Shown here in pieces: positions 1 through 64,000 of a DNA stretch of 64,000 nucleotides. A program made the position numbers and the translations under genes. Under the pieces are notes generated by a model. The model had not been told where the DNA came from. It was given only the letters and a program-made list of their open reading frames with translations, and ran no database searches. Source of the DNA: Chloroflexota bacterium (GTDB lineage Bacteria; Chloroflexota; Dehalococcoidia; Bin125); contig JAPPJZ010000037.1 in assembly GCA_028874365.1 (NCBI GenBank), positions 1-64,000 of the forward strand, in the 5' to 3' direction. How positions within the stretch are numbered: the first letter of the stretch is position 1; every line of letters starts with the position of its first letter.

Positions 1-82
1 CGACGGAGAGGTCAATGTCCTGTCGGTCCGAGGAGACGCGGGCGTAGAGGGCGGCGGCGGTTTGACTCGTTGACTCTTTCAC
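1..82 (-). CDS. Serine recombinase (resolvase/invertase family), N-terminal fragment, truncated by window edge
   Basis: Reverse complement from GTG at 82 reads VKESTSQTAAALYARVSSDRQDIDLSV; 'LYARVSSDRQ' is the typical serine-recombinase N-terminal motif with catalytic Ser. Not in the supplied ORF track because it is cut by the edge. Confidence 0.75.
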   Translation of the reverse strand, partial: MKESTSQTAAALYARVSSDRQDIDLSV

Positions 83-379
83 GCTGGCCCCTCCTCATCC
101 TGGACTTCGCCGGCTCCTTCGGATGGACACCAGCTTCGCTCCAAGAGTTGCTTATTCCTTGTTCGAAACACCATATCCGAATGAAGGTCGCGGAGAAGAG
201 AACATCTGTCTCCGACATTGCACCTCAGTCGTACAAGAGGAGAGTCCAATAGCGAGCGCGCCTACGTTCAGCGCTGCTTGCCCGTCGAACTGAACCTCGC
301 GTTGACTGGGTACACGGAAGAACATGGTTCGTCTTGCTCAGGCGACCGCCACGGGAGTCTCTGATGTGCCCTGTTCGCT

Positions 380-1104
380 CTAGAGGGTCGCTAACGGTCC
401 CAGCTCGCGAAGCCGCTCTCGGCGCCTCCGATAGTCCGGAATCGCCTTGGCTACGACATCCCAGTACTCAGTGTTGTGGCCGCGGACCTTGAGATGGGCG
501 AGTTCATGCGCAACCAGGTAGTCAATCAGCGCTGGAGTAGCCATGATCACGCGCCAGTTGAAGCGCAACGTTCCGTCAGGGGCGCAGCTGGCCCAGCGCT
601 TGCGTTGATCTCGGATGAGAATCTCCTTCGCCCGAACACCAAGCAAGCCTGCTATCCGGTCGACCCTATCGGGGAGTTTCAACGCTGCACGTTCTCGATA
701 CCATCGCTCGAATGCCGCCCGCGTAGCCTCGCAGCGCTCGTCTCCAGTGAGCGAGTTCGGAACCTCCACGTCAAACTGCCAGTGGTGGAACCGAATCTCG
801 ACTGCTTCCCTGTCGGTGGTGCGAACCGTGAGCCGAACCGATCTACCAAGGTACGGAAGCGACTCTCCACTAACGAAGCGGCGGCGAGGCGGGGCGTGCT
901 CAGTTGTGCCGTTGTGACGCATGATCCACTTGGCCCGCTTGCGGACCGTGGTTTCGATGTGTTCGCTAGTGGTCTCGATTGGCGCCGCCACGGTTACGAC
1001 GCCTGGCGAATCGACCGTGATTTCCACCGTCTTCTTCCGCCTCGGTCTGCGAATAATCTGGTATTGGATCGCGGAATCTCCGAAGTGAACGACGCCTTGT
1101 TCGG

Positions 1105-1108
<4 letters not shown>
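380..1108 (-). CDS. YgjP/DUF45 (WLM/SprT-like) zinc metallopeptidase, type I R-M associated
   Basis: VAHELAHLKVRGHN (HExxH) plus RKRWASCAPDGTLRFNWRVI motif; 4-bp overlap with hsdR stop. Confidence 0.85.
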
Positions 1109-4226
<3,118 letters not shown>

Positions 4227-4230
<4 letters not shown>

Positions 4231-4532
4231 GGCGGTAGCGGTTCGAGCGTCTTGAGTCCGTCGTCATGCCAGGCTGCGCGAAACGCCCCTATCCCCGGAA
4301 CGTCGACGCCATCTGAGTGGCCGTAAGTCTTCATCATGTCAATCGCGTGCGACTCGGCGTCGCGAGCGCGGGCAGAGGCGAATCGCAAGCGTTCCAGCAG
4401 CGCATCCACTTCGCTGTCTGGCGGCGCGGCGCGTAGCTCAGTGAGCGCAAGCTCGGCATCGCGTTGGTGGCCCTGCCATCGGAGAATGGGATCCCAGGCC
4501 AGGGTCTCAAAGCCTAGTTCGTCTTCGGTCAT
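4227..4532 (-). CDS. Hypothetical protein, overlapping hsdR start by 4 bp
   Basis: 101-aa ORF coupled to hsdR start (ATGA-type overlap). Confidence 0.6.
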
Positions 4533-4706
4533 CGCTCCTCCCTTCTAGTCGGCGGGGACTCTAGATCGTCTGGGAGGGCCCATGCGCCTGTGAGGAACGA
4601 TTCTCAGCGAATTGTTCAGGTACATGAGCTTGGGACTTCCTGCTCCGATGGGACTTGGCACTCGCCCCAGTTCGAATTCATTCGGAGCAGCCCACATCGC
4701 CCGACT

Positions 4707-5249
4707 CTAGTTCGAGTCTTGACAACGGCGGATCGTGTACAGGCAGTTGGGATGGGCAGGAACAGAAAGGGCGTCAGGGTCACCAGGCCAAGGCCAGTAG
4801 CGGGCCCGATGGCCGTCGTAGACCTCTTGAAGGCTGAGAAGCGCACCTTCGTAGAGAGGGCACTCTCCGGAGGAGGGCCCCTGGGCGTCTGCAGCGCGGT
4901 AGATTTCGCAAGTCTCGAGCCCCTCATCCAAGAGGCGCCTTGACAGTCCGCGGACGTACCACGTGTTGAACTCAGTGACAGCCAATCGCCTGGCATCCGA
5001 TTCGAAGTTGAACCGCTCCCAGTACTCTGGTTGGGAAAGCTCATCCTTGAGGGCCTCCTCATTGCCGGAGGCGATCGCTTTTCTCATCGCTACGGGAAAC
5101 GCTTCAATCCCTTCCTCCGTGAGCAGAGTGCTGCGGTACGGCTCTCCTCCGTTCTCTTCGGCCTCGAACTCCTGAAGCATGGCTGAGCGGACTTCGTCGG
5201 TCAGCTCCTCAAAGTCAAACACGGCAACCAATCTCCGTTCCCGTTCCAC
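4707..5249 (-). CDS. Small protein with phage Mu gpF / head-morphogenesis-like C-terminal motif (tentative)
   Basis: 180 aa; LAVTEFNTWYVRGL...TCEIYRAADAQ...ECPLYEGALLSL...VPAHPNCLYTIRRC resembles the Cys/His C-terminal signature of gpF-like domains. Confidence 0.45.
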   Translation of the reverse strand: MERERRLVAVFDFEELTDEVRSAMLQEFEAEENGGEPYRSTLLTEEGIEAFPVAMRKAIASGNEEALKDELSQPEYWERFNFESDARRLAVTEFNTWYVRGLSRRLLDEGLETCEIYRAADAQGPSSGECPLYEGALLSLQEVYDGHRARYWPWPGDPDALSVPAHPNCLYTIRRCQDSN

Positions 5250-5467
5250 CGAAACCCCGTTAGCAGCGCGTCAGCCGTTGCACTCGTCGATGCCTCCAGT
5301 GTACGTCGATCTTCGACTTTCGGCTCAAGTGTCTGAGCCATTGACTCTGACCGGAACCGCCAAGGAACTAGGACTGCTGTAGAAAAGGAATCGCTTGCGC
5401 GGGTATGGCCCACCAGGCGAAACCGGGAAGCAATGTCGCCGGTCGAGGCACTCAACTCCTTAGCCGA

Positions 5468-6350
5468 TCATCTGCAGTAGCTTTCCGGATCCAACAAGGC
5501 CAGCTCGTAGTTGGTGAGCGTTTCGACTGCGAAGAAGGTCTCGCCGTGAATCTCAAGCCTGAGTTCGGCGGGATCACCGAAGGCCAAATCACGGTCTGCT
5601 GCCCTCTCCGTAATCGCATCCCATTTTTCGAGGATCTTCTCCTCCTCACTCTGCGCCCACTGCTTTAGGCAATCCGCGTGAAGCACATCGAGGGTGTTGC
5701 TTCCGGCTGCAGTGACGCCTCCCCCAGGCGGAAGATAGACGGTGTCATCTGTCATTGTCACTGCATGATTCACCCTGTTTTTCCTGAGATTCTTGACTTG
5801 GCCGTCTGTCAAGGTGTCCCCACTCAAGGCACGCCCCTTCCAGTGAGATATAGATTCAGGCCAGTTGTCATGAACAATCTGTAGTAGGTCTTGGTGCGTC
5901 CAGACACCATGGGAGTAGATGCCGATCAGAAAGGCATTCTCCGAATCGAATCGACAGTAGATGAGAGGACCTGTTCTGTCAGCGAATCCGTCGTCGCCTA
6001 TATCTAGTCCAAGGTGCAGGTGGTAGATTCCCCAGTGATTCAACAGTTCATCGTTGATATTGCCCGGATCTTTGTTTAGCTTGCTTCGGTGTGGGTTGAT
6101 GTCTTCGCCTCTCTCGATCTTCTGCTCAATGACGGATAGCGCATCCTCGTGTTCTTTCGGACATGAGAACACACTCGAGCGCTGGACACTCCTAGGAATA
6201 GGCTCAATCGAGTTCCGATTGGCATTCAAGAAGAGCCACACTACCTTCTCGTCCTCATACCCAGCAATGTGGTGGCCACGCGCTGCGAGGTCGAGTCGGC
6301 ACAACTCGGCGAAGTCGTGCCAGAGGTTGATGACAACCTGTGGGGACATG
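5468..6350 (-). CDS. Hypothetical protein within R-M cluster (start trimmed to MSPQVVINLW; ORF track extends to 6619 into hsdS)
   Basis: About 294 aa starting MSPQVVINLWHDFAELCRLDLAARGHHIAGYE; no family recognised. Confidence 0.6.
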
Positions 6351-6354
6351 GCGT

Positions 6355-7635
6355 TCACTCTTTCTGTTGTGTGGCGTTCAGTTGTCCGCTGAGCAGAGCG
6401 TCGGCGGTTGACGACTTCATTAGCTCCAATGCACTGAGTCTGTCTCGTTCGCTCTCGATGGCGGATTCTGCGCTGTCGAGTGCATCTGCGATGGCCTCCT
6501 GTTCCCTCATTGATGGAAGTGGAATGGGGTACATCAGATAGCCCTCGTAGTCGAGGTTGCGTATGCCGGTTGTGCGCTGCTCCAGGCGCTCCGTCACTCC
6601 CCGCATGTACCGATGCCATAGTGCACGGGCTGCGAATCTAGCGCTGCATCTGGTCGCGTCAAGGCGCAAGTGCTGGCAGAAGTTGCTGCAGTAGATGGGA
6701 GCTGACTCCTCGATAAGCGCGATGCGGCCAACCGGCGCGGCAGGGCCGCCGCCGCTTCGCTCCAGAATGAGATCGCCATCCTGCATAAGGCGTCGTTCTC
6801 GGTCTTTGTCACCGAGCCGACGCCACGCAGCCTTTTCGGTGTGTACTCTGCCGTCCCGTGTGAGGTCCGCAGCGCGGAGCACTCGAACTCCAGGATCATC
6901 GTCTGTCGGCTCATCTCCCCAAGCACCAGGCTGATTGAGCGTTGGCACATCCCCCAGGCGCACGACGTCCCAGGAGGCGGGGATGGTTCCGAGGCCTCGG
7001 ACTTCTTTCCACTCGGTGTGGCGACCGGGGAGGCCTCGGGTGAGGAGGTCGTGGAGCAGGGCGTCGCGCAGACGCTCGGTGGCGGCGATGACTTCCTCGG
7101 TCCGCTCAATCGCCTCGTCGATGGAGTCGAGCACCGCCGCAATCGCCTGCTGCTCGGCGATCGGAGGAAGGAGAACAGGGAGAGCGCTGTACTCGGCCGC
7201 ATTTATGTTCGGCTGAGCGCCGACGTGGAGTACAGACTGGAGCCAACGCAGATACGTCGGCGAGTGCGTGTAGATGTCCAAGAAACGCGGCAACGCGACT
7301 GCCGCGTCGGGACGGAAGCGGATGAGATAGCCGGCGTAGACGCATCGCCCATCGCTCGGTCGATAGAGATAGGTTCTGCCGACACTCCCACTGCGAGCAA
7401 AGAGCAGATCTCCCTCTCGAAGCTCGTGTCCTCGGACTATCTCTGGATCCGCAGAGCGAACCTCGTCCGTCCTCAGGCGACCATTGTCAGTAATGTCGGT
7501 GATTCGAACATAGCGCGGCTGCGCTGGATCGTAGTTGAGAGCTGGGGCATTTGCTCCATATCGCGGTGCATCGCAGATATCCCCCAGCCGAACGCGGCGC
7601 CATCCCTCCGGGATTTCGGGCTTTGAAGGCATCAA
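6355..7635 (-). CDS. hsdS: Type I restriction-modification specificity subunit HsdS
   Basis: 426 aa; two TRD halves (PEGWRRVRLGDIC; PASWDVVRLGDV) each followed by conserved coiled coil (LPPIAEQQAIAAVLDSIDEAIERTEEVI; LPSMREQEAIADALDSAESAIESERDRL). Confidence 0.95.
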   Translation of the reverse strand: MMPSKPEIPEGWRRVRLGDICDAPRYGANAPALNYDPAQPRYVRITDITDNGRLRTDEVRSADPEIVRGHELREGDLLFARSGSVGRTYLYRPSDGRCVYAGYLIRFRPDAAVALPRFLDIYTHSPTYLRWLQSVLHVGAQPNINAAEYSALPVLLPPIAEQQAIAAVLDSIDEAIERTEEVIAATERLRDALLHDLLTRGLPGRHTEWKEVRGLGTIPASWDVVRLGDVPTLNQPGAWGDEPTDDDPGVRVLRAADLTRDGRVHTEKAAWRRLGDKDRERRLMQDGDLILERSGGGPAAPVGRIALIEESAPIYCSNFCQHLRLDATRCSARFAARALWHRYMRGVTERLEQRTTGIRNLDYEGYLMYPIPLPSMREQEAIADALDSAESAIESERDRLSALELMKSSTADALLSGQLNATQQKE

Positions 7636-8003
7636 TCGCCACGCTCCCGACGCTCATGCTCGCGCAGTGCGTCGAGCGTCAGCGGGCGACCCTCTCGCTT
7701 GGCTTCGAGCCAGCGCTGTAAAGATCGCTGGCTCTCGCCCGACGGTCGGCCTGCGAGCAGTCCCTCAACGCTGAGGTCTTCGTCGAGGTCGGGCCAGTGG
7801 ATGCCCACTCCTTCGCCGAGCAACTCCCAGTGATTTCGTTCCTCGGCGGTGCCGTGAGCAAGGCGTGGGTACCAGAGCAGTGGAACAGAGATGCTTCGGC
7901 CATCGGCGAGGTCCATGGTCAAGGAGTCCTCAGTCACAGACACATCGGTCGCTCGAGAGGTCTGAAGTTCAGTCACAGAGATGGTCAAGTGACTTCCCGT
8001 CAA
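7632..8003 (-). CDS. DUF2442 domain protein
   Basis: SLTMDLADGRSISVPLLWYPRLAHGTAEERNHWELLGEGVGIHWPDLDEDLSVEGLLAG is the DUF2442 consensus. Confidence 0.85.
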   Translation of the reverse strand: MTGSHLTISVTELQTSRATDVSVTEDSLTMDLADGRSISVPLLWYPRLAHGTAEERNHWELLGEGVGIHWPDLDEDLSVEGLLAGRPSGESQRSLQRWLEAKREGRPLTLDALREHERRERGD

Positions 8004-8320
8004 CTCGCTCGCGCCGTCTGGCGGACGGCGATGTCGACATCCAGCAGACGGAACGTGGTTGAGATCGTGGGCACCGGATCGCCGTACTCGGCGAGCGCGT
8101 TGCTGTGGAAGGCGATGGCCTCTTCAATAGACAGCTTTGGCTCCGGTAGCGGGTCTCCGTCTTTGAGCATGGACTCGATGTGCAGGCCAAGCGCCTCACA
8201 CATCATCGACTCAATCGCGTCCAGGCTGTCGGCGGTAGTTACGCAGCCGGGTACGTCGGGGGCGTAGGCGGCATAGTTGTTGGGCGTCTGTTCGACGACG
8301 ATCGCGTAGGTCAAGTTCAT
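8000..8320 (-). CDS. hicB: HicB-family antitoxin
   Basis: YAIVVEQTPNNYAAYAPDVPGCVTTADSLDAIESMMCEALGLHIESMLKDGDPLPEP. Confidence 0.88.
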   Translation of the reverse strand: MNLTYAIVVEQTPNNYAAYAPDVPGCVTTADSLDAIESMMCEALGLHIESMLKDGDPLPEPKLSIEEAIAFHSNALAEYGDPVPTISTTFRLLDVDIAVRQTARAS

Positions 8321-8517
8321 CGATCTCTCCCCCGAATCCCTGCTTGTCTCAGAATACTCAGCCAGGTACCGGTCGGCAGGTCGTCGCGCGGGTGGCCGGG
8401 GATGGTCACCTTGCCGCGTTTGACCGGATGGCGGAAATGGCGGTGACTGCCGCGCGTGGCAACATGACGCCAGCCATCGCGTTCGACAATGCGAATCGCC
8501 TCCCTAACTTTTGGCAT
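8317..8517 (-). CDS. hicA: HicA-family mRNA interferase toxin (66 aa; start trimmed from the 211-aa ORF)
   Basis: MPKVREAIRIVERDGWRHVATRGSHRHFRHPVKRGKVTIPGHPRDDLPTGTWLSILRQAGI; GSHRHF active-site motif. Confidence 0.9.
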   Translation of the reverse strand: MPKVREAIRIVERDGWRHVATRGSHRHFRHPVKRGKVTIPGHPRDDLPTGTWLSILRQAGIRGRDR

Positions 8518-10039
8518 AGCCAAGCTCCGCGAGCAGCTCGTCCATCCGCGCGGCCGCTTCGTCGCGCCGGCGCTCCGCCTCCCGAAGCTGGGCCAGCGCC
8601 TCCTCGACGCTGAGCACCTCGATCGGCTCGGTCGTGTCGACGTAGCGGCTGATGTTGAGGTTGAAGTCGTTCTCTTCGATCTCGTCGAGGTCGGCGATGT
8701 GAGCGAATCGGTCGACCTCCTCGTAGGCCTCGAAGGCGTCAACGATCCTCTTGGCGTGCTCGGGATCGAGATGGTTCTGAGCCTTGCCGGAGCGATAGTA
8801 GTCGTCCTGGTCGGCGTCGATAAAGAGGATCTTGCCGCGCCGCTCGGACGGCTTGCGCTTGTTGAGGATGCAGATCGCGACCGGGATGCTGGCACCGTAG
8901 AAGAGGTTGGGCGCGAGCCCGATGATCGCCTCGAACAGGTCGGCCTCGACAATGCCCCGGCGAATCTTGCCCTCCGCCCCGCCGCGGAAGAGAATCCCGT
9001 GCGGCATCACAACGCCGACCATGCCCTCAGCGTTGGTCGTGGCCAGCATGTGCTGGAGGAAGGCGAGGTCGCCCCTGGTTTTGGGCGGAATCGCGCCGTA
9101 TCGGTCGAAGCGGTGATGCGGGTCGTTGGGCGCGAAATCGTGGCCCCATTCCTTGAGACTGAAGGGCGGATTGGCGATCACGCGGTTGTAAGAGAGCAAG
9201 CGGCCGCGGTCGTCGAGCAGGAGCGGGTCGGCAATCGTGTCGCCGCCCTCGATCCGCGCCGAGCGCAGGCCATGCAGCAGCAGGTTCAGCTTGCCAATCG
9301 CGAGCGTCCCGAGGTTGCGTTCCTGTCCGTGCAGAACGAGGTTGCGGACGTCGCCACCCTGCCGCTCTACGTGCTGGGCCGCGTAGATGAGCATGCCGGC
9401 AGAACCGGCGGTGGGATCGCAGATGCGCATACCTTCGGTCGGTCGCAGAAGCTCGACAATCAGTTGGACAACCGAGCGGGGCGTGTAGAACTCGCCGCCC
9501 TTCTTGCCCGCGTCGTCGGCGAACTCGCGGATCAGATACTCGTAGGCGTTGCCCAGCACATTGACCGCTCCGCCGCCGTCCGCAGGTGTCAGATTGTCGT
9601 CCGTCAGGTCGAGTTCGCCGAAGTGCTGTAACAGCCGTCCAATGATCCGATCGCGGTTCTGGGGACCGCCGAGCTTCGATTCGTCGTTCCAGTTGGTGTT
9701 GCGCAGAATGTTGTCGAGCTTGGGGGTGTTGGCCTCCTCGATCGCGGCGCTGGCCACGTTGAGGACCTCGCCGAGGTTCATCGCGTTCTTGACGACTTCT
9801 GGCCAACGCGCGTCGGGCGGAACGAAGAACTCGTGCTCGTCGAAGTCTGTTTCGGCTACCTCTCGCGGCACGTTGTCGGCAACGGCTCGCTCGACCTCCT
9901 CGCCGAAGCGGTCGGAGAGCCGCTTGAGGAAAAGCATCGAGAAGATGTAGTTCTTGTAGTCAGAGGAATCGATCTGGCCGCGCAAGATGTCGGCGGCGCC
10001 CCAGAGTTTCGACTCCAGTTCGGATGTCGCAAGCGGCAT
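8504..10039 (-). CDS. hsdM: Type I restriction-modification DNA methyltransferase HsdM
   Basis: 511 aa; GGEFYTPRSVVQLIVELL, DPTAGSAGML, VIANPPFSLKEWG. Confidence 0.97.
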   Translation of the reverse strand: MPLATSELESKLWGAADILRGQIDSSDYKNYIFSMLFLKRLSDRFGEEVERAVADNVPREVAETDFDEHEFFVPPDARWPEVVKNAMNLGEVLNVASAAIEEANTPKLDNILRNTNWNDESKLGGPQNRDRIIGRLLQHFGELDLTDDNLTPADGGGAVNVLGNAYEYLIREFADDAGKKGGEFYTPRSVVQLIVELLRPTEGMRICDPTAGSAGMLIYAAQHVERQGGDVRNLVLHGQERNLGTLAIGKLNLLLHGLRSARIEGGDTIADPLLLDDRGRLLSYNRVIANPPFSLKEWGHDFAPNDPHHRFDRYGAIPPKTRGDLAFLQHMLATTNAEGMVGVVMPHGILFRGGAEGKIRRGIVEADLFEAIIGLAPNLFYGASIPVAICILNKRKPSERRGKILFIDADQDDYYRSGKAQNHLDPEHAKRIVDAFEAYEEVDRFAHIADLDEIEENDFNLNISRYVDTTEPIEVLSVEEALAQLREAERRRDEAAARMDELLAELGYAKS

Positions 10040-10111
10040 CAGGCCTCCTCTCCGAGCACCTCAGTCATTATCCGATCAATCTCCAGTTCAATCACCGTGC
10101 AGTCAGAGGCT

Positions 10112-11644
10112 CTAAAGCCGTCCGATGCGATTGAATGGCGGCTCGTCCGGTAGAGGTCGATACACTTCAACGATTTCATCAGGCAGCTCAAAGCGGCTAG
10201 TCAGAACGTCGATCACTGATTGCACAATGAGGGAGGAAAGCGCAAGTACGGCTGACGGCGGTGCGTTGTTGACCGGGGCAGAGCAGCCAACTTCAGGGGT
10301 AGCGAAGTCAACCGCATCGTCGCCCGGAGGAATCAGCGGGTAGCGGTCGGAAACCGATCGCCGCCCTAGCGGTGTGTCGTCAACGTGCGCCTGTCGCCGC
10401 ACTCGGCCAAGGAATCCGCCACGATATAGCGCGCCGGTTACGAGCGGCCTTCCCTCTTGCTGTGAAACAATCGCGACACTGGCCGTAAACGCCCCATCAC
10501 CTGTTGCGTCGACAACGATGTCCGCATGTTCAATCCGCGTTCGAATCTCGGCGGGTGTCCTGGGCCACTCGAGGAATGTGTTGGTCTTCGTCCACTTGGC
10601 ATGATGACCGACCATTGCCGCGACCGCAGCCACTTTCTGGTGCCCTACTGCCCAATGCCCGGCGACGTGACGCACGATGTTTCCGGGCGTGAGGATGTCA
10701 GCGTCAACGATGTCAAGAACACCCAAACCGCTCTCGGCGAGCGTGAGGGCCACAAACCCGCCCAGTGCGCCAGCCCCGAAGATCACGGCCCTGCGCCCAC
10801 TGAGTGTTGGCGCATCGGGACCCGCCCTCAGCATGAGCGTGTTCTCATCGCTCGGACCCAAGAGAAGCGCCTTGGCTTGTATGCCCTCTCCTATTCCCTC
10901 GAGCGCCAACACAAGTAGGTCAGGTCGCCCGCCTCGCGCCCAACAGAGCATCACGAGATCGATGCCGCCACTGGTGACCAGCGCATCGGGCTTGCGCCGC
11001 TTCGCAATCTGGGCCTCTAGATGTCGACGTTGTCCCCGATTGAGATGCTCCAGAACCTCTGAGAGCCGGCGTGGCGGAGGACTCTCTAGCTCGCCGAGCT
11101 GAAACCAGAGTCCGCGTAACTGTTCTGATCGCGCCACGCCGGGATCGAGCGCGACGGGAGTCCCGGCGGTAGCAACGACACCGTGGAAATCGCCCCAACT
11201 GCCCTGGGAGACACCGATGTTCGCAAGATCGAATGTTGCCAATACCGAGGATTTGTCCTGGAAGTTGAGCAGGGCGTCGCGGCCGAGATCGTCGTCCTGC
11301 CAGCCCTGTTTCGCCTGTCGACACCACTCTTCGATCCGCGCGAACAGTCCGCGGAGCGTGATCCAACGGAGGCTGTCGTCGCCATCCCGCCACATGCAGA
11401 CGAGCCCGCCTAAGGTCGAATGGTTCGTTGCGAGACCTTGAACAAACACAGCCGGCGGCTGATAGGGCCATCCGGGCGCAATGCCGATCTCCATGGTTGT
11501 GGCGTCGGTTAGAGCCTCGAAGGCTGAATGAATCGGACCTCGCCATAGCTGACGGTCTGAACCTGGCACGGGTTCAAAGCCCGAGTCCACCAGTTCCGTC
11601 GCGAAAGACTCGAGGGAAGCAACGTCGAAACAGTCGTCGAACAC
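10112..11644 (-). CDS. E2-E1 fusion protein (ThiF/E1-like adenylyltransferase with N-terminal E2-like domain), Cap2-like CBASS ancillary protein
   Basis: E2-like segment with candidate catalytic Cys in GGLVCMWRDGDDSLRWITLRGLFARIEEWCRQA; E1 motif AVIFGAGALGGFVALTLAESGLGVLDIVDAD and Cys loop EVGCSAPVNNAPPSAV; GTG start; 6-bp gap to CD-NTase gene. Confidence 0.85.
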   Translation of the reverse strand: MFDDCFDVASLESFATELVDSGFEPVPGSDRQLWRGPIHSAFEALTDATTMEIGIAPGWPYQPPAVFVQGLATNHSTLGGLVCMWRDGDDSLRWITLRGLFARIEEWCRQAKQGWQDDDLGRDALLNFQDKSSVLATFDLANIGVSQGSWGDFHGVVATAGTPVALDPGVARSEQLRGLWFQLGELESPPPRRLSEVLEHLNRGQRRHLEAQIAKRRKPDALVTSGGIDLVMLCWARGGRPDLLVLALEGIGEGIQAKALLLGPSDENTLMLRAGPDAPTLSGRRAVIFGAGALGGFVALTLAESGLGVLDIVDADILTPGNIVRHVAGHWAVGHQKVAAVAAMVGHHAKWTKTNTFLEWPRTPAEIRTRIEHADIVVDATGDGAFTASVAIVSQQEGRPLVTGALYRGGFLGRVRRQAHVDDTPLGRRSVSDRYPLIPPGDDAVDFATPEVGCSAPVNNAPPSAVLALSSLIVQSVIDVLTSRFELPDEIVEVYRPLPDEPPFNRIGRL

Positions 11645-11650
11645 GGTGGC

Positions 11651-12685
11651 TTACCCGAATCCCTGCGCTTCTTGAGGCCTCCGAGTAGGGGTGGCGGGGT
11701 GGATCGGGTCTCCTGACGGCCCGCACCCAGGCGGGAGCGGAAACACATTCGGCGTTCGCTCGTTGCTGCCAAGGATCTGTCGCCAGTTGGTTGCAGCTCG
11801 GCAGATGTTGGACTGGGGCCGATTCGCGTTGTCGGCGAGATCCGCGAGTCTGCGGAACTGGTCGGCTGCATGCAACAGGGAGACCGCGTCGACGGCCGGA
11901 TCGACAGGCGTCCCGAGTGCCGGATCGACGATTGGTTCGTTCGGAGCGACGGCGAGCCGTTCTGCGACGCGTCGGAGGGTCTGGGCGAACAGCGTCTCCC
12001 ATTCGCTCCCATTGACGGATCCTCTCGTCCAGGCTTCGTAGGTAGCGAACTCGATCAGCAATCCACCCGGACGTCGGTCTCCCAGATGCACGCGCCGTGT
12101 CTGACGCATCAGTTTGACGACCGGTACGTAGGCGTTGCGGCCGCCGACCGTGGGGCTGGACCGAGAAGTATTGAGCTCGCTGGAAAGCTTGCTAAAGTGC
12201 TCGGGATCGGTCGTCACCCATTGTCCCGATTCGCCGGACCAAAGGTCGCGATCCCTAATCGGGATCGCCCATCGCTGGCGGTCCCGCACAGCGGGGACCG
12301 CGTCCACTGCGAATGGAGTCCAGATCGGATCGGACCCTGGCTCATGCGGGAAGTCGATCTTGATACTTCGATCTTGCGGCCTGGCGCGTGAGCCGTACTT
12401 GGTGCCCAAGACCTGCCATACCGCGTCGAAGACATCCTTCGGCGAGGCTGTTGTGTCGAGGTTCGTGAGCTTGACGAACACATCGACATCCTTGCCCGGG
12501 TATATGCCGGTCTGGCGTGCATAGGAGCCGATCAGCTTGGTATCGACCCCCCAAGACAGAAGCAGCGGGTCCTCCTCTAGCACACCACGAACCTCGGTGT
12601 GCGCCTCGGCCGCACGCTTCGCCTTCTGACCGTTGATCTGAATGTTGCTCAGTGCTTCCTCGAACTGCGGGCGCAGAGTGGTCAT
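11651..12685 (-). CDS. CBASS CD-NTase (cGAS/DncV-like nucleotidyltransferase)
   Basis: 344 aa; LIGSYARQTGIYPGKDVDVFVKL (GS...DxD) and SIKIDF third acidic residue; C-terminus ...QEAQGFG. Confidence 0.9.
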   Translation of the reverse strand: MTTLRPQFEEALSNIQINGQKAKRAAEAHTEVRGVLEEDPLLLSWGVDTKLIGSYARQTGIYPGKDVDVFVKLTNLDTTASPKDVFDAVWQVLGTKYGSRARPQDRSIKIDFPHEPGSDPIWTPFAVDAVPAVRDRQRWAIPIRDRDLWSGESGQWVTTDPEHFSKLSSELNTSRSSPTVGGRNAYVPVVKLMRQTRRVHLGDRRPGGLLIEFATYEAWTRGSVNGSEWETLFAQTLRRVAERLAVAPNEPIVDPALGTPVDPAVDAVSLLHAADQFRRLADLADNANRPQSNICRAATNWRQILGSNERTPNVFPLPPGCGPSGDPIHPATPTRRPQEAQGFG

Positions 12686-12706
12686 GAAGTTCCTCCTGCC
12701 AAATGA

Positions 12707-14065
12707 CTACTTCGTCGGATGAGCAGGAAGCAACACCTGCTCAATCGCGCTACCTCCGGTGCCTGAGCGGACCGCGAGACTGGGTAGATATCTGGGTTCG
12801 GTGGCATTGCCTTCGTCGTCCGGTCCATCCTCCCACTCGTAGAGTTGGATACGCAGTGTGTTGAGCGTGCGGCCCACCAATAGCGCGATGGCCCATGGGC
12901 ATCGCAGCAGCAGGTGGACCTCGCGAGTTCTGTGCGTGGCAGCTAGTGTGCGAATGATCTGCGAGACCTCCCCGGCGAGCGTCCCTGCCTCGCCGGGGTT
13001 CAGGTTTCCTTGGCGGCTGGGGCGAATCTGATAGGCGGCAGCGAAACTGTTGCCGTTGCGGCTGAGTAAGGCCTGAGCGGCTGAACTGCTTGGAGCAGGC
13101 AGGAGGTCGAGATACACCAAGACCGGGCCTGTCCCCGCTGTCGCAGACGAGATAGAATCGACGCCCAGTAAGCGCGGTGGTGCTTCCGGAACGGGCGCGT
13201 TGCCGCTGAGCGTCCAACTCTGTCCCGCGGTGTCGATCACGTCCACTGCACCGATGGCGGTGGTCGGCAACGAGGCGCCCAGTGCGTAGGCGACGGATAG
13301 GTGCGCACCGCCCAAGAATCGAGCGCTTCTTGCTCCACTGAGCGCGAGCAGATTAGGGAGCGCCTCGAGGGAGAGCGCGAGGTCTTCAAGTGCCAAGCGA
13401 TTGGGCCTGCGCTCGTTGGCTAGCGGCGGGCGCAACCGGAGGACCAGGTCGGCATCGATGGGCGCGGACGCGGGGGCGAATCGCGTCTGCACGTCGATCG
13501 TGATGATCCCGCCTGCGGCCCGTATGTCGCCGCTGATCGCGCGAGTCCGGCGCTCGCACTGTTCACGCGCCGCGGCGGCTCGGTCTTGTGCCGTCCGTAC
13601 CGACTGCTGCTTGAGGCGCTTTAGCGTTCCCTCGGGCTGAGCGAGCAGTCGGTCCGGCGCGTCATAGTCGAGCTTGCCAGGTTCGCGCTCAAGCGCAGAG
13701 AGCAGTGAGAAGGTGAATGCCGGGTTGCGCTCCAGTTCGAGCAGAAGCGGAAGCTCAACCGCTTGAACGGCGTGCGATGACTCAATCTCTGGCGTCACAA
13801 GTAGCGCAGCGCCGGACAGTCCTGAGTGCAGCGCTTGTTCTAGACGGTGTTCGGTGTCGCCAGGAAGCAGATCAGACTTGTCATGCCAGACCGGTACCCC
13901 AACTGCTCTCAGCGACCAAGCAATTTCATTGGCCAGCCGCGTACCATCACTCTGCCGGTACGAAATGAAAACCGGCCCACGCGGGTCAACCCCCGCTGCT
14001 CGCGGGTCAGCACGCCTGTGTTGACCTGCGCTCTGATGAATCAATGGACGTCCACTTGAGGCCAT
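12707..14065 (-). CDS. TIR-SAVED CBASS effector
   Basis: N-terminal TIR (PVFISYRQSDGTRLANEIAWSLRAVGVPVWHDKSDLLPGDTEHRLEQAL); C-terminal SAVED-like segment (REVHLLLRCPWAIALLVGRTLNTLRIQLYEWED); located directly upstream of CD-NTase. Confidence 0.85.
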   Translation of the reverse strand: MASSGRPLIHQSAGQHRRADPRAAGVDPRGPVFISYRQSDGTRLANEIAWSLRAVGVPVWHDKSDLLPGDTEHRLEQALHSGLSGAALLVTPEIESSHAVQAVELPLLLELERNPAFTFSLLSALEREPGKLDYDAPDRLLAQPEGTLKRLKQQSVRTAQDRAAAAREQCERRTRAISGDIRAAGGIITIDVQTRFAPASAPIDADLVLRLRPPLANERRPNRLALEDLALSLEALPNLLALSGARSARFLGGAHLSVAYALGASLPTTAIGAVDVIDTAGQSWTLSGNAPVPEAPPRLLGVDSISSATAGTGPVLVYLDLLPAPSSSAAQALLSRNGNSFAAAYQIRPSRQGNLNPGEAGTLAGEVSQIIRTLAATHRTREVHLLLRCPWAIALLVGRTLNTLRIQLYEWEDGPDDEGNATEPRYLPSLAVRSGTGGSAIEQVLLPAHPTK

Positions 14066-14208
14066 GCCGTGAGACTAGCATAATCTCTTTCAGAAGTCTT
14101 GGGACATCCATTCCCTATGCCTGGAGAATTACTTGTACAACGCTGTGTTGTCTGGGTGACAAAGGCCGCCGAAAGGCCTACAATCACATCAGGATAGGGA
14201 TTCCTCAG

Positions 14209-14970
14209 ATGCCAGTACAGGTCGCTGGGTTCGCAGAAGCCTTGGTTCGCTGTCCCGACTTTCGCGGGGTGGAGGCACAGACTCTCGAATCTGCACTTGC
14301 CAAATCCGGCGAGCCGCTCCAGATGCAGTACGCCGAACCGTCGGCTGAGCTACCCCTCATACGATCTGGATCCGAGTTCTCGCATCTCGTCTTCGTTCAA
14401 CATGGCACCGTTGTGCCCTGGCAGTTTCCTCACTCCGAGCTAGGGGCTCCTTTTCTGATCGGCGAACACGAACTGCTGATGGACGCCGAGCGCTGGGTGG
14501 CGAGTTACTCGGCCGTATCTCCCTCCGTGGTGGTGCGAATTCCAAAGCGATTGATGGCCCAGGTCCTGAAGGACATTCCGGGCGTTCGAGGGCGAATGCA
14601 CGAGTTGGTTATGCGAAGACAGTCCCGGTTCTACTGGATCTCGTTGGCGACCAGCGGTACACCGCGCTCTCGTGTAGCGGCTGCGCTGGTTTCCCGACTA
14701 GCTCTGGAGGACCGGGATTTCGGCGTCGATCGCGTGATCGAGGTGCTACAGAAGGACATCGGCCGCCTTACGACGATGTCGCGTTCCGCGGTCGCGGCGG
14801 GATTCGCCGAGTTGGCTGAGGCGAGCGCGATTCACTGGGGTGACGAGCCAGGTGCCCGTTTCACCGGCGAGGTGCTAGTGCCGGATGTGGATTTGCTCAA
14901 GGAGCACGCCTTCCTCGACGTGCGGGAGCGGGAGATCCAACCACTGCTAGGCAATGAAGAGGAAGAGTGA
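14209..14970 (+). CDS. CRP/FNR-family-like transcriptional regulator
   Basis: ATG at 14209; cyclic-nucleotide-binding-like N-terminus (LIRSGSEFSHLVFVQHGTVVPWQFP...GAPFLIGEHELLMDAERW) and C-terminal HTH-like region (TMSRSAVAAGFAELAEASAIHWG). Confidence 0.6.
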   Translation: MPVQVAGFAEALVRCPDFRGVEAQTLESALAKSGEPLQMQYAEPSAELPLIRSGSEFSHLVFVQHGTVVPWQFPHSELGAPFLIGEHELLMDAERWVASYSAVSPSVVVRIPKRLMAQVLKDIPGVRGRMHELVMRRQSRFYWISLATSGTPRSRVAAALVSRLALEDRDFGVDRVIEVLQKDIGRLTTMSRSAVAAGFAELAEASAIHWGDEPGARFTGEVLVPDVDLLKEHAFLDVREREIQPLLGNEEEE

Positions 14971-15188
14971 GGCAGTTGCATCGCAATGTGTCATTGTCCC
15001 AGGAATCCTCGTTAGGCCGATGAAACTGGCTCGAGCAGAAGAAGTGGTCAGAGCGCAGGACATGTGCGCCGGGTATCTTCGAACTCTGGCGCTTGAGCAT
15101 TGCTCCGGCAGGGCTGCTCGCGCAAGCGGGCAGAGTCATCGATGTGGTTGGTTCCGCAGTTGTCGGCATGGCATGGATCTGGCTGGCA

Positions 15189-16829
15189 TCAGGCGATGGC
15201 CGAAACCGGCGCCACCTGATCGGTTGAGCGCCAGACGCAATCAAGTGGTCCGCATCTTGCTATGGCGTCACGATCGCTGACCCAGAGTGGCAGACGAATG
15301 TCAGTCCGTTCTTGGCGCTCCCGCGCGACCCGCAGGAAGTGATCGGCGGCCAACTCATCGTCGAACACGACCAGCACGAGCGGGATTGCGCCGTGATCCT
15401 CGACCGGCCGCTTGGCCCCGTAGTAGCGCAGGTAGGGTGCCAGTTTGGCGGCCATGGTCGAGGGCCGGATCGCGCGCCGCTCCCATTCGAGGAAGAACGG
15501 ATGCTCACGCCCGTCGCGGCGCAGCATGCCGAACGCGTCGGGCTGGATCGAGTGCAGCCGATCCTCGAAGCGAAAGTAGCGCGAGGCCCGTTGCGGCGGA
15601 TCGAGTTGGGTGACCCGCCACCCGTTCGCATGACCCTGGTCGGCCAGCGCTGCCAGGAACCCGTGCACCGCCTCGGTGTGGGTGAGGTTGCGCAGCAGCT
15701 GGCGGGCTCGGCGGCCGCGCAGGTTGCGCCACTCGAGCGGCCCTTCCGGTTCGATGAGGCCGGCGCTCCAGCGCTTGCGCGCCGCGCCGACCGAGGCGCG
15801 ATCGCGGCGGGCGAGCAGGGCCAGTCCGCGGTCGGTCAATACGAGCCGCCGCTTGCCGTCGATCCGAGGAGCGGTGAGCAGGTCCAACCGTTCCAGCTTG
15901 GCGGTGAGCTTCGAGACGCGACGGCGGGCGACGCCGAGCAGAGCGGACAGATGGTCGGGCCGGATCCAGGGCCAGTCGCCGACCAGGTCGAGCGTGCGCT
16001 TCTGAGCCGGCTTGAGCCGAGCGGGCAGCAGCCAGTCCGGCGCCCGAGCGTCTCGCGCGATGTCCAGCGAGTCTGGAGACTGCGTGCCCCGCGGCGATGG
16101 CTCGATCGCCCACCAACCCCGGGAACGGACGTAGCTCAAGGCCTCCTTGAGACTGAGGCTGACCCCAGCGTTCGGTTCGTGCCAGACATGCTGCTCGCTG
16201 TTCGCCCAGGCCGCCTCGCGCTCGAGGGAGAAGAAGCAGATGAACGGCGCCTGCCGCAGCCGCCGCCGCGCGTACCTGAGCCGCACCTCATCCGGCGCGA
16301 GCACGAGCGCGCCCGAGTAGGACGGCCCTTCGCGCAGCCGGCTCAGGCGCACGCCGAACGCGGTCCGGTCGGCCGTGCGGCCCCAGCGCACGACGGCCAG
16401 GGTGCGGCCGTCCCCGAGCCCCAGGGCCGCATCGGCCGGCTGCGAGCGGAACCAGCGAAGCCGCGGCGGCCCCTCCAGCTCGGCCAGGGCGCAGGCCAAC
16501 CGATAGATCACAGCGACCGAGTCGAGGCGCCCCAGCAGCGTCCGCTGCCAGGGCTGCGAGACTGGATGCTCTGCCAGGATCTCTTTGGCTCTGCAGCCGT
16601 TGCTCAGCGCCAGTCGCTTGACCCCGGCCTCGCTGAGCAGGTACCGGCGAGTCGGACTGATCGACTCGGAGGCGTGGGCGACACTCTCGACCAACCCTGC
16701 CCGCTCAAGACCCCCCAGGCGCTGGTAGACGGCGCGCTCCGACCAGCGCGAGAGCCGGGCTAGTTCGATCCGGTCGGCCAGTGGCAGCTCGGCCACGAGC
16801 CTGAGCAAGTCGCGCTCGATCTCACGCAT
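15189..16829 (-). CDS. Replication-relaxation family protein
   Basis: 546 aa; N-terminal winged helix (LARLSRWSERAVYQRLGGLERAGLVE), repeated HTH (DHLSALLGVARRRVSKLTAKLERLDLL), IQPDAFGMLRRDGREHPFFLEWERR nuclease-like core. Confidence 0.7.
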   Translation of the reverse strand: MREIERDLLRLVAELPLADRIELARLSRWSERAVYQRLGGLERAGLVESVAHASESISPTRRYLLSEAGVKRLALSNGCRAKEILAEHPVSQPWQRTLLGRLDSVAVIYRLACALAELEGPPRLRWFRSQPADAALGLGDGRTLAVVRWGRTADRTAFGVRLSRLREGPSYSGALVLAPDEVRLRYARRRLRQAPFICFFSLEREAAWANSEQHVWHEPNAGVSLSLKEALSYVRSRGWWAIEPSPRGTQSPDSLDIARDARAPDWLLPARLKPAQKRTLDLVGDWPWIRPDHLSALLGVARRRVSKLTAKLERLDLLTAPRIDGKRRLVLTDRGLALLARRDRASVGAARKRWSAGLIEPEGPLEWRNLRGRRARQLLRNLTHTEAVHGFLAALADQGHANGWRVTQLDPPQRASRYFRFEDRLHSIQPDAFGMLRRDGREHPFFLEWERRAIRPSTMAAKLAPYLRYYGAKRPVEDHGAIPLVLVVFDDELAADHFLRVARERQERTDIRLPLWVSDRDAIARCGPLDCVWRSTDQVAPVSAIA

Positions 16830-16993
16830 TCGGCCCGTTCCCAGCTCTGTCGTCCTTGTTTCACTCCCGAATGGCGGTTCGAGACACTGTCCTATCCTAT
16901 GCGAACACGTATGCTATGTTCTTTACATTGTCCGGCTGTCCGGACGGCGGTTGCCCCACACAAGGGAAAGCACCCGTGTACAGGAGATAGGAG

Positions 16994-18022
16994 TTGTGGC
17001 AAATGGGGCGGGATGAGCGCAAACCCAGTGATCTACGGGGTGAGGACAACTCCCGGGGTGGGGAGTCCGGGGGAGATTCTGCGCGGGCAGGCTGCACGGA
17101 AGTGGGGCACTCCGGGGATAGTCCGGACAGCGGACGGACGGGTGGGGAGGACGATGCAAGGGGTGGTGGGGCGACGGCTCAGGCGGAGGCGGGGCGGCTG
17201 CGGGACTTCCTACAGGACCTGGTGGAGGAGCAGGGACGGGTGCAGGCGGCGGATCGGCTGGGCGTGAGTGAGCGCACCCTGAGGCGGGCTCTGGCCTCCC
17301 CCCAACTGACCCCGCACATGACCCAGGCGCTTGAGCGGGAGCTGGAGGCCTCCGAGGCGCGGGCGGCGTCGGAGCGTAGGACACCGGCCAGTCTGCATAA
17401 GCAGCTGCGGCGCGTGGAGCGGCGGTTGGCGGACCTGCAGCGCAAAGCCGGCGGGCTGCTGGAGGAACTCTGGGAGGCGGGCGACGACCTGGAGCAGATT
17501 CGAATGGCGGTGGCGCCACGGGTGACAGGTGCGAAGGGCCATCTGGGCGACATCGGTCTGGTGGCGATCGAGCCGGCCCCGGACGACGCCGAGGTTTACG
17601 GCGCGGCGCTGCCCGTCGTGGCCGAGTGGCGACGGACCCGGCGCACCCTGGAGGAGCCGCCCAACACCGTGACCTGCTTGCAGCTGGAGGAACGCCTGCT
17701 GCGCTTGGAGATCCAGCTGGTCGACGACCACTCGCTGACCCTGCCCCCGGCCGATAACCGCTGGGACCGGGTGCGTCGGGAGACCGAGGTCGAGCTGCGC
17801 CAGCAACGACTGCGGGAGCTGCGTCGCGAGCGACTCTGGGCCGAGCCCCTGCACTGGGTCGGTCGGCTCGTGACCCTCGGCCGTTGGGGCCGAGGCTTGA
17901 GCCTGGAGCGTCAGCTGCAGCATGAGTTCGAGGTGCGCCGGGCCGAGTTGCTCCCGCCAGCTGTGGCGCGCGGGTCAGTGCGACGGCGGAACAGCGGGAG
18001 GGGGCGGTCGAAGGCGGCCTGA
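16994..18022 (+). CDS. HTH-containing hypothetical protein, divergent from replication-relaxation gene; start may be downstream
   Basis: 342 aa; DFLQDLVEEQGRVQAADRLGVSERTLRRAL (HTH) plus coiled coil; low-complexity Gly/Ser/Asp N-terminus. Confidence 0.55.
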   Translation: MWQMGRDERKPSDLRGEDNSRGGESGGDSARAGCTEVGHSGDSPDSGRTGGEDDARGGGATAQAEAGRLRDFLQDLVEEQGRVQAADRLGVSERTLRRALASPQLTPHMTQALERELEASEARAASERRTPASLHKQLRRVERRLADLQRKAGGLLEELWEAGDDLEQIRMAVAPRVTGAKGHLGDIGLVAIEPAPDDAEVYGAALPVVAEWRRTRRTLEEPPNTVTCLQLEERLLRLEIQLVDDHSLTLPPADNRWDRVRRETEVELRQQRLRELRRERLWAEPLHWVGRLVTLGRWGRGLSLERQLQHEFEVRRAELLPPAVARGSVRRRNSGRGRSKAA

Positions 18023-18448
18023 ACCAGCGGGTTATGAGGTCCGGAGACGGGGTCGGAGGCCGTTTCTCACAAGTGCTATGAGACCGACGTGCGGGCGCGT
18101 GAACCTGAGGTCGAGATGAATGGGGAGCGTGAGCTGACCCTGCCGCCCGGCCAGCTGCTTTGAGAGCGGGGCCAATGGCGCAGGGAGCTTCGGCGGTGGG
18201 CGCAGTGACTGGGGACGGCGCGGTCGAATCTGCGAAAGGCACGGTGGCGGCGACCGACGGCACGCGTCCTCACCGTGGACCTTTGGAGCCTCTGAATGCG
18301 AGGACTACACCGACGCTGAGCCGCGGCGGGGCCGACGGGGGCTGGACTCCTGAACGCACCGTACCGGTAGACCCACTGGGCCGGAGCGCGAACGAACTCT
18401 ATTCTGCGCAGGCTTAGGAGTAGGCAGGGCGCAAAGTCAATCTGCAAG

Positions 18449-19570
18449 TTGCTGGCCTGCTACCCAGGTACCGAAAACCCGAGGTCGGTTCAGCAGCCGG
18501 GAACGATGAGAGGCAACGCAATGGGTCGAGGCGAGCGATGGCTGAGAGGCGTGGCCGATCGGATGCGCGGGGAGGCCGTTGCCGGAGCGGCTGTCATGCC
18601 AGAGCGCCTGAGCGTCCGGGACCTGTTGCGACAATTCGGATACGAGCGCCGCGGCCGCATCATCAATCGCCGCATCCAAAATCTGCTGGAAAAGCTGGAC
18701 CTTCAAACGGAGCCGGACTTCACCGCTGCATGGTTAGACGGGGCGATCAGCATCAGCTTGCTTGCGGAGGGAACGGATCAGCCGTCGGTCGACACAATGC
18801 CGGACCCCACCCTTGTGGTCGGCTCCCTGCCGGCCGCCCATGTCAACGAACCGCCCAATGACGGATTGGTGAGTGTCGCGCCAGACCAGCCGTTGCTGGT
18901 CGCTACGACGCTCATGCAGCTACACGATTTTTCTCAGCTACCCGTGATGCCGGGTGGCAGCAAGCGCGATGTCAAGGGCGTCATCAGTTGGCAGACGATC
19001 GGGGTGCGGAGGGCGCTAGAACTTCCTAGCGAATATGTACGTGACTGCATGGACCGAGCGGCTGAGATTGTGCCCATCGATATGCCTCTGTTTGAGGCAA
19101 TCGGTCGAATCGCGCGGCGCGGATACGCGCTCGTTCAGAAAGGCAAGGGCAACAACGAGATCACCGGCATCGTCACGGTGAGCGACCTATCCGAGCACTT
19201 CTTCGACCTAGCCGGTCCCTTCTTCCTGCTCGGCCAAATCGAAGGCAATCTTCGTCTCCTGATCCATGGCAAGTTCAGGGTGAACGAAATGCAGGAGGTT
19301 GCCGACCACCGCCAAGGCGATGGCACAATCACTGGGTCAGCGGACCTCACATTCGGCGAGTACTGTCGGCTGCTGGAAAACGAACAGCGTTGGCAGAAGG
19401 CGGACATCAAGGCGAGCCGCAAAGAGTTCATTGCTCACCTGGAGCTCGCGAGAGAGATCAGAAACGATGTGATGCACTTCGATCCGGACGGCCTGTCCGA
19501 ACACGACCTACGGTCACTGTTGCAGATCTCACAGTTCGTGGAGTTGCTCACCCATGCCATTCGGTCGTGA
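18449..19570 (+). CDS. CBS-domain protein with C-terminal HEPN-like domain; start probably internal ATG
   Basis: Tandem CBS-like halves (LMQLHDFSQLPVM...VKGVISW; PLFEAIGRIARRGYALVQKGKGNNEITGIVTVSDLSEHF); HEPN Rx4H motif RNDVMH at 19460-19477. Confidence 0.75.
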   Translation: MLACYPGTENPRSVQQPGTMRGNAMGRGERWLRGVADRMRGEAVAGAAVMPERLSVRDLLRQFGYERRGRIINRRIQNLLEKLDLQTEPDFTAAWLDGAISISLLAEGTDQPSVDTMPDPTLVVGSLPAAHVNEPPNDGLVSVAPDQPLLVATTLMQLHDFSQLPVMPGGSKRDVKGVISWQTIGVRRALELPSEYVRDCMDRAAEIVPIDMPLFEAIGRIARRGYALVQKGKGNNEITGIVTVSDLSEHFFDLAGPFFLLGQIEGNLRLLIHGKFRVNEMQEVADHRQGDGTITGSADLTFGEYCRLLENEQRWQKADIKASRKEFIAHLELAREIRNDVMHFDPDGLSEHDLRSLLQISQFVELLTHAIRS

Positions 19571-19767
19571 TGCGCTCCAGTGCGAGGGAGCACTGCGACG
19601 GGCATTGAGCGAGCGCTGAATCCGAGGTCCGGACACCACCGGCTGGAGCTGCCAACGCCTCACAGGTTGGGTTTGACACCGCTAACGCGAGTCGCGGAAC
19701 GACGACAGCGCACGCCTGCCTCGGCGCCAAGCCGAAGGTGCTGCTCAGGCCACGGTTCGTCGATGGC

Positions 19768-20676
19768 TCAGTCGTCAGCCAACTGTCGCGGACGGTATTC
19801 CTCCAGCACGCCGTCCAGGTATCCGGCCAGTTCGCGCAAGGCCGGCTCCAGGTCGTCGTCGCTGTCTGCATAGAACTTCATTCGCACTCGACCGCGATCC
19901 GGGGTCAGCCCGATGTCCTCAAGAGTGTTTCGCAACCGTTCGAACTCGCGCCCCGACAACTCAATGCACGAATCGTGCACGGCCAAGAAGATGTCGCCGA
20001 GTTCCCGCTTCGAACGGCGCGCATTGACGTACACGCCCGCGAATGCTCGAAACGTTCCTGATTGATTGGGCAGGCAGTAGTTGAGGCCTCGACGCCTGTG
20101 TTGCAGCCGGTACCCGCGGCCGTCGAAGCATTCGTCCAGAGCTTCACGCGCGGCCTGCCACTGGCGACCGACACCGTGCTCGTGGGCGAGGATGTCAAGG
20201 TTCGGCAACGGCAGCACCTCGTGACGCACGGTCTCCACAGCGATTTCGAGTCCGAGCTGCCGCACGTACTCCACCATGCGCTGGAGCGCCGCGTTCGCCT
20301 CCCCGGCCACGATCACCAACCTCGCTGGACGCAGCCTTCGTTCTTCGAAGGCATCGAAGCCTTCGAACAGGGGGATCCCATTCTTGTTGGACGCTGTCAC
20401 GATGCGCGCCGCTAGCTCGGAGAGCTGTTCGTTGTCGAGCCACGAGGCGTAGTCGATGATCTGCGCCATCGTCTGGCGACCAGTCCGGTTCACTTTCAGT
20501 TCGTAGATTTCTAGTCGGCCGTCTTGGGCAATGCCGAGCAGGTCGATGACGCCCTTCGCCGACGTGTGGAGCTGACGCGCAATCCACCTTGGTGGATCGG
20601 ACAACAACGCTTCCGGCCGGCGAACGAGGTCCTCTTCCAGGTCGGCTTCCGATGCATATTGCAGGGGCACGCTCAT
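19768..20676 (-). CDS. DUF91/NucS-like PD-(D/E)XK endonuclease-related protein
   Basis: Start trimmed to MSVPLQYASEADLEEDLVRRPEALL; core GVIDLLGIAQDGRLEIYELKVNRTGRQTMAQIIDYASWL (D...ExK). Confidence 0.75.
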   Translation of the reverse strand: MSVPLQYASEADLEEDLVRRPEALLSDPPRWIARQLHTSAKGVIDLLGIAQDGRLEIYELKVNRTGRQTMAQIIDYASWLDNEQLSELAARIVTASNKNGIPLFEGFDAFEERRLRPARLVIVAGEANAALQRMVEYVRQLGLEIAVETVRHEVLPLPNLDILAHEHGVGRQWQAAREALDECFDGRGYRLQHRRRGLNYCLPNQSGTFRAFAGVYVNARRSKRELGDIFLAVHDSCIELSGREFERLRNTLEDIGLTPDRGRVRMKFYADSDDDLEPALRELAGYLDGVLEEYRPRQLADD

Positions 20677-21595
20677 CGCGATCTCTCTTCCACTGGCAGT
20701 CGATACACGATCGTCAAGGGGTTGAACGTTCGGCGACTGCTCCTCTTCTATAGGGCCCATCAGTCGTCCGGCCGCGAGAGTAGGGCCGGCAACGAGGTGT
20801 GGCGGGGCTCTGACCAGAAGGCCCAACGCCGCACGCGAGGGTCGCCGAAGAACGGGGCCACCCGCTCAAGCATCACCTTGTGGCCCGCGTGTCGCCAGGC
20901 CCTGGGCTCCTCGTTGCCCCGCCCCGCAACGATCGCCAGACCGTTCATCTTGTGCCGACCTGCGGCTCGGCTTGGTTCGAGGCCACCTCGACTGGGGCCG
21001 CCGTGATCGTCATCGCGCCTCCGACAGCAAAGCTTAGATGGATTCGGCAACCGGCCATCTAGATGTCCAAGATTTCCAAGCGACGAATGGCCGTTAGGCA
21101 CTCTGCACGAGTTGGATCGAAGAGTTGCTTCCGGAGAGATGGTGCAGTGGGAGCACCGGTGGGCAGGATGGGACGGCTTCCTACCGGACACCTACCGCCA
21201 TGTCCCTGAGGTCCTCTGTCAACCAGACCGCATCAATGCGGTGGTGGTGCTGGGGCCCGACGGGCTTCGGCCGCCAGGACGAACCCTTCGCCACATCTGC
21301 CCTTCCACTCCCCGGTCTCGCTCACATCACTGCAGGAGGTTGCTGCGGATGAACCTGGTGGTAAAGATCGAGGCCCGCGGGTGAACGACGCCGACTCGAG
21401 GTCCGCTTCACCCGACCGCTCGGACGGGGCTGGGACTGAGCATGAGCACCCCTGATTCAAATCCTCCGGCGGATGGATTAGAGGCAGGGCAACACCAAAG
21501 CGCCTGAACGTCTGCGCCTCGGCGTCGACCGCAAGATTGGCGGGTTCGGGCGCGGAACCCGCGGATGGTCAGCGACGGCTCTTGACGTGGCGGAA

Positions 21596-21859
21596 TCAGT
21601 CTGGGGGTCGGGGAGTGCGCCCCACTCGTGACGGCGACGGTTCAGCGCTGCTGTTGGGAGGTTGATCGGCATCCGGGGTGAAGATGTTCTCGATCCGCTG
21701 GCCGAAGACGGCGGCGATCTTGAAGGCCAACGGCAGGCTGGGGTCGTACTTGCCGCGCTCGATCGAGTTCACGGTTTGGCGTGAGACGCCGAGCCGACGC
21801 GCCAGGCCCGACTGCGACCAGTCACGCTCAGCGCGCAGCACCTTGAGCCGGTTCTTCAT
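21596..21859 (-). CDS. XRE-family HTH regulator
   Basis: MKNRLKVLRAERDWSQSGLARRLGVSRQTVNSIERGKYDPSLPLAFKIAAVFGQRIENIF. Confidence 0.92.
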   Translation of the reverse strand: MKNRLKVLRAERDWSQSGLARRLGVSRQTVNSIERGKYDPSLPLAFKIAAVFGQRIENIFTPDADQPPNSSAEPSPSRVGRTPRPPD

Positions 21860-22236
21860 CGGTAGCGGCGCTTCGTGTGCAGGCCGGCGAGCACCCAGGA
21901 CACTCCCATGACCGCCCAGACCCACCACCAGTTGATGTGGGGCAGACCGACGCGCTCCAGGAATCCGTAGCCGAAGGTGATCGCGGCGGTCGCGCCGAAG
22001 GCGATCGCGAGCGCTTCCAGCGCCATGCGGCGCTCAAGTTCGTCGACGTTCCGCAGGTAGCGGACATAAGCGGCAACACCGTAGATGAACGGCGCCATCG
22101 GGATGACGGCCAGGGGGTAGCGCCAGATGGCGTCGGGGAATACCTCGGTGAGGGAGACGGAGAGAGCAACGAGCACTGCGTAGGCTAGGAAGGCGAGAGT
22201 CATTCGCTTCGAGAACCGTCTTCGGGCGTGGTCCAT
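21856..22236 (-). CDS. Small integral membrane protein, coupled to XRE regulator
   Basis: MDHARRRFSKRMTLAFLAYAVLVALSVSL...; several hydrophobic helices; 4-bp overlap with XRE gene. Confidence 0.75.
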   Translation of the reverse strand: MDHARRRFSKRMTLAFLAYAVLVALSVSLTEVFPDAIWRYPLAVIPMAPFIYGVAAYVRYLRNVDELERRMALEALAIAFGATAAITFGYGFLERVGLPHINWWWVWAVMGVSWVLAGLHTKRRYR

Positions 22237-22277
22237 GGGTGCGACCTCCTGCCAGCTCGATGTGACTGAGTCAAACA

Positions 22278-22303
22278 TCAAGTGTACTTGACTAAATGTC
22301 AAG
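22278..22303. promoter_or_regulatory. Overlapping palindromes upstream of the membrane protein/XRE pair; candidate operator
   Basis: TCAAGT-GT-ACTTGA (22278-22291) and CTTGAC-TAAAT-GTCAAG (22287-22303). Confidence 0.45.
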
Positions 22304-22852
22304 TTAGCACGCCATCATGTCCGACATCACCGCGCTCAGAGGCGAGGTCCGCTCTTGGGCCTGATCGGCCACGATCTCCCGTCCAGAGCTGAGCGATTGC
22401 CCTCCCGGTGCAGCCCATTCGGGCGGGCGGGTTGGCGCGGCTGCGTACCAGACACGCCCCGCCCGACCTCTCAAGGGTTACTGCTATGACCCAGCAACGA
22501 CACTCTTGATCTCGTCTGCGGGTTGGCAGGGAGGGCGGTGACGAAGCGGTCGCCCTCCACCAGTCCTCACGAGGAGACTGCTGTGGATCAACCATGTCGT
22601 GATGGTCCAGACCTGCGAGAGCTCGGGGCGTGTTGCAGGGACGTTGCACCCGGTCGCCCTCAGGGCCGTGATCGCGCGGACCCGCTGGCTCAGGGCCGCC
22701 TGCACCCGATCGACGAACGAAACCACGCGGAGCGAGCCGAGAAACGGAGCAGGTCTACTGTGAAGCGAACGCGGTGATCGTTGGTGATCGCGGTCGTGCC
22801 AACGCGGGCATTCGCCTGCTGACGCAACCCTTCGTCGACGGGGGGCAACGTG

Positions 22853-23083
22853 ATGCGCACCCACCTGCCTCGAGCGGTGTTGGTCGATGTCTGTTTCGCG
22901 CTCGCCGTACTGGTCTGGCTGGCTTCGCTCGCCACGATGTTCCACGTGGGCTACCTCATCGGCCCATTCGCGATCCCGCTGTTCGTCGTTGCTCTGCTGG
23001 GGCGCTGCACGTGGCGACGGGCGTTCCTTGCGGCTCTTGGGGTCGGCTGGGGAGCGTGGATGCTGTCGTTAGCGCTGGGCTAG
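22853..23083 (+). CDS. Small predicted membrane protein
   Basis: MRTHLPRAVLVDVCFALAVLVWLASLATMFHVGYLIGPFAIPLFVVALLG; hydrophobic helices. Confidence 0.45.
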   Translation: MRTHLPRAVLVDVCFALAVLVWLASLATMFHVGYLIGPFAIPLFVVALLGRCTWRRAFLAALGVGWGAWMLSLALG

Positions 23084-23109
23084 ATGCAATGTCGGACTCG
23101 TCTATGAAT

Positions 23110-23415
23110 CGCCATGAACCATTGACCACTCCACCAGGGTCGTGACCAGTTCTCCAGGGTCATGACCAGATCGGCAGACCTGTGACTAGGTCCGCTGCCG
23201 GCAAGAGGACGATCGCTGCATCTGTCAACATCGCTCGGAAAGTGATCCACCTCATCGATGAAGAAGTGATCCGTTGGGGTGGTGGAAGTGGTTGGGTTAG
23301 GGGTGGCTTCACCTCCGTTCAGGCTGTGGTCCGACGACGAGTCCGATAGGACTGTCCTTTGGTGGTGAGGATGTGTGCGTGGTGGCCGAGGCGGTCGAGC
23401 AGCGATGTGGATGGG
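23110..23415 (-). mobile_element. IS21-family remnant: IstB C-terminal end plus terminal-repeat-like region
   Basis: Minus-strand frame ends TSLLDRLGHHAHILTTKGQSYRTRRRTTA (IstB C-terminus); tandem ccaGGGTCrTGACCAG repeats at about 23133-23170 resemble IS21-type terminal repeats. Boundaries approximate. Confidence 0.6.
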
Positions 23416-23425
23416 GGTAGGCACC

Positions 23426-23867
23426 TTGGGTGCCTCATGGGCACCATCGCATACCTGTACGGTGTATTGGTCAACCTGTTCCGATACCGTGATGTCACGC
23501 TGAGCCTGAGTGGGGAATTCGGGGATAACCAAGGCCCATTCTTCCAAGCCGCAACCGGCAATGCGCCCATTTGCGGAGGCAGGATGAAAGTCCTTCCCGA
23601 GGCCGACATGGCGGACGGGTGGCTGGACCTGTGCTTGGCAAGCTGTTGCGACGTGTCGAGGTAGTCCTGATGCTGGCCCGCGTTTTCAAGGGAGATCATC
23701 GCAGCCATTCCTCGGCATCGATGCGCCAGGTCCGTCGGCTGGAGATTGACGCAACCGAGCCGTTGTGGCTCTGGGCTGACGGAGAACGAACGGTCCAACT
23801 ACCGACCGTCATTGAGGTTGTCCCAAGCTGTGTGGCGGTGCTCAAGAAGATTGAGAGCTTGGGATGA
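23426..23867 (+). pseudogene. Diacylglycerol/lipid kinase (YegS/BmrU-like) C-terminal remnant with frameshift
   Basis: Frame A: GTIAYLYGVLVNLFRYRDVTLSLSG...ATGNAPICGGRMKVLPEADMADGWLDLCL; frame B continues GKLLRRVEVVLMLARVFKGDHRSH...VRRLEIDATEPLWLWADGERTVQLPTVIEVVPSCVAVL. Confidence 0.65.
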
Positions 23868-25012
23868 ACCACGACAATAGATGGGTCTTAGGAGTTGCTC
23901 TAGTCCTAGTTGCCGGAGTGCTCCTGTCCTGGCTGTTCTGGGATGATCTGGTCGCCGACGAGGGGTCCCTCAGCGAGGTCATCCGTAATCTCGGACTCAT
24001 CATTGGAGGAGCAATCGCAGTTCTGTTTGCAATCTGGCGCAGCTTAGTAGCTTCTAGGCAGACTCAGGCGGCTCAAGAGGGACTGTTAGAGGAGCGCTAT
24101 CGACAGGGCCTAGAGATGCTGAGTAGTGGTGGGTTGTCAACTCGACTAGGTGGAGTGCAAATCCTCCAAGCCCTAGCAGAGGAACACCCCGGCCGGTTCC
24201 ACTTGATGGTGATGAGATTATTTTGCGCATTCGTCCGCAATCCCCCTAGCCTTAACGGAGGCGAAGAGCAGTACCAAGACACCCTGAGGGAAGACGTGCA
24301 ATCGGCCATGGATGCAATAGGCCGTAGGAAGGAATCAAGTATCAAGATCGAGCAAGACGACGGCTACAACATAGATCTAAGGGGAGCGAAACTCAGTCAT
24401 GCTCAACTGACGGGGACCAACCTCGAAGGAGCGAACTTGATGCTCGCTGACTTAAGGGAGGCGGATTTCGCAGGGTTCCTATTGCCTCCCTCTAACCCGC
24501 TCTCGCTAGCTCGTTCAGACGGACCGTGGAGCAGGGCCGTAAGAGGCGAGGGTCATACAGCTCGCTTGTCCCGAGCCGAGTTCCGCGGAGCGGACTTGGA
24601 AGGCGCGACGATGATGCATGTTGATCTGTCAGGAGCCGACCTTACCAGGGCCAAGGTCTCCTCAGCCCAACTCTTATCGGCGAACTTAACTGGAGCCAGA
24701 TTGATCGAAACGGCCCTACTCCAAACCGTGCTCAACGATGCTGTTCTAAGGGGTGCTGACTTTCTTAGAGCCCAGTTGGTCGGGGCCTCTCTCAAGGGAG
24801 CAATCCTCAGCGGGGCGAAATTCCACCAGGCTGACATTACTGACTGCTGGATTTCCGGTGCCTCGTTCTCAGACGGAGGCAGCAAACCGGCCGTCGGATT
24901 GACTCAGAACGACTTGAACGCGACCCGCTGGGACTCTGAGGCCCCGCCGCTCTTGACGGGCGTAACGGAATTGGGTACTGGGCGACTAATGTCCTTGAAT
25001 CCGACGAAATGA
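23864..25012 (+). CDS. Membrane-anchored pentapeptide-repeat protein
   Basis: Two N-terminal TM segments, then A(D/N)LxxA-type repeats (NLEGANLMLADLREADF; ADLEGATMMHVDLSGADLTRAKVSSAQLLSANLTGARL). Confidence 0.9.
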   Translation: MNHDNRWVLGVALVLVAGVLLSWLFWDDLVADEGSLSEVIRNLGLIIGGAIAVLFAIWRSLVASRQTQAAQEGLLEERYRQGLEMLSSGGLSTRLGGVQILQALAEEHPGRFHLMVMRLFCAFVRNPPSLNGGEEQYQDTLREDVQSAMDAIGRRKESSIKIEQDDGYNIDLRGAKLSHAQLTGTNLEGANLMLADLREADFAGFLLPPSNPLSLARSDGPWSRAVRGEGHTARLSRAEFRGADLEGATMMHVDLSGADLTRAKVSSAQLLSANLTGARLIETALLQTVLNDAVLRGADFLRAQLVGASLKGAILSGAKFHQADITDCWISGASFSDGGSKPAVGLTQNDLNATRWDSEAPPLLTGVTELGTGRLMSLNPTK

Positions 25013-25705
25013 CAATCATCCCTAGATGACAGAAGGGAGCAGCCCAGTGAGTCAATTCGATGATGGGGCCGCTTTCAACTGCCGCATGTGTTGACACTGG
25101 TAGCGCGCCAAGCAGGACTTCAGTCGGGGTCTGGCGGACCGCGACTCGTTCAGGTCTGAGCGCCCGTGGCGCCCGGCGCTGGACCTGCTGGGGAGATGAT
25201 GTTGCGGATGCAGGATGTACGCGTGCTCGGCCACTAAGTGGAAGTGGAGGGCCTCAGTCGGCGTCAAGTAGCTAGTGAGCTGGAGATCGGCAGCAACACG
25301 ATTGAACGTCATCTGCTGTTGCTCGATCCTGGCCGGCGCGATGCCAGTGCTGAGGTTGCCGGAGGCGCCGACCACCTCCATGTGCCGACGTATCGGTTCA
25401 GCAGTGCGGTCGCGCTGCCTGCTGCGGCAACGAAGCCAACAGCAACTGAAGCCTGAACGTCGAACAGGACCTGGCCACATGCGGAGACGCCTCATTGCTG
25501 ATTGGGTTGGTTTCTCCGTCTCTCTCTCGTGACCTCCGGCGACACAACTTAGAGCGAGGTCGATGGCGACGTACACACTCTGACTGAGAGTTCTGCATGC
25601 CGGGCCACACCCTGCCTTGGCCTGAAGCTGGCAGGTTCAGGCTGCGACCCTGTAGTCGCGCAGTCGGGTGTAACATCTCAGCCCCGGTGTCGTGAGGAGT
25701 CGGAA

Positions 25706-26992
25706 GTGCCAAAGCCTCGAAGAAGTCAGATGGACCTGTCGTTCCTTCGAACCTACCTCGAGGAGTTCGCCGCCAACGTCAATCGAGAGCAGGACTCCGA
25801 CCAAGACGACTACGCGACCTTCTGGAGCCGAAAGGGGAACTCGCTTCATCTGTCACACCAGGAGACTCTCGAGTATCGACGGCTCCTCAAGCACTCGATG
25901 AAGAGACTCGCCTCCAACGAGGACATGTCTGAAAAGGCCCTGGATACGGCACTCAAGGATGCGATCTTCTCGGTTGTCGGCGACAGGGCGCCCGACGCAG
26001 AAGAACTCAAGTGCCGGATTGACGAGGCGTTAGTGGAGTTTCGCAACCGTCTACAAGCCGAGCCGGAAGAGTTCGAGTGCTGGATTCCGATTGCGGGCGC
26101 AGATCCGAAGAGTCTTCCTGCGACCTTCGCCTTGACCGACTTCCGCGCGATTGACGATACGGACATCGATCGGTTGAAGAACATCGTTCGTACCAAGCAC
26201 ACAGCGGACGTCCAAGGGAAGCTGGACCACATCGAGCGATATCTTGCTCCGGAGCTACTCGGCACGATCGTGGCGATTCATCGGGTGCCCGCCCGCGACC
26301 AGGACGCCGGCTTGATGCTCGCTGAACGTGCGGTGCTCGAGTCCATCGAATGCCTGAACTTCTTCGCTGAAATGATGCCCTACAACAGAGGCACTCTGTC
26401 CATGGCCAGAAATGGTCCACCCTCAGGCACCGTCACTAGCCTGACGTTAGCTAGCGAGGGGTCGTTCGCAACCGAGCCGAAGGCCAAGCTGCCCTGGACC
26501 TACTCGTTCGATAGGCACGCTGAGCTGACTCCGTCGGCAGCGAAGGCACTAGTACGAGTTGAGTCGCTCCTGACCAAGAAACGCCGTACCAATGTTGAAG
26601 AGTTGCTGCTCAGAGCCGTCCGGTGGAGCGGCCGCGCCGCTGCCGCTGAAACCCCGGAGGATACTCTCCTGTACTCAATCATTGCCCTGGAGTCGCTTCT
26701 CCTTCCCAGCGGATCAGGCGAGCTCTCCTTTCGCCTCTCACGACTCGTAGCCCGGGTTTTAGGCAAGGATCAGGACACTCGCTTCCAGTTGGCTAAGGAT
26801 GTCGTGCGACTCTACGATCTGAGATCCAAGGTCGTGCATGATGGCCGCATTGAAGTAACGGAAGGCGACAAGGATCAAGCCTCTGTGTTTGCACTCGAAG
26901 TGATCGCTCGCATCGTCAATGATGAAGAAGTAGCGCAAACTACGAAGCTCAACGGCCTGCAAGATGTGTTCGACTATCGAGTCGCAGAGTGA
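25706..26992 (+). CDS. ApeA-like HEPN-domain protein
   Basis: C-terminal ELLLRAVRWSGRAAAAETPEDTLLYSIIALESLLLP...LYDLRSKVVHDGR; Rx4H motif RSKVVH at 26822-26839. Confidence 0.75.
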   Translation: MPKPRRSQMDLSFLRTYLEEFAANVNREQDSDQDDYATFWSRKGNSLHLSHQETLEYRRLLKHSMKRLASNEDMSEKALDTALKDAIFSVVGDRAPDAEELKCRIDEALVEFRNRLQAEPEEFECWIPIAGADPKSLPATFALTDFRAIDDTDIDRLKNIVRTKHTADVQGKLDHIERYLAPELLGTIVAIHRVPARDQDAGLMLAERAVLESIECLNFFAEMMPYNRGTLSMARNGPPSGTVTSLTLASEGSFATEPKAKLPWTYSFDRHAELTPSAAKALVRVESLLTKKRRTNVEELLLRAVRWSGRAAAAETPEDTLLYSIIALESLLLPSGSGELSFRLSRLVARVLGKDQDTRFQLAKDVVRLYDLRSKVVHDGRIEVTEGDKDQASVFALEVIARIVNDEEVAQTTKLNGLQDVFDYRVAE

Positions 26993-27100
26993 CGGCACGC
27001 GCGCGCCGCGCGTTGCCTGGTTCGATTGCGCGACCGGCCGCACCGGTCCGACTCGAGCCTGGGACCATCCTGACATGCGAGGATTGGCGAGGAGATTGAG

Positions 27101-27937
27101 ATGGATGACAAAGAGTACGAGGCGACAACCGCGGCGCTCTACCAAGCGCTGGGAGAGGTCTCGGGGGTCACAGTCGACTGTTTTGGGTCAAGGTGCCGTC
27201 TGCAGGGGAAGTCTGGAAGCTGGTATCAGATTGACGTCCTGTTGAGGCAGTCCAATGGACTGCAAACGGTCAGGACAGCCATAGAGTGCAAACACTGGGG
27301 TAAGCGAGTCACAAGGAATGTGGTGAGCAACTTGATCACTTTGCTGGAAGACACTGACATTGAGAAGGGCGTGGTGGTCTCGAAGGAGGGATTCACTTCT
27401 GGCGCCGTCTCCTTGGCGAAGGAAAGAAACATCAGCCTGGTTGAGATGAGAGAGCCCAATGACGCCGACTGGGAAGGGAAGATCAAGACGATCCGCCTGA
27501 TAGTGCACCGCATGTGGCCGGAGTTTTACGACTTTGAGTTCGTCCAGCCACAACAGCCGGGCGCGGAACGCCGCCAGGTTGCGGCCTCAGGCCAGGAGAT
27601 ATTGATCATCGAGCCAAACAACGAACCCAGGACGCTCGTTGAGGTTGCGAATGACGCGGCCAGCTCGGTGACTTCATCAGGTCAAGAGGTTGAGGTTAGG
27701 TTCCGCACTGGAACCACGATGCGGATATCGGGAGTAGACAAACAGGCCACGATTGAGGCGCTGCGCTTCAAAGTGAAGCTCCGCTTCGATGAGACGGAGT
27801 TGGTGGTCGATGGCGCCGAGGCCATCCGACTGATTGTGAAGGAGATCTTCGAGGAACGGCAGCTGAATATTGGGCTCGATGGTCAGGTCAGTGAGGTAAC
27901 TGATGGTCCAGATCCCTCGTTCCCGGGGAACGAGTAA
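27101..27937 (+). CDS. Mrr-like restriction endonuclease-type protein
   Basis: WYQIDVLLRQSNGLQTVRTAIECKHWGKRVTRNVVSNLITLLEDTDIEKGVVVSKEGFTSGAVSLAKERNISLVEM (D-ExK core followed by Mrr_cat-like 'GVVVSKEGFTSGA'). Confidence 0.75.
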   Translation: MDDKEYEATTAALYQALGEVSGVTVDCFGSRCRLQGKSGSWYQIDVLLRQSNGLQTVRTAIECKHWGKRVTRNVVSNLITLLEDTDIEKGVVVSKEGFTSGAVSLAKERNISLVEMREPNDADWEGKIKTIRLIVHRMWPEFYDFEFVQPQQPGAERRQVAASGQEILIIEPNNEPRTLVEVANDAASSVTSSGQEVEVRFRTGTTMRISGVDKQATIEALRFKVKLRFDETELVVDGAEAIRLIVKEIFEERQLNIGLDGQVSEVTDGPDPSFPGNE

Positions 27938-28287
27938 ACCTACCCCTCTTGCACGAGCGGGTCGCCAAAGGCGAGTTCCGTTCTCGTCGGGATAGGTCGA
28001 GCAGTAACTAGGCGACCGTCCTTCCGTGGCCAGAGTAAGCAGGCGAAGGACGAATTCGCAGGGACGGAGTGAGGCGGGCGCTGGAAGACGTTGGACGCGC
28101 GAAGTGGATGACCCAAGACCGACTTGGCCTACAGCCAGAGCCCTTTCTCCCGAGTCACGTGGTTCTGCGCCGCCAACCCCGCGGTCTCACGTGGGTTCAC
28201 TGCCCTGTCAACCGTTAGGCGCTGACCTTGGATAGCCACACCTACCATTGAGCTTTGCCTTCCGACTCGCCGTCTCAAAGAGCCACA

Positions 28288-28364
28288 TCCCACTCGAAAG
28301 TTCGCAGTTCGGTAGCGTTTCGTCCACCAAACTGGACAGAATCGAGAACCTTCGAGTTGCGGTT
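28288..28364 (+). repeat. 77-bp dispersed repeat, copy A
   Basis: About 9 mismatches out of 77 versus copy B by eye; arms ACTCGAAAGTTC / GAACCTTCGAGT are inverted (11/12); inner GTCCA-ccaaac-TGGAC stem. Confidence 0.8.
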
Positions 28365-29139
28365 TTCGCTGAACCTGTGATGCGATTGCAGAGGCGCCCA
28401 CCTAGACTGACCGCCAATCGAAGCTGGGAAGTATCCGAGCAAGATGCTGTCTGCCCTCGCACATGTCGGTGACGAAGTCGCCATGGGCAACTTCGCCGAA
28501 CAGCACCGCGGAGTGGAGCCGCCGCTCCCTGTTTTCGGCAAGCAGGAATCCTCTCCTTGCGCCTTCCGGGCGGCTTCTCAGGCTCGGAATCGCTCTTGGG
28601 GTCCGCAGCACCCGAAGCGCGCCTCAGAGATCATGCGGCACCTGCTCTAGCAGCGAGCAGATGATGCCAACGCGGTTGCTGACTAAACGGGCGCCGAAGC
28701 GGGAACCGGCATCACTGGAGACAAAGGTCGACTCCGCGCATCAGTGTCGTATCGACGGTGCCTCAACGCACGCGACGGTGTTCGGAGGCGTCACTCAGGA
28801 CGCGGCCGCGTCTACGGTGTTGGGCCAGACGCCGAGTGAGATTCTGATTTCGTTGAGTGACATACCTGAACTGATGGTCGCGGCGGCCTGGAGCGCTTCG
28901 CCCTCGCTGGCGCCGCTCTGATCGCGAATCTCCTGGGATAGCTGTAGAGCCATACGTCGGCGCAGTTCTGCAGGCGTCGGGGAGGCCATTTGGGTTCCTT
29001 TCAACTGTCAGTCGGCTGTTTGAACCCTATGGACCGAACCTGATGGAGGATAGGCGCGGGCCGATGGTAAAACCGAAAGCGCACCGATAGAAGAAGCGTT
29101 GGCGGGACGACTTTCGGTCTGTTGGTACACCGGCCGTAG

Positions 29140-30450
29140 CTAGCGATCCCCTTCGCTCGCGCGCATCCAGTCCGCGGCGGTGAGATCTGTGTACATGCGC
29201 CGCCTCCAAAGCCACCAGCGGACGCGCGGCATCGAAAGGGCGAGCAAGGAGGCGCCGAGCAGACAAGCGGCCATCGTCAACAGACCTCCCTGCGGCCCGA
29301 GTGAGTCGACCAACGCGCCGGCAATCAGGGCGCCGATCAGGATCGTGCCCTGAACCAGGTTCATCAGGGTCAGCGCCTGTCCACGCATTTCTTCGGGAGC
29401 ATGGGCGAGGAGGGCGAGGTTGGCGACAGTGGCCATGTTGTAGACGCAGGCGGTGGCGAAGAAGACGCACACAGCGACCACTGCGAGGTGGGGCGCCAAC
29501 GCGATTCCGATCAGGGAAGCGCCGCCAGTCGCGATCAGGCCGACCATCAGCAGGTTGGGCGAACGGATTTCCTTCAGCGAAGCCAGCCAGACCGCTCCGA
29601 CGGTCGCTCCCAGACCGCCCACAGCCGCCAGGTAGCCGACCCAGGACCGATGCTGGCCCAACTCGTCGATCACGACTAGCGGCATCAACACCGCCTCGTA
29701 GGGCTGGAGGAACATGTACGACATCGCCGAGATGGCAAGCACCGCCAGCGGCCAGCGCGTGTCGACGGCCCAACGCGCTCCCGCCGTGATCTGGCCAACG
29801 ATGGAGCGCACCTCCTCCTCGCCATCTGGCCTCGGCTGCTGCCGAGCATGAATCATCCCTCCAAACATCGCGGCCAACAAGCTGAACGCCGTCATGAGAC
29901 CGAACATCCAGGTGAAGTCGGCGATGCTGAGCAGCAGGCCGGCGAGAAGCGCGCCACCGATTTTGACCGATGTCTGTCCCGTCTGCGACAGTGCCGTGGC
30001 CGAACGCAGGTGGGCTGACTCGACGATGACCGGCAGCAATGCTCGACGGGCCAGGTTGAAGAAGACAAAACCGATGCCGGACAGTGCCGAGAGCGCGATG
30101 ACTTGCCAGCTGTGGGCCTGCTCGACGATCAGCAAAACGAAGAGCACGCCGGATGCAACCGCGTTGGCCAGAAACGAGCCGATCAATACCCGCCGATATG
30201 AGTAGCGATCGACGATCACTCCGGCGAACGGTGAGAGCAGCAGATTGGGCGCCATCCAGGCCGCGAGAACAGCGCCCAGGAGTACGGCTGAGCCGGACAA
30301 CTCGACGATCAGGACGGCCCGGGCGACCAGCTCCAGCGCCAGCGCAGCCGAGCGGACGAAGGTGGCTGCCCAGAGGACACGGAAGTCGCGGTACCTGAAC
30401 GCGGCAAAGGTTTCAGGATTGAGCAACGGGCGCTCCTTGACCTTCGCCAA
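29140..30450 (-). CDS. MFS transporter (MFS_3/enterobactin exporter-like)
   Basis: 436 aa, multi-TM; FRYRDFRVLWAATFVRSAALALELVARAVLIVELSGSAVLLGAVLAAWMAPNLLLSPFAGVIVDRYSYRRVL. Confidence 0.92.
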   Translation of the reverse strand: MAKVKERPLLNPETFAAFRYRDFRVLWAATFVRSAALALELVARAVLIVELSGSAVLLGAVLAAWMAPNLLLSPFAGVIVDRYSYRRVLIGSFLANAVASGVLFVLLIVEQAHSWQVIALSALSGIGFVFFNLARRALLPVIVESAHLRSATALSQTGQTSVKIGGALLAGLLLSIADFTWMFGLMTAFSLLAAMFGGMIHARQQPRPDGEEEVRSIVGQITAGARWAVDTRWPLAVLAISAMSYMFLQPYEAVLMPLVVIDELGQHRSWVGYLAAVGGLGATVGAVWLASLKEIRSPNLLMVGLIATGGASLIGIALAPHLAVVAVCVFFATACVYNMATVANLALLAHAPEEMRGQALTLMNLVQGTILIGALIAGALVDSLGPQGGLLTMAACLLGASLLALSMPRVRWWLWRRRMYTDLTAADWMRASEGDR

Positions 30451-30694
30451 CCTAGAGGGTTCCGTGCACTGTGACTGTCAACATCGGTTGCACAACAAAC
30501 AACGAGTGCAACAGCGAGAGGGAAGGTCGCGGAGTCGCGCGTTCCGCGACGGCGACGCGGCACCCTTCTACTCAGCAGTTGAGATAGATCATTCCACTGC
30601 GCACCTCAATCGAGATAGAAAAACTCGACAGGAATGTGCTTTCACTTTTGCTTGCGTTACCTACAGCGATTTGCACATGTGAGGTCGGTACGGA

Positions 30695-32050
30695 GTGCTC
30701 TCGTCGGCGATGGCCAACCGACCTACATTCGTGGTAATGAAGGACGAACAACTCAGGGCAATGCGACACGATGCTTATCCGTTGAGTCCGACCCAGGCAA
30801 ACCACGCTGCGCCGGAACGACGGCCGCACGTGCTACGCACCGCCGCGGACTCGTTAAGGGACAGCCTGACACCTGGCAGCCTGAGCGAGCCAGACGTTGT
30901 CCTGTATGCGACCCGGATCTCGCTCTGGGGCCGCTGGTTCATCTGGCTGGTGGTCGTCTTCCTGACCGCGTATCGGCCGAGCTTCTGGTATCCGGACATG
31001 GCCGAAACGCTCGTCCTGCCGATCCTGCAACTGTTGGTCAACTGCCTGGTCCACCATCGGTTGCGCCAGCGGCGACCGATTACCCAGCGCCTGTTGTTGT
31101 TGCTGAGCGCCAGCGACGTGGCCCAGATCACGTTTGCGGTCCTCATCCTCGGCGGATACTCGAGCTTCGCCTTCGTCGCCTTCTACCCGGCGCTCGGAGT
31201 GTTCGCAGTGCTGTTCCCATCGCTCTCGGCCACGCTCTGTTGGACATCGTTGGCCACGTTGCTGTACATCGCGACCTGCCTCTGGAGTGGCGCCGGTCTG
31301 AGCCTCGATCGGGGTCAGGAGATGGTCCTGGTCGGGCGTGTTGCAATGATGTACGTCGTTGCAGTTGGTATCGGCATGATTGTGCGCTTCGAACGCCTCC
31401 GCTGGCAGTCGGCGCTCTCACGAGAGCAGCGGTCACTCAAGGAACGGATCGAACTCTCCCAGAGGATCCACGACACGACCGCTCAGACGGCGTCGATGAT
31501 CAACCTCGGCATCCACCGCGCCAAGGCGCTGGCCGCTGATTCCCAACCTGATCTGCAGTCCACGCTCGACGCGACCGCCGAACTGACCAGGTCGGCGATG
31601 TGGGAAGTGCGCGGTCCGATTGACGCCGGGCACATTGTTGAAGGTCGGCAACTGGGACGAGTCCTGTGGTCGCACTGCGCGACGTTTGAGCGGATCACCG
31701 GCATCCCCACCTCACTCTCCCAGTCGGGCGCCGAGCCTGCCTTGCCGACAGAGGTTCGCTCCCAACTCTTTGCCATCGCGCACAACGCGCTCACCAACGC
31801 CTTCCTCCACGCCGATCCGAGCAGGGTCGACGTCGGCTTGAGCTTTACTGAGGAGGTGATCTGTCTGCGCATCGCCGACGACGGCGCCGGGCTTCCGGAC
31901 GACTACGCCAAGCGCCGACGGGGGCTCAGCGGGATGATGGAACATGCCTTGAGCATGGGCGGTCGGTTGAAGGTGGAAGGCGCGCGACCGGAGGGCGGAA
32001 CCTCAATCACATGCGTTGTACCTCGCGGGACAGACAGAGGCAGAGACTGA
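30695..32050 (+). CDS. NarL-type sensor histidine kinase (HisKA_3 + HATPase_c) with N-terminal membrane domain
   Basis: RIHDTTAQTASMINLGIHRAK H-box; NALTNAFLHADPSRVDVGL; IADDGAGLPDD; GLSGMMEHALSMGGRLKVEG. Confidence 0.93.
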   Translation: MLSSAMANRPTFVVMKDEQLRAMRHDAYPLSPTQANHAAPERRPHVLRTAADSLRDSLTPGSLSEPDVVLYATRISLWGRWFIWLVVVFLTAYRPSFWYPDMAETLVLPILQLLVNCLVHHRLRQRRPITQRLLLLLSASDVAQITFAVLILGGYSSFAFVAFYPALGVFAVLFPSLSATLCWTSLATLLYIATCLWSGAGLSLDRGQEMVLVGRVAMMYVVAVGIGMIVRFERLRWQSALSREQRSLKERIELSQRIHDTTAQTASMINLGIHRAKALAADSQPDLQSTLDATAELTRSAMWEVRGPIDAGHIVEGRQLGRVLWSHCATFERITGIPTSLSQSGAEPALPTEVRSQLFAIAHNALTNAFLHADPSRVDVGLSFTEEVICLRIADDGAGLPDDYAKRRRGLSGMMEHALSMGGRLKVEGARPEGGTSITCVVPRGTDRGRD

Positions 32051-32051
32051 C

Positions 32052-32735
32052 ATGTCACCCAGTGAGTCGATCACAGTCTTGATTGTCGATGACCACCCGC
32101 TCATGAGGAAGGGGCTGCGCGACGTGTTGGAGGGCTCAGGGCGGTTCGTCGTCGTCGGCGAGGCCGAAGACGGAGAGGAGGCGCTGCGCGCTGCCGCGGA
32201 ACTCAAGCCTGAGGTTGTAGTCATGGACGTGATCATGCCTCGCATGGACGGAATCGACGCCTGCCGCGAACTGATGGCGCTGCTACCCGATACGCGCGTC
32301 GTGATGTTGACCGCCGCGGCGCAGGAGGATGCGGTAGTCGACTCCATCGCCGCGGGCGCCAGCGGCTTCCTCGAGAAGTATGCGCCGCCGGAGGAGTTTG
32401 TCACCGCCGTGCTGGACGTGGCCGCAGGACGCCTCAGAGTGCCCGACGAGGCCGTCAAGCGCGTCTTCGCGATGCTGCGAGGCCAGCGGCCACTGGAATC
32501 CGCTGGCCCCCTGGAACGATTGACGGCGATCGAGCGGGAGACGCTGACGCTCTTTGCCAGCGGCACGCCATATGGCGAGATCGCCAGAGTCCGGGGCGTC
32601 AGCGTGGTAACGGTGCGCAACACGCTCTATCGCATCCAGGACAAGTTGGGCATCGAGACCAAGCCGGAACTCGTCATCTGGGCCGTCCGCAACGGTCTGG
32701 TCGACGACATCGTGGTCGGCATTGACGAGCAGTGA
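32052..32735 (+). CDS. NarL/FixJ-family response regulator (REC + LuxR-type HTH)
   Basis: ITVLIVDDHPLMRKGLRDVLEG; VVVMDVIMPRMDG; LTAIERETLTLFASGTPYGEIARVRGVSVVTVRNTLYRIQDKLG. Confidence 0.95.
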   Translation: MSPSESITVLIVDDHPLMRKGLRDVLEGSGRFVVVGEAEDGEEALRAAAELKPEVVVMDVIMPRMDGIDACRELMALLPDTRVVMLTAAAQEDAVVDSIAAGASGFLEKYAPPEEFVTAVLDVAAGRLRVPDEAVKRVFAMLRGQRPLESAGPLERLTAIERETLTLFASGTPYGEIARVRGVSVVTVRNTLYRIQDKLGIETKPELVIWAVRNGLVDDIVVGIDEQ

Positions 32736-32938
32736 TTCAACTCATTCGTCTGCGGAGCTTCGTCTGAACAGTCTGACTCAGCCCGGAAGCCCTGGTGGCG
32801 AACAGCAGATGCTCGACGAAGAGACCAAGCGCTACACCGTGCCGGTACTAAGCGAAAGTCCAAGCTTGCACTTCTGATCTGTTGCCGCGCCAATGCTCGA
32901 AGTGAGAATTCGACGCAGGCGTCCTCGGGAGGATCAGA

Positions 32939-35900
32939 ATGCGTATTCACTTCCACAAGGCTCGGCTCCTTCAGAGTCGAACTGCCATCTCTGCTGTTGT
33001 CCTGATTACGGCGGTGATCACCGTGGTGGCGCAGGTCCTGAGCGGCCAGGACGCCCGCAGCCAGGAGCCACGCGGTGACGTCGCTGCCGACGTGCGCGTT
33101 GCAGCGCAACGTCTGGAAGATGGCGAAGTTCGATTCGGCCTGCGAGTGCGCGACAGCAGCGGCGAATGGGTGGAGCCGGTGACGCCTCGCGCACATCGAC
33201 TTGATCCAGCCACGGTCTCCATTGGGCGTTGGCTGGTCAGCTCTCCGTTGATGCTCGAGGTCGACGGAGCCGGACGCGGCCGGCTCGTACGCAGCGACCG
33301 GTTCGAGCCCTCGCCGGGCGACGAAGTGGAGCTCGTCAGCGGAGTGGAAGGCTGGGCCGACGACGCCCGTTACTCCGCCTATCACAGCGAGGATGGCGAC
33401 CTCGTCACCAGCGTCTCGATGTACAGCGCTTCGGTCGGCACGCCGGACGGCGAGCTTCGCACCACGATTACCTGCGCGGGCGGCGAGACATCGGTCAGGA
33501 TCGGCGGCTTACCGATCGCTACCGACAGCGCTGACGTCGATCAGCAGATCCGCGTGGCCTGGCGCGTTGACGGCGGGAACGCCTACTCCGAGCGGCTCAT
33601 GGTCGCATCGGCTGCGAGCGGACCCGAACTCGTCGAGAGTACAGAGAGTGGGCTGGCCCGGGCTCTGCTCGGTCACGGCTCCCGGCTCGCACTCTCGGTC
33701 GGCACGACGCCTGAGTTGAACACCAACATCGACCTAGACGAGTTGCGCACTGTGCCCGTCTACGACAACCTACGCCACTGCGCCGGAGAGGCAGTCCAGA
33801 CAGGACGTACTGAACTGCGCATCCGCGCCCGGGTCCGCGCCGACGATCGCATTGAGTTCGCCGTCCAGCAACGAATCGACGGCGGCTGGAGCGAGAACAT
33901 CCTTCCCCGGGCGCGTGTCATCGCGGCCTTCGAAGCGGCTACCGACTGGCTGTCCTCGACCCCGGTCTCGGTGCAGGTCGAGGTGGATCCTGCGCGGGAG
34001 ATCATCCTGCCCGACATCGTTATACGCCGGGCCCCGGAGCCGATCACGCCCGTGTTTCGCGGCGGACATCGCACCGCGTCGGTTTCCTACGGTGTGTTCA
34101 CGCAAGACATCCAGGGCTACTACCCGACCAAGCTGAACTCCGCGGTCGCCGCCGCTGGCGAACAGGGCCTGGTACTGCAAATTGGATGCTTCGGCGACGA
34201 GCGCCGGGTGCTGTTATGGGGCGCGCCGTCCGACTCCTCCGGCGACCTGACCCTGTCATTCGACGACACGGAACTGGTCGCCAGGTGGCGTGTCATCCTC
34301 GGGCAAGGCGCCGCCTGGCTGGAGGCGATCGATGCCGACCGAGTCATCCGACGGCTTCGGCAGGCGCACTCGCTCTCCGTGTCACTCCCTGGCGGACAAG
34401 GGGCTCCTATCTCGTTCGACCTGGCGGAGCTGTTCAAGACACCGGTCCAGGCGAACATCGACCGGTGTGGGAACGATGCGGCGCCGCAGTGGCAGCCTGT
34501 CACTACCAGCTTGCACGTGGAGAACGGTCTCGGTGAGTACTACCGGGTCGTCTACCCGGAGGGAAGTGATCCTCAGCGAGCCAGTCAGGTGCGCGTCGCG
34601 GCGGTCGAGGGGGCGCCGGCGGCGGGGGCCGACCGCCTGGACCTGGTCATGAACTGCGTCTCAGGTTCTGTGGCGTTCAAAATCTGGGGACTGCCAAATG
34701 TAGGCCAACCGGATTCGGTCAGGCTTCGTGTGGACAGCGGCGAGTGGTTCGAGCAACCGGTTAAGGTCTTTGTCAAACCGGACGGCACCACATCCATCGA
34801 GTTCAACACGGACCTTGCCCGACTCCGCGAGGGCCGCTCGCTGAAGTTCGTTTACGGCCATGACGACCCGGCGCAGGGAGCGTTCGACCTCACCAATCTG
34901 CTCGGCACGCCGATCCAGGCAAACTTCGACAACTGCGGTCGCGCCTACTGGCCGCCGGCACGCACCTACGTGCCCGTGGTTGTTCGGCAGGAGCAGAGTT
35001 CTCGGCATCTGCAGTATTGGGCGCTTCAGAACGAAGACGGCAAGGTCTCCACCACCGTGCGGCTGGAGGCGTTAGAAGTGCAAGAGGATGAACGTGCAAC
35101 GTTGCTGCGAGCCCACTGCTTGGCTAGCGCTGGCCTGCAGTTGGACATCGTCTTACCAATGAAGGTGGAGGCGGGCGAAGTCGAAGTCACTCTGACCATT
35201 GATGACAGGCCTGCCGAGACAAACACCTGGGTGAAGGAGCCATGGAGCGCGGGCGGGTTCCTGCATCCGCCGTCGAACGCGCAGCTGATGGCCCAACTGC
35301 GCGGAGCGTCGGTGTTGACTGTGGAAGCTCCCGAGCTGTTCACTGCTCCACTCACCTTTCATGTGAGCGGCATGTTCGACACGCCGGTGCAGGGCAACCT
35401 CGACGAATGTGGCTATTACAAGCCCGACGAGACTCGGACGCTACCGCTCCCGTTGAATGCGTACCAGGCACTGCTCGCGTACGACGCAGAGCGCGATCTG
35501 AAGGTGGTCAGATTCTGGGAGAGAATCCCAGGTAGCACCATCCCTGGGACGAGCACGCTCGAACAACACCTTCGTGACGATGTCTTGTCGATTGGACTCG
35601 CGATGTTCTGCGGGAGCTACGGCGCCAGGCTGTCGATCTACGGGGCTGGCCCCAACGTGTTGCTGGGGGATCACGTGGAGGTGGAGTGGAGTGCAGACGG
35701 AGAGACCACACGGCGGGAGATTTGGAACGTGGAACGAAGCGGCGCTTCCGTCACAATCAGTCCATCGCGGGCGCGAGCGATCATCCCGATGTGGCGCCAG
35801 GCCTCCGAACTTGAGCTTCGACTGGTTGGCGCCAATTCGGACACCCACCGCTTCGATCTCGAAGCGATGTTCGATATCCCGGTCATCGATACGTTCGACG

Positions 35901-36424
35901 CGTGCCTGGTCACGCCGATTCCGAGACAGGCTCCGCCCGTCACGGGCATTCCATCGACGATCAGCGGCGACCTCACGTTTGCGGCGGACTACCTCGGCGG
36001 AGCATCATGGCTGATCAGCCACCTCCGCCTTCGTGACAGCGGGGAAGCACCCGAGCAGCCTGACCAGCAGGACACCCGTTCATCGCTGAACATCGGATGC
36101 GGAACAGCAGGTCTCGACCTCTGGTTGTCAGATCTTGACCTGGCGGAACCAATGTTCATCTACGGCGACTCGGTGGCTGTCGCCTGGACCATTGATGGGC
36201 GCTTTCGGTCTGAGATCTGGAACGCATGGAGACAATCACTCAATCACGGCATCTCCCCTGTAGACGACCGATCCTTCTACGAGGCGCTCAAGGGCGCGCG
36301 CATGCTGACGATCCGGATCGAATCCGATCCGCCGATCAGCAAGACCTACGAGCTGGCGAAGCACAACTTCTGGGACACGCCGGTCCAGCCGAATCTCGAT
36401 GCTTGTGACGGGAACGCTGCATAG
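32939..36424 (+). CDS. Large exported multi-repeat protein of unknown function
   Basis: 1161 aa; N-terminal hydrophobic segment; six related segments ending TPVQxNLDxCG-like (VPVYDNLRHCAG, TPVQANIDRCG, TPIQANFDNCG, TPVQGNLDECG, IPVIDTFDACL, TPVQPNLDACD). Confidence 0.9.
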   Translation: MRIHFHKARLLQSRTAISAVVLITAVITVVAQVLSGQDARSQEPRGDVAADVRVAAQRLEDGEVRFGLRVRDSSGEWVEPVTPRAHRLDPATVSIGRWLVSSPLMLEVDGAGRGRLVRSDRFEPSPGDEVELVSGVEGWADDARYSAYHSEDGDLVTSVSMYSASVGTPDGELRTTITCAGGETSVRIGGLPIATDSADVDQQIRVAWRVDGGNAYSERLMVASAASGPELVESTESGLARALLGHGSRLALSVGTTPELNTNIDLDELRTVPVYDNLRHCAGEAVQTGRTELRIRARVRADDRIEFAVQQRIDGGWSENILPRARVIAAFEAATDWLSSTPVSVQVEVDPAREIILPDIVIRRAPEPITPVFRGGHRTASVSYGVFTQDIQGYYPTKLNSAVAAAGEQGLVLQIGCFGDERRVLLWGAPSDSSGDLTLSFDDTELVARWRVILGQGAAWLEAIDADRVIRRLRQAHSLSVSLPGGQGAPISFDLAELFKTPVQANIDRCGNDAAPQWQPVTTSLHVENGLGEYYRVVYPEGSDPQRASQVRVAAVEGAPAAGADRLDLVMNCVSGSVAFKIWGLPNVGQPDSVRLRVDSGEWFEQPVKVFVKPDGTTSIEFNTDLARLREGRSLKFVYGHDDPAQGAFDLTNLLGTPIQANFDNCGRAYWPPARTYVPVVVRQEQSSRHLQYWALQNEDGKVSTTVRLEALEVQEDERATLLRAHCLASAGLQLDIVLPMKVEAGEVEVTLTIDDRPAETNTWVKEPWSAGGFLHPPSNAQLMAQLRGASVLTVEAPELFTAPLTFHVSGMFDTPVQGNLDECGYYKPDETRTLPLPLNAYQALLAYDAERDLKVVRFWERIPGSTIPGTSTLEQHLRDDVLSIGLAMFCGSYGARLSIYGAGPNVLLGDHVEVEWSADGETTRREIWNVERSGASVTISPSRARAIIPMWRQASELELRLVGANSDTHRFDLEAMFDIPVIDTFDACLVTPIPRQAPPVTGIPSTISGDLTFAADYLGGASWLISHLRLRDSGEAPEQPDQQDTRSSLNIGCGTAGLDLWLSDLDLAEPMFIYGDSVAVAWTIDGRFRSEIWNAWRQSLNHGISPVDDRSFYEALKGARMLTIRIESDPPISKTYELAKHNFWDTPVQPNLDACDGNAA

Positions 36425-36581
36425 GTACTGTCTCGCTAAGTCGCGGCCGGTGGCGAGACCGGAAGCAAAGCTGGACGACAACAAGTTGGCGGACGCGGCC
36501 AGCCCGAACTGGGTAAGGGTCTCAAGCCCTGCAGAGACTAGGGAACTCACGAGGTGTCGAACCGGCGATCACAGCGCGATC

Positions 36582-36658
36582 TCCCACTCGAAAGTTCGCA
36601 GTGCGGTATACATCGGCCCACCAAACTGGACAAAATCGAGAACCTTCGAGTTGCGGTT
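36582..36658 (+). repeat. 77-bp dispersed repeat, copy B (same orientation as 28288-28364)
   Basis: tcccactcgaaagttcgcagt...ccaccaaactggacaaaatcgagaaccttcgagttgcggtt shared with copy A. Confidence 0.8.
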
Positions 36659-37496
36659 CAAGTTGGATGTGTCGTCCTCGCTCAGGTGCGGTGTGATGCC
36701 AGTGTCAGACTCTCAGAGAACTGTGCCGACCGGGACCACCTCGGACGCCCGTCCCTAGCCGCACATTTGCTGAGCTACTCGCCACGGTCGTCGACGAACT
36801 GAGTCGTCAGGAAGAATTGTTGGCGGCGGAACGACTAGGGAGATGTTTGGTGTACTGGAGTGACAACCATCCGATGACAGCAGCGACGCCAGCTTTAACA
36901 GGAGGGCAATTGACCCGGTCGGGATCGAGCAGCCTCTCTTCAGTTAGCGCCGGGAACCAAGACAAGCTGGACGAACCGTCGGGCGCAGCTCCACTTCCGG
37001 TGAATCATCGCCTTGTGGCCACCCGAACCGCATTTCGCCCAGGCACACCGCTTGAGAAGCTGGGACCAATATCCCGCCGAGCCTGGACTCAGTTCCGATC
37101 AGGCGTTGAGAGCCCGCTACGTAGATCTGTGGGGTCTGCATGAGGCTCATCGTGAGAGTGTTCGACTATCTGCGCCGTTGGTCTCGCCAGTCAACCTTGT
37201 GTCGGGGATCGTTTCGAAGGTGAGTGTGAGTACCGCGGCATCAACGATTGCCTGGCTGACTACGGGCGTCGACCGCGTCGGTGACAGGCGCCAGCTGACC
37301 TTGTGCGCAGCATCGTGGTCGAGTCCCCCGAGTTCCAATATGGCGTCGCTTCCGGTGGAGACTGAGCGAATCGCGCCGGCATTCAAGTGCAGGCTGTCTT
37401 CAAGCACTGCGATGCCCCGCGCTGAGAAATAGGGCTCGACGACGGTATCAGAGAAAACCAGTCAAATGGTTCCGCATTGCCTGATACGTTGCGGCG

Positions 37497-38717
37497 ATGA
37501 GCGACCTCGCCGCCGGGAAGCGAGCCTTGCGCGGCGTGCCGCTCCCGGTGGTCGCCGTCGCGCTGGCGGTCGCAGCGACCCTGCTCGGCGACTCGATGCT
37601 CTACGCCGTGATGCCCTCGCAGCCCGAGGCCTGGGCGCTCTCACTGCCCGCGGTCGGCATCCTGCTCTCCGCCAACCGTCTGGTTCGGCTCGTCACCAAC
37701 TCCGTGGCGGCGGTGGTCTTCCAGTGGGTCGGCCATCGCGGCCCATTCATCGCGGCCCTGTTGCTGTCCGTCGTGGTGACGCTCAGCTACGGCTGGTCCA
37801 CCGCCTTCGCGCTGCTGTTGGCGGCGAGGATGGGCTGGGGATTCTGCTGGTCGACGCTCCGCCTGGGCGGGTTCTGGACCGTGTTGACCGAGGCCGGCGA
37901 CCACAACCGCGGGCTCCTGATGGGCGCCTACTCGGCGATCGTGCGTATGGGATCGGTCGGCGGCGTGCTGCTCGGCGCGGCGCTTACGGATCTCTTCGGG
38001 CATCGCCTGACATTGACCCTCTTTGCCGGCGTGATGGCCGCGACGGCGGTCTCCTGGATCCTCACCAGCCGGCGACCGGCGCTGGCTGGCCAGCCCGCCC
38101 CGCCGCCGTCCGAACGCGCCGACCTCCGCGTCGTGCTCGCAGATCGGCGCTTGCTGGTCACCTGCGGCGCCATCCTGGTCACCGGGCTTGTCTTCTCCGG
38201 CCTGGTCACCGCGTCGCTCGGCTACTACCTGAGCGCGCACTTCGGCCAACAGATCGCCGTCCTCGGGGTCGCCCTCGGCGTCACCACTGCCACCGGCATC
38301 CTGCTCGGGTCGCAGTGGTTGCCGCTCTCGCCGCTGTTTGGCTACCTCTCTGATCGCTTCGGTCGCGTCCTTGTCATCAGCGTAGGATTTGCGACGGGCG
38401 CGGCCGGTCTGATAGTCCTGGCCGTCACCGATTCGATCTGGCTGATGCTGCCCGCCGTCCTCTCGGCCTTCGTCGCATCCACTGCTGTCACTGTGACCCT
38501 GCACGCGACCGCCGGCGACCTCGCGCCGCCCGAACGTCGCAATGCCGTGCTCAGCGCCTACGCCACCTTCCTCGACTTGGGCAGCGCTCTCGGTCCACTG
38601 ATTGGCCTCTCGTTCGCCAGCCTGGCCGCGTTGCAGGGACTCTACAGCGGAGCAGCGGTGGTGCTGCTCCTGGCAGCGCTCAGCTTCTGGATCGCGTTTC
38701 GCCGCGGACCAATCTGA
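37497..38717 (+). CDS. MFS transporter
   Basis: 406 aa, about 12 hydrophobic segments; LPAVGILLSANRLVRLVTNSVAAVVFQWVGHRGPFI...GYLSDRFGRVLVI. Confidence 0.92.
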   Translation: MSDLAAGKRALRGVPLPVVAVALAVAATLLGDSMLYAVMPSQPEAWALSLPAVGILLSANRLVRLVTNSVAAVVFQWVGHRGPFIAALLLSVVVTLSYGWSTAFALLLAARMGWGFCWSTLRLGGFWTVLTEAGDHNRGLLMGAYSAIVRMGSVGGVLLGAALTDLFGHRLTLTLFAGVMAATAVSWILTSRRPALAGQPAPPPSERADLRVVLADRRLLVTCGAILVTGLVFSGLVTASLGYYLSAHFGQQIAVLGVALGVTTATGILLGSQWLPLSPLFGYLSDRFGRVLVISVGFATGAAGLIVLAVTDSIWLMLPAVLSAFVASTAVTVTLHATAGDLAPPERRNAVLSAYATFLDLGSALGPLIGLSFASLAALQGLYSGAAVVLLLAALSFWIAFRRGPI

Positions 38718-38830
38718 GCGGTTCAATCGGATCCACGTCAGGGCGGGCCCACTTAGGGATTCTCGAGCATGCGGCCCCAGAGAACACGGCGATCTGTAGC
38801 AGCAGTCAGCATCGGACCTGGGGTTCGTCG

Positions 38831-40399
38831 TTACGGGCGCACACCCATCCCGCGAGGCTGGCCGGCCATGGCAGAAAGGGCTCTGTAGGCGAGATCCAGG
38901 AAGTCGGCCACGTAGCGGCGGGTGTGGCGTGGGTCGATGATGTCCTCGACGCCAAATGCTTCTGCGGTCCGGAAGGGACTGGCGATCGCACGGAATCGGG
39001 CCTCGATTTCGGCTCGTTTGGCGACCGGGTCTTCGGCGTTGGCGATCTCGCGGCGGAAGGCCGCGTCAACCCCGCCCTCGATCGGAATCGAACCCCACTC
39101 GCCGCTTGGCCAGGCGATGCGATAGTTCGAGCGGCGTGGATTGCCGGTCATGTTGCCGGCCATCCCGTAGCACTTGCGAATGTGCACGCACATGGACGGC
39201 ACGCGCAGGTTGTTCGCCACCCAGAGTGCCCGCATGCCCTGCTTGATCGTGCCCGCCGCCTCGGCACGGCTGCCGACCATGAAGCCGGGCACATCAACGA
39301 AGAACACCACCGGCAGCAGGAACAGATCGCAGAACTCCAGAAAGTGCTCGACCTTCTGCGCGCCATCGCGATCGAGCGCGCCGCCGATCTGCCGCGGGTT
39401 GTTCGCGACGATCCCCATGGGCATCCCGTTGATCCGCGCCAGCGAGGTGATCACGCAGCGTCCGAAGTCGGGTTGAATCTCGAAGTACTCGCCCTCGTCG
39501 ACGACCAGCTCGATCAGACGATGCATGGAGTACGGGCGTGTCCGACTGCGCGGCACGATCGAGAGCAGCTCTTCCTCGGCACGGCCGACCGGGTCGTCCG
39601 ATGATCGAACTGGAGGCACCTGCGAGGCGCGGTCGGGCAGGTACGAGAACACCGTTCTCAACTGCCGCATCGCGTCGGCCTCATCTTGAGCCTCGTTGTG
39701 AACCGCGCCCGATTCGTGCACGTGGACCTGCGAGCCGCCCAGCTCCTCCTTGGTGATCTCCTCGCCCAGCGCACGCCTGACGACCGGCGGGCCGGCCGCG
39801 AAGAGCACGGCCGTGTCCTTCGGCATCACGGTGAAGTGGCTCAACATCGCCTGGCCCGCGACGCCGCCCGCCACGCTGCCGAGCAAGGCGGTCATCACCG
39901 GAACTTCGTTGAGCAGATGGGCCAGGCGAATGAACTGCGCCGCGCCGTTGGGCAGATAGGTGAAACCACCCCAGTTGATCGCCTCGACGTTGGCGCCGGC
40001 CCCGTCGAGCAACTGGAAGACTGGAAGGTTGTACTCAGACGCAATCTCCTCGAGGAAACCGGTCTTGCCTTTGGTCGAACCCGACGCGCCCGCCCGGCCG
40101 GAGCCGCCGCGCACGGTGAAGTCATTGCCCCAGACGACGACGCGTCGTCCGTCGATGCGTGCCAGTCCGGTGACCAGCGGATAGGGCATGTAGCTGCTCA
40201 GCTCGTCGCCGTCGTATTCCGAGTACCCGGTGAGCTGGCCCAGCTCGTCGAACGTGCCTGGATCGACGAGCGCGTCAATTCGCTCCCGCACGTTCAATTT
40301 GCCGGCCTGGCGTTGACGTTCGACGCGCTCCTCGCCGCCCATGAGCAGACTGAGCTCGCGACGACGCTGCAATTCCCGGACTTCAGCTTCCCAACTCAC
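38831..40399 (-). CDS. Acyl-CoA carboxylase carboxyltransferase (beta) subunit
   Basis: 522 aa; MSWEAEVRELQRRRELSLLMGGEERVERQRQAGKLNVRERIDALVDPGTFDE; GASGSTKGKTGFLEEIA; PVVFFVDVPGFMVGSRAEAAGTIKQG. Confidence 0.95.
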   Translation of the reverse strand: MSWEAEVRELQRRRELSLLMGGEERVERQRQAGKLNVRERIDALVDPGTFDELGQLTGYSEYDGDELSSYMPYPLVTGLARIDGRRVVVWGNDFTVRGGSGRAGASGSTKGKTGFLEEIASEYNLPVFQLLDGAGANVEAINWGGFTYLPNGAAQFIRLAHLLNEVPVMTALLGSVAGGVAGQAMLSHFTVMPKDTAVLFAAGPPVVRRALGEEITKEELGGSQVHVHESGAVHNEAQDEADAMRQLRTVFSYLPDRASQVPPVRSSDDPVGRAEEELLSIVPRSRTRPYSMHRLIELVVDEGEYFEIQPDFGRCVITSLARINGMPMGIVANNPRQIGGALDRDGAQKVEHFLEFCDLFLLPVVFFVDVPGFMVGSRAEAAGTIKQGMRALWVANNLRVPSMCVHIRKCYGMAGNMTGNPRRSNYRIAWPSGEWGSIPIEGGVDAAFRREIANAEDPVAKRAEIEARFRAIASPFRTAEAFGVEDIIDPRHTRRYVADFLDLAYRALSAMAGQPRGMGVRP

Positions 40400-40480
40400 G
40401 GTGGCCCCCTTACAGGCTGACGGATGCTCCGCAGGCTATCGATGGGAGCGCAGATCAGAGCGGAACGGAGGCGGGGACTG

Positions 40481-42331
40481 CTAGGTCACCCAGCGCACGT
40501 CCTTCTGACCAAAGTGCGGCTTGCCGTCGCCGAAGTGCTCGAACTCCAACGCCGGATCGTGGGCATAGACCGACGACCAGTAGTGCGTGTGGATGTGCCA
40601 GGCTCGCGAGACCATGACCCGGTTGAGCTCGCGGAAGGCTTCCGCGCGCGCCTCCGGTTCGAAGATTTCCGTCACCTTTTGGAACGCGGCCTGCACATCG
40701 GCGTCTTTGTCTTGGGGAGGCAGCATGAAGTCGTAGGGACCATCCGCGCGGCCGAGGAAGGCCAGCTGCTGCCAGGGATCGGCGCGCACGCTCATGCCCG
40801 ACATGAAGGTGTTCACCTTCTTCTCGAAGAACTCCAGGTAGTAGTCCGGCGTCGGTTTGACCACGATGTTGAGGTTGATTCCGAATGGGGCCACGCTGGC
40901 CTGGATAAACTCTGCGGCCGTGATCGCGGTCGCAGGAATGTTCATGTCGAAGTCAAAACCGTCCGGGTGGCCGGCGAGTTCCAGCTCCTCGCGTACCCGA
41001 TCGGGGTCATACCGAATCAGGATTTCGTCCGGATCGTGGATGCCGACGAGTGCCGGACCCAGGTAGCCCCAGTGGTTTGCGGTGTTGAGGTTCTCGTACA
41101 CCACCTCAACGAACTTGTCACGGTCGATTGCGTGGTTCATCGCCCGGCGCAAGTGGACGTTGTCCCAGGGCTCACCCAGGTTGGGATTCACGTAGATGAA
41201 GCCCAGCGCGTTTGTTTCGCGAACACTGATCGACTTGCCGGCGTCCTCCACCCGGGATAGGTCCTCGGGCGGGACTCCGGGGAGGAAATCGAACTCGCCG
41301 GTCAGCAGTCCATTGACGCCCTGCGTACCTTCGATCGATTGTGACATCGTCAGCTTTGCGACGCGCGGCGCGTCCGGCTGCCAGTATTGGGGGAAGTACT
41401 CCTGGCGGTAGGGACCGTCAAGATCTTCGTCGACGTACACGAACGCGCCGGTTCCAACGGGTACTTCGCGGCTGTTCGGCGTGTTGAACTGATCGAACGC
41501 GCTGGGTGCCAGCAGCATCCCGGCCCGGTCGCCGAGCACGCGCAGCAGCGGCGAGAAGGGCGCATTCATCTCGAAGATGGCGGTCGTCTCGTCTACCGGA
41601 TCGACGCGTGCGATCGCGGCGAGATCGGCTTTTACATTCGAACCGTCCAGCGTCTGGCCGCGTTCGATGTGCAACCGCGTGGTATCAGCGCTCAACTCGG
41701 TCAGGTCGTGGTAGAGCACGCCCGGGCGAATGTTGAATATGACCTGAAGCGGATCGGGAATCTCCCAGCTTTCGGCCAGACTGCGCGACTCTGTCGGCGT
41801 CAGACTGGCGTCATAGCTGACGAGATTGTCGAAGATCGGCCAGAGCACCTGGTGGTCGCCGCCACCGGTACCCGTCGTCCCTTCCAGACCGCTGACGTTG
41901 CCCGAGATGGGCCAGCGCACTTCACCGGTTGGCGTGTGGTCGGCGACCGTGGCCTGAGCCTGCGCCGCCTGTTGCTGTTCTTGCTGCTCCGCAGCGGGTT
42001 GTTCCTGCTGCTCGGCCTGTTGGGCCTGTTGCTCGGCGTCTTGCTCGCTCGCTTGTTGAGCTTGCTGCTGTTGGACCTGTTGTTGCTGGGGCTGCGCCGC
42101 CTGAGGTTGCTCTTGCTGCTCTTGCTGCTCGACCTGGACGGCGGCGGGCTGACCGTCGTCGTCATCGTCGCCGCAGCCCACGAGGGCCAGGCCGGCGGCG
42201 CCAATCCCGGCCCGAGCGCTCACGTTCAGCAGCGCTCTCCGCGACAGCTTGCGGCGTTTCAGTTGACGCCAGTAGTTCCGTTCAGTCATCTCAATCTCCA
42301 ACCGTCGTTGCCGTTCCGGGTGAAGCGGCAA
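40481..42331 (-). CDS. ABC transporter substrate-binding lipoprotein (peptide/nickel family 5) with Gln-rich linker
   Basis: 616 aa; Arg-rich Tat-like signal RRKLSRRALL, lipobox LVGC; Gln-rich linker; SBP_bac_5-type sequence (DNVHLRRAMNHAIDRDKFVEVVYENLN). Confidence 0.93.
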   Translation of the reverse strand: MPLHPERQRRLEIEMTERNYWRQLKRRKLSRRALLNVSARAGIGAAGLALVGCGDDDDDGQPAAVQVEQQEQQEQPQAAQPQQQQVQQQQAQQASEQDAEQQAQQAEQQEQPAAEQQEQQQAAQAQATVADHTPTGEVRWPISGNVSGLEGTTGTGGGDHQVLWPIFDNLVSYDASLTPTESRSLAESWEIPDPLQVIFNIRPGVLYHDLTELSADTTRLHIERGQTLDGSNVKADLAAIARVDPVDETTAIFEMNAPFSPLLRVLGDRAGMLLAPSAFDQFNTPNSREVPVGTGAFVYVDEDLDGPYRQEYFPQYWQPDAPRVAKLTMSQSIEGTQGVNGLLTGEFDFLPGVPPEDLSRVEDAGKSISVRETNALGFIYVNPNLGEPWDNVHLRRAMNHAIDRDKFVEVVYENLNTANHWGYLGPALVGIHDPDEILIRYDPDRVREELELAGHPDGFDFDMNIPATAITAAEFIQASVAPFGINLNIVVKPTPDYYLEFFEKKVNTFMSGMSVRADPWQQLAFLGRADGPYDFMLPPQDKDADVQAAFQKVTEIFEPEARAEAFRELNRVMVSRAWHIHTHYWSSVYAHDPALEFEHFGDGKPHFGQKDVRWVT

Positions 42332-42449
42332 ACATTCAACCGTACGAAGAAGGATATTGTTTCTAAAACGTCACTGTGCTAGGACGAATCGCCCCTGCGA
42401 TCATCCCCTATCCTCCGACCATGGCAGCGCCGAGCAGATCGGAACTCCG

Positions 42450-43721
42450 ATGACCGAGCCTCTCAGCGGCATGCGCGTGGTCGAGATGGCCACTGCCCTA
42501 CAAGGGCCCGCCGCCGGCGGTTACCTGGCCGAGATGGGCGCCGACGTGATCCGGGTCGAGACGCCCGGCGGCGACGGCAGCCGCTACGGACGCGGCGTCA
42601 ACAACAACAACCCGCCCGGCACGGCCGGCACGCAGTTTGCGTCGACCAGTAGAGGCAAGCGCTCGATCAGCCTCGACGCCAAGTCCGAGGCTGGCTTGGA
42701 GGTGATACAGCGACTGCTGGAAACCGCCGACGCGTTCATCAGCAACTACCGCGAGAGCGCACTAGAACGTCTGGGGCTGGGCTACGAAGCCTGTCGTGAG
42801 CGCAATCCCGGCCTCGTCTATGCGCTTGCCAACGGCTTCGGACCGCACGGTCCGAAGGCGACACGTCCGATGACCGACATCGCCGCCCAGGCGCGAGGCG
42901 GACTGATGAGCATGATCGGCGAGGCCGGCGGACCGCCGATGCGGGCCGGCGTGACCGTCGCCGATCTGGCCGGTGCGATGCAACTCGCCCTGGCGACTGT
43001 GACCGCCCTGCTCGCGCGCGAACGTCACGGTGTCGGCCAAAAGGTCAACATCTCCGCCTACGGCGCGCAGATCTGGCTGCAGTCTTGGGAACTGAATCAT
43101 GCCGGCCTCACCGGCCAGACGCTCGAACGGGACGGCGCCCACCACCCGAATGTGCCGGGCATGGAGGCGATCTATGAGACCAGGGACGGCGGCTGGATGG
43201 CGATCTCATTCGCCAAGACCGAGCCGGCCTGGCAGGCGCTCTGCGAGTTCGGCGGCATCCCCGACGCTGCCACCGATGAGCGCTGGAACAGCGTCCAGAA
43301 GCGGGTCGGGATGTCCACCGATCCGGAGATCGCAAGGTCCATTCGTCCGGTCCTCGCCGACGCCTTCCGCTCGCGCACGACATCCGAATGGGAAGCCTTC
43401 TTTGACTCACAGCCGGAAATCATCGCCAACAGGGTCTTCAGTCACGCGGACGTACTGTACGATCCACAGGCGCGAGCCAACGGCTACATCACCGACGTCG
43501 AGCTTCCACCAATCGGCACGATTCCCTTCGTCGGCCCGCTGATCCATTTCAGCGAGACCCCGCCCTCGGTCAAGGGTCCGCCGCCCGAACTCGACCAGCA
43601 GGCCGAGGAGATTCTTCGCGAACTCGGCTACGACTGGGACGAGATTACTCAGATCACTGAAGCGTCCCGCACCGCCATGCGCGAACGGTTCGAGGCACTC
43701 GGCCTCGAACCGCCCTACTAG
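42450..43721 (+). CDS. CaiB/BaiF-type (family III) CoA transferase
   Basis: MTEPLSGMRVVEMATALQGPAAGGYLAEMGADVIRVETPGGDGSR; SLDAKSEAGLEVIQRLLETADAFISNYRESALERLGLGYEA. Confidence 0.95.
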   Translation: MTEPLSGMRVVEMATALQGPAAGGYLAEMGADVIRVETPGGDGSRYGRGVNNNNPPGTAGTQFASTSRGKRSISLDAKSEAGLEVIQRLLETADAFISNYRESALERLGLGYEACRERNPGLVYALANGFGPHGPKATRPMTDIAAQARGGLMSMIGEAGGPPMRAGVTVADLAGAMQLALATVTALLARERHGVGQKVNISAYGAQIWLQSWELNHAGLTGQTLERDGAHHPNVPGMEAIYETRDGGWMAISFAKTEPAWQALCEFGGIPDAATDERWNSVQKRVGMSTDPEIARSIRPVLADAFRSRTTSEWEAFFDSQPEIIANRVFSHADVLYDPQARANGYITDVELPPIGTIPFVGPLIHFSETPPSVKGPPPELDQQAEEILRELGYDWDEITQITEASRTAMRERFEALGLEPPY

Positions 43722-43726
43722 ACCTT

Positions 43727-45541
43727 CTAGGCCAGCCACCTGACATCGGCTTGGCCGAAGTGCGGCTTGCCGTCGCCGAAGTGCTCGAACTCCAGGTTCG
43801 GGTCGTGCGCCATCACGGAGGAGCTGAAGTACAGCTTGATGTGGTAGGCGCGGGACTCGAGGATTCGGTTCAGGTCGCGCATCGCCTCGACGCGTTCCGC
43901 GGGGTCGAAGACCTCAGTCACCTTGGTGAAGGCGGCCTGTAGCTCGGCGTCCTTGTCCGCTTCCGGCAGGGCGAAGTCGAAGGGACCGTCCTGCCGTGCG
44001 ACGAAGGCCATTTGCTGCCAGACGTCGGCGCGGACTGACATACCGGCCATCATCACGGCGGTCTGCTTTTGCACCCATTCGATGTAGTAGTCGGGGCTGG
44101 GCCTGACGACAATGTTCATGTTGATCCCGAACTGAGCGAGGCTGGCCTGGATGAACTCCGCCTGGGCAATGGCCACGCTGCTGTCGTTGATGTTCATGTC
44201 GTACTCGAGGCCGTCCGGATAGCCGGCCAGTTCGAGATACTCACGCACCTTGTCGGGGTCGTACTGGACCAGCACTTCGTCCTCGGCGTGGAACTCGCCG
44301 GTGGCCGGGCCGAGCCAACCCCACTTGTTCGGCGTGTGCAGGTCGTCGTAGAGCACGCGGACCAATTGCTCGCGGTCGATGGCGTGGTTGACGGCCTGCC
44401 GCAGGTATTCGTTGTCCCACGGCGGCAGGTTGGGGTTGATGTAGAAGAACGCGTTGCCGTTGGTGGGCTTGATACTGAGCGCCTTGCCGGCCTCCTCGAT
44501 TCGAGGCAGGTCCTCGGTCGGCGGACCGACCACCAGGTCGAACTCGCCGGTCAGGAGGCCGTTGGTCACCTGCGCCGCGGCGACGCCTTGGAGTAGGGTC
44601 AACTTCTCCACCAGCGGTGCGTTCGGCTTCCAATACTCGGGGAACCACTCCTGCGTGTAGGGGCCGTCGAGGTCTTCGTCGACGTAGGTGAAGGCGCCGG
44701 TGCCGACCGGCACTTCGCGGCTGTTGGTCTCGTTGATCCGCTCGTGCGAACTGGGTGCAGTGATCATCCCGGCGCGATCGCCGAGCACGCGCAGCAGCGG
44801 TGAGAACGGGGCGTTCATCTCGAAGTTCGTGGTCAGATCGTCGACGGCCACGACCGTCTCAATCGCGGCCAGGTCGGCCTTGACGTTCGAGCCTTCGAGA
44901 TTCTTGCCGCGCTCGACGTGCAGCCTGACCGCATCAGAAGTCAACGTGTCGCCGTCGTGGAAAGGCACGTTGGGTCGCAGCGTGAAGATCAGCTTGAGCG
45001 GATCGGGAATCTCCCAGGTTTCGGCCAAACTGCGACTTTCGGTCGGCGTCAGATCGGCGTTGTAGCCGACGAGGTTGTCGAAGACCGTCCAGAGCACCTG
45101 GTGATCGCCGCCGCCGGTACCGGTCGTGCCCTCGGTGCCGCTGATGTTGCCCACCATCGGCCAGGTCACTTCGCCGGACGGAACGTGCGCGACCTCCTGC
45201 TGTTGCGCCTGCTGCTGGGCCGCGGCCTGCTGCTCGGCCTGTTGCTCCGGTTGAGCCTGCTGCTGGGCCTGCTGCTCCTGTTGCATGGCCTGTTGGGCTT
45301 GCTGCTCGGCCATCTGCTGCTGTTGCTGCTGCTGCGCCCGTTGTTGAGCGGCCGGCTGGGGCTGATCCGCTCGTTGTTGCTGCTGTACCTGGACGGCCGC
45401 AGGCTGGTCGTCATCGTCGTCACCGCAGCCCACGAGGGCCAGGCCGGCGGCGCCAACTCCAGCCCTTGCACTGGCTCGCAAGAGAGACCGTCGCGAAAGT
45501 CGCCTGCGCGACATGCGGGTCCAATAGTTTCGCTCCGTCAT
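43727..45541 (-). CDS. ABC transporter substrate-binding lipoprotein, paralog of 40481-42331, Gln-rich linker
   Basis: 604 aa; RRRLSRRSLLRASARAGVGAAGLALVGCGDDDDD then Gln-rich linker; closely similar downstream. Confidence 0.93.
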   Translation of the reverse strand: MTERNYWTRMSRRRLSRRSLLRASARAGVGAAGLALVGCGDDDDDQPAAVQVQQQQRADQPQPAAQQRAQQQQQQQMAEQQAQQAMQQEQQAQQQAQPEQQAEQQAAAQQQAQQQEVAHVPSGEVTWPMVGNISGTEGTTGTGGGDHQVLWTVFDNLVGYNADLTPTESRSLAETWEIPDPLKLIFTLRPNVPFHDGDTLTSDAVRLHVERGKNLEGSNVKADLAAIETVVAVDDLTTNFEMNAPFSPLLRVLGDRAGMITAPSSHERINETNSREVPVGTGAFTYVDEDLDGPYTQEWFPEYWKPNAPLVEKLTLLQGVAAAQVTNGLLTGEFDLVVGPPTEDLPRIEEAGKALSIKPTNGNAFFYINPNLPPWDNEYLRQAVNHAIDREQLVRVLYDDLHTPNKWGWLGPATGEFHAEDEVLVQYDPDKVREYLELAGYPDGLEYDMNINDSSVAIAQAEFIQASLAQFGINMNIVVRPSPDYYIEWVQKQTAVMMAGMSVRADVWQQMAFVARQDGPFDFALPEADKDAELQAAFTKVTEVFDPAERVEAMRDLNRILESRAYHIKLYFSSSVMAHDPNLEFEHFGDGKPHFGQADVRWLA

Positions 45542-45654
45542 GATTGGTCCTAGCGCTAGTCCTGGGGCGTTCTGGCGAGGCTAGTGAATTCGAAGCGACC
45601 CTGTAGCCGCGTTCGATTCTCATTAGACTTCCCGCCAAGTGAGAGCCAGCGCCG

Positions 45655-46599
45655 ATGACGACCTACATTATCCGCCGCCTCATCGCCACTGTTCCCGTCC
45701 TCTTTCTGATTTCAGCGATCACGTTCTTCACGATCCGTCTGCTGCCCGGCGACCCGGCGCTGGCGATCCTCGGTCCCGAGGCGGACTACAACCTGGTCGA
45801 GGCGCTACGCGAAGAGCTTGGTCTCAATCGCCCGGTCGTCGTCCAATATCTCGACTGGATGTACCACGCCTTCCAGGGGGAGTTCGGCGAAAGCCGACGC
45901 TCGGGCGACACCGTCGCCGCGCTCGTGTCGGACCGCCTGGAGGTGACGATCCAGCTGGGGATTCTCTCTCTGATTGTGGCGGTCATCCTGGCGCTGCCAA
46001 TCGGCCTGTTGGCCGGTTCGAAGCCAAACACCCCGTTCGACTATCTGGGGACGTTCTTTGCGGTGGTCGGAGCTGCGATTCCAAACTTCTGGCTGGCGCT
46101 GTTGCTGATCCTCGTCTTTGCCGTCGACCTCGGTTGGTTCCCGGCGCTAGGATTCACAAGTTTCCGCGAAGACCCGCTCGAGAACATGCGTGGCATGGTG
46201 CTACCGGCGATCGCCATCGGGATCGCCCAGGCAGCAGTGCTGGCGCGTCAGACGCGCGCCTCGATGGTCGAGGTGCTCCAGCAGGACTACGTGCGGACGG
46301 CGCGCAGCAAAGGCTTACGTGAAAGAAACGTGATCTTCCGCCACGGCTTCCGCAACGCCATGATCCCCGTGATTACGATCCTCGGGTTGCAGATTTCCAA
46401 CATCGTGAGCGGGGCGATCATTATCGAATCCGTCTTCTCACTGCCCGGGATCGGCAAATTGCTGATCGATTCAATCTTCAATCGCGAGCTGGTCACGGTT
46501 CAGGCATTGGCGCTAATGCTGGCGCTCGCCGTGGCGATGTCGAACCTGTTGGTAGACGTGTCCTACGGCTACATCGATCCAAGGATTCGCTATGAGTAG
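45655..46599 (+). CDS. ABC transporter permease, DppB/OppB-like
   Basis: MTTYIIRRLIATVPVLFLISAITFFTIRLLPGDPA; VRTARSKGLRERNVIFRHGFRNAMIPVITILGLQ. Confidence 0.95.
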   Translation: MTTYIIRRLIATVPVLFLISAITFFTIRLLPGDPALAILGPEADYNLVEALREELGLNRPVVVQYLDWMYHAFQGEFGESRRSGDTVAALVSDRLEVTIQLGILSLIVAVILALPIGLLAGSKPNTPFDYLGTFFAVVGAAIPNFWLALLLILVFAVDLGWFPALGFTSFREDPLENMRGMVLPAIAIGIAQAAVLARQTRASMVEVLQQDYVRTARSKGLRERNVIFRHGFRNAMIPVITILGLQISNIVSGAIIIESVFSLPGIGKLLIDSIFNRELVTVQALALMLALAVAMSNLLVDVSYGYIDPRIRYE

Positions 46600-47479
46600 T
46601 GGCGCCGTTCCCTGGGAGGACACCAGCAGACGCTTCGCCCGCGAACGCGAGTTCGTGCGACGCTTTTCGCGCCGTCCGGCCGGTGTGATCAGCCTGTTCA
46701 TCATCCTGATCGTCCTGTTCGCCGCGATCTTCACCAATGTGGCCGCGACGCACGATCCAATCTTCACCGACTTCGATGCATTGTTCTCCGGGCCGTCGGG
46801 CGCGCACTGGCTGGGCACCGACAACCTCGGCCGGGACACCTACTCGCGAATCGTGCACGGCGCGCGCACGGCGTTGCTCGTCGGCGTGATCTCCGTTGGC
46901 ATCGGCGTCAGCATCGGCATGCCCTACGGCATGCTGGCCGGCTACCTGGGTGGTTGGAAAGACGAAGTGATGATGCGCGTGATGGACGCGATCTACGCGT
47001 TTCCGGCGCTGCTGCTGGCTCTGATCATCATCGCCGTGCTGGGCACAGGAATCTTCAACGTGATGATCGCGATTGGGGTCGTGTTCATCCCCGGTTTGGC
47101 CCGGCTGGTCCGTGGCAGCACCCTGTCGGTCAAAGAGATGGAGTACGTCCTCGCGGCCGAGTCGAGTGGTGCCAGCACCTGGCGCATCATCCTGCAACAC
47201 ATCGCTCCGAACATTCTCGCGCCGGTGATCGTGCAGGGTTCACTCGCGATCGGCTTCGCAATCATCGCTGAGGCCGGCCTCAGCTTCCTCGGTCTCGGAA
47301 CACAGCCGCCCGACCCGTCCTGGGGCTCAATGCTGAGCGGGGCCCAACGCTTCTTGACCAGCCAGGGCAGCCTGGCGATCTTCCCCGGTCTGGCGATCGT
47401 GCTCACCGTCTTGGCGTTCAATCTGCTCGGCGACACTCTGCGCGACCTGCTCGACCCTCGGTTGAGGGGATCCGACTAA
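46592..47479 (+). CDS. ABC transporter permease, DppC/OppC-like
   Basis: FSRRPAGVISLFIILIVLFAAIF; GPSGAHWLGTDNLGRDTYSRIVHGARTALLVG; EYVLAAESSGASTWRIILQHIAPNI. Confidence 0.95.
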   Translation: MSSGAVPWEDTSRRFAREREFVRRFSRRPAGVISLFIILIVLFAAIFTNVAATHDPIFTDFDALFSGPSGAHWLGTDNLGRDTYSRIVHGARTALLVGVISVGIGVSIGMPYGMLAGYLGGWKDEVMMRVMDAIYAFPALLLALIIIAVLGTGIFNVMIAIGVVFIPGLARLVRGSTLSVKEMEYVLAAESSGASTWRIILQHIAPNILAPVIVQGSLAIGFAIIAEAGLSFLGLGTQPPDPSWGSMLSGAQRFLTSQGSLAIFPGLAIVLTVLAFNLLGDTLRDLLDPRLRGSD

Positions 47480-47654
47480 TGTCTCGCTGTCGAGCAACGA
47501 CTTCCCACTGACCACCGGCCTACCCGAGGGCGAGGCCTGCGACGATGGTGATCGGTCCGGGAGCATCCCTGAGTGCGGGCAACGCCATCCCGGCGACTCC
47601 TCAGGTCAAGCAGGCTCCGTCGTCGTCTCGTGGCCGATTGAGCAAAACCACCGG

Positions 47655-47906
47655 GTGTTCGAGTGGACAGCCTTGCGGCCGGACTGGGGCGAGGACGCTG
47701 CAGTGATCGAGCAGGCGTGCGAGGTGAACGACAACTCACCGGTTACGATCATGGAGCAAGACACGCGCAACATGAATCGAATGCATAAGTCACTGAGCTC
47801 ACCGGGTCGGCTCGGAGTCCCGCTGAGCTACCGGCAGCGAATCCCGAGCATCTGCGCGTCGAGCCGCCGCTCGGCGAATCCGTCAGCATCTGATAGGGGG
47901 AGTCCA
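47655..47906 (+). pseudogene. Possible Rieske oxygenase C-terminal remnant
   Basis: AAVIEQACEVNDNSPVTIMEQDTRNMNRMHKSLSSPGRLGVPLSYRQRI resembles the QD..NL.K.QKGL..... C-terminal segment of the adjacent intact gene. Confidence 0.35.
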
Positions 47907-49594
47907 TGAAGACCGAGGTCCACCCGCTCAGCGGTGCCACCTACACCGAGCTCGGCGATGGCAAGGTACGGGTCGATAAAGCGAAGAAGTACGGCATTTT
48001 CGACTGGGAAGGACACCATCTCGAGGGAGACCTGATGCACGCCGACCCGCACCTGCTGCAGTGGGTCGGCGGACCGGAACTGCCGCCGCGGCCGTCCAGA
48101 AGCCGGGAGGAACTACGGGAAGACAAAAGCGAGGCGGGCGATCCGGGCATCATCCGTCGCGGTGGCAAGCGCGCCCGCAGCACGCTTGACAACGCCATGG
48201 CCGCGGAGGCGTCCTACGCAGGCGGCATGTCCAAGGATGGAGAGCTCGACGACTCGTACACCCGCTACAGGGGCGACCCGGGGCGCGACACTCCGGACGG
48301 CGTGCGCTCGACCGGCATCTCGTTCCTCGAGCTGTTGGAGTTGGACCAGTACCCGGAGCGCATCCCCGAGACGCTGCGCATGGAGCGCTCGCAGCCCGGC
48401 GGCGTGTGCAGGGTCCCGACCGAGCGCTACCACAGCCAGAAGTGGCACGACCTTGAGGTCGAGCGGCTGTGGAAGCGGGTCTGGCAGATGGCTTGCCACG
48501 TCGACGACATTCCCGAGGTCGGCGACTACATCGTCTATGACGTCGCCCACCTCTCATGGATCGTGGTGCGCACCGGTGAGCACGAGTTCAAGGCGTACAA
48601 CAACGCCTGCCAGCACCGCGGCCGCCAGCTCAGAGAATTCGACGGCAAACAGGCGACCGAGTTCCGCTGTCCGTTCCACGGCTGGTGCTGGGAGCTGGAC
48701 GGCTCACTGCGCGAGATTCCCTCCGAGTGGGATTTCCCAGAGGTCCGCGAAGACGTCGGCCAACTCCCCGAGGCGCGGGTCGGCAGCTGGGGCGGCTTCG
48801 TGTTCATCAATCCGGATCCTGAGGCCGAGCCCTTCGAGGACTTCCTCGGTTCCTTGCCAGCCCACTACGAGAAGTACGACTACGAAAGCAAGTACAAGCA
48901 GATGCACGTGGCCAAGATCGTGCGGGCCAACTGGAAGGTGAACCAGGAAGCCTTCATGGAGGGCTACCACATCATCGCCACTCACCCGCAACTGATGATC
49001 TACGGCGGTGACGGCGCCAATCACCAGTACGACTCATTCGACAACTGGTCGCGCGCGGTCACGCTGGCGGTTCGGACCAGTCCGCACCTGGACATCCATC
49101 CGCCGCGCGAGGAGCTGTCGGAGTCGCGCAACAAGATGGCCAACATGATGCGCGAGAGCCTGCGCGAAGTAATCGGCGATAGGGTCGACATCTACTGCGA
49201 CGCCGAGCTGATTGATGGCCAGTACAACAACCTCTTCCCCAACTTCCACCCCTGGGGCTCCTTCAGCCGCATCGTCTACCGCTTCCGTCCTTACGGCGAC
49301 GACTCCGAGATGTCGATCATGGAAGTGATGTACCTCGCGCCCTGGCCGGAGGATCAACCGAAGCCTCCTGCCGCTCCGATCCACTGGCTCGGCCCCGACG
49401 ATCACTGGACCGACGCTCCCGAGATGGGCGGCCTGGCCCGAGTCCTCAATCAGGACAGCTACAACCTGCCCAAGATCCAGAAGGGCCTCAAGGCCAAGAT
49501 CAACCCGTACATCTACCTGGCCGCCTACGAGGAGGGCAAGATCCGCCACTTCCACCATCTCTACGACCAGTGGGTGGCCTACGACGAAGGCTAG
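47906..49594 (+). CDS. Rieske-type aromatic ring-hydroxylating oxygenase alpha subunit
   Basis: 562 aa; Rieske motif NACQHRGRQLREFDGKQATEFRCPFHGWCWELDG; catalytic-domain EAFMEGYHIIATHPQ. Confidence 0.95.
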   Translation: MKTEVHPLSGATYTELGDGKVRVDKAKKYGIFDWEGHHLEGDLMHADPHLLQWVGGPELPPRPSRSREELREDKSEAGDPGIIRRGGKRARSTLDNAMAAEASYAGGMSKDGELDDSYTRYRGDPGRDTPDGVRSTGISFLELLELDQYPERIPETLRMERSQPGGVCRVPTERYHSQKWHDLEVERLWKRVWQMACHVDDIPEVGDYIVYDVAHLSWIVVRTGEHEFKAYNNACQHRGRQLREFDGKQATEFRCPFHGWCWELDGSLREIPSEWDFPEVREDVGQLPEARVGSWGGFVFINPDPEAEPFEDFLGSLPAHYEKYDYESKYKQMHVAKIVRANWKVNQEAFMEGYHIIATHPQLMIYGGDGANHQYDSFDNWSRAVTLAVRTSPHLDIHPPREELSESRNKMANMMRESLREVIGDRVDIYCDAELIDGQYNNLFPNFHPWGSFSRIVYRFRPYGDDSEMSIMEVMYLAPWPEDQPKPPAAPIHWLGPDDHWTDAPEMGGLARVLNQDSYNLPKIQKGLKAKINPYIYLAAYEEGKIRHFHHLYDQWVAYDEG

Positions 49595-49597
49595 GTT

Positions 49598-49990
49598 CTA
49601 CTCGGTCTCATAGAGCGGCACCGTCGGAGCGTTCGCTGCCGCAGTCTCGGTGTTCGCCAGCATCCCGCGGATGCGATCGGCTTCCCGCTCCCGTTCCGCA
49701 GCGCCGAGCGAGTAGGCCTGGGCCGCGATCCCGCCGATCCCATGCGATCCCCAGGCGACGACCAGGGCTTCTATTTCATGCAGAACCGGGACCGGCACCG
49801 CCTTGCGAGGCAGCCGCAACTCCGCGATCCGAGTCCACGCTATCGCGAGGGCCTGTGGCGTCACCGGCAACTCCGAGACATCGTCAACGGCCGCCCGAAG
49901 CCGGCGCAGCGTCGGCGCAAGCTGTTGCGACGTGTAGGACGCGTCGCCATGCTCGCGAAACATCTCCGGCAGATCGAAATCGTCCGGCAT
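49598..49990 (-). CDS. Hypothetical protein
   Basis: 130-aa ORF, MPDDFDLPEMFREHGDASYTSQQLAPTLRRL; adjacent to P450 on the same strand. Confidence 0.6.
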   Translation of the reverse strand: MPDDFDLPEMFREHGDASYTSQQLAPTLRRLRAAVDDVSELPVTPQALAIAWTRIAELRLPRKAVPVPVLHEIEALVVAWGSHGIGGIAAQAYSLGAAEREREADRIRGMLANTETAAANAPTVPLYETE

Positions 49991-49997
49991 GACGGCG

Positions 49998-51272
49998 CTA
50001 GACCCGGTCGAAGCGGATGTGTAGGTCGTTTAGGCCGCGCAGAATGAAGCTGGGCACGTGGCTCGGACGCGGATAGTCCGGATCGAGCCGGAAGTTGGTC
50101 ATCCGGCCCAGCACTTCCTCGAATGCGACCTGAAGCTCCAGCCGCGCCAGCGCCGCGCCGATGCAGTAGTGAGGTCCCGCACTGAACGCGACATGCCGAG
50201 GCGCATTCTCGCGCCGCACATCGAACTGAGCGGCGTCCTCGAACGTGCATTCGTCGCGATTCGCCGCCGCGTACAGCAGCATGATCCGCGTCCCCTCGGC
50301 CAGGTCCACGCCGCCCAGCGTCACCGGCCGCGTCGCCGTCCGAAACAACGCACGCACCGGCGATTCGATCCGCAGCGCCTCCTCGGCCATGTTCATGATC
50401 AACGACGGATCAGCCTGCACCGCCCGCAGTTGTTCCGGATGCTCGATGAACAAGAGCATCGCGCTGCCGATCAGGTGCGCGGTTGTCTCCTTGCCGGCGA
50501 CCTGGAGCTGCTGCAGAATGCTCAGGATCTCGGCATCGTTGAGCGGTCGCGAACCCTCGTCGGTCTCAAGTTCGGCCGTCGCCAGCGTGGTCAGAATGTC
50601 GTCCTGTGGCTCACGGCGGCGCTCTTCAGCACGCTCGAGGAAAAACTCCTGCAGTTCGATTCCCGCCTGCAGGATCGCTCGTTCCTCCTCCGGCGGAATC
50701 GAACGCTCGATGCCGCCGATCGCGAAGTCGGCGCGGCGCTTGAACTCCTTCAGGTCCGATCGAGGAACGCCGATCTGATCGGCGATCACTGCCATCGGCA
50801 GTTCATCCGCGAACCGTTTGGTGAAGTTGACCTTGCCCTCGTCGATGAACCCGTCGATCAGGCCGGTCACGATCTCGCGGACGTATCCTTCCATCCCCAT
50901 CACCCTGCGAGGTGCCAGCGCTTTGTTGACCAACGATCGGTAGCGGGCATGGTGCGGCGGGTCCGCTGCGAGCAGCGTTGGTACGTTGGCGCGATCGAAG
51001 GTGCGGCGCAGTTGGACGATCTCTTCGTCGTCCGCGTTGGCCCGGCCGCGCGGCAGATTACCCCCGCTGGTCGGCACTGCTGACGAGTACGTATCCGGGT
51101 CGTGGACCACCTCCTGCAGCAGCTCGTAACTGCTCACGATGGTGACGCCGAGCTCGGGCGCGGTGTGCACCGGAGCCTCCGCGTGAAGCGCCTCATAGAG
51201 GGGATACGGACACTCCAGAGTTTCCGGGTCCAGCAGGTTGAAGTCGCTAACGCTCACATGAAGGCTCCGCAT
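49998..51272 (-). CDS. Cytochrome P450
   Basis: 424 aa; I-helix region AGKETTAHLIG, EALRIESPVRALFRTATRP, heme loop AFSAGPHYCIGAALARLE. Confidence 0.96.
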   Translation of the reverse strand: MRSLHVSVSDFNLLDPETLECPYPLYEALHAEAPVHTAPELGVTIVSSYELLQEVVHDPDTYSSAVPTSGGNLPRGRANADDEEIVQLRRTFDRANVPTLLAADPPHHARYRSLVNKALAPRRVMGMEGYVREIVTGLIDGFIDEGKVNFTKRFADELPMAVIADQIGVPRSDLKEFKRRADFAIGGIERSIPPEEERAILQAGIELQEFFLERAEERRREPQDDILTTLATAELETDEGSRPLNDAEILSILQQLQVAGKETTAHLIGSAMLLFIEHPEQLRAVQADPSLIMNMAEEALRIESPVRALFRTATRPVTLGGVDLAEGTRIMLLYAAANRDECTFEDAAQFDVRRENAPRHVAFSAGPHYCIGAALARLELQVAFEEVLGRMTNFRLDPDYPRPSHVPSFILRGLNDLHIRFDRV

Positions 51273-51620
51273 TGCTGTCCGGTTTCGGAGGCGATTCTAC
51301 CGTAGGCTCCTCTGGCGTCAGATCCAGCGCACGCAGGCCAGAAACACGGCGACCAGCACCTCGGACAGCGCCAGCGAAGTACGTCGAGTGAAGGAGCTGT
51401 CAGTGCAGTACTGCCTGGTCAACTACGGGAGACAACATCGAGATCATTCGCTCTCGACCTCTTGCGCCTGAATGTCGCGCAGGACGGAGGCAGGCCAACG
51501 TTTCGGCACCTGCGATGCTCTGACTGGAGTCGGGCGGCGCCGCTGGCAAACCGACCTGCTCGACCCCTAACATCATCAGCCGATGTGCAAGCAATCGGAT
51601 CAGAACAGGGAGGTCACGCC

Positions 51621-52325
51621 ATGGCTCACGCGTCGGTCGCTCGCGTCCGCTACCTGACGTTCGACATCTTCGGCACCGTGATGAACCTCACCGGCAGCCT
51701 GGCTCCTCCTGCCGGGGAGTTTCTGGCGGCCCTCGGCTCCGAGATGACCGGTGAAGCGTTCTACACCCAATGGCGAGCCCGCCAGCGAATCGAGCAGTAC
51801 CAGGACAACCTGCTGATGCTCGGGCACAGCGGCTATCTCGAAACCTGCCGCCGCGCCTTCGTCTACTGCCTCAGGATGAACGCCGTCAGTTACACCGACG
51901 ATGCAGTCCGCGACTTCATGCACGTCTACCGCAACCTGCAGCCCTACGAAGACGCCATCGAAGGGCTGCGCTCCTTGGCCGAGCGCTACCAGCTGGTCGC
52001 GCTCTCAAACGGAGAGCAGTGGTACCTGGAGGAACTGCTGCGCAACAACGTCCCGATCGAGTTCGACGCGATCATCTCTGTGGAACAAGCGGGTGCGTTC
52101 AAGCCGTCGCCGGGGATCTACCGCAAGGCCATCCAGCAGTTGGAGTGCGAACCGGGCGAGATCATGATGGTCGCCGCCCACGCGTTCGACATCCTCGGCG
52201 CGCAGGCCTGCGGATTCAAGGCGGCCTACGTCGATCGCTACAGCCTCCCGACCGAGGTCTCCGACTACCAGCCCGACATCATCGTCAACGACTTCGTCGA
52301 ACTGGCCGACAGTCTGCTGACCTGA
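51621..52325 (+). CDS. HAD-superfamily hydrolase, haloacid dehalogenase type II-like
   Basis: YLTFDIFGTVMNL; LVALSNGE; GAFKPSPGIYRKAIQQL; VAAHAFDILGAQACGFKAAYVDR. Confidence 0.92.
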   Translation: MAHASVARVRYLTFDIFGTVMNLTGSLAPPAGEFLAALGSEMTGEAFYTQWRARQRIEQYQDNLLMLGHSGYLETCRRAFVYCLRMNAVSYTDDAVRDFMHVYRNLQPYEDAIEGLRSLAERYQLVALSNGEQWYLEELLRNNVPIEFDAIISVEQAGAFKPSPGIYRKAIQQLECEPGEIMMVAAHAFDILGAQACGFKAAYVDRYSLPTEVSDYQPDIIVNDFVELADSLLT

Positions 52326-52338
52326 ACCTCGAGATCCG

Positions 52339-53244
52339 TCAGGCGAACTGGTCCTGGCCCGGCGCGATCATTTCCATGATCTTGTCGGCCTTGTCGACGT
52401 GCTCGCGGAATGGGTACGGATGGTCGTAGCCGAGGATCTTGTGCAGCTCGGGATAGCGTTCCAGCCGCTCGGGCGAGACCGCTCCATCGTCCCACATCTG
52501 CAAACGCTGCATGTAGGAACGAATCCAGACCAGCACCATCGTCACGCGCAGCCCGGTGCTCATGCGGTTCATCGCACCGTGCCAGGTGTTGCCGCCCCAA
52601 ACGGCGAGCGATCCGGCCTTGGCCTCGATCGGGACGGGTTCGTAGAGCCGGTCTTCGCCCTCCCACTCCCAGAAGTTGGTCTCATGCGGAGCCGGCGCCC
52701 GACCCCAGCGATGTGAGCCCGGAACGAAGACGGTCGGACCATCCTCACGCGAGGCGTAGTCGGTCAGGACCCAGCTGGTGTTGACCAGGTGCGTGTACGC
52801 AGCCTGGGGCGGCGGCACGCCATGCGTGTCGTTGTGGATCGCCAGGTAGTTCTTCTCATGCGGGGGCTTGATGATCGACGACGTGCCGCCGAGAATCGCG
52901 CTCTGTCCGCAATGCCAGCGAGCCATCGCCAGTACGACCGGGTTGAGCACCGCCTCGGTGATCACGTCGTCCTCGTCGACCAGCTGCCAGGCCATTTCGT
53001 TCGGCGCAGGCAAATCGGCTGTTTGCCAATCGTCGATGGTGACGTCGTGTCGCTTCTGGTAGGTATTCAGGATCGCGTCACGCAGGCGTTCTGCGAATCC
53101 CGGTGAGGTCCCCAACTTCTCCGGCGGAATGACGGTGAACCCGTAGGCATCCAGCTCGACAATATGGCGAGCCAGGTCGTGCTCCAGGATCGTCTTGACC
53201 AGCGGGTCGGCGTGTGGGGACTTGCCCAGTTCCGCAATATTCAT
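52339..53244 (-). CDS. Phytanoyl-CoA dioxygenase (PhyH) family protein
   Basis: IHNDTHGVPPP, DGPTVFVPGSHRWGRAP, AVWGGNTWHGAMNRMSTGLRVTM (HxD...H). Confidence 0.9.
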   Translation of the reverse strand: MNIAELGKSPHADPLVKTILEHDLARHIVELDAYGFTVIPPEKLGTSPGFAERLRDAILNTYQKRHDVTIDDWQTADLPAPNEMAWQLVDEDDVITEAVLNPVVLAMARWHCGQSAILGGTSSIIKPPHEKNYLAIHNDTHGVPPPQAAYTHLVNTSWVLTDYASREDGPTVFVPGSHRWGRAPAPHETNFWEWEGEDRLYEPVPIEAKAGSLAVWGGNTWHGAMNRMSTGLRVTMVLVWIRSYMQRLQMWDDGAVSPERLERYPELHKILGYDHPYPFREHVDKADKIMEMIAPGQDQFA

Positions 53245-53370
53245 CTCTGCTCCAGTCGATGGGGGACGCGCGGCGATTGTGCGTCCGTTGCGAACGCGCG
53301 CAGTCTAGTACGGATCGCGCCTGGGATGCGGTAATCGCTAGCCTGCGGACGTCCGAGAGAGGGGGATGCG

Positions 53371-54291
53371 ATGGCTATCGATGCACTGGCGCTCGAACGA
53401 GAGTTGATGGCATTGCGTGAGTTGGCGTCGGCGAAGCTTGCCGACGATCCCATTCCAGCAGGTAAGGAGGCCGAACTTCGGCTACAGGCCGACATCGAGA
53501 AGTACGACCTGAAAGGCGAAATCGCCGACCTCGAGACCAAGGGCTATGCGGTCATCCCACCAGAGAAGGCCGCTCCAATGGAGCTGTTCGATCGCATCCG
53601 CTCCGCGATCCTCCGCATCGCCGAGGCGGACGAGCGCGAGTGGCGTCCCGGCCTGGGCAAGACGGTGCAACATCTGCTACCGCAGGATCCGGTGTTCGAG
53701 GAAGTGCTGACCTCGCCGGTGCCACTGACCCTGGTGACCTACATGCTCGGTTGGCGAGCAAAGATCAGCCAGACCACCGGTCTCGTCAAAGATACCCGGA
53801 CTCCGCCGCTGACGATCCACGCCGACCACAGCTACAAGTTCCCCACGCCCTGGCCGCTCACCGCGCAGTACTGCAACCTCAACTGGATCACGGGCGATTA
53901 CACCCGCGAAAACGGCGCGGTCTGCGTCTGGCCCGGCTCACATCGCTGGGGCCAAAACGTACCACCTGAGTTCCAGCAGGCCCACGACCACCCCGACCTC
54001 GAAGTGCTCGAGGTACCAAAGGGCTCCGTGATTGCTTGGCACGGAAGTCTCTGGCATGGCGCGTTGCCGAGGACCTCGGAGGGACAGCGGGTCACGCTGG
54101 TCATGCCCTTCGTCCGCGATCACGTACAGGCCCAGGAGCTCTATTGGGCATCAGTGACGCCCGAAATGATCGAAAGGAACCCGGCACGATTCTGCACCTT
54201 GGTTGGCTTGACCTCGCGCACGCCCTGGATTTCTGCCGACTTCCCGATAGCGCCAACGGCGGGCGCGCCCAATGGCTCGCAGTGGGAGTAA
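53371..54291 (+). CDS. Phytanoyl-CoA dioxygenase (PhyH) family protein
   Basis: LTIHADHSY, ENGAVCVWPGSHRWGQNVP, IAWHGSLWHGALPRTSEGQRVTLVMPF. Confidence 0.9.
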   Translation: MAIDALALERELMALRELASAKLADDPIPAGKEAELRLQADIEKYDLKGEIADLETKGYAVIPPEKAAPMELFDRIRSAILRIAEADEREWRPGLGKTVQHLLPQDPVFEEVLTSPVPLTLVTYMLGWRAKISQTTGLVKDTRTPPLTIHADHSYKFPTPWPLTAQYCNLNWITGDYTRENGAVCVWPGSHRWGQNVPPEFQQAHDHPDLEVLEVPKGSVIAWHGSLWHGALPRTSEGQRVTLVMPFVRDHVQAQELYWASVTPEMIERNPARFCTLVGLTSRTPWISADFPIAPTAGAPNGSQWE

Positions 54292-54294
54292 CCA

Positions 54295-55560
54295 CTATTC
54301 GCAAACTGGCTCGAACGAGTAGCGCTTAAGGCCGAGATAGGTCAGGGCCAGGTCGAGCGCGAGAGTCGTCTGACTGCGGTCACCGCCGCCGTCGTGCAAG
54401 ACCAGGATGGCGCCGGGTTCAGCGGCGGCAACGATGTTCGCCGCGATGACCGCTGCTCCAGGGCGTCTCCAGTCGCTGGTGTCGCCGGTGTTCAAGATCA
54501 TGTTCAGGCCGAGGTTGGCGGCTCGTCTGACCGTCTCTTCATCGAACCGCAAGTTGGGCGGACGAAAACACGGGGTTGCGTGTTCGCCCAGCGCTAGCTG
54601 CGTGCGCAGCAGCGTCCGATCGAACTCGTCCTCGCTCAGCCCAACCAGATCGTCGTGCGCCCACGTGTGGTTGGCCAACGTGTGACCCTCGCTCACGATG
54701 CGCTGGATCAGCTCGGGATACGCGTCTACTGCACGGCCGACAACGAAGAACGTGGCTCGAGCATCGTGACGCTTGAGAATGTCGAGGATGATCGGCGTGT
54801 TCACCGGATGCGGGCCGTCGTCGAAGGTCAGGTGAATCGTGGCGGCCGGGATCGTGAGGCTTGCGCCGTCGGCAAGCCGGCGCAGGTTGAGGCAATCCAG
54901 ATCGCCGAAGGCGCAGCCGCTGGGCGGAGCCAGGCTGAGCACGAGGTCGTCACTTGACTCGGGGATGACGGTGGCTTCCCAGAGTTCTCCGCTGTCATCG
55001 ACCCTGCGCACCCGTTCGACGCGGCCGCCATCCACACCAAGTGCTAGATCGGAGAAGGCACGAGCGCTCGTCGCAATCGGCTCACTCAGCCCGATCCGCA
55101 CGGCGACTCGGTCCAGGCCGCTGTGATGGTCAATCGCATCGAGGAACGCCGCTGTGACATGTGGACCGAGCACCGTTGCTTTGGGTCGATTGGATAGCGG
55201 AACGAGATGCTGGGTGCAGATCGCGCGCGGTCCGGAGCATCCCCAATCGGCATTCAGGCGAATGCCGACAGTGGATCTTCCGTCAGGAACGATCCGTAGT
55301 GCCCACAGGTTGGCGCGATCGCCGACGCGTCGAACGGCAGCAATGGTTCCCGAGGTGACCGTGAGCACCTCAGAGTCGAGGGTGCCGGCGCCGGTGAGGA
55401 TGGGTTCGCTGAAGCGGAGCAGGACAGAGAATGCGGTCTCATCGTGCTCGGTTGGAGCCGCTTCAAACTGCGCGGTGAGCGCTGGAGACTGCCAGTTGGA
55501 CAGCGCGGCGACGCCGAGTAACAACCAGATTGCAGCGAGCGCTGCGGTCCCGCCAAGCAT
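54295..55560 (-). CDS. Polysaccharide deacetylase with N-terminal Ig/SwmB-like repeats
   Basis: HLTFDDGPHPVNTPIILDILKRHDARATFFVVG; GHTLANHTWAHDDLVGLS; FRPPNLRFDEETV. Confidence 0.92.
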   Translation of the reverse strand: MLGGTAALAAIWLLLGVAALSNWQSPALTAQFEAAPTEHDETAFSVLLRFSEPILTGAGTLDSEVLTVTSGTIAAVRRVGDRANLWALRIVPDGRSTVGIRLNADWGCSGPRAICTQHLVPLSNRPKATVLGPHVTAAFLDAIDHHSGLDRVAVRIGLSEPIATSARAFSDLALGVDGGRVERVRRVDDSGELWEATVIPESSDDLVLSLAPPSGCAFGDLDCLNLRRLADGASLTIPAATIHLTFDDGPHPVNTPIILDILKRHDARATFFVVGRAVDAYPELIQRIVSEGHTLANHTWAHDDLVGLSEDEFDRTLLRTQLALGEHATPCFRPPNLRFDEETVRRAANLGLNMILNTGDTSDWRRPGAAVIAANIVAAAEPGAILVLHDGGGDRSQTTLALDLALTYLGLKRYSFEPVCE

Positions 55561-55572
55561 CGTTCCGTGTGA

Positions 55573-57159
55573 TTACGGCCTCATCCCGTAGCGGACGCGC
55601 AGGCCGAGCTGTGCCGGGAGCTGGGTTTCGTAGGCGGTCTCGAGCCACTCGGCGAGCAGCCGCCGGGTGTCGCGCGGGTCGATGATGTCCTCAACGGCAA
55701 AAGCCTCGGCCGCGCTGAACACGCTGCGCAAGGCGATCAGACGCTCCTCGATCTCCGCACGGTGCGCGTCGGGATCGGCGGCGTTCTCGATCTCGCGGCG
55801 GTAGGCTGCGGCGACGCCGCCTTCGATCGGGATCGATCCCCATTCGGCAGACGGCCAGGCGACCCGGAAGCAGAACCGACTGAAGTCTTGATGGGCTCCG
55901 CCCGCGACACCGTAGAGCCGCCGCACCACCACCGTCGCCCACGGCACCTGCGAGTCGTCGATTGCCGCCGCCGCACGGACGCCGGCGCGCAGCGTCCCGG
56001 CGCCCTCGCCTGGTCGGCCGATCAGGAATCCCGGCTGGTCAGCGAAGTTGACGATCGGAAGGTGGAACACGTCGCAGAGGTCGACGAACTTCTCGAACTT
56101 GCGCGCCTCGGATGCGCCCATCGCGCCGCCGTAGTGCATCGGGTCGTTGCCCAGCACCCCTATCGGCATCCCGCCGATCCGCGCGAAGCCGGTGACCTGC
56201 GAGCGGCCGTAGTAGCGGTTGAGCTCGAAGAAGGAACCCACGTCGACCACCAGTTGGATGAGCTTACGTGGGTCGTAGCCACGATTCCGATGCCGGGGAA
56301 CGATGGAGACCAGATCTTCGTCGCGGCGATCGACAGGATCGTCGCTCTCGCTCACCGGCGGCAGCTGGTGGACATTGGTCGGCAGATACGAGAGAAAGGC
56401 CCGGATCTGGTCAAACAGTTCATCCTCGTCGGCGACATCGTTGTCGACAACCCCGCTCTTGCGAGCGTGCACCTCGTAGCCGCCCAGATCTTCCTTGGAA
56501 ATGTTCTCGCCGAGTGAACGCGCGACGAGCGGCGGCCCTCCGGCGAACACCTGCGTGGTACCCCGAACCATCACGGCGAAGTGGCTGGCCGGTACTTCAG
56601 CGGCGGGCAGTCCTGCCACCGATCCCAGCGCCGCCGAAACGACCGGCACTTCCGCCATCAGCTTGCCCCAGCGTTCGGGCCAGAACAGTTCGGGCAGGTA
56701 GGTACGGCCCATCTGTGCCGTGGCGCGGATATCGGCCCCAAATCCGTCGATCAATCGAATCAGCGGGACCTTGAGTTCCAGCGCCATCCGCTCGGCGTCG
56801 CCGGTCTTGTCGCCGCCGCCACCATGGACTCGGAGCTTGCTCGTCTCCATCTCAGAGCCGCCCTTGAGCCGCGCCGTGTAGTCGGCTCCACGAACGACGA
56901 CGGGCCGCCCGTCGATCCGCGCCGTGCCCATGACGGTGCCCGAGGGCAAGAAGCCAACCAGCTCTTGGTCGTCGTAGAATCCGGCTCCAGCGAGAATCCC
57001 TCGCTCGCGAAAGGATCCCTCGTCGGTAAGCAGGTCGATTCGTTCACGGACGGTCAAGCGACCCAGCTCGTGTTGCTCGGCCACGCGTTCAGGCCCGCCC
57101 ATCCGCCTCGCCAACTCCCGGCGTCGTCGGATTTCTTCTACCTCAGCCTCCCACGACAT
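55573..57159 (-). CDS. Acyl-CoA carboxylase carboxyltransferase (beta) subunit, paralog of 38831-40399
   Basis: 528 aa; MSWEAEVEEIRRRRELARRMGGPERVAEQHELGRLTVRERIDLLTDEGSFRERG; NFADQPGFLIGRPGEGAGTLRAG. Confidence 0.94.
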   Translation of the reverse strand: MSWEAEVEEIRRRRELARRMGGPERVAEQHELGRLTVRERIDLLTDEGSFRERGILAGAGFYDDQELVGFLPSGTVMGTARIDGRPVVVRGADYTARLKGGSEMETSKLRVHGGGGDKTGDAERMALELKVPLIRLIDGFGADIRATAQMGRTYLPELFWPERWGKLMAEVPVVSAALGSVAGLPAAEVPASHFAVMVRGTTQVFAGGPPLVARSLGENISKEDLGGYEVHARKSGVVDNDVADEDELFDQIRAFLSYLPTNVHQLPPVSESDDPVDRRDEDLVSIVPRHRNRGYDPRKLIQLVVDVGSFFELNRYYGRSQVTGFARIGGMPIGVLGNDPMHYGGAMGASEARKFEKFVDLCDVFHLPIVNFADQPGFLIGRPGEGAGTLRAGVRAAAAIDDSQVPWATVVVRRLYGVAGGAHQDFSRFCFRVAWPSAEWGSIPIEGGVAAAYRREIENAADPDAHRAEIEERLIALRSVFSAAEAFAVEDIIDPRDTRRLLAEWLETAYETQLPAQLGLRVRYGMRP

Positions 57160-57252
57160 GTGTGCGCCCCTTCACGCTTGGAGATCCCGCTATAACGCCA
57201 GTATGACGCACACGCGTACGTTCAATGCCGACAGCGCGGCGCAGCCTCGAAA

Positions 57253-59382
57253 CTAGAACCCAGCCGCACCCGGGACAATTGACGTATGAATGGGCCAGGC
57301 TCCAGCCGGGGTGAGGTATAGCGAGACCGGCCGGTACGGGCGGCAGACTGGCTCGAACGAGTAATTGAAGCCGCGCAAGTTCCACATCGCCGAGCGCAGC
57401 GCTTCCACCGTCTGGCTGCGATCGCCTCCTCCGTCGTGCAGCACGATCACCGCTCCCGGAGCAGCTCCGTGGTAGATCTGCCGGGCAATCACCTCCGCGC
57501 CCGGTAGCATCCAGTCGCTGGTTCGCACCGTGCCCATGATCAACCGCAAGCCAAGTCTGGCCGCGCGCTGGGCCGTGTGCTCATCGACGCTGTAGTAGGG
57601 TGGCCGAATGCACGGTGTGGCGTGTTGACCGAGGATGATCTGCGTCCGATTGATGGTCCCCTCAAACTCCGCCTGTGACAGTCCCGCCAGAGATTCATGG
57701 TTCCAGGTGTGGTTGGCCAGGGTGTGACCCTCATCGGCGATTCGTTGGATCAGTTCCGGATACCTCCTGACGCTCGTACCCGTCACAAAGAACGTCGCTT
57801 TGGCGCCGTAATAGGAAAGAATTTCGAGAATCTGCGGCGTGTAGACCGGATGCGGCCCATCGTCGAAGGTCAGATGGATGGTCGCAGCGGGGATCGTCAC
57901 TTCCAGGCGATTGTCCAATCGCTGCAGATCGTCGCGGCAGCCGCCATGAGATTCCGCGCAGACCTGCGCAGGATCGATGGCAATCTCGACGTCGCCAGCC
58001 GAATCCGGAGCCATGATCACCTCAATCATGTCCGGTCGGTCGTCAATCCGACGCACACCCGCCAGCGGAGTTCCATTCGTGTAGAGCACCCGTCGCGACA
58101 GATTGCGGAGGCTGGTCGAGATCGCATCGCTGAATGCGATTTGAATGGGAACCCTTGCCAGGCCGCTGTGATGATCGGGGACCTCGAGTGGGCGCGCGGT
58201 GATCGGCGGCCCGGGGACAACGATCTCGGCGAGCTGAGACTCGATCCCCGCGGAATGGTCGCATGCCGCGGCCGCGGAGCCGCAGCTCTCTCCGCCAATC
58301 AAGCGAGCGCTCACGGCCTGCCGACCGTCCGGAGCAATGGTCAGCCGCCATCGATCGCCGTCGCCTGGCAGTCGCTCCAGCTCCGTCACGACCCCGGCGG
58401 TGATCCGCACAGACGGAGCCCCTGTCGCAGCCGGGCGCGTGTAGAAGCGATCCAACAGCTGCAACGTGACTTCGAACTCCTCGCCCGCGTGATTGACCGG
58501 CACGTCTTCGAAGCGGGCATACGCAAGCGTGTCTTGGCCTAGCCGCTCGCTACTTGCATCAGGGACCGGGAACGCCTCCCGATAGATGACGATCGTGGCC
58601 GCTTCGCCGGGAGTCCAATGAACTGCGGCAGCAGGCCAGACGAAGCGATTGCCGAACATCCCGCTCCACTGGACGCTGTCGCAACTCGAAAGCCGCTCGA
58701 CGCGAGTGCCGCTTGCGGTGTGCACGTCCACCGTGAATCCTCCCGGCAATGCATCGAGCCCGGCTAGCTCGAGCACGAAACCACCCCCTCTCTGGAACGC
58801 GCTCAGCACTGAGTAGCTCGACCGATCAATGCTGAATCCGCTGGACGCCAGCGCGCCGAGTCCTTCATAGATCGAAAATCCGGTTCTCTCCCCGGCGCCC
58901 GATGCCGCGCCAACCGTCAACGCGCCGGACCAGAGCGACTGACGCGTCTCGATTCGACCCGGCTGAGTCTCGTGGCTCAGCATCTCGGCCTGACTGCGTT
59001 CGCTGCCATCGTGGTCCGCGTACACGCCCGTCGTGGCCCATCCCGGCCATGCCCCGCAGACCCCGCGCGCGACCCGGTCCGCCCGAATGGGCGACATAAC
59101 CACGGCGGTGCTCGTCCAGGGCCGAGCACGGATCGCGTCCTGCCCTACGGTCGCCACGGCGTCCGCAAGTTCAAACCGCCGCGTCAGTGACGGTGGGCGC
59201 GCCTCGCTCAACCCTGCCTCGTCAATGTCATAGCCGGCAATCTCAAGAAGATTCGACAGAGCAGCGTGCGGCGCCAGACGGTTCGGCACCGCCGAGTACC
59301 GGTCCGGCGAGTTCGTCGGCAGATGCCAACTGAATAGCATCAGGACTCCGGCCAGAGCGGCAGATCCCGCGAAAGCGATCAC
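57253..59382 (-). CDS. Large polysaccharide deacetylase, paralog of 54295-55560 with extended N-terminus
   Basis: 709 aa; HLTFDDGPHPVYTPQILEILSYYGAKATFFVTG; GHTLANHTWNHESLAGLS; IRPPYYSVDEHTAQRAARLGL. Confidence 0.92.
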   Translation of the reverse strand: MIAFAGSAALAGVLMLFSWHLPTNSPDRYSAVPNRLAPHAALSNLLEIAGYDIDEAGLSEARPPSLTRRFELADAVATVGQDAIRARPWTSTAVVMSPIRADRVARGVCGAWPGWATTGVYADHDGSERSQAEMLSHETQPGRIETRQSLWSGALTVGAASGAGERTGFSIYEGLGALASSGFSIDRSSYSVLSAFQRGGGFVLELAGLDALPGGFTVDVHTASGTRVERLSSCDSVQWSGMFGNRFVWPAAAVHWTPGEAATIVIYREAFPVPDASSERLGQDTLAYARFEDVPVNHAGEEFEVTLQLLDRFYTRPAATGAPSVRITAGVVTELERLPGDGDRWRLTIAPDGRQAVSARLIGGESCGSAAAACDHSAGIESQLAEIVVPGPPITARPLEVPDHHSGLARVPIQIAFSDAISTSLRNLSRRVLYTNGTPLAGVRRIDDRPDMIEVIMAPDSAGDVEIAIDPAQVCAESHGGCRDDLQRLDNRLEVTIPAATIHLTFDDGPHPVYTPQILEILSYYGAKATFFVTGTSVRRYPELIQRIADEGHTLANHTWNHESLAGLSQAEFEGTINRTQIILGQHATPCIRPPYYSVDEHTAQRAARLGLRLIMGTVRTSDWMLPGAEVIARQIYHGAAPGAVIVLHDGGGDRSQTVEALRSAMWNLRGFNYSFEPVCRPYRPVSLYLTPAGAWPIHTSIVPGAAGF

Positions 59383-59624
59383 GATCGTGGACCTAATCGG
59401 CTAACGGCGAGGGCAAATCGTTCGTTGTTTGCTCTGGCCTCTACTTGACATAGTGAGATTATGGTAAAGCAACCGCGTCGCGATGGTTCGAGAAGAGAGT
59501 CCTCGATTCTTGGATCGGCGCGGACCGATCCGGCAGGCACGCAGATGCCGGGCCAGGCGGCGTGTGGGAGAGGACAGGAACGAGGGCCGATTTAGCCCGA
59601 TCGACGCTGGCGTCGATCCGCGGA

Positions 59625-62036
59625 CTACTCAGCCTCCGATTCGACGCTGGTCGGTTTGGCCAGCCGGTAGCCCACCCGATGCTCGGTGAAGATGTAGCTC
59701 GGATCGCTGGCTTCGTCCCGGAGCTTGCGGCGTAGATTCTTGACGATCGTTCTCAGCGGGCGAGGGTCCCTCGAGTGTCCGAAGCCCCAGATTCGCTTCA
59801 GCAGCGCGTTGTGGGTCAGCACCCGACCCGCGTTGATCGAGAGTTCGAAGAGCAGCTTGTACTCCGTGGCTGTCAGGTCGACTGGTTCTGAGCCGACCGT
59901 CACTTCGCGGTCCAGATAGTTGATCGTGAGATCCCCGGAGATGTACGGTTCCGCTGGCTCGGCCTGCTCCGGGGCCGTCCGTCGGACCAACGCGCTCCTG
60001 ATTCTCGCCGCCAACTCGGTAGGCGTGAACGGCTTGACGATGTAGTCCGACGCGCCCATCTCATAGGCCCTGGTGACCACTTCGGCCTGGCTATAGGCCG
60101 AGAGAAAGATGATCGGCACATCGTTCGTTGCGAGGATGGCCTTCATCAGCTCGATGTCGTCGGTGCCGGGCAACATCAGATCCATCAACACCAGGTGCGG
60201 GCTGTGAGCCTCCATCAGCTTCGGAACCTCATCGGGATCGGCGGTCACGATGGCTGTGTATCCGGTCCGCGTCAGCGCGTCGCGAATGTACCGGAGCACC
60301 TGCGGGTCGTCGTCGACCGCGAGTATGCGAGGCTGTTCGGCCTCTCGTCGGCGCGCCCTCGCCGGCGCCGTCTCGACCCGGCTCTCCACCGGAGCCACCG
60401 ACTGCTCAATCATCGGCACCGTGAACGTGAACCGCGAACCAAGCCCGACGCCGTCGCTCTCCGCCCAGATCCGACCACCATGCGCCTCAACGATTCCCCG
60501 GCAGATCACCAGGCCAAGCCCGGAGCCGTCACGCTCGTGCCTGGAGGAACCGCGTTCGGCGCTGCTCAGCTTCCGGAACAGGCGCGGCAGACGCTCCGGC
60601 GCGATGCCCTGCCCTTCGTCTGTCACCGAGAAGGCGACGTGAATGCCGTCGCGCACCGCGGCGATCTCGATCGGCGACGACTCCGCTGAGTACTTTGCGG
60701 CGTTGTTCAGGAGATTGATCAACACCTGGACAACGCGGCGCTTGTCCGCCATCACCGGTGGCAGGTCGGGAGCGAGCTCGATATGCATCCGATCGCGCCC
60801 GCCGCCGCTGAGGAACCTGGTGCGTGCCTCGTCGATCACACTGGCGACCGTCGCTGGTTCGAGGCTGACCGACAATGAACCCGACTCGATTCGGGCGACA
60901 TCAAGCAGTTCGCCGATCAGCTTGCGCATCGAATCCGCTTGCTCGCTGATCAGTCTGTGAAACTGATGCAACTCGGCCGGATCCAGATCCGCCGCCGACT
61001 CCAACAGCGTCGCCGCGGAACCCTTGATCGACGTGAGCGGCGACCGGAGCTCGTGACTCACCATCGCGAGAAACTCCGCTCGCAATCGGTCCAGGTCCTT
61101 CAGAGGCGTCATGTCCTGCAGAGTCACCACAACCGACCCCACCTCGCCATCCTCACCCGAGATAGGCGTCGAGTTGACCAACGCGGTGACGGATTGCCCA
61201 GTCGGGCTCTCAATCACGATCTCTTCTGCGCGGACGCTCTCGTGTTCACTCAGCGCCTGCTCGAGCGGAAACTCGCTCAGGGCCACCTCGCGACCGTCGG
61301 CTCGGCGCAAAGTGACGATCTTCAGCAGTTGCTCGACTGAACTGTCCTCTGTCGCGAGCAGTTCGCCCCCGATTCGTTTCGCTTCTCGATTGATCGACTG
61401 GAGCTCGCCGGATTTCGCGTCCAGGACCAGGACGCCGACCGGGGAGGTGTTGATCAACGCTTCCAGATCGGCACGAGCGCGTTGCGCGTCACGGTATCTC
61501 CGCGCGTTGGCAATCGCGACAGAGGCCTGTTTGCCGAAAATCGCGAGTAGCTCTTCGTCGTCCTCCGTGTACGCCCGGCCGTCCTGTTGCTCACAGAGGA
61601 AGAGGCTGCCATTTCGCAGCCCGCCCAGCGCGATCGGCATCGAAATGAAGCTCAGCGGGGAGCTGACTTCCATTGGCCACTGCACGCGCGGCAATCCGAG
61701 CGACTCTGTGTATTGGTGAAGGTCGTTCCTACGGATCGGTTCGGAACTCTGGAGCAAATGGCGCCAAAACTCCGCCCCGCCTGGCGCGATCCGCAGGCGC
61801 TGAGTCTCCTCTGCCGGCACACCGGAGGCGCGAAACTCGGTGATCTCGCCCTGGTGGTCAACCAGAATCAAGATGCCGTAGCGAGAGTTGGTCAGCGAAC
61901 CGGCATTGTCGACCACGCTTTGGACCGTCGTTTCGAAGTCCAGATTCTCGCTGATTCGAGCATTGGCCCGGCTCAGTCGATCGAACCGGCTTCGCAGGGA
62001 CGTAATCTCCTGCTCTGATGCCGCTCCGTCCGTCAT
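59625..62036 (-). CDS. Hybrid histidine kinase: GAF-PAS-HisKA-HATPase-REC-OmpR-type winged helix
   Basis: MVSHELRSPLTSIKGSAATLL; GSGLGLVICRGIVEAHGGRI; ILAVDDDPQVLRYIRDAL...VLMDLMLPG...DYIVKPFTPTEL; C-terminal LTATEYKLLFELSINAGRVLTHNALLKRIWG...RTIVKNLRRKL. Confidence 0.95.
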   Translation of the reverse strand: MTDGAASEQEITSLRSRFDRLSRANARISENLDFETTVQSVVDNAGSLTNSRYGILILVDHQGEITEFRASGVPAEETQRLRIAPGGAEFWRHLLQSSEPIRRNDLHQYTESLGLPRVQWPMEVSSPLSFISMPIALGGLRNGSLFLCEQQDGRAYTEDDEELLAIFGKQASVAIANARRYRDAQRARADLEALINTSPVGVLVLDAKSGELQSINREAKRIGGELLATEDSSVEQLLKIVTLRRADGREVALSEFPLEQALSEHESVRAEEIVIESPTGQSVTALVNSTPISGEDGEVGSVVVTLQDMTPLKDLDRLRAEFLAMVSHELRSPLTSIKGSAATLLESAADLDPAELHQFHRLISEQADSMRKLIGELLDVARIESGSLSVSLEPATVASVIDEARTRFLSGGGRDRMHIELAPDLPPVMADKRRVVQVLINLLNNAAKYSAESSPIEIAAVRDGIHVAFSVTDEGQGIAPERLPRLFRKLSSAERGSSRHERDGSGLGLVICRGIVEAHGGRIWAESDGVGLGSRFTFTVPMIEQSVAPVESRVETAPARARRREAEQPRILAVDDDPQVLRYIRDALTRTGYTAIVTADPDEVPKLMEAHSPHLVLMDLMLPGTDDIELMKAILATNDVPIIFLSAYSQAEVVTRAYEMGASDYIVKPFTPTELAARIRSALVRRTAPEQAEPAEPYISGDLTINYLDREVTVGSEPVDLTATEYKLLFELSINAGRVLTHNALLKRIWGFGHSRDPRPLRTIVKNLRRKLRDEASDPSYIFTEHRVGYRLAKPTSVESEAE

Positions 62037-62386
62037 CTCTCGTCTCCGTCCCTACCAGCGCAGGTGCCTGGATCGCGTTGTGAGCCTCACCAGGTCGAGC
62101 CGAAGAGGCATCCGACTGGCACGTTCCAACCAGTATTGGAGCGATGCGAAATCATCACAAAAGACTCACGGTAACGAGCCTAACAGCAGTCTGACTGTCA
62201 CCACCATGATTGAATGCAGTCGTGAGAAGGAACTCCCCTTGAGGCCCCGAGCGGCGCCGCGTCTGAGCCTCCAGGCTGCCCTAGCCTGTCTGAGGGACGC
62301 TGAGCAGCCTGTCCCCGTGTCCCCGCCACGAACAACGAAACGCCCTGGGGGCTCCAGGCCACCTGGTATATGGATCAGGAATCGAC

Positions 62387-63010
62387 GTGACGCAATATGT
62401 CGATCGCGCCAACGAGGCGCCTGCACTGGGTGAGGTCAGACAGGCAGCGGCCTCACACGACGTGCAAACGCTGCCCCCGGATATCGGTCGCTGGCGGGCC
62501 GCAGTGCTGATCGCCCTGCTGCCGTACGACGATCCGGCCGTCGTGCTCACCGTTCGCTCCCAGCAGGTGGAGCATCACAAGGGTGAAATCTCATTCCCCG
62601 GCGGAGCCCTCGATTCTCTCGATGAGCATCCCATGGCTGCCGCGCTGAGAGAGGCCGACGAAGAGGTCGGCGTACGGGCCGAGCATGTGGACGTGCTCGG
62701 CGAGCAGTCCCACTATCGGACGATGTCGGATTTCCATGTCACCCCGTACATCGGCATCATCGATCGTGCGCCATATCCGTTTCGCCCGCTAGCAGTTGAG
62801 GTGGGCGAGATCATCACACCCTCCCTGACGCACCTGCTCGACCCGACGAACATCACCTTTGAGCAACGCGAGCGCGACGGCGAGATCTTCCACATGCGCG
62901 AGTATTGGTACGAAGGCCACCGGATCTTCGGCGCCACCGCGACGATGCTGGGCCGGTTCCTTGACGATCTCTCACGACTCCGCGGACTGCCGCCTCCGGC
63001 ACCGGCCTAG
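62387..63010 (+). CDS. NUDIX hydrolase (CoA pyrophosphatase-like)
   Basis: GEISFPGGALDSLDEHPMAAALREADEEVG (NUDIX box). Confidence 0.93.
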   Translation: MTQYVDRANEAPALGEVRQAAASHDVQTLPPDIGRWRAAVLIALLPYDDPAVVLTVRSQQVEHHKGEISFPGGALDSLDEHPMAAALREADEEVGVRAEHVDVLGEQSHYRTMSDFHVTPYIGIIDRAPYPFRPLAVEVGEIITPSLTHLLDPTNITFEQRERDGEIFHMREYWYEGHRIFGATATMLGRFLDDLSRLRGLPPPAPA

Positions 63011-63348
63011 TTGCCTGGGGTCGTGAGCACTACCTGACCGTTCAGCGCGACCGCCAGCACGCCGTCCTCCCCGAATCGAGCGATTAGCTCCAGCTCGTCG
63101 ATCACCTCGACTTCGCGAACATCCTTCACGACCCACATGTGCGGACCGACCGTGACGTCAATCCGACCGATCGAAGGCCAGAGCAGGACGCGGATATTGC
63201 CGCTCTCGGACCGGTAGTGCGCCGACCACACGCCCTGATCGTCGTTGGGCAGGTCGTACGGCTCGCGCTCGGGCGGACAGTCGAACAACTCGCCGATCGC
63301 GCCGACCGCTTCGACCGTAACGCCGGCGAACTGCTGCCGGGGCTTCAC
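63007..63348 (-). CDS. Hypothetical protein downstream of and coupled to rarA
   Basis: 113 aa; overlaps the rarA stop by 4 bp. Confidence 0.65.
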   Translation of the reverse strand: MKPRQQFAGVTVEAVGAIGELFDCPPEREPYDLPNDDQGVWSAHYRSESGNIRVLLWPSIGRIDVTVGPHMWVVKDVREVEVIDELELIARFGEDGVLAVALNGQVVLTTPGN

Positions 63349-64000
63349 GGGGTCACGTCTCGTTCAGTCGGTTCGTAGAACGTCGCGTTGCGAAGCGCGT
63401 CGGGCAGGTGCGCCTGATCGGGCGGCAACGCGTCGTCGTAATCGTAGGCGTATCGATATCCCTTGCCGTACCCATGAGCCGCCATCAGCCCGGTCGCGGC
63501 ATTGCGCAGGTGCAACGGAACGGTGAGAGCGCCCCGCTCGCGCACGGCCCGAGCAGCGGCGCCGTACGCCTTCATCGCCGAGTTGCTCTTGGGCGCGCGG
63601 GCCAGGTAGATGGCAGCCTCCGAGAGAACCAGCGTGCACTCCGGCATCCCAATCAAGTGCGTGGCCTGCTGCGCCGCGACCGCGACCGATAGCGCCTGCG
63701 GATCGGCGAGGCCGATGTCCTCGGCCGCCAGGATGACAATACGGCGTGCCACGAACATCGGGTCTTCCCCGGCCTCGAGCATCCGCGCGAGCCAGTACAC
63801 GGCGGCGTCGGGATCGGAGCCGCGAACCGACTTGATGAAGGCCGAGATCGTGTCGAAGTGCGCGTCGCCGCCCTTGTCGTACGGCAACGCACGCTGGGCC
63901 ACGGACTCCACAGTCTCGACGCTGACCCGTCCTCCATGCGCGGAGGCGTCGCGCACAGCAGCTTCGAGCGCGTTGAGCGCGACGCGCGCATCGCCGGCGC
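63345..64000 (-). CDS. rarA: Replication-associated recombination protein A (AAA+ ATPase), C-terminal part, truncated by window edge
   Basis: Frame continues to 64000 (AGDARVALNALEAAV); QRALPYDKGGDAHFDTISAFIKSVRGSDPDAAVYWLARMLEAGEDPMFVARRIVILAAEDIGLADPQAL. Confidence 0.95.
   Translation of the reverse strand, partial: AGDARVALNALEAAVRDASAHGGRVSVETVESVAQRALPYDKGGDAHFDTISAFIKSVRGSDPDAAVYWLARMLEAGEDPMFVARRIVILAAEDIGLADPQALSVAVAAQQATHLIGMPECTLVLSEAAIYLARAPKSNSAMKAYGAAARAVRERGALTVPLHLRNAATGLMAAHGYGKGYRYAYDYDDALPPDQAHLPDALRNATFYEPTERDVTP

Follow-up and report, generated by a model that had tools for sequence, protein, structure and literature searches.

A candidate toxin-antitoxin slot between hsdM and hsdS in a lineage of type I restriction operons

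Why does a type I restriction operon carry a complete toxin-antitoxin pair between its methylase and specificity genes? The question arises from a 64,000-nucleotide stretch of DNA from a Chloroflexota bacterium, the whole of which is called the window here, where a sequence-only reading had described a HicAB module and a DUF2442 gene nested between hsdM and hsdS by start/stop overlaps. We have examined the operon itself, the same junction in related loci, the turnover of the embedded genes, and the roles that these may have.

The window operon and its embedded genes

The operon and its neighbours lie on the minus strand in the order CBASS genes, hsdM, hicA, hicB, DUF2442, hsdS, a PD-T4-7-like gene, two ORFs, hsdR and a YgjP-like peptidase.

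14065-12707, minus strand: TIR-SAVED effector of CBASS (PADLOC and Pfam)
12685-11651, minus strand: cyclase of CBASS (PADLOC and Pfam)
11644-10112, minus strand: E1-E2 of CBASS (PADLOC and Pfam)
8504..10039, minus strand: hsdM, type I modification subunit (N6_Mtase PF02384, 8e-97; PF12161)
8317..8517, minus strand: hicA toxin, 66 aa (PF07927, 1.5e-21)
8000..8320, minus strand: hicB antitoxin, 106 aa (PF15919, 1.5e-11, over the first 63 of 123 model positions)
7632..7988 (start at 8003 less likely), minus strand: DUF2442, predicted orphan DhiA-type antitoxin (PF10387, 7e-23)
6355..7632 (ATG 7632; TTG 7635 possible), minus strand: hsdS, specificity subunit (Methylase_S PF01420, 2.6e-21)
5468..6352, minus strand: PD-T4-7-like defence gene, between hsdS and hsdR (PADLOC PD-T4-7, 2e-32)
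5249-4707 and 4532-4227, minus strand: two ORFs with no Pfam match
1105..4230, minus strand: hsdR, restriction subunit (HSDR_N, SWI2_SNF2)
380..1108, minus strand: YgjP-like metallopeptidase at the operon end (PF01863, 8e-55)

The common strand and type I order of hsdM, hsdS and hsdR predict a type I restriction-modification operon. The CBASS genes (10112-14065) end 72 nt before hsdM and may form one operon with the restriction genes. The same CBASS-hsdM order was seen in the related locus L008. The hsdS-hsdR gap of related loci is a second cargo slot (L008 12693-13268; L010 6055-6360; L012 14094-14480; L013 13341-14726; L016 12302-13308), with genes of the Hypoth_Ymh/PD-Lambda-3_B-like, HepT-like, PDC-S58 and TIR (ThsB-like) types.

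A complete and apparently intact HicAB module does sit between hsdM and hsdS, and two of the four overlaps are as first described. The hsdM stop overlaps the hicA start by 14 nt (8517-8504), with the last hsdM codons (Leu-Gly-Tyr-Ala) supplying the hicA start codon, and hicA and hicB share the 4 nt ATGA (8320-8317). The other two depend on the start codon chosen. A 4-nt overlap of hicB and DUF2442 requires TTG 8003 as the DUF2442 start, whereas TTG 7988 appears the better start, since it is preceded by GGAAG and lines up with the ATG in the related locus L007; this leaves an 11-nt spacer after hicB. Similarly, DUF2442 overlaps hsdS by 4 nt if hsdS starts at TTG 7635 but by 1 nt (TGATG) if it starts at ATG 7632. 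Short gene overlaps are ordinary in operons, and the feature above chance is the recurrence of the arrangement, not the overlaps themselves.

Both members of the HicAB pair look functional, as their frames are intact and the catalytic Gly and His are retained. Residues G23 and H25 of the window HicA align with Gly22 and His24 of HicA from B. pseudomallei (Burkholderia), where mutation of these residues abolishes toxicity (the matched PDB chain is the HicA(H24A) form), and both are invariant in nine aligned copies from this junction. The window HicB is the toxin-binding domain alone, with no DNA-binding domain by Pfam, length or AlphaFold model (mean pLDDT 82). This partial RNase H-like domain is recognised by PF15919 and Foldseek, and the best Foldseek matches of the model are the N-terminal domain of HicB in PDB 6g1c and 4p78. 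The missing DNA-binding domain does not disqualify the pair as HicAB, since HicB is fused to such a domain only in some cases (PMC2701414). We also considered a loss of the domain specific to this junction and rejected it: the free-standing HicB relatives are equally short and likewise lack the domain, which makes the short form a subfamily trait and no adaptation to the slot. The module thus resembles known type II HicAB in its toxin-first order, catalytic residues and HicB N-terminal fold, and differs from a typical HicAB in its short HicB, in lying inside an hsd operon and in starting within hsdM codons.

The hsdM-hsdS junction in related loci

The broad survey covered 52 HsdM loci from 84,980 species genomes, and loci from further genome searches were added. 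Because its queries were window HsdM peptides, it may overlook hicAB that accompanies HsdMs of other families. The lineage set holds 23 distinct loci from Chloroflexota and Acidimicrobiia with at least 70% identity to the window HsdM, and their junctions fall into the following states.

HicAB, 9 of 23: window, L009, L010, L012, L013, L014, L015, L119, L120
hicB only, 1 of 23: L121, in which hicB follows a scar left by the hicA start
DUF4160-DUF2442, 6 of 23: L007, L008, L093, L094, L095 (DUF4160 frame broken by an in-frame stop), L096
DUF2442 alone or as a remnant, 2 of 23: L097, L115
Empty, 5 of 23: L011, L016, L098, L114, L127

The arrangement is therefore not unique to the window, and a toxin-antitoxin module or its remains occupy the junction in 18 of the 23 loci. 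The nine HicAB loci all start hicA at the same place: its ATG is contained in the GGN-TATGC codons that encode the conserved C-terminus of HsdM, and hicA runs past the hsdM stop in a different reading frame. Across 908 kb around the 52 HsdM loci, every match to hicA (8), hicB (12 ORFs, broken ones included), dhiT (2) and dhiA (2) lies within the hsdM-hsdS junction. One row of the DhiA model behind these counts, L094, was misframed; searches with single sequences give the same two DhiA loci. Chance or an assembly artefact was rejected, as the same junction recurs in metagenome-assembled genomes of several independent studies.

The DUF2442 gene of the window is explained by the second family at this junction. 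DUF4160-DUF2442 is a proven toxin-antitoxin family, DhiTA: work on Dickeya established DhiT as toxin and DhiA as antitoxin (PMC8198452), and in the Thermus module (PEM) the second gene, DUF2442, neutralises the first while the pair stabilises plasmids (PMC12724237). The first reading had remarked that DUF2442 normally stands beside DUF4160, and the same two-gene module is indeed found at the same slot in six related loci. The window DUF2442 is 85% identical to the copy in L007 and 73% identical to that in L008, both of which follow DUF4160. An adjoining DUF4160 is present in these two loci and in L093, L094 and L096, and absent in the window. The DNA of the window is homologous to that of L007 and L008 up to the 3' end of hsdM and again from within DUF2442 onwards, so that HicAB occupies the DhiT position of the closest relatives. 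Since the window genome (96% complete) has no DUF4160, and its sole DUF2442 is at this locus, the window is predicted to carry an orphan DhiA antitoxin and no DhiTA system. HicAB has thus displaced the DhiT toxin and stranded its antitoxin, DUF2442. With HicAB and DhiTA at one junction, the slot holds two unrelated toxin-antitoxin families, both toxin-first. Beyond what was first described, HicAB is then, on the comparison of these loci, one of several interchangeable toxin-antitoxin cassettes, and DUF2442 the antitoxin of a displaced one.

Losses in the slot are asymmetric. An intact antitoxin stands without a working cognate toxin in six loci (the window DhiA, L012, L014, L095, L097 and L121) and antitoxin remnants without toxin in L015 and L115, while no toxin without antitoxin was found among the 23 lineage loci. 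Loss of the toxin before the antitoxin fits active toxins. However, the toxin gene adjoins hsdM, and recombination there would take it out before the antitoxin gene whether or not the toxin is active. Such orphan antitoxins and toxin scars, which are common in the slot, are also what could be expected if the window module were a decaying, inactive relic. We find this hardly credible given its intact frames, its catalytic residues, and the pairwise dN/dS among slot copies of about 0.1-0.4 for hicA and hicB (mostly 0.1-0.35), which points to purifying selection on both genes.

In distant HsdM families the same junction carries single larger genes of other families, namely RhuM, RhuM-Fic or Fic (L018, L019, L021, L036, L037 and L054). 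Including L023, genes for RhuM (with or without Fic), Fic or Schlafen-AlbA follow hsdM, mostly between hsdM and hsdS. A plasmid origin of the arrangement was rejected: with a fused HsdM-HicA-HicB query, none of the best 30 of 3515 plasmid records has it, and the sole record among these 30 that is covered over more than 80% is a RhuM locus. The viral contigs gave two remote HsdM matches only. In the open-access literature that we searched, which took in hicAB with hsdM and hsdS, toxin-antitoxin genes embedded in type I loci, and RhuM and Fic, we found no account of this slot. The parts are each of a known kind; what is new, as far as this literature goes, is an exchangeable toxin-antitoxin slot with cassettes that carry an hsdM tail.

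Turnover and movement of the cassettes

Both phylogenies suggest frequent change in the slot. On the HsdM tree, all junction states together need 13 changes, at least as many as when the labels are shuffled, and the HicAB state needs 6, of which 5 are forced by well-supported branches. The slot HicAs are scattered among free-standing HicAs with 6 changes, 3 of them forced, on a tree of few columns and modest resolution. At this same resolution the Acidimicrobiia slot copies cluster, and those of L013 and L014 pair with free-standing modules. A single clade of all slot HicAs is not supported, as the Acidimicrobiia copies alone group.

A case of exchange is given by L009 and L015. Their hsdM genes are 95% identical with a dS of 0.154, and their hsdR regions have about 93% nucleotide identity. 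The dS is 1.04 for hicA and 1.50 for hicB, i.e., at silent sites hicAB is about 7-fold more diverged than hsdM, which indicates that the hicAB alleles were exchanged. Alleles are thus swapped by recombination, and the flanking hsdM and hsdR are left in place. The hsdS target domains of the two loci stand in different order (L009 12631-13404, L015 12687-13948), which suggests domain shuffling. Collectively, these comparisons make it well supported that the junction is a dedicated toxin-antitoxin slot fed by recombination.

Two loci suggest how cassettes may travel. In L010 (2620-4600), three different hicAB copies stand in tandem with a period of about 655 nt, and copies 2 and 3 each lie behind a 76-nt relic from the end of hsdM (local score 96, the other loci scoring 19-25). 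Copy 3 is closest to the L009 allele, and the hicB genes of copies 1 and 2 have an identical 3' end. In L061 (reverse complement, 501-1124), hicAB lies outside any hsd locus, beside an unrelated gene, and is preceded by HsdM residues 481-509 only; its HicA is sister to the slot clade. No hsdM tail was seen ahead of ordinary free-standing hicAB, where the matches begin at hicA. The relics indicate that a cassette can move with a copied hsdM 3' end. A more speculative reading, which we put forward tentatively and think rather unlikely, would make the pairs self-targeting cassettes that need no recombinase. With the hsdM 3' end as homology arm, a cassette would recombine into the hsdM end, rebuild the last codons and capture the hsdM mRNA. 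Incompatible hicAB alleles would then act as a lock, tying hsdM to the local hsdS and punishing replacement of the specificity gene.

The same observations bear on whether restriction gains anything from the slot. Mobile HicAB and DhiTA modules could be selfish passengers that settle at the hsdM end, where recombination is frequent and harmless and the operon transcribes them. The HicAB subfamily is widespread in the class (191 of 393 genomes) and lies away from hsd in 27 of the best 30 loci, empty slots exist, the L061 cassette lives outside hsd, and the hsdM tail could serve as a landing arm. Two unrelated toxin-antitoxin families nevertheless converge on one junction, with no copy elsewhere in the surveyed neighbourhoods, and both hicA and hicB of the slot appear to be under purifying selection. 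We therefore regard mere hitchhiking as possible, though on the unlikely side.

Possible roles of the embedded pairs

We favour a slot for toxin-first toxin-antitoxin cassettes at the hsdM-hsdS junction, with retention as the most likely benefit, and give this reading a probability of about 0.5. The first reading had proposed an addiction or a tripwire for the module. As function, addiction or allele retention seems the likeliest, ahead of hitchhiking and then of a phage tripwire; the slot pairs probably hinder loss or replacement of the restriction genes. A simple scan of the window, which is weak for this phylum, gave no sigma-70-like site at the hsdM-hsdS junction and called no terminator on the coding strand from hsdM to hsdS. 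Under retention, hicAB would have no promoter of its own and would be read from the hsd mRNA, with expression through translational coupling. As HicB has no DNA-binding domain, the pair would also be unable to repress itself. When the operon is lost, or hsdM-hsdS is overwritten by a recombinant, HicB production would end, the labile HicB would decay, and HicA would cleave mRNA in the cells that lost the local allele.

Several observations count against retention. The slot is empty in 5 of the 23 loci, so the module is dispensable, and L061 retains hicAB without hsd, so a moved module does not prevent hsd loss. The short HicB is shared with free-standing modules, and the loss of the toxin first can follow from its position. 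Addiction was also tested and not found for tvrAT of a pneumococcal type I locus, the closest published precedent (PMC6265443), a warning that a toxin-antitoxin pair can sit in a type I locus without being addictive.

In the pneumococcal tvr locus (SpnIV), which is also of type I, the phd-doc homologues tvrAT are placed between hsdM and hsdR. Unlike the window junction, this locus has repeats, several hsdS segments and a tyrosine recombinase, and tvrAT mainly restrains recombination there. The window junction holds hicA, hicB and DUF2442 only, with one hsdS and no recombinase or repeats, and so is not a phase-variable locus of the tvr type. By this precedent, in which TvrAT acts on the tvr recombinase, the module could tune how hsdS is expressed or shuffled; it lies directly upstream of hsdS, and L009 and L015 differ in the order of their hsdS target domains. 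We consider such regulation very unlikely, given that the junction has no recombinase gene, that the window has one hsdS only, and that its HicB is without DNA-binding domain.

An RNA-cleaving toxin gene is likewise embedded in the hsd operon of EcoprrI (type IC), which provides a guard precedent in a type I locus (PMC12707154). By analogy, phage anti-restriction or host shut-off might lower HicB and free HicA, giving growth arrest when restriction fails, and the neighbouring cargo (CBASS, PD-T4-7-like, HEPN and TIR genes) is abortive-infection-like. However, PrrC is an anticodon nuclease that is held by the restriction enzyme and released when EcoPrrI is inhibited, whereas the toxin embedded in the window, HicA, is an mRNA interferase that comes with a dedicated antitoxin, which makes direct sensing of the enzyme unnecessary. 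A tripwire is thus improbable in our view.

When toxin-antitoxin genes adjoin a restriction system, they are usually written off as chance companions within a defence island. The loci described here form a natural series at one position of one operon lineage, with either toxin family, half-lost, in tandem or empty. This series makes it testable whether embedded toxin-antitoxin modules stabilise or guard their host operon or merely ride in it, and provides evidence from evolution that the roles of HicAB and DUF4160-DUF2442 are interchangeable.
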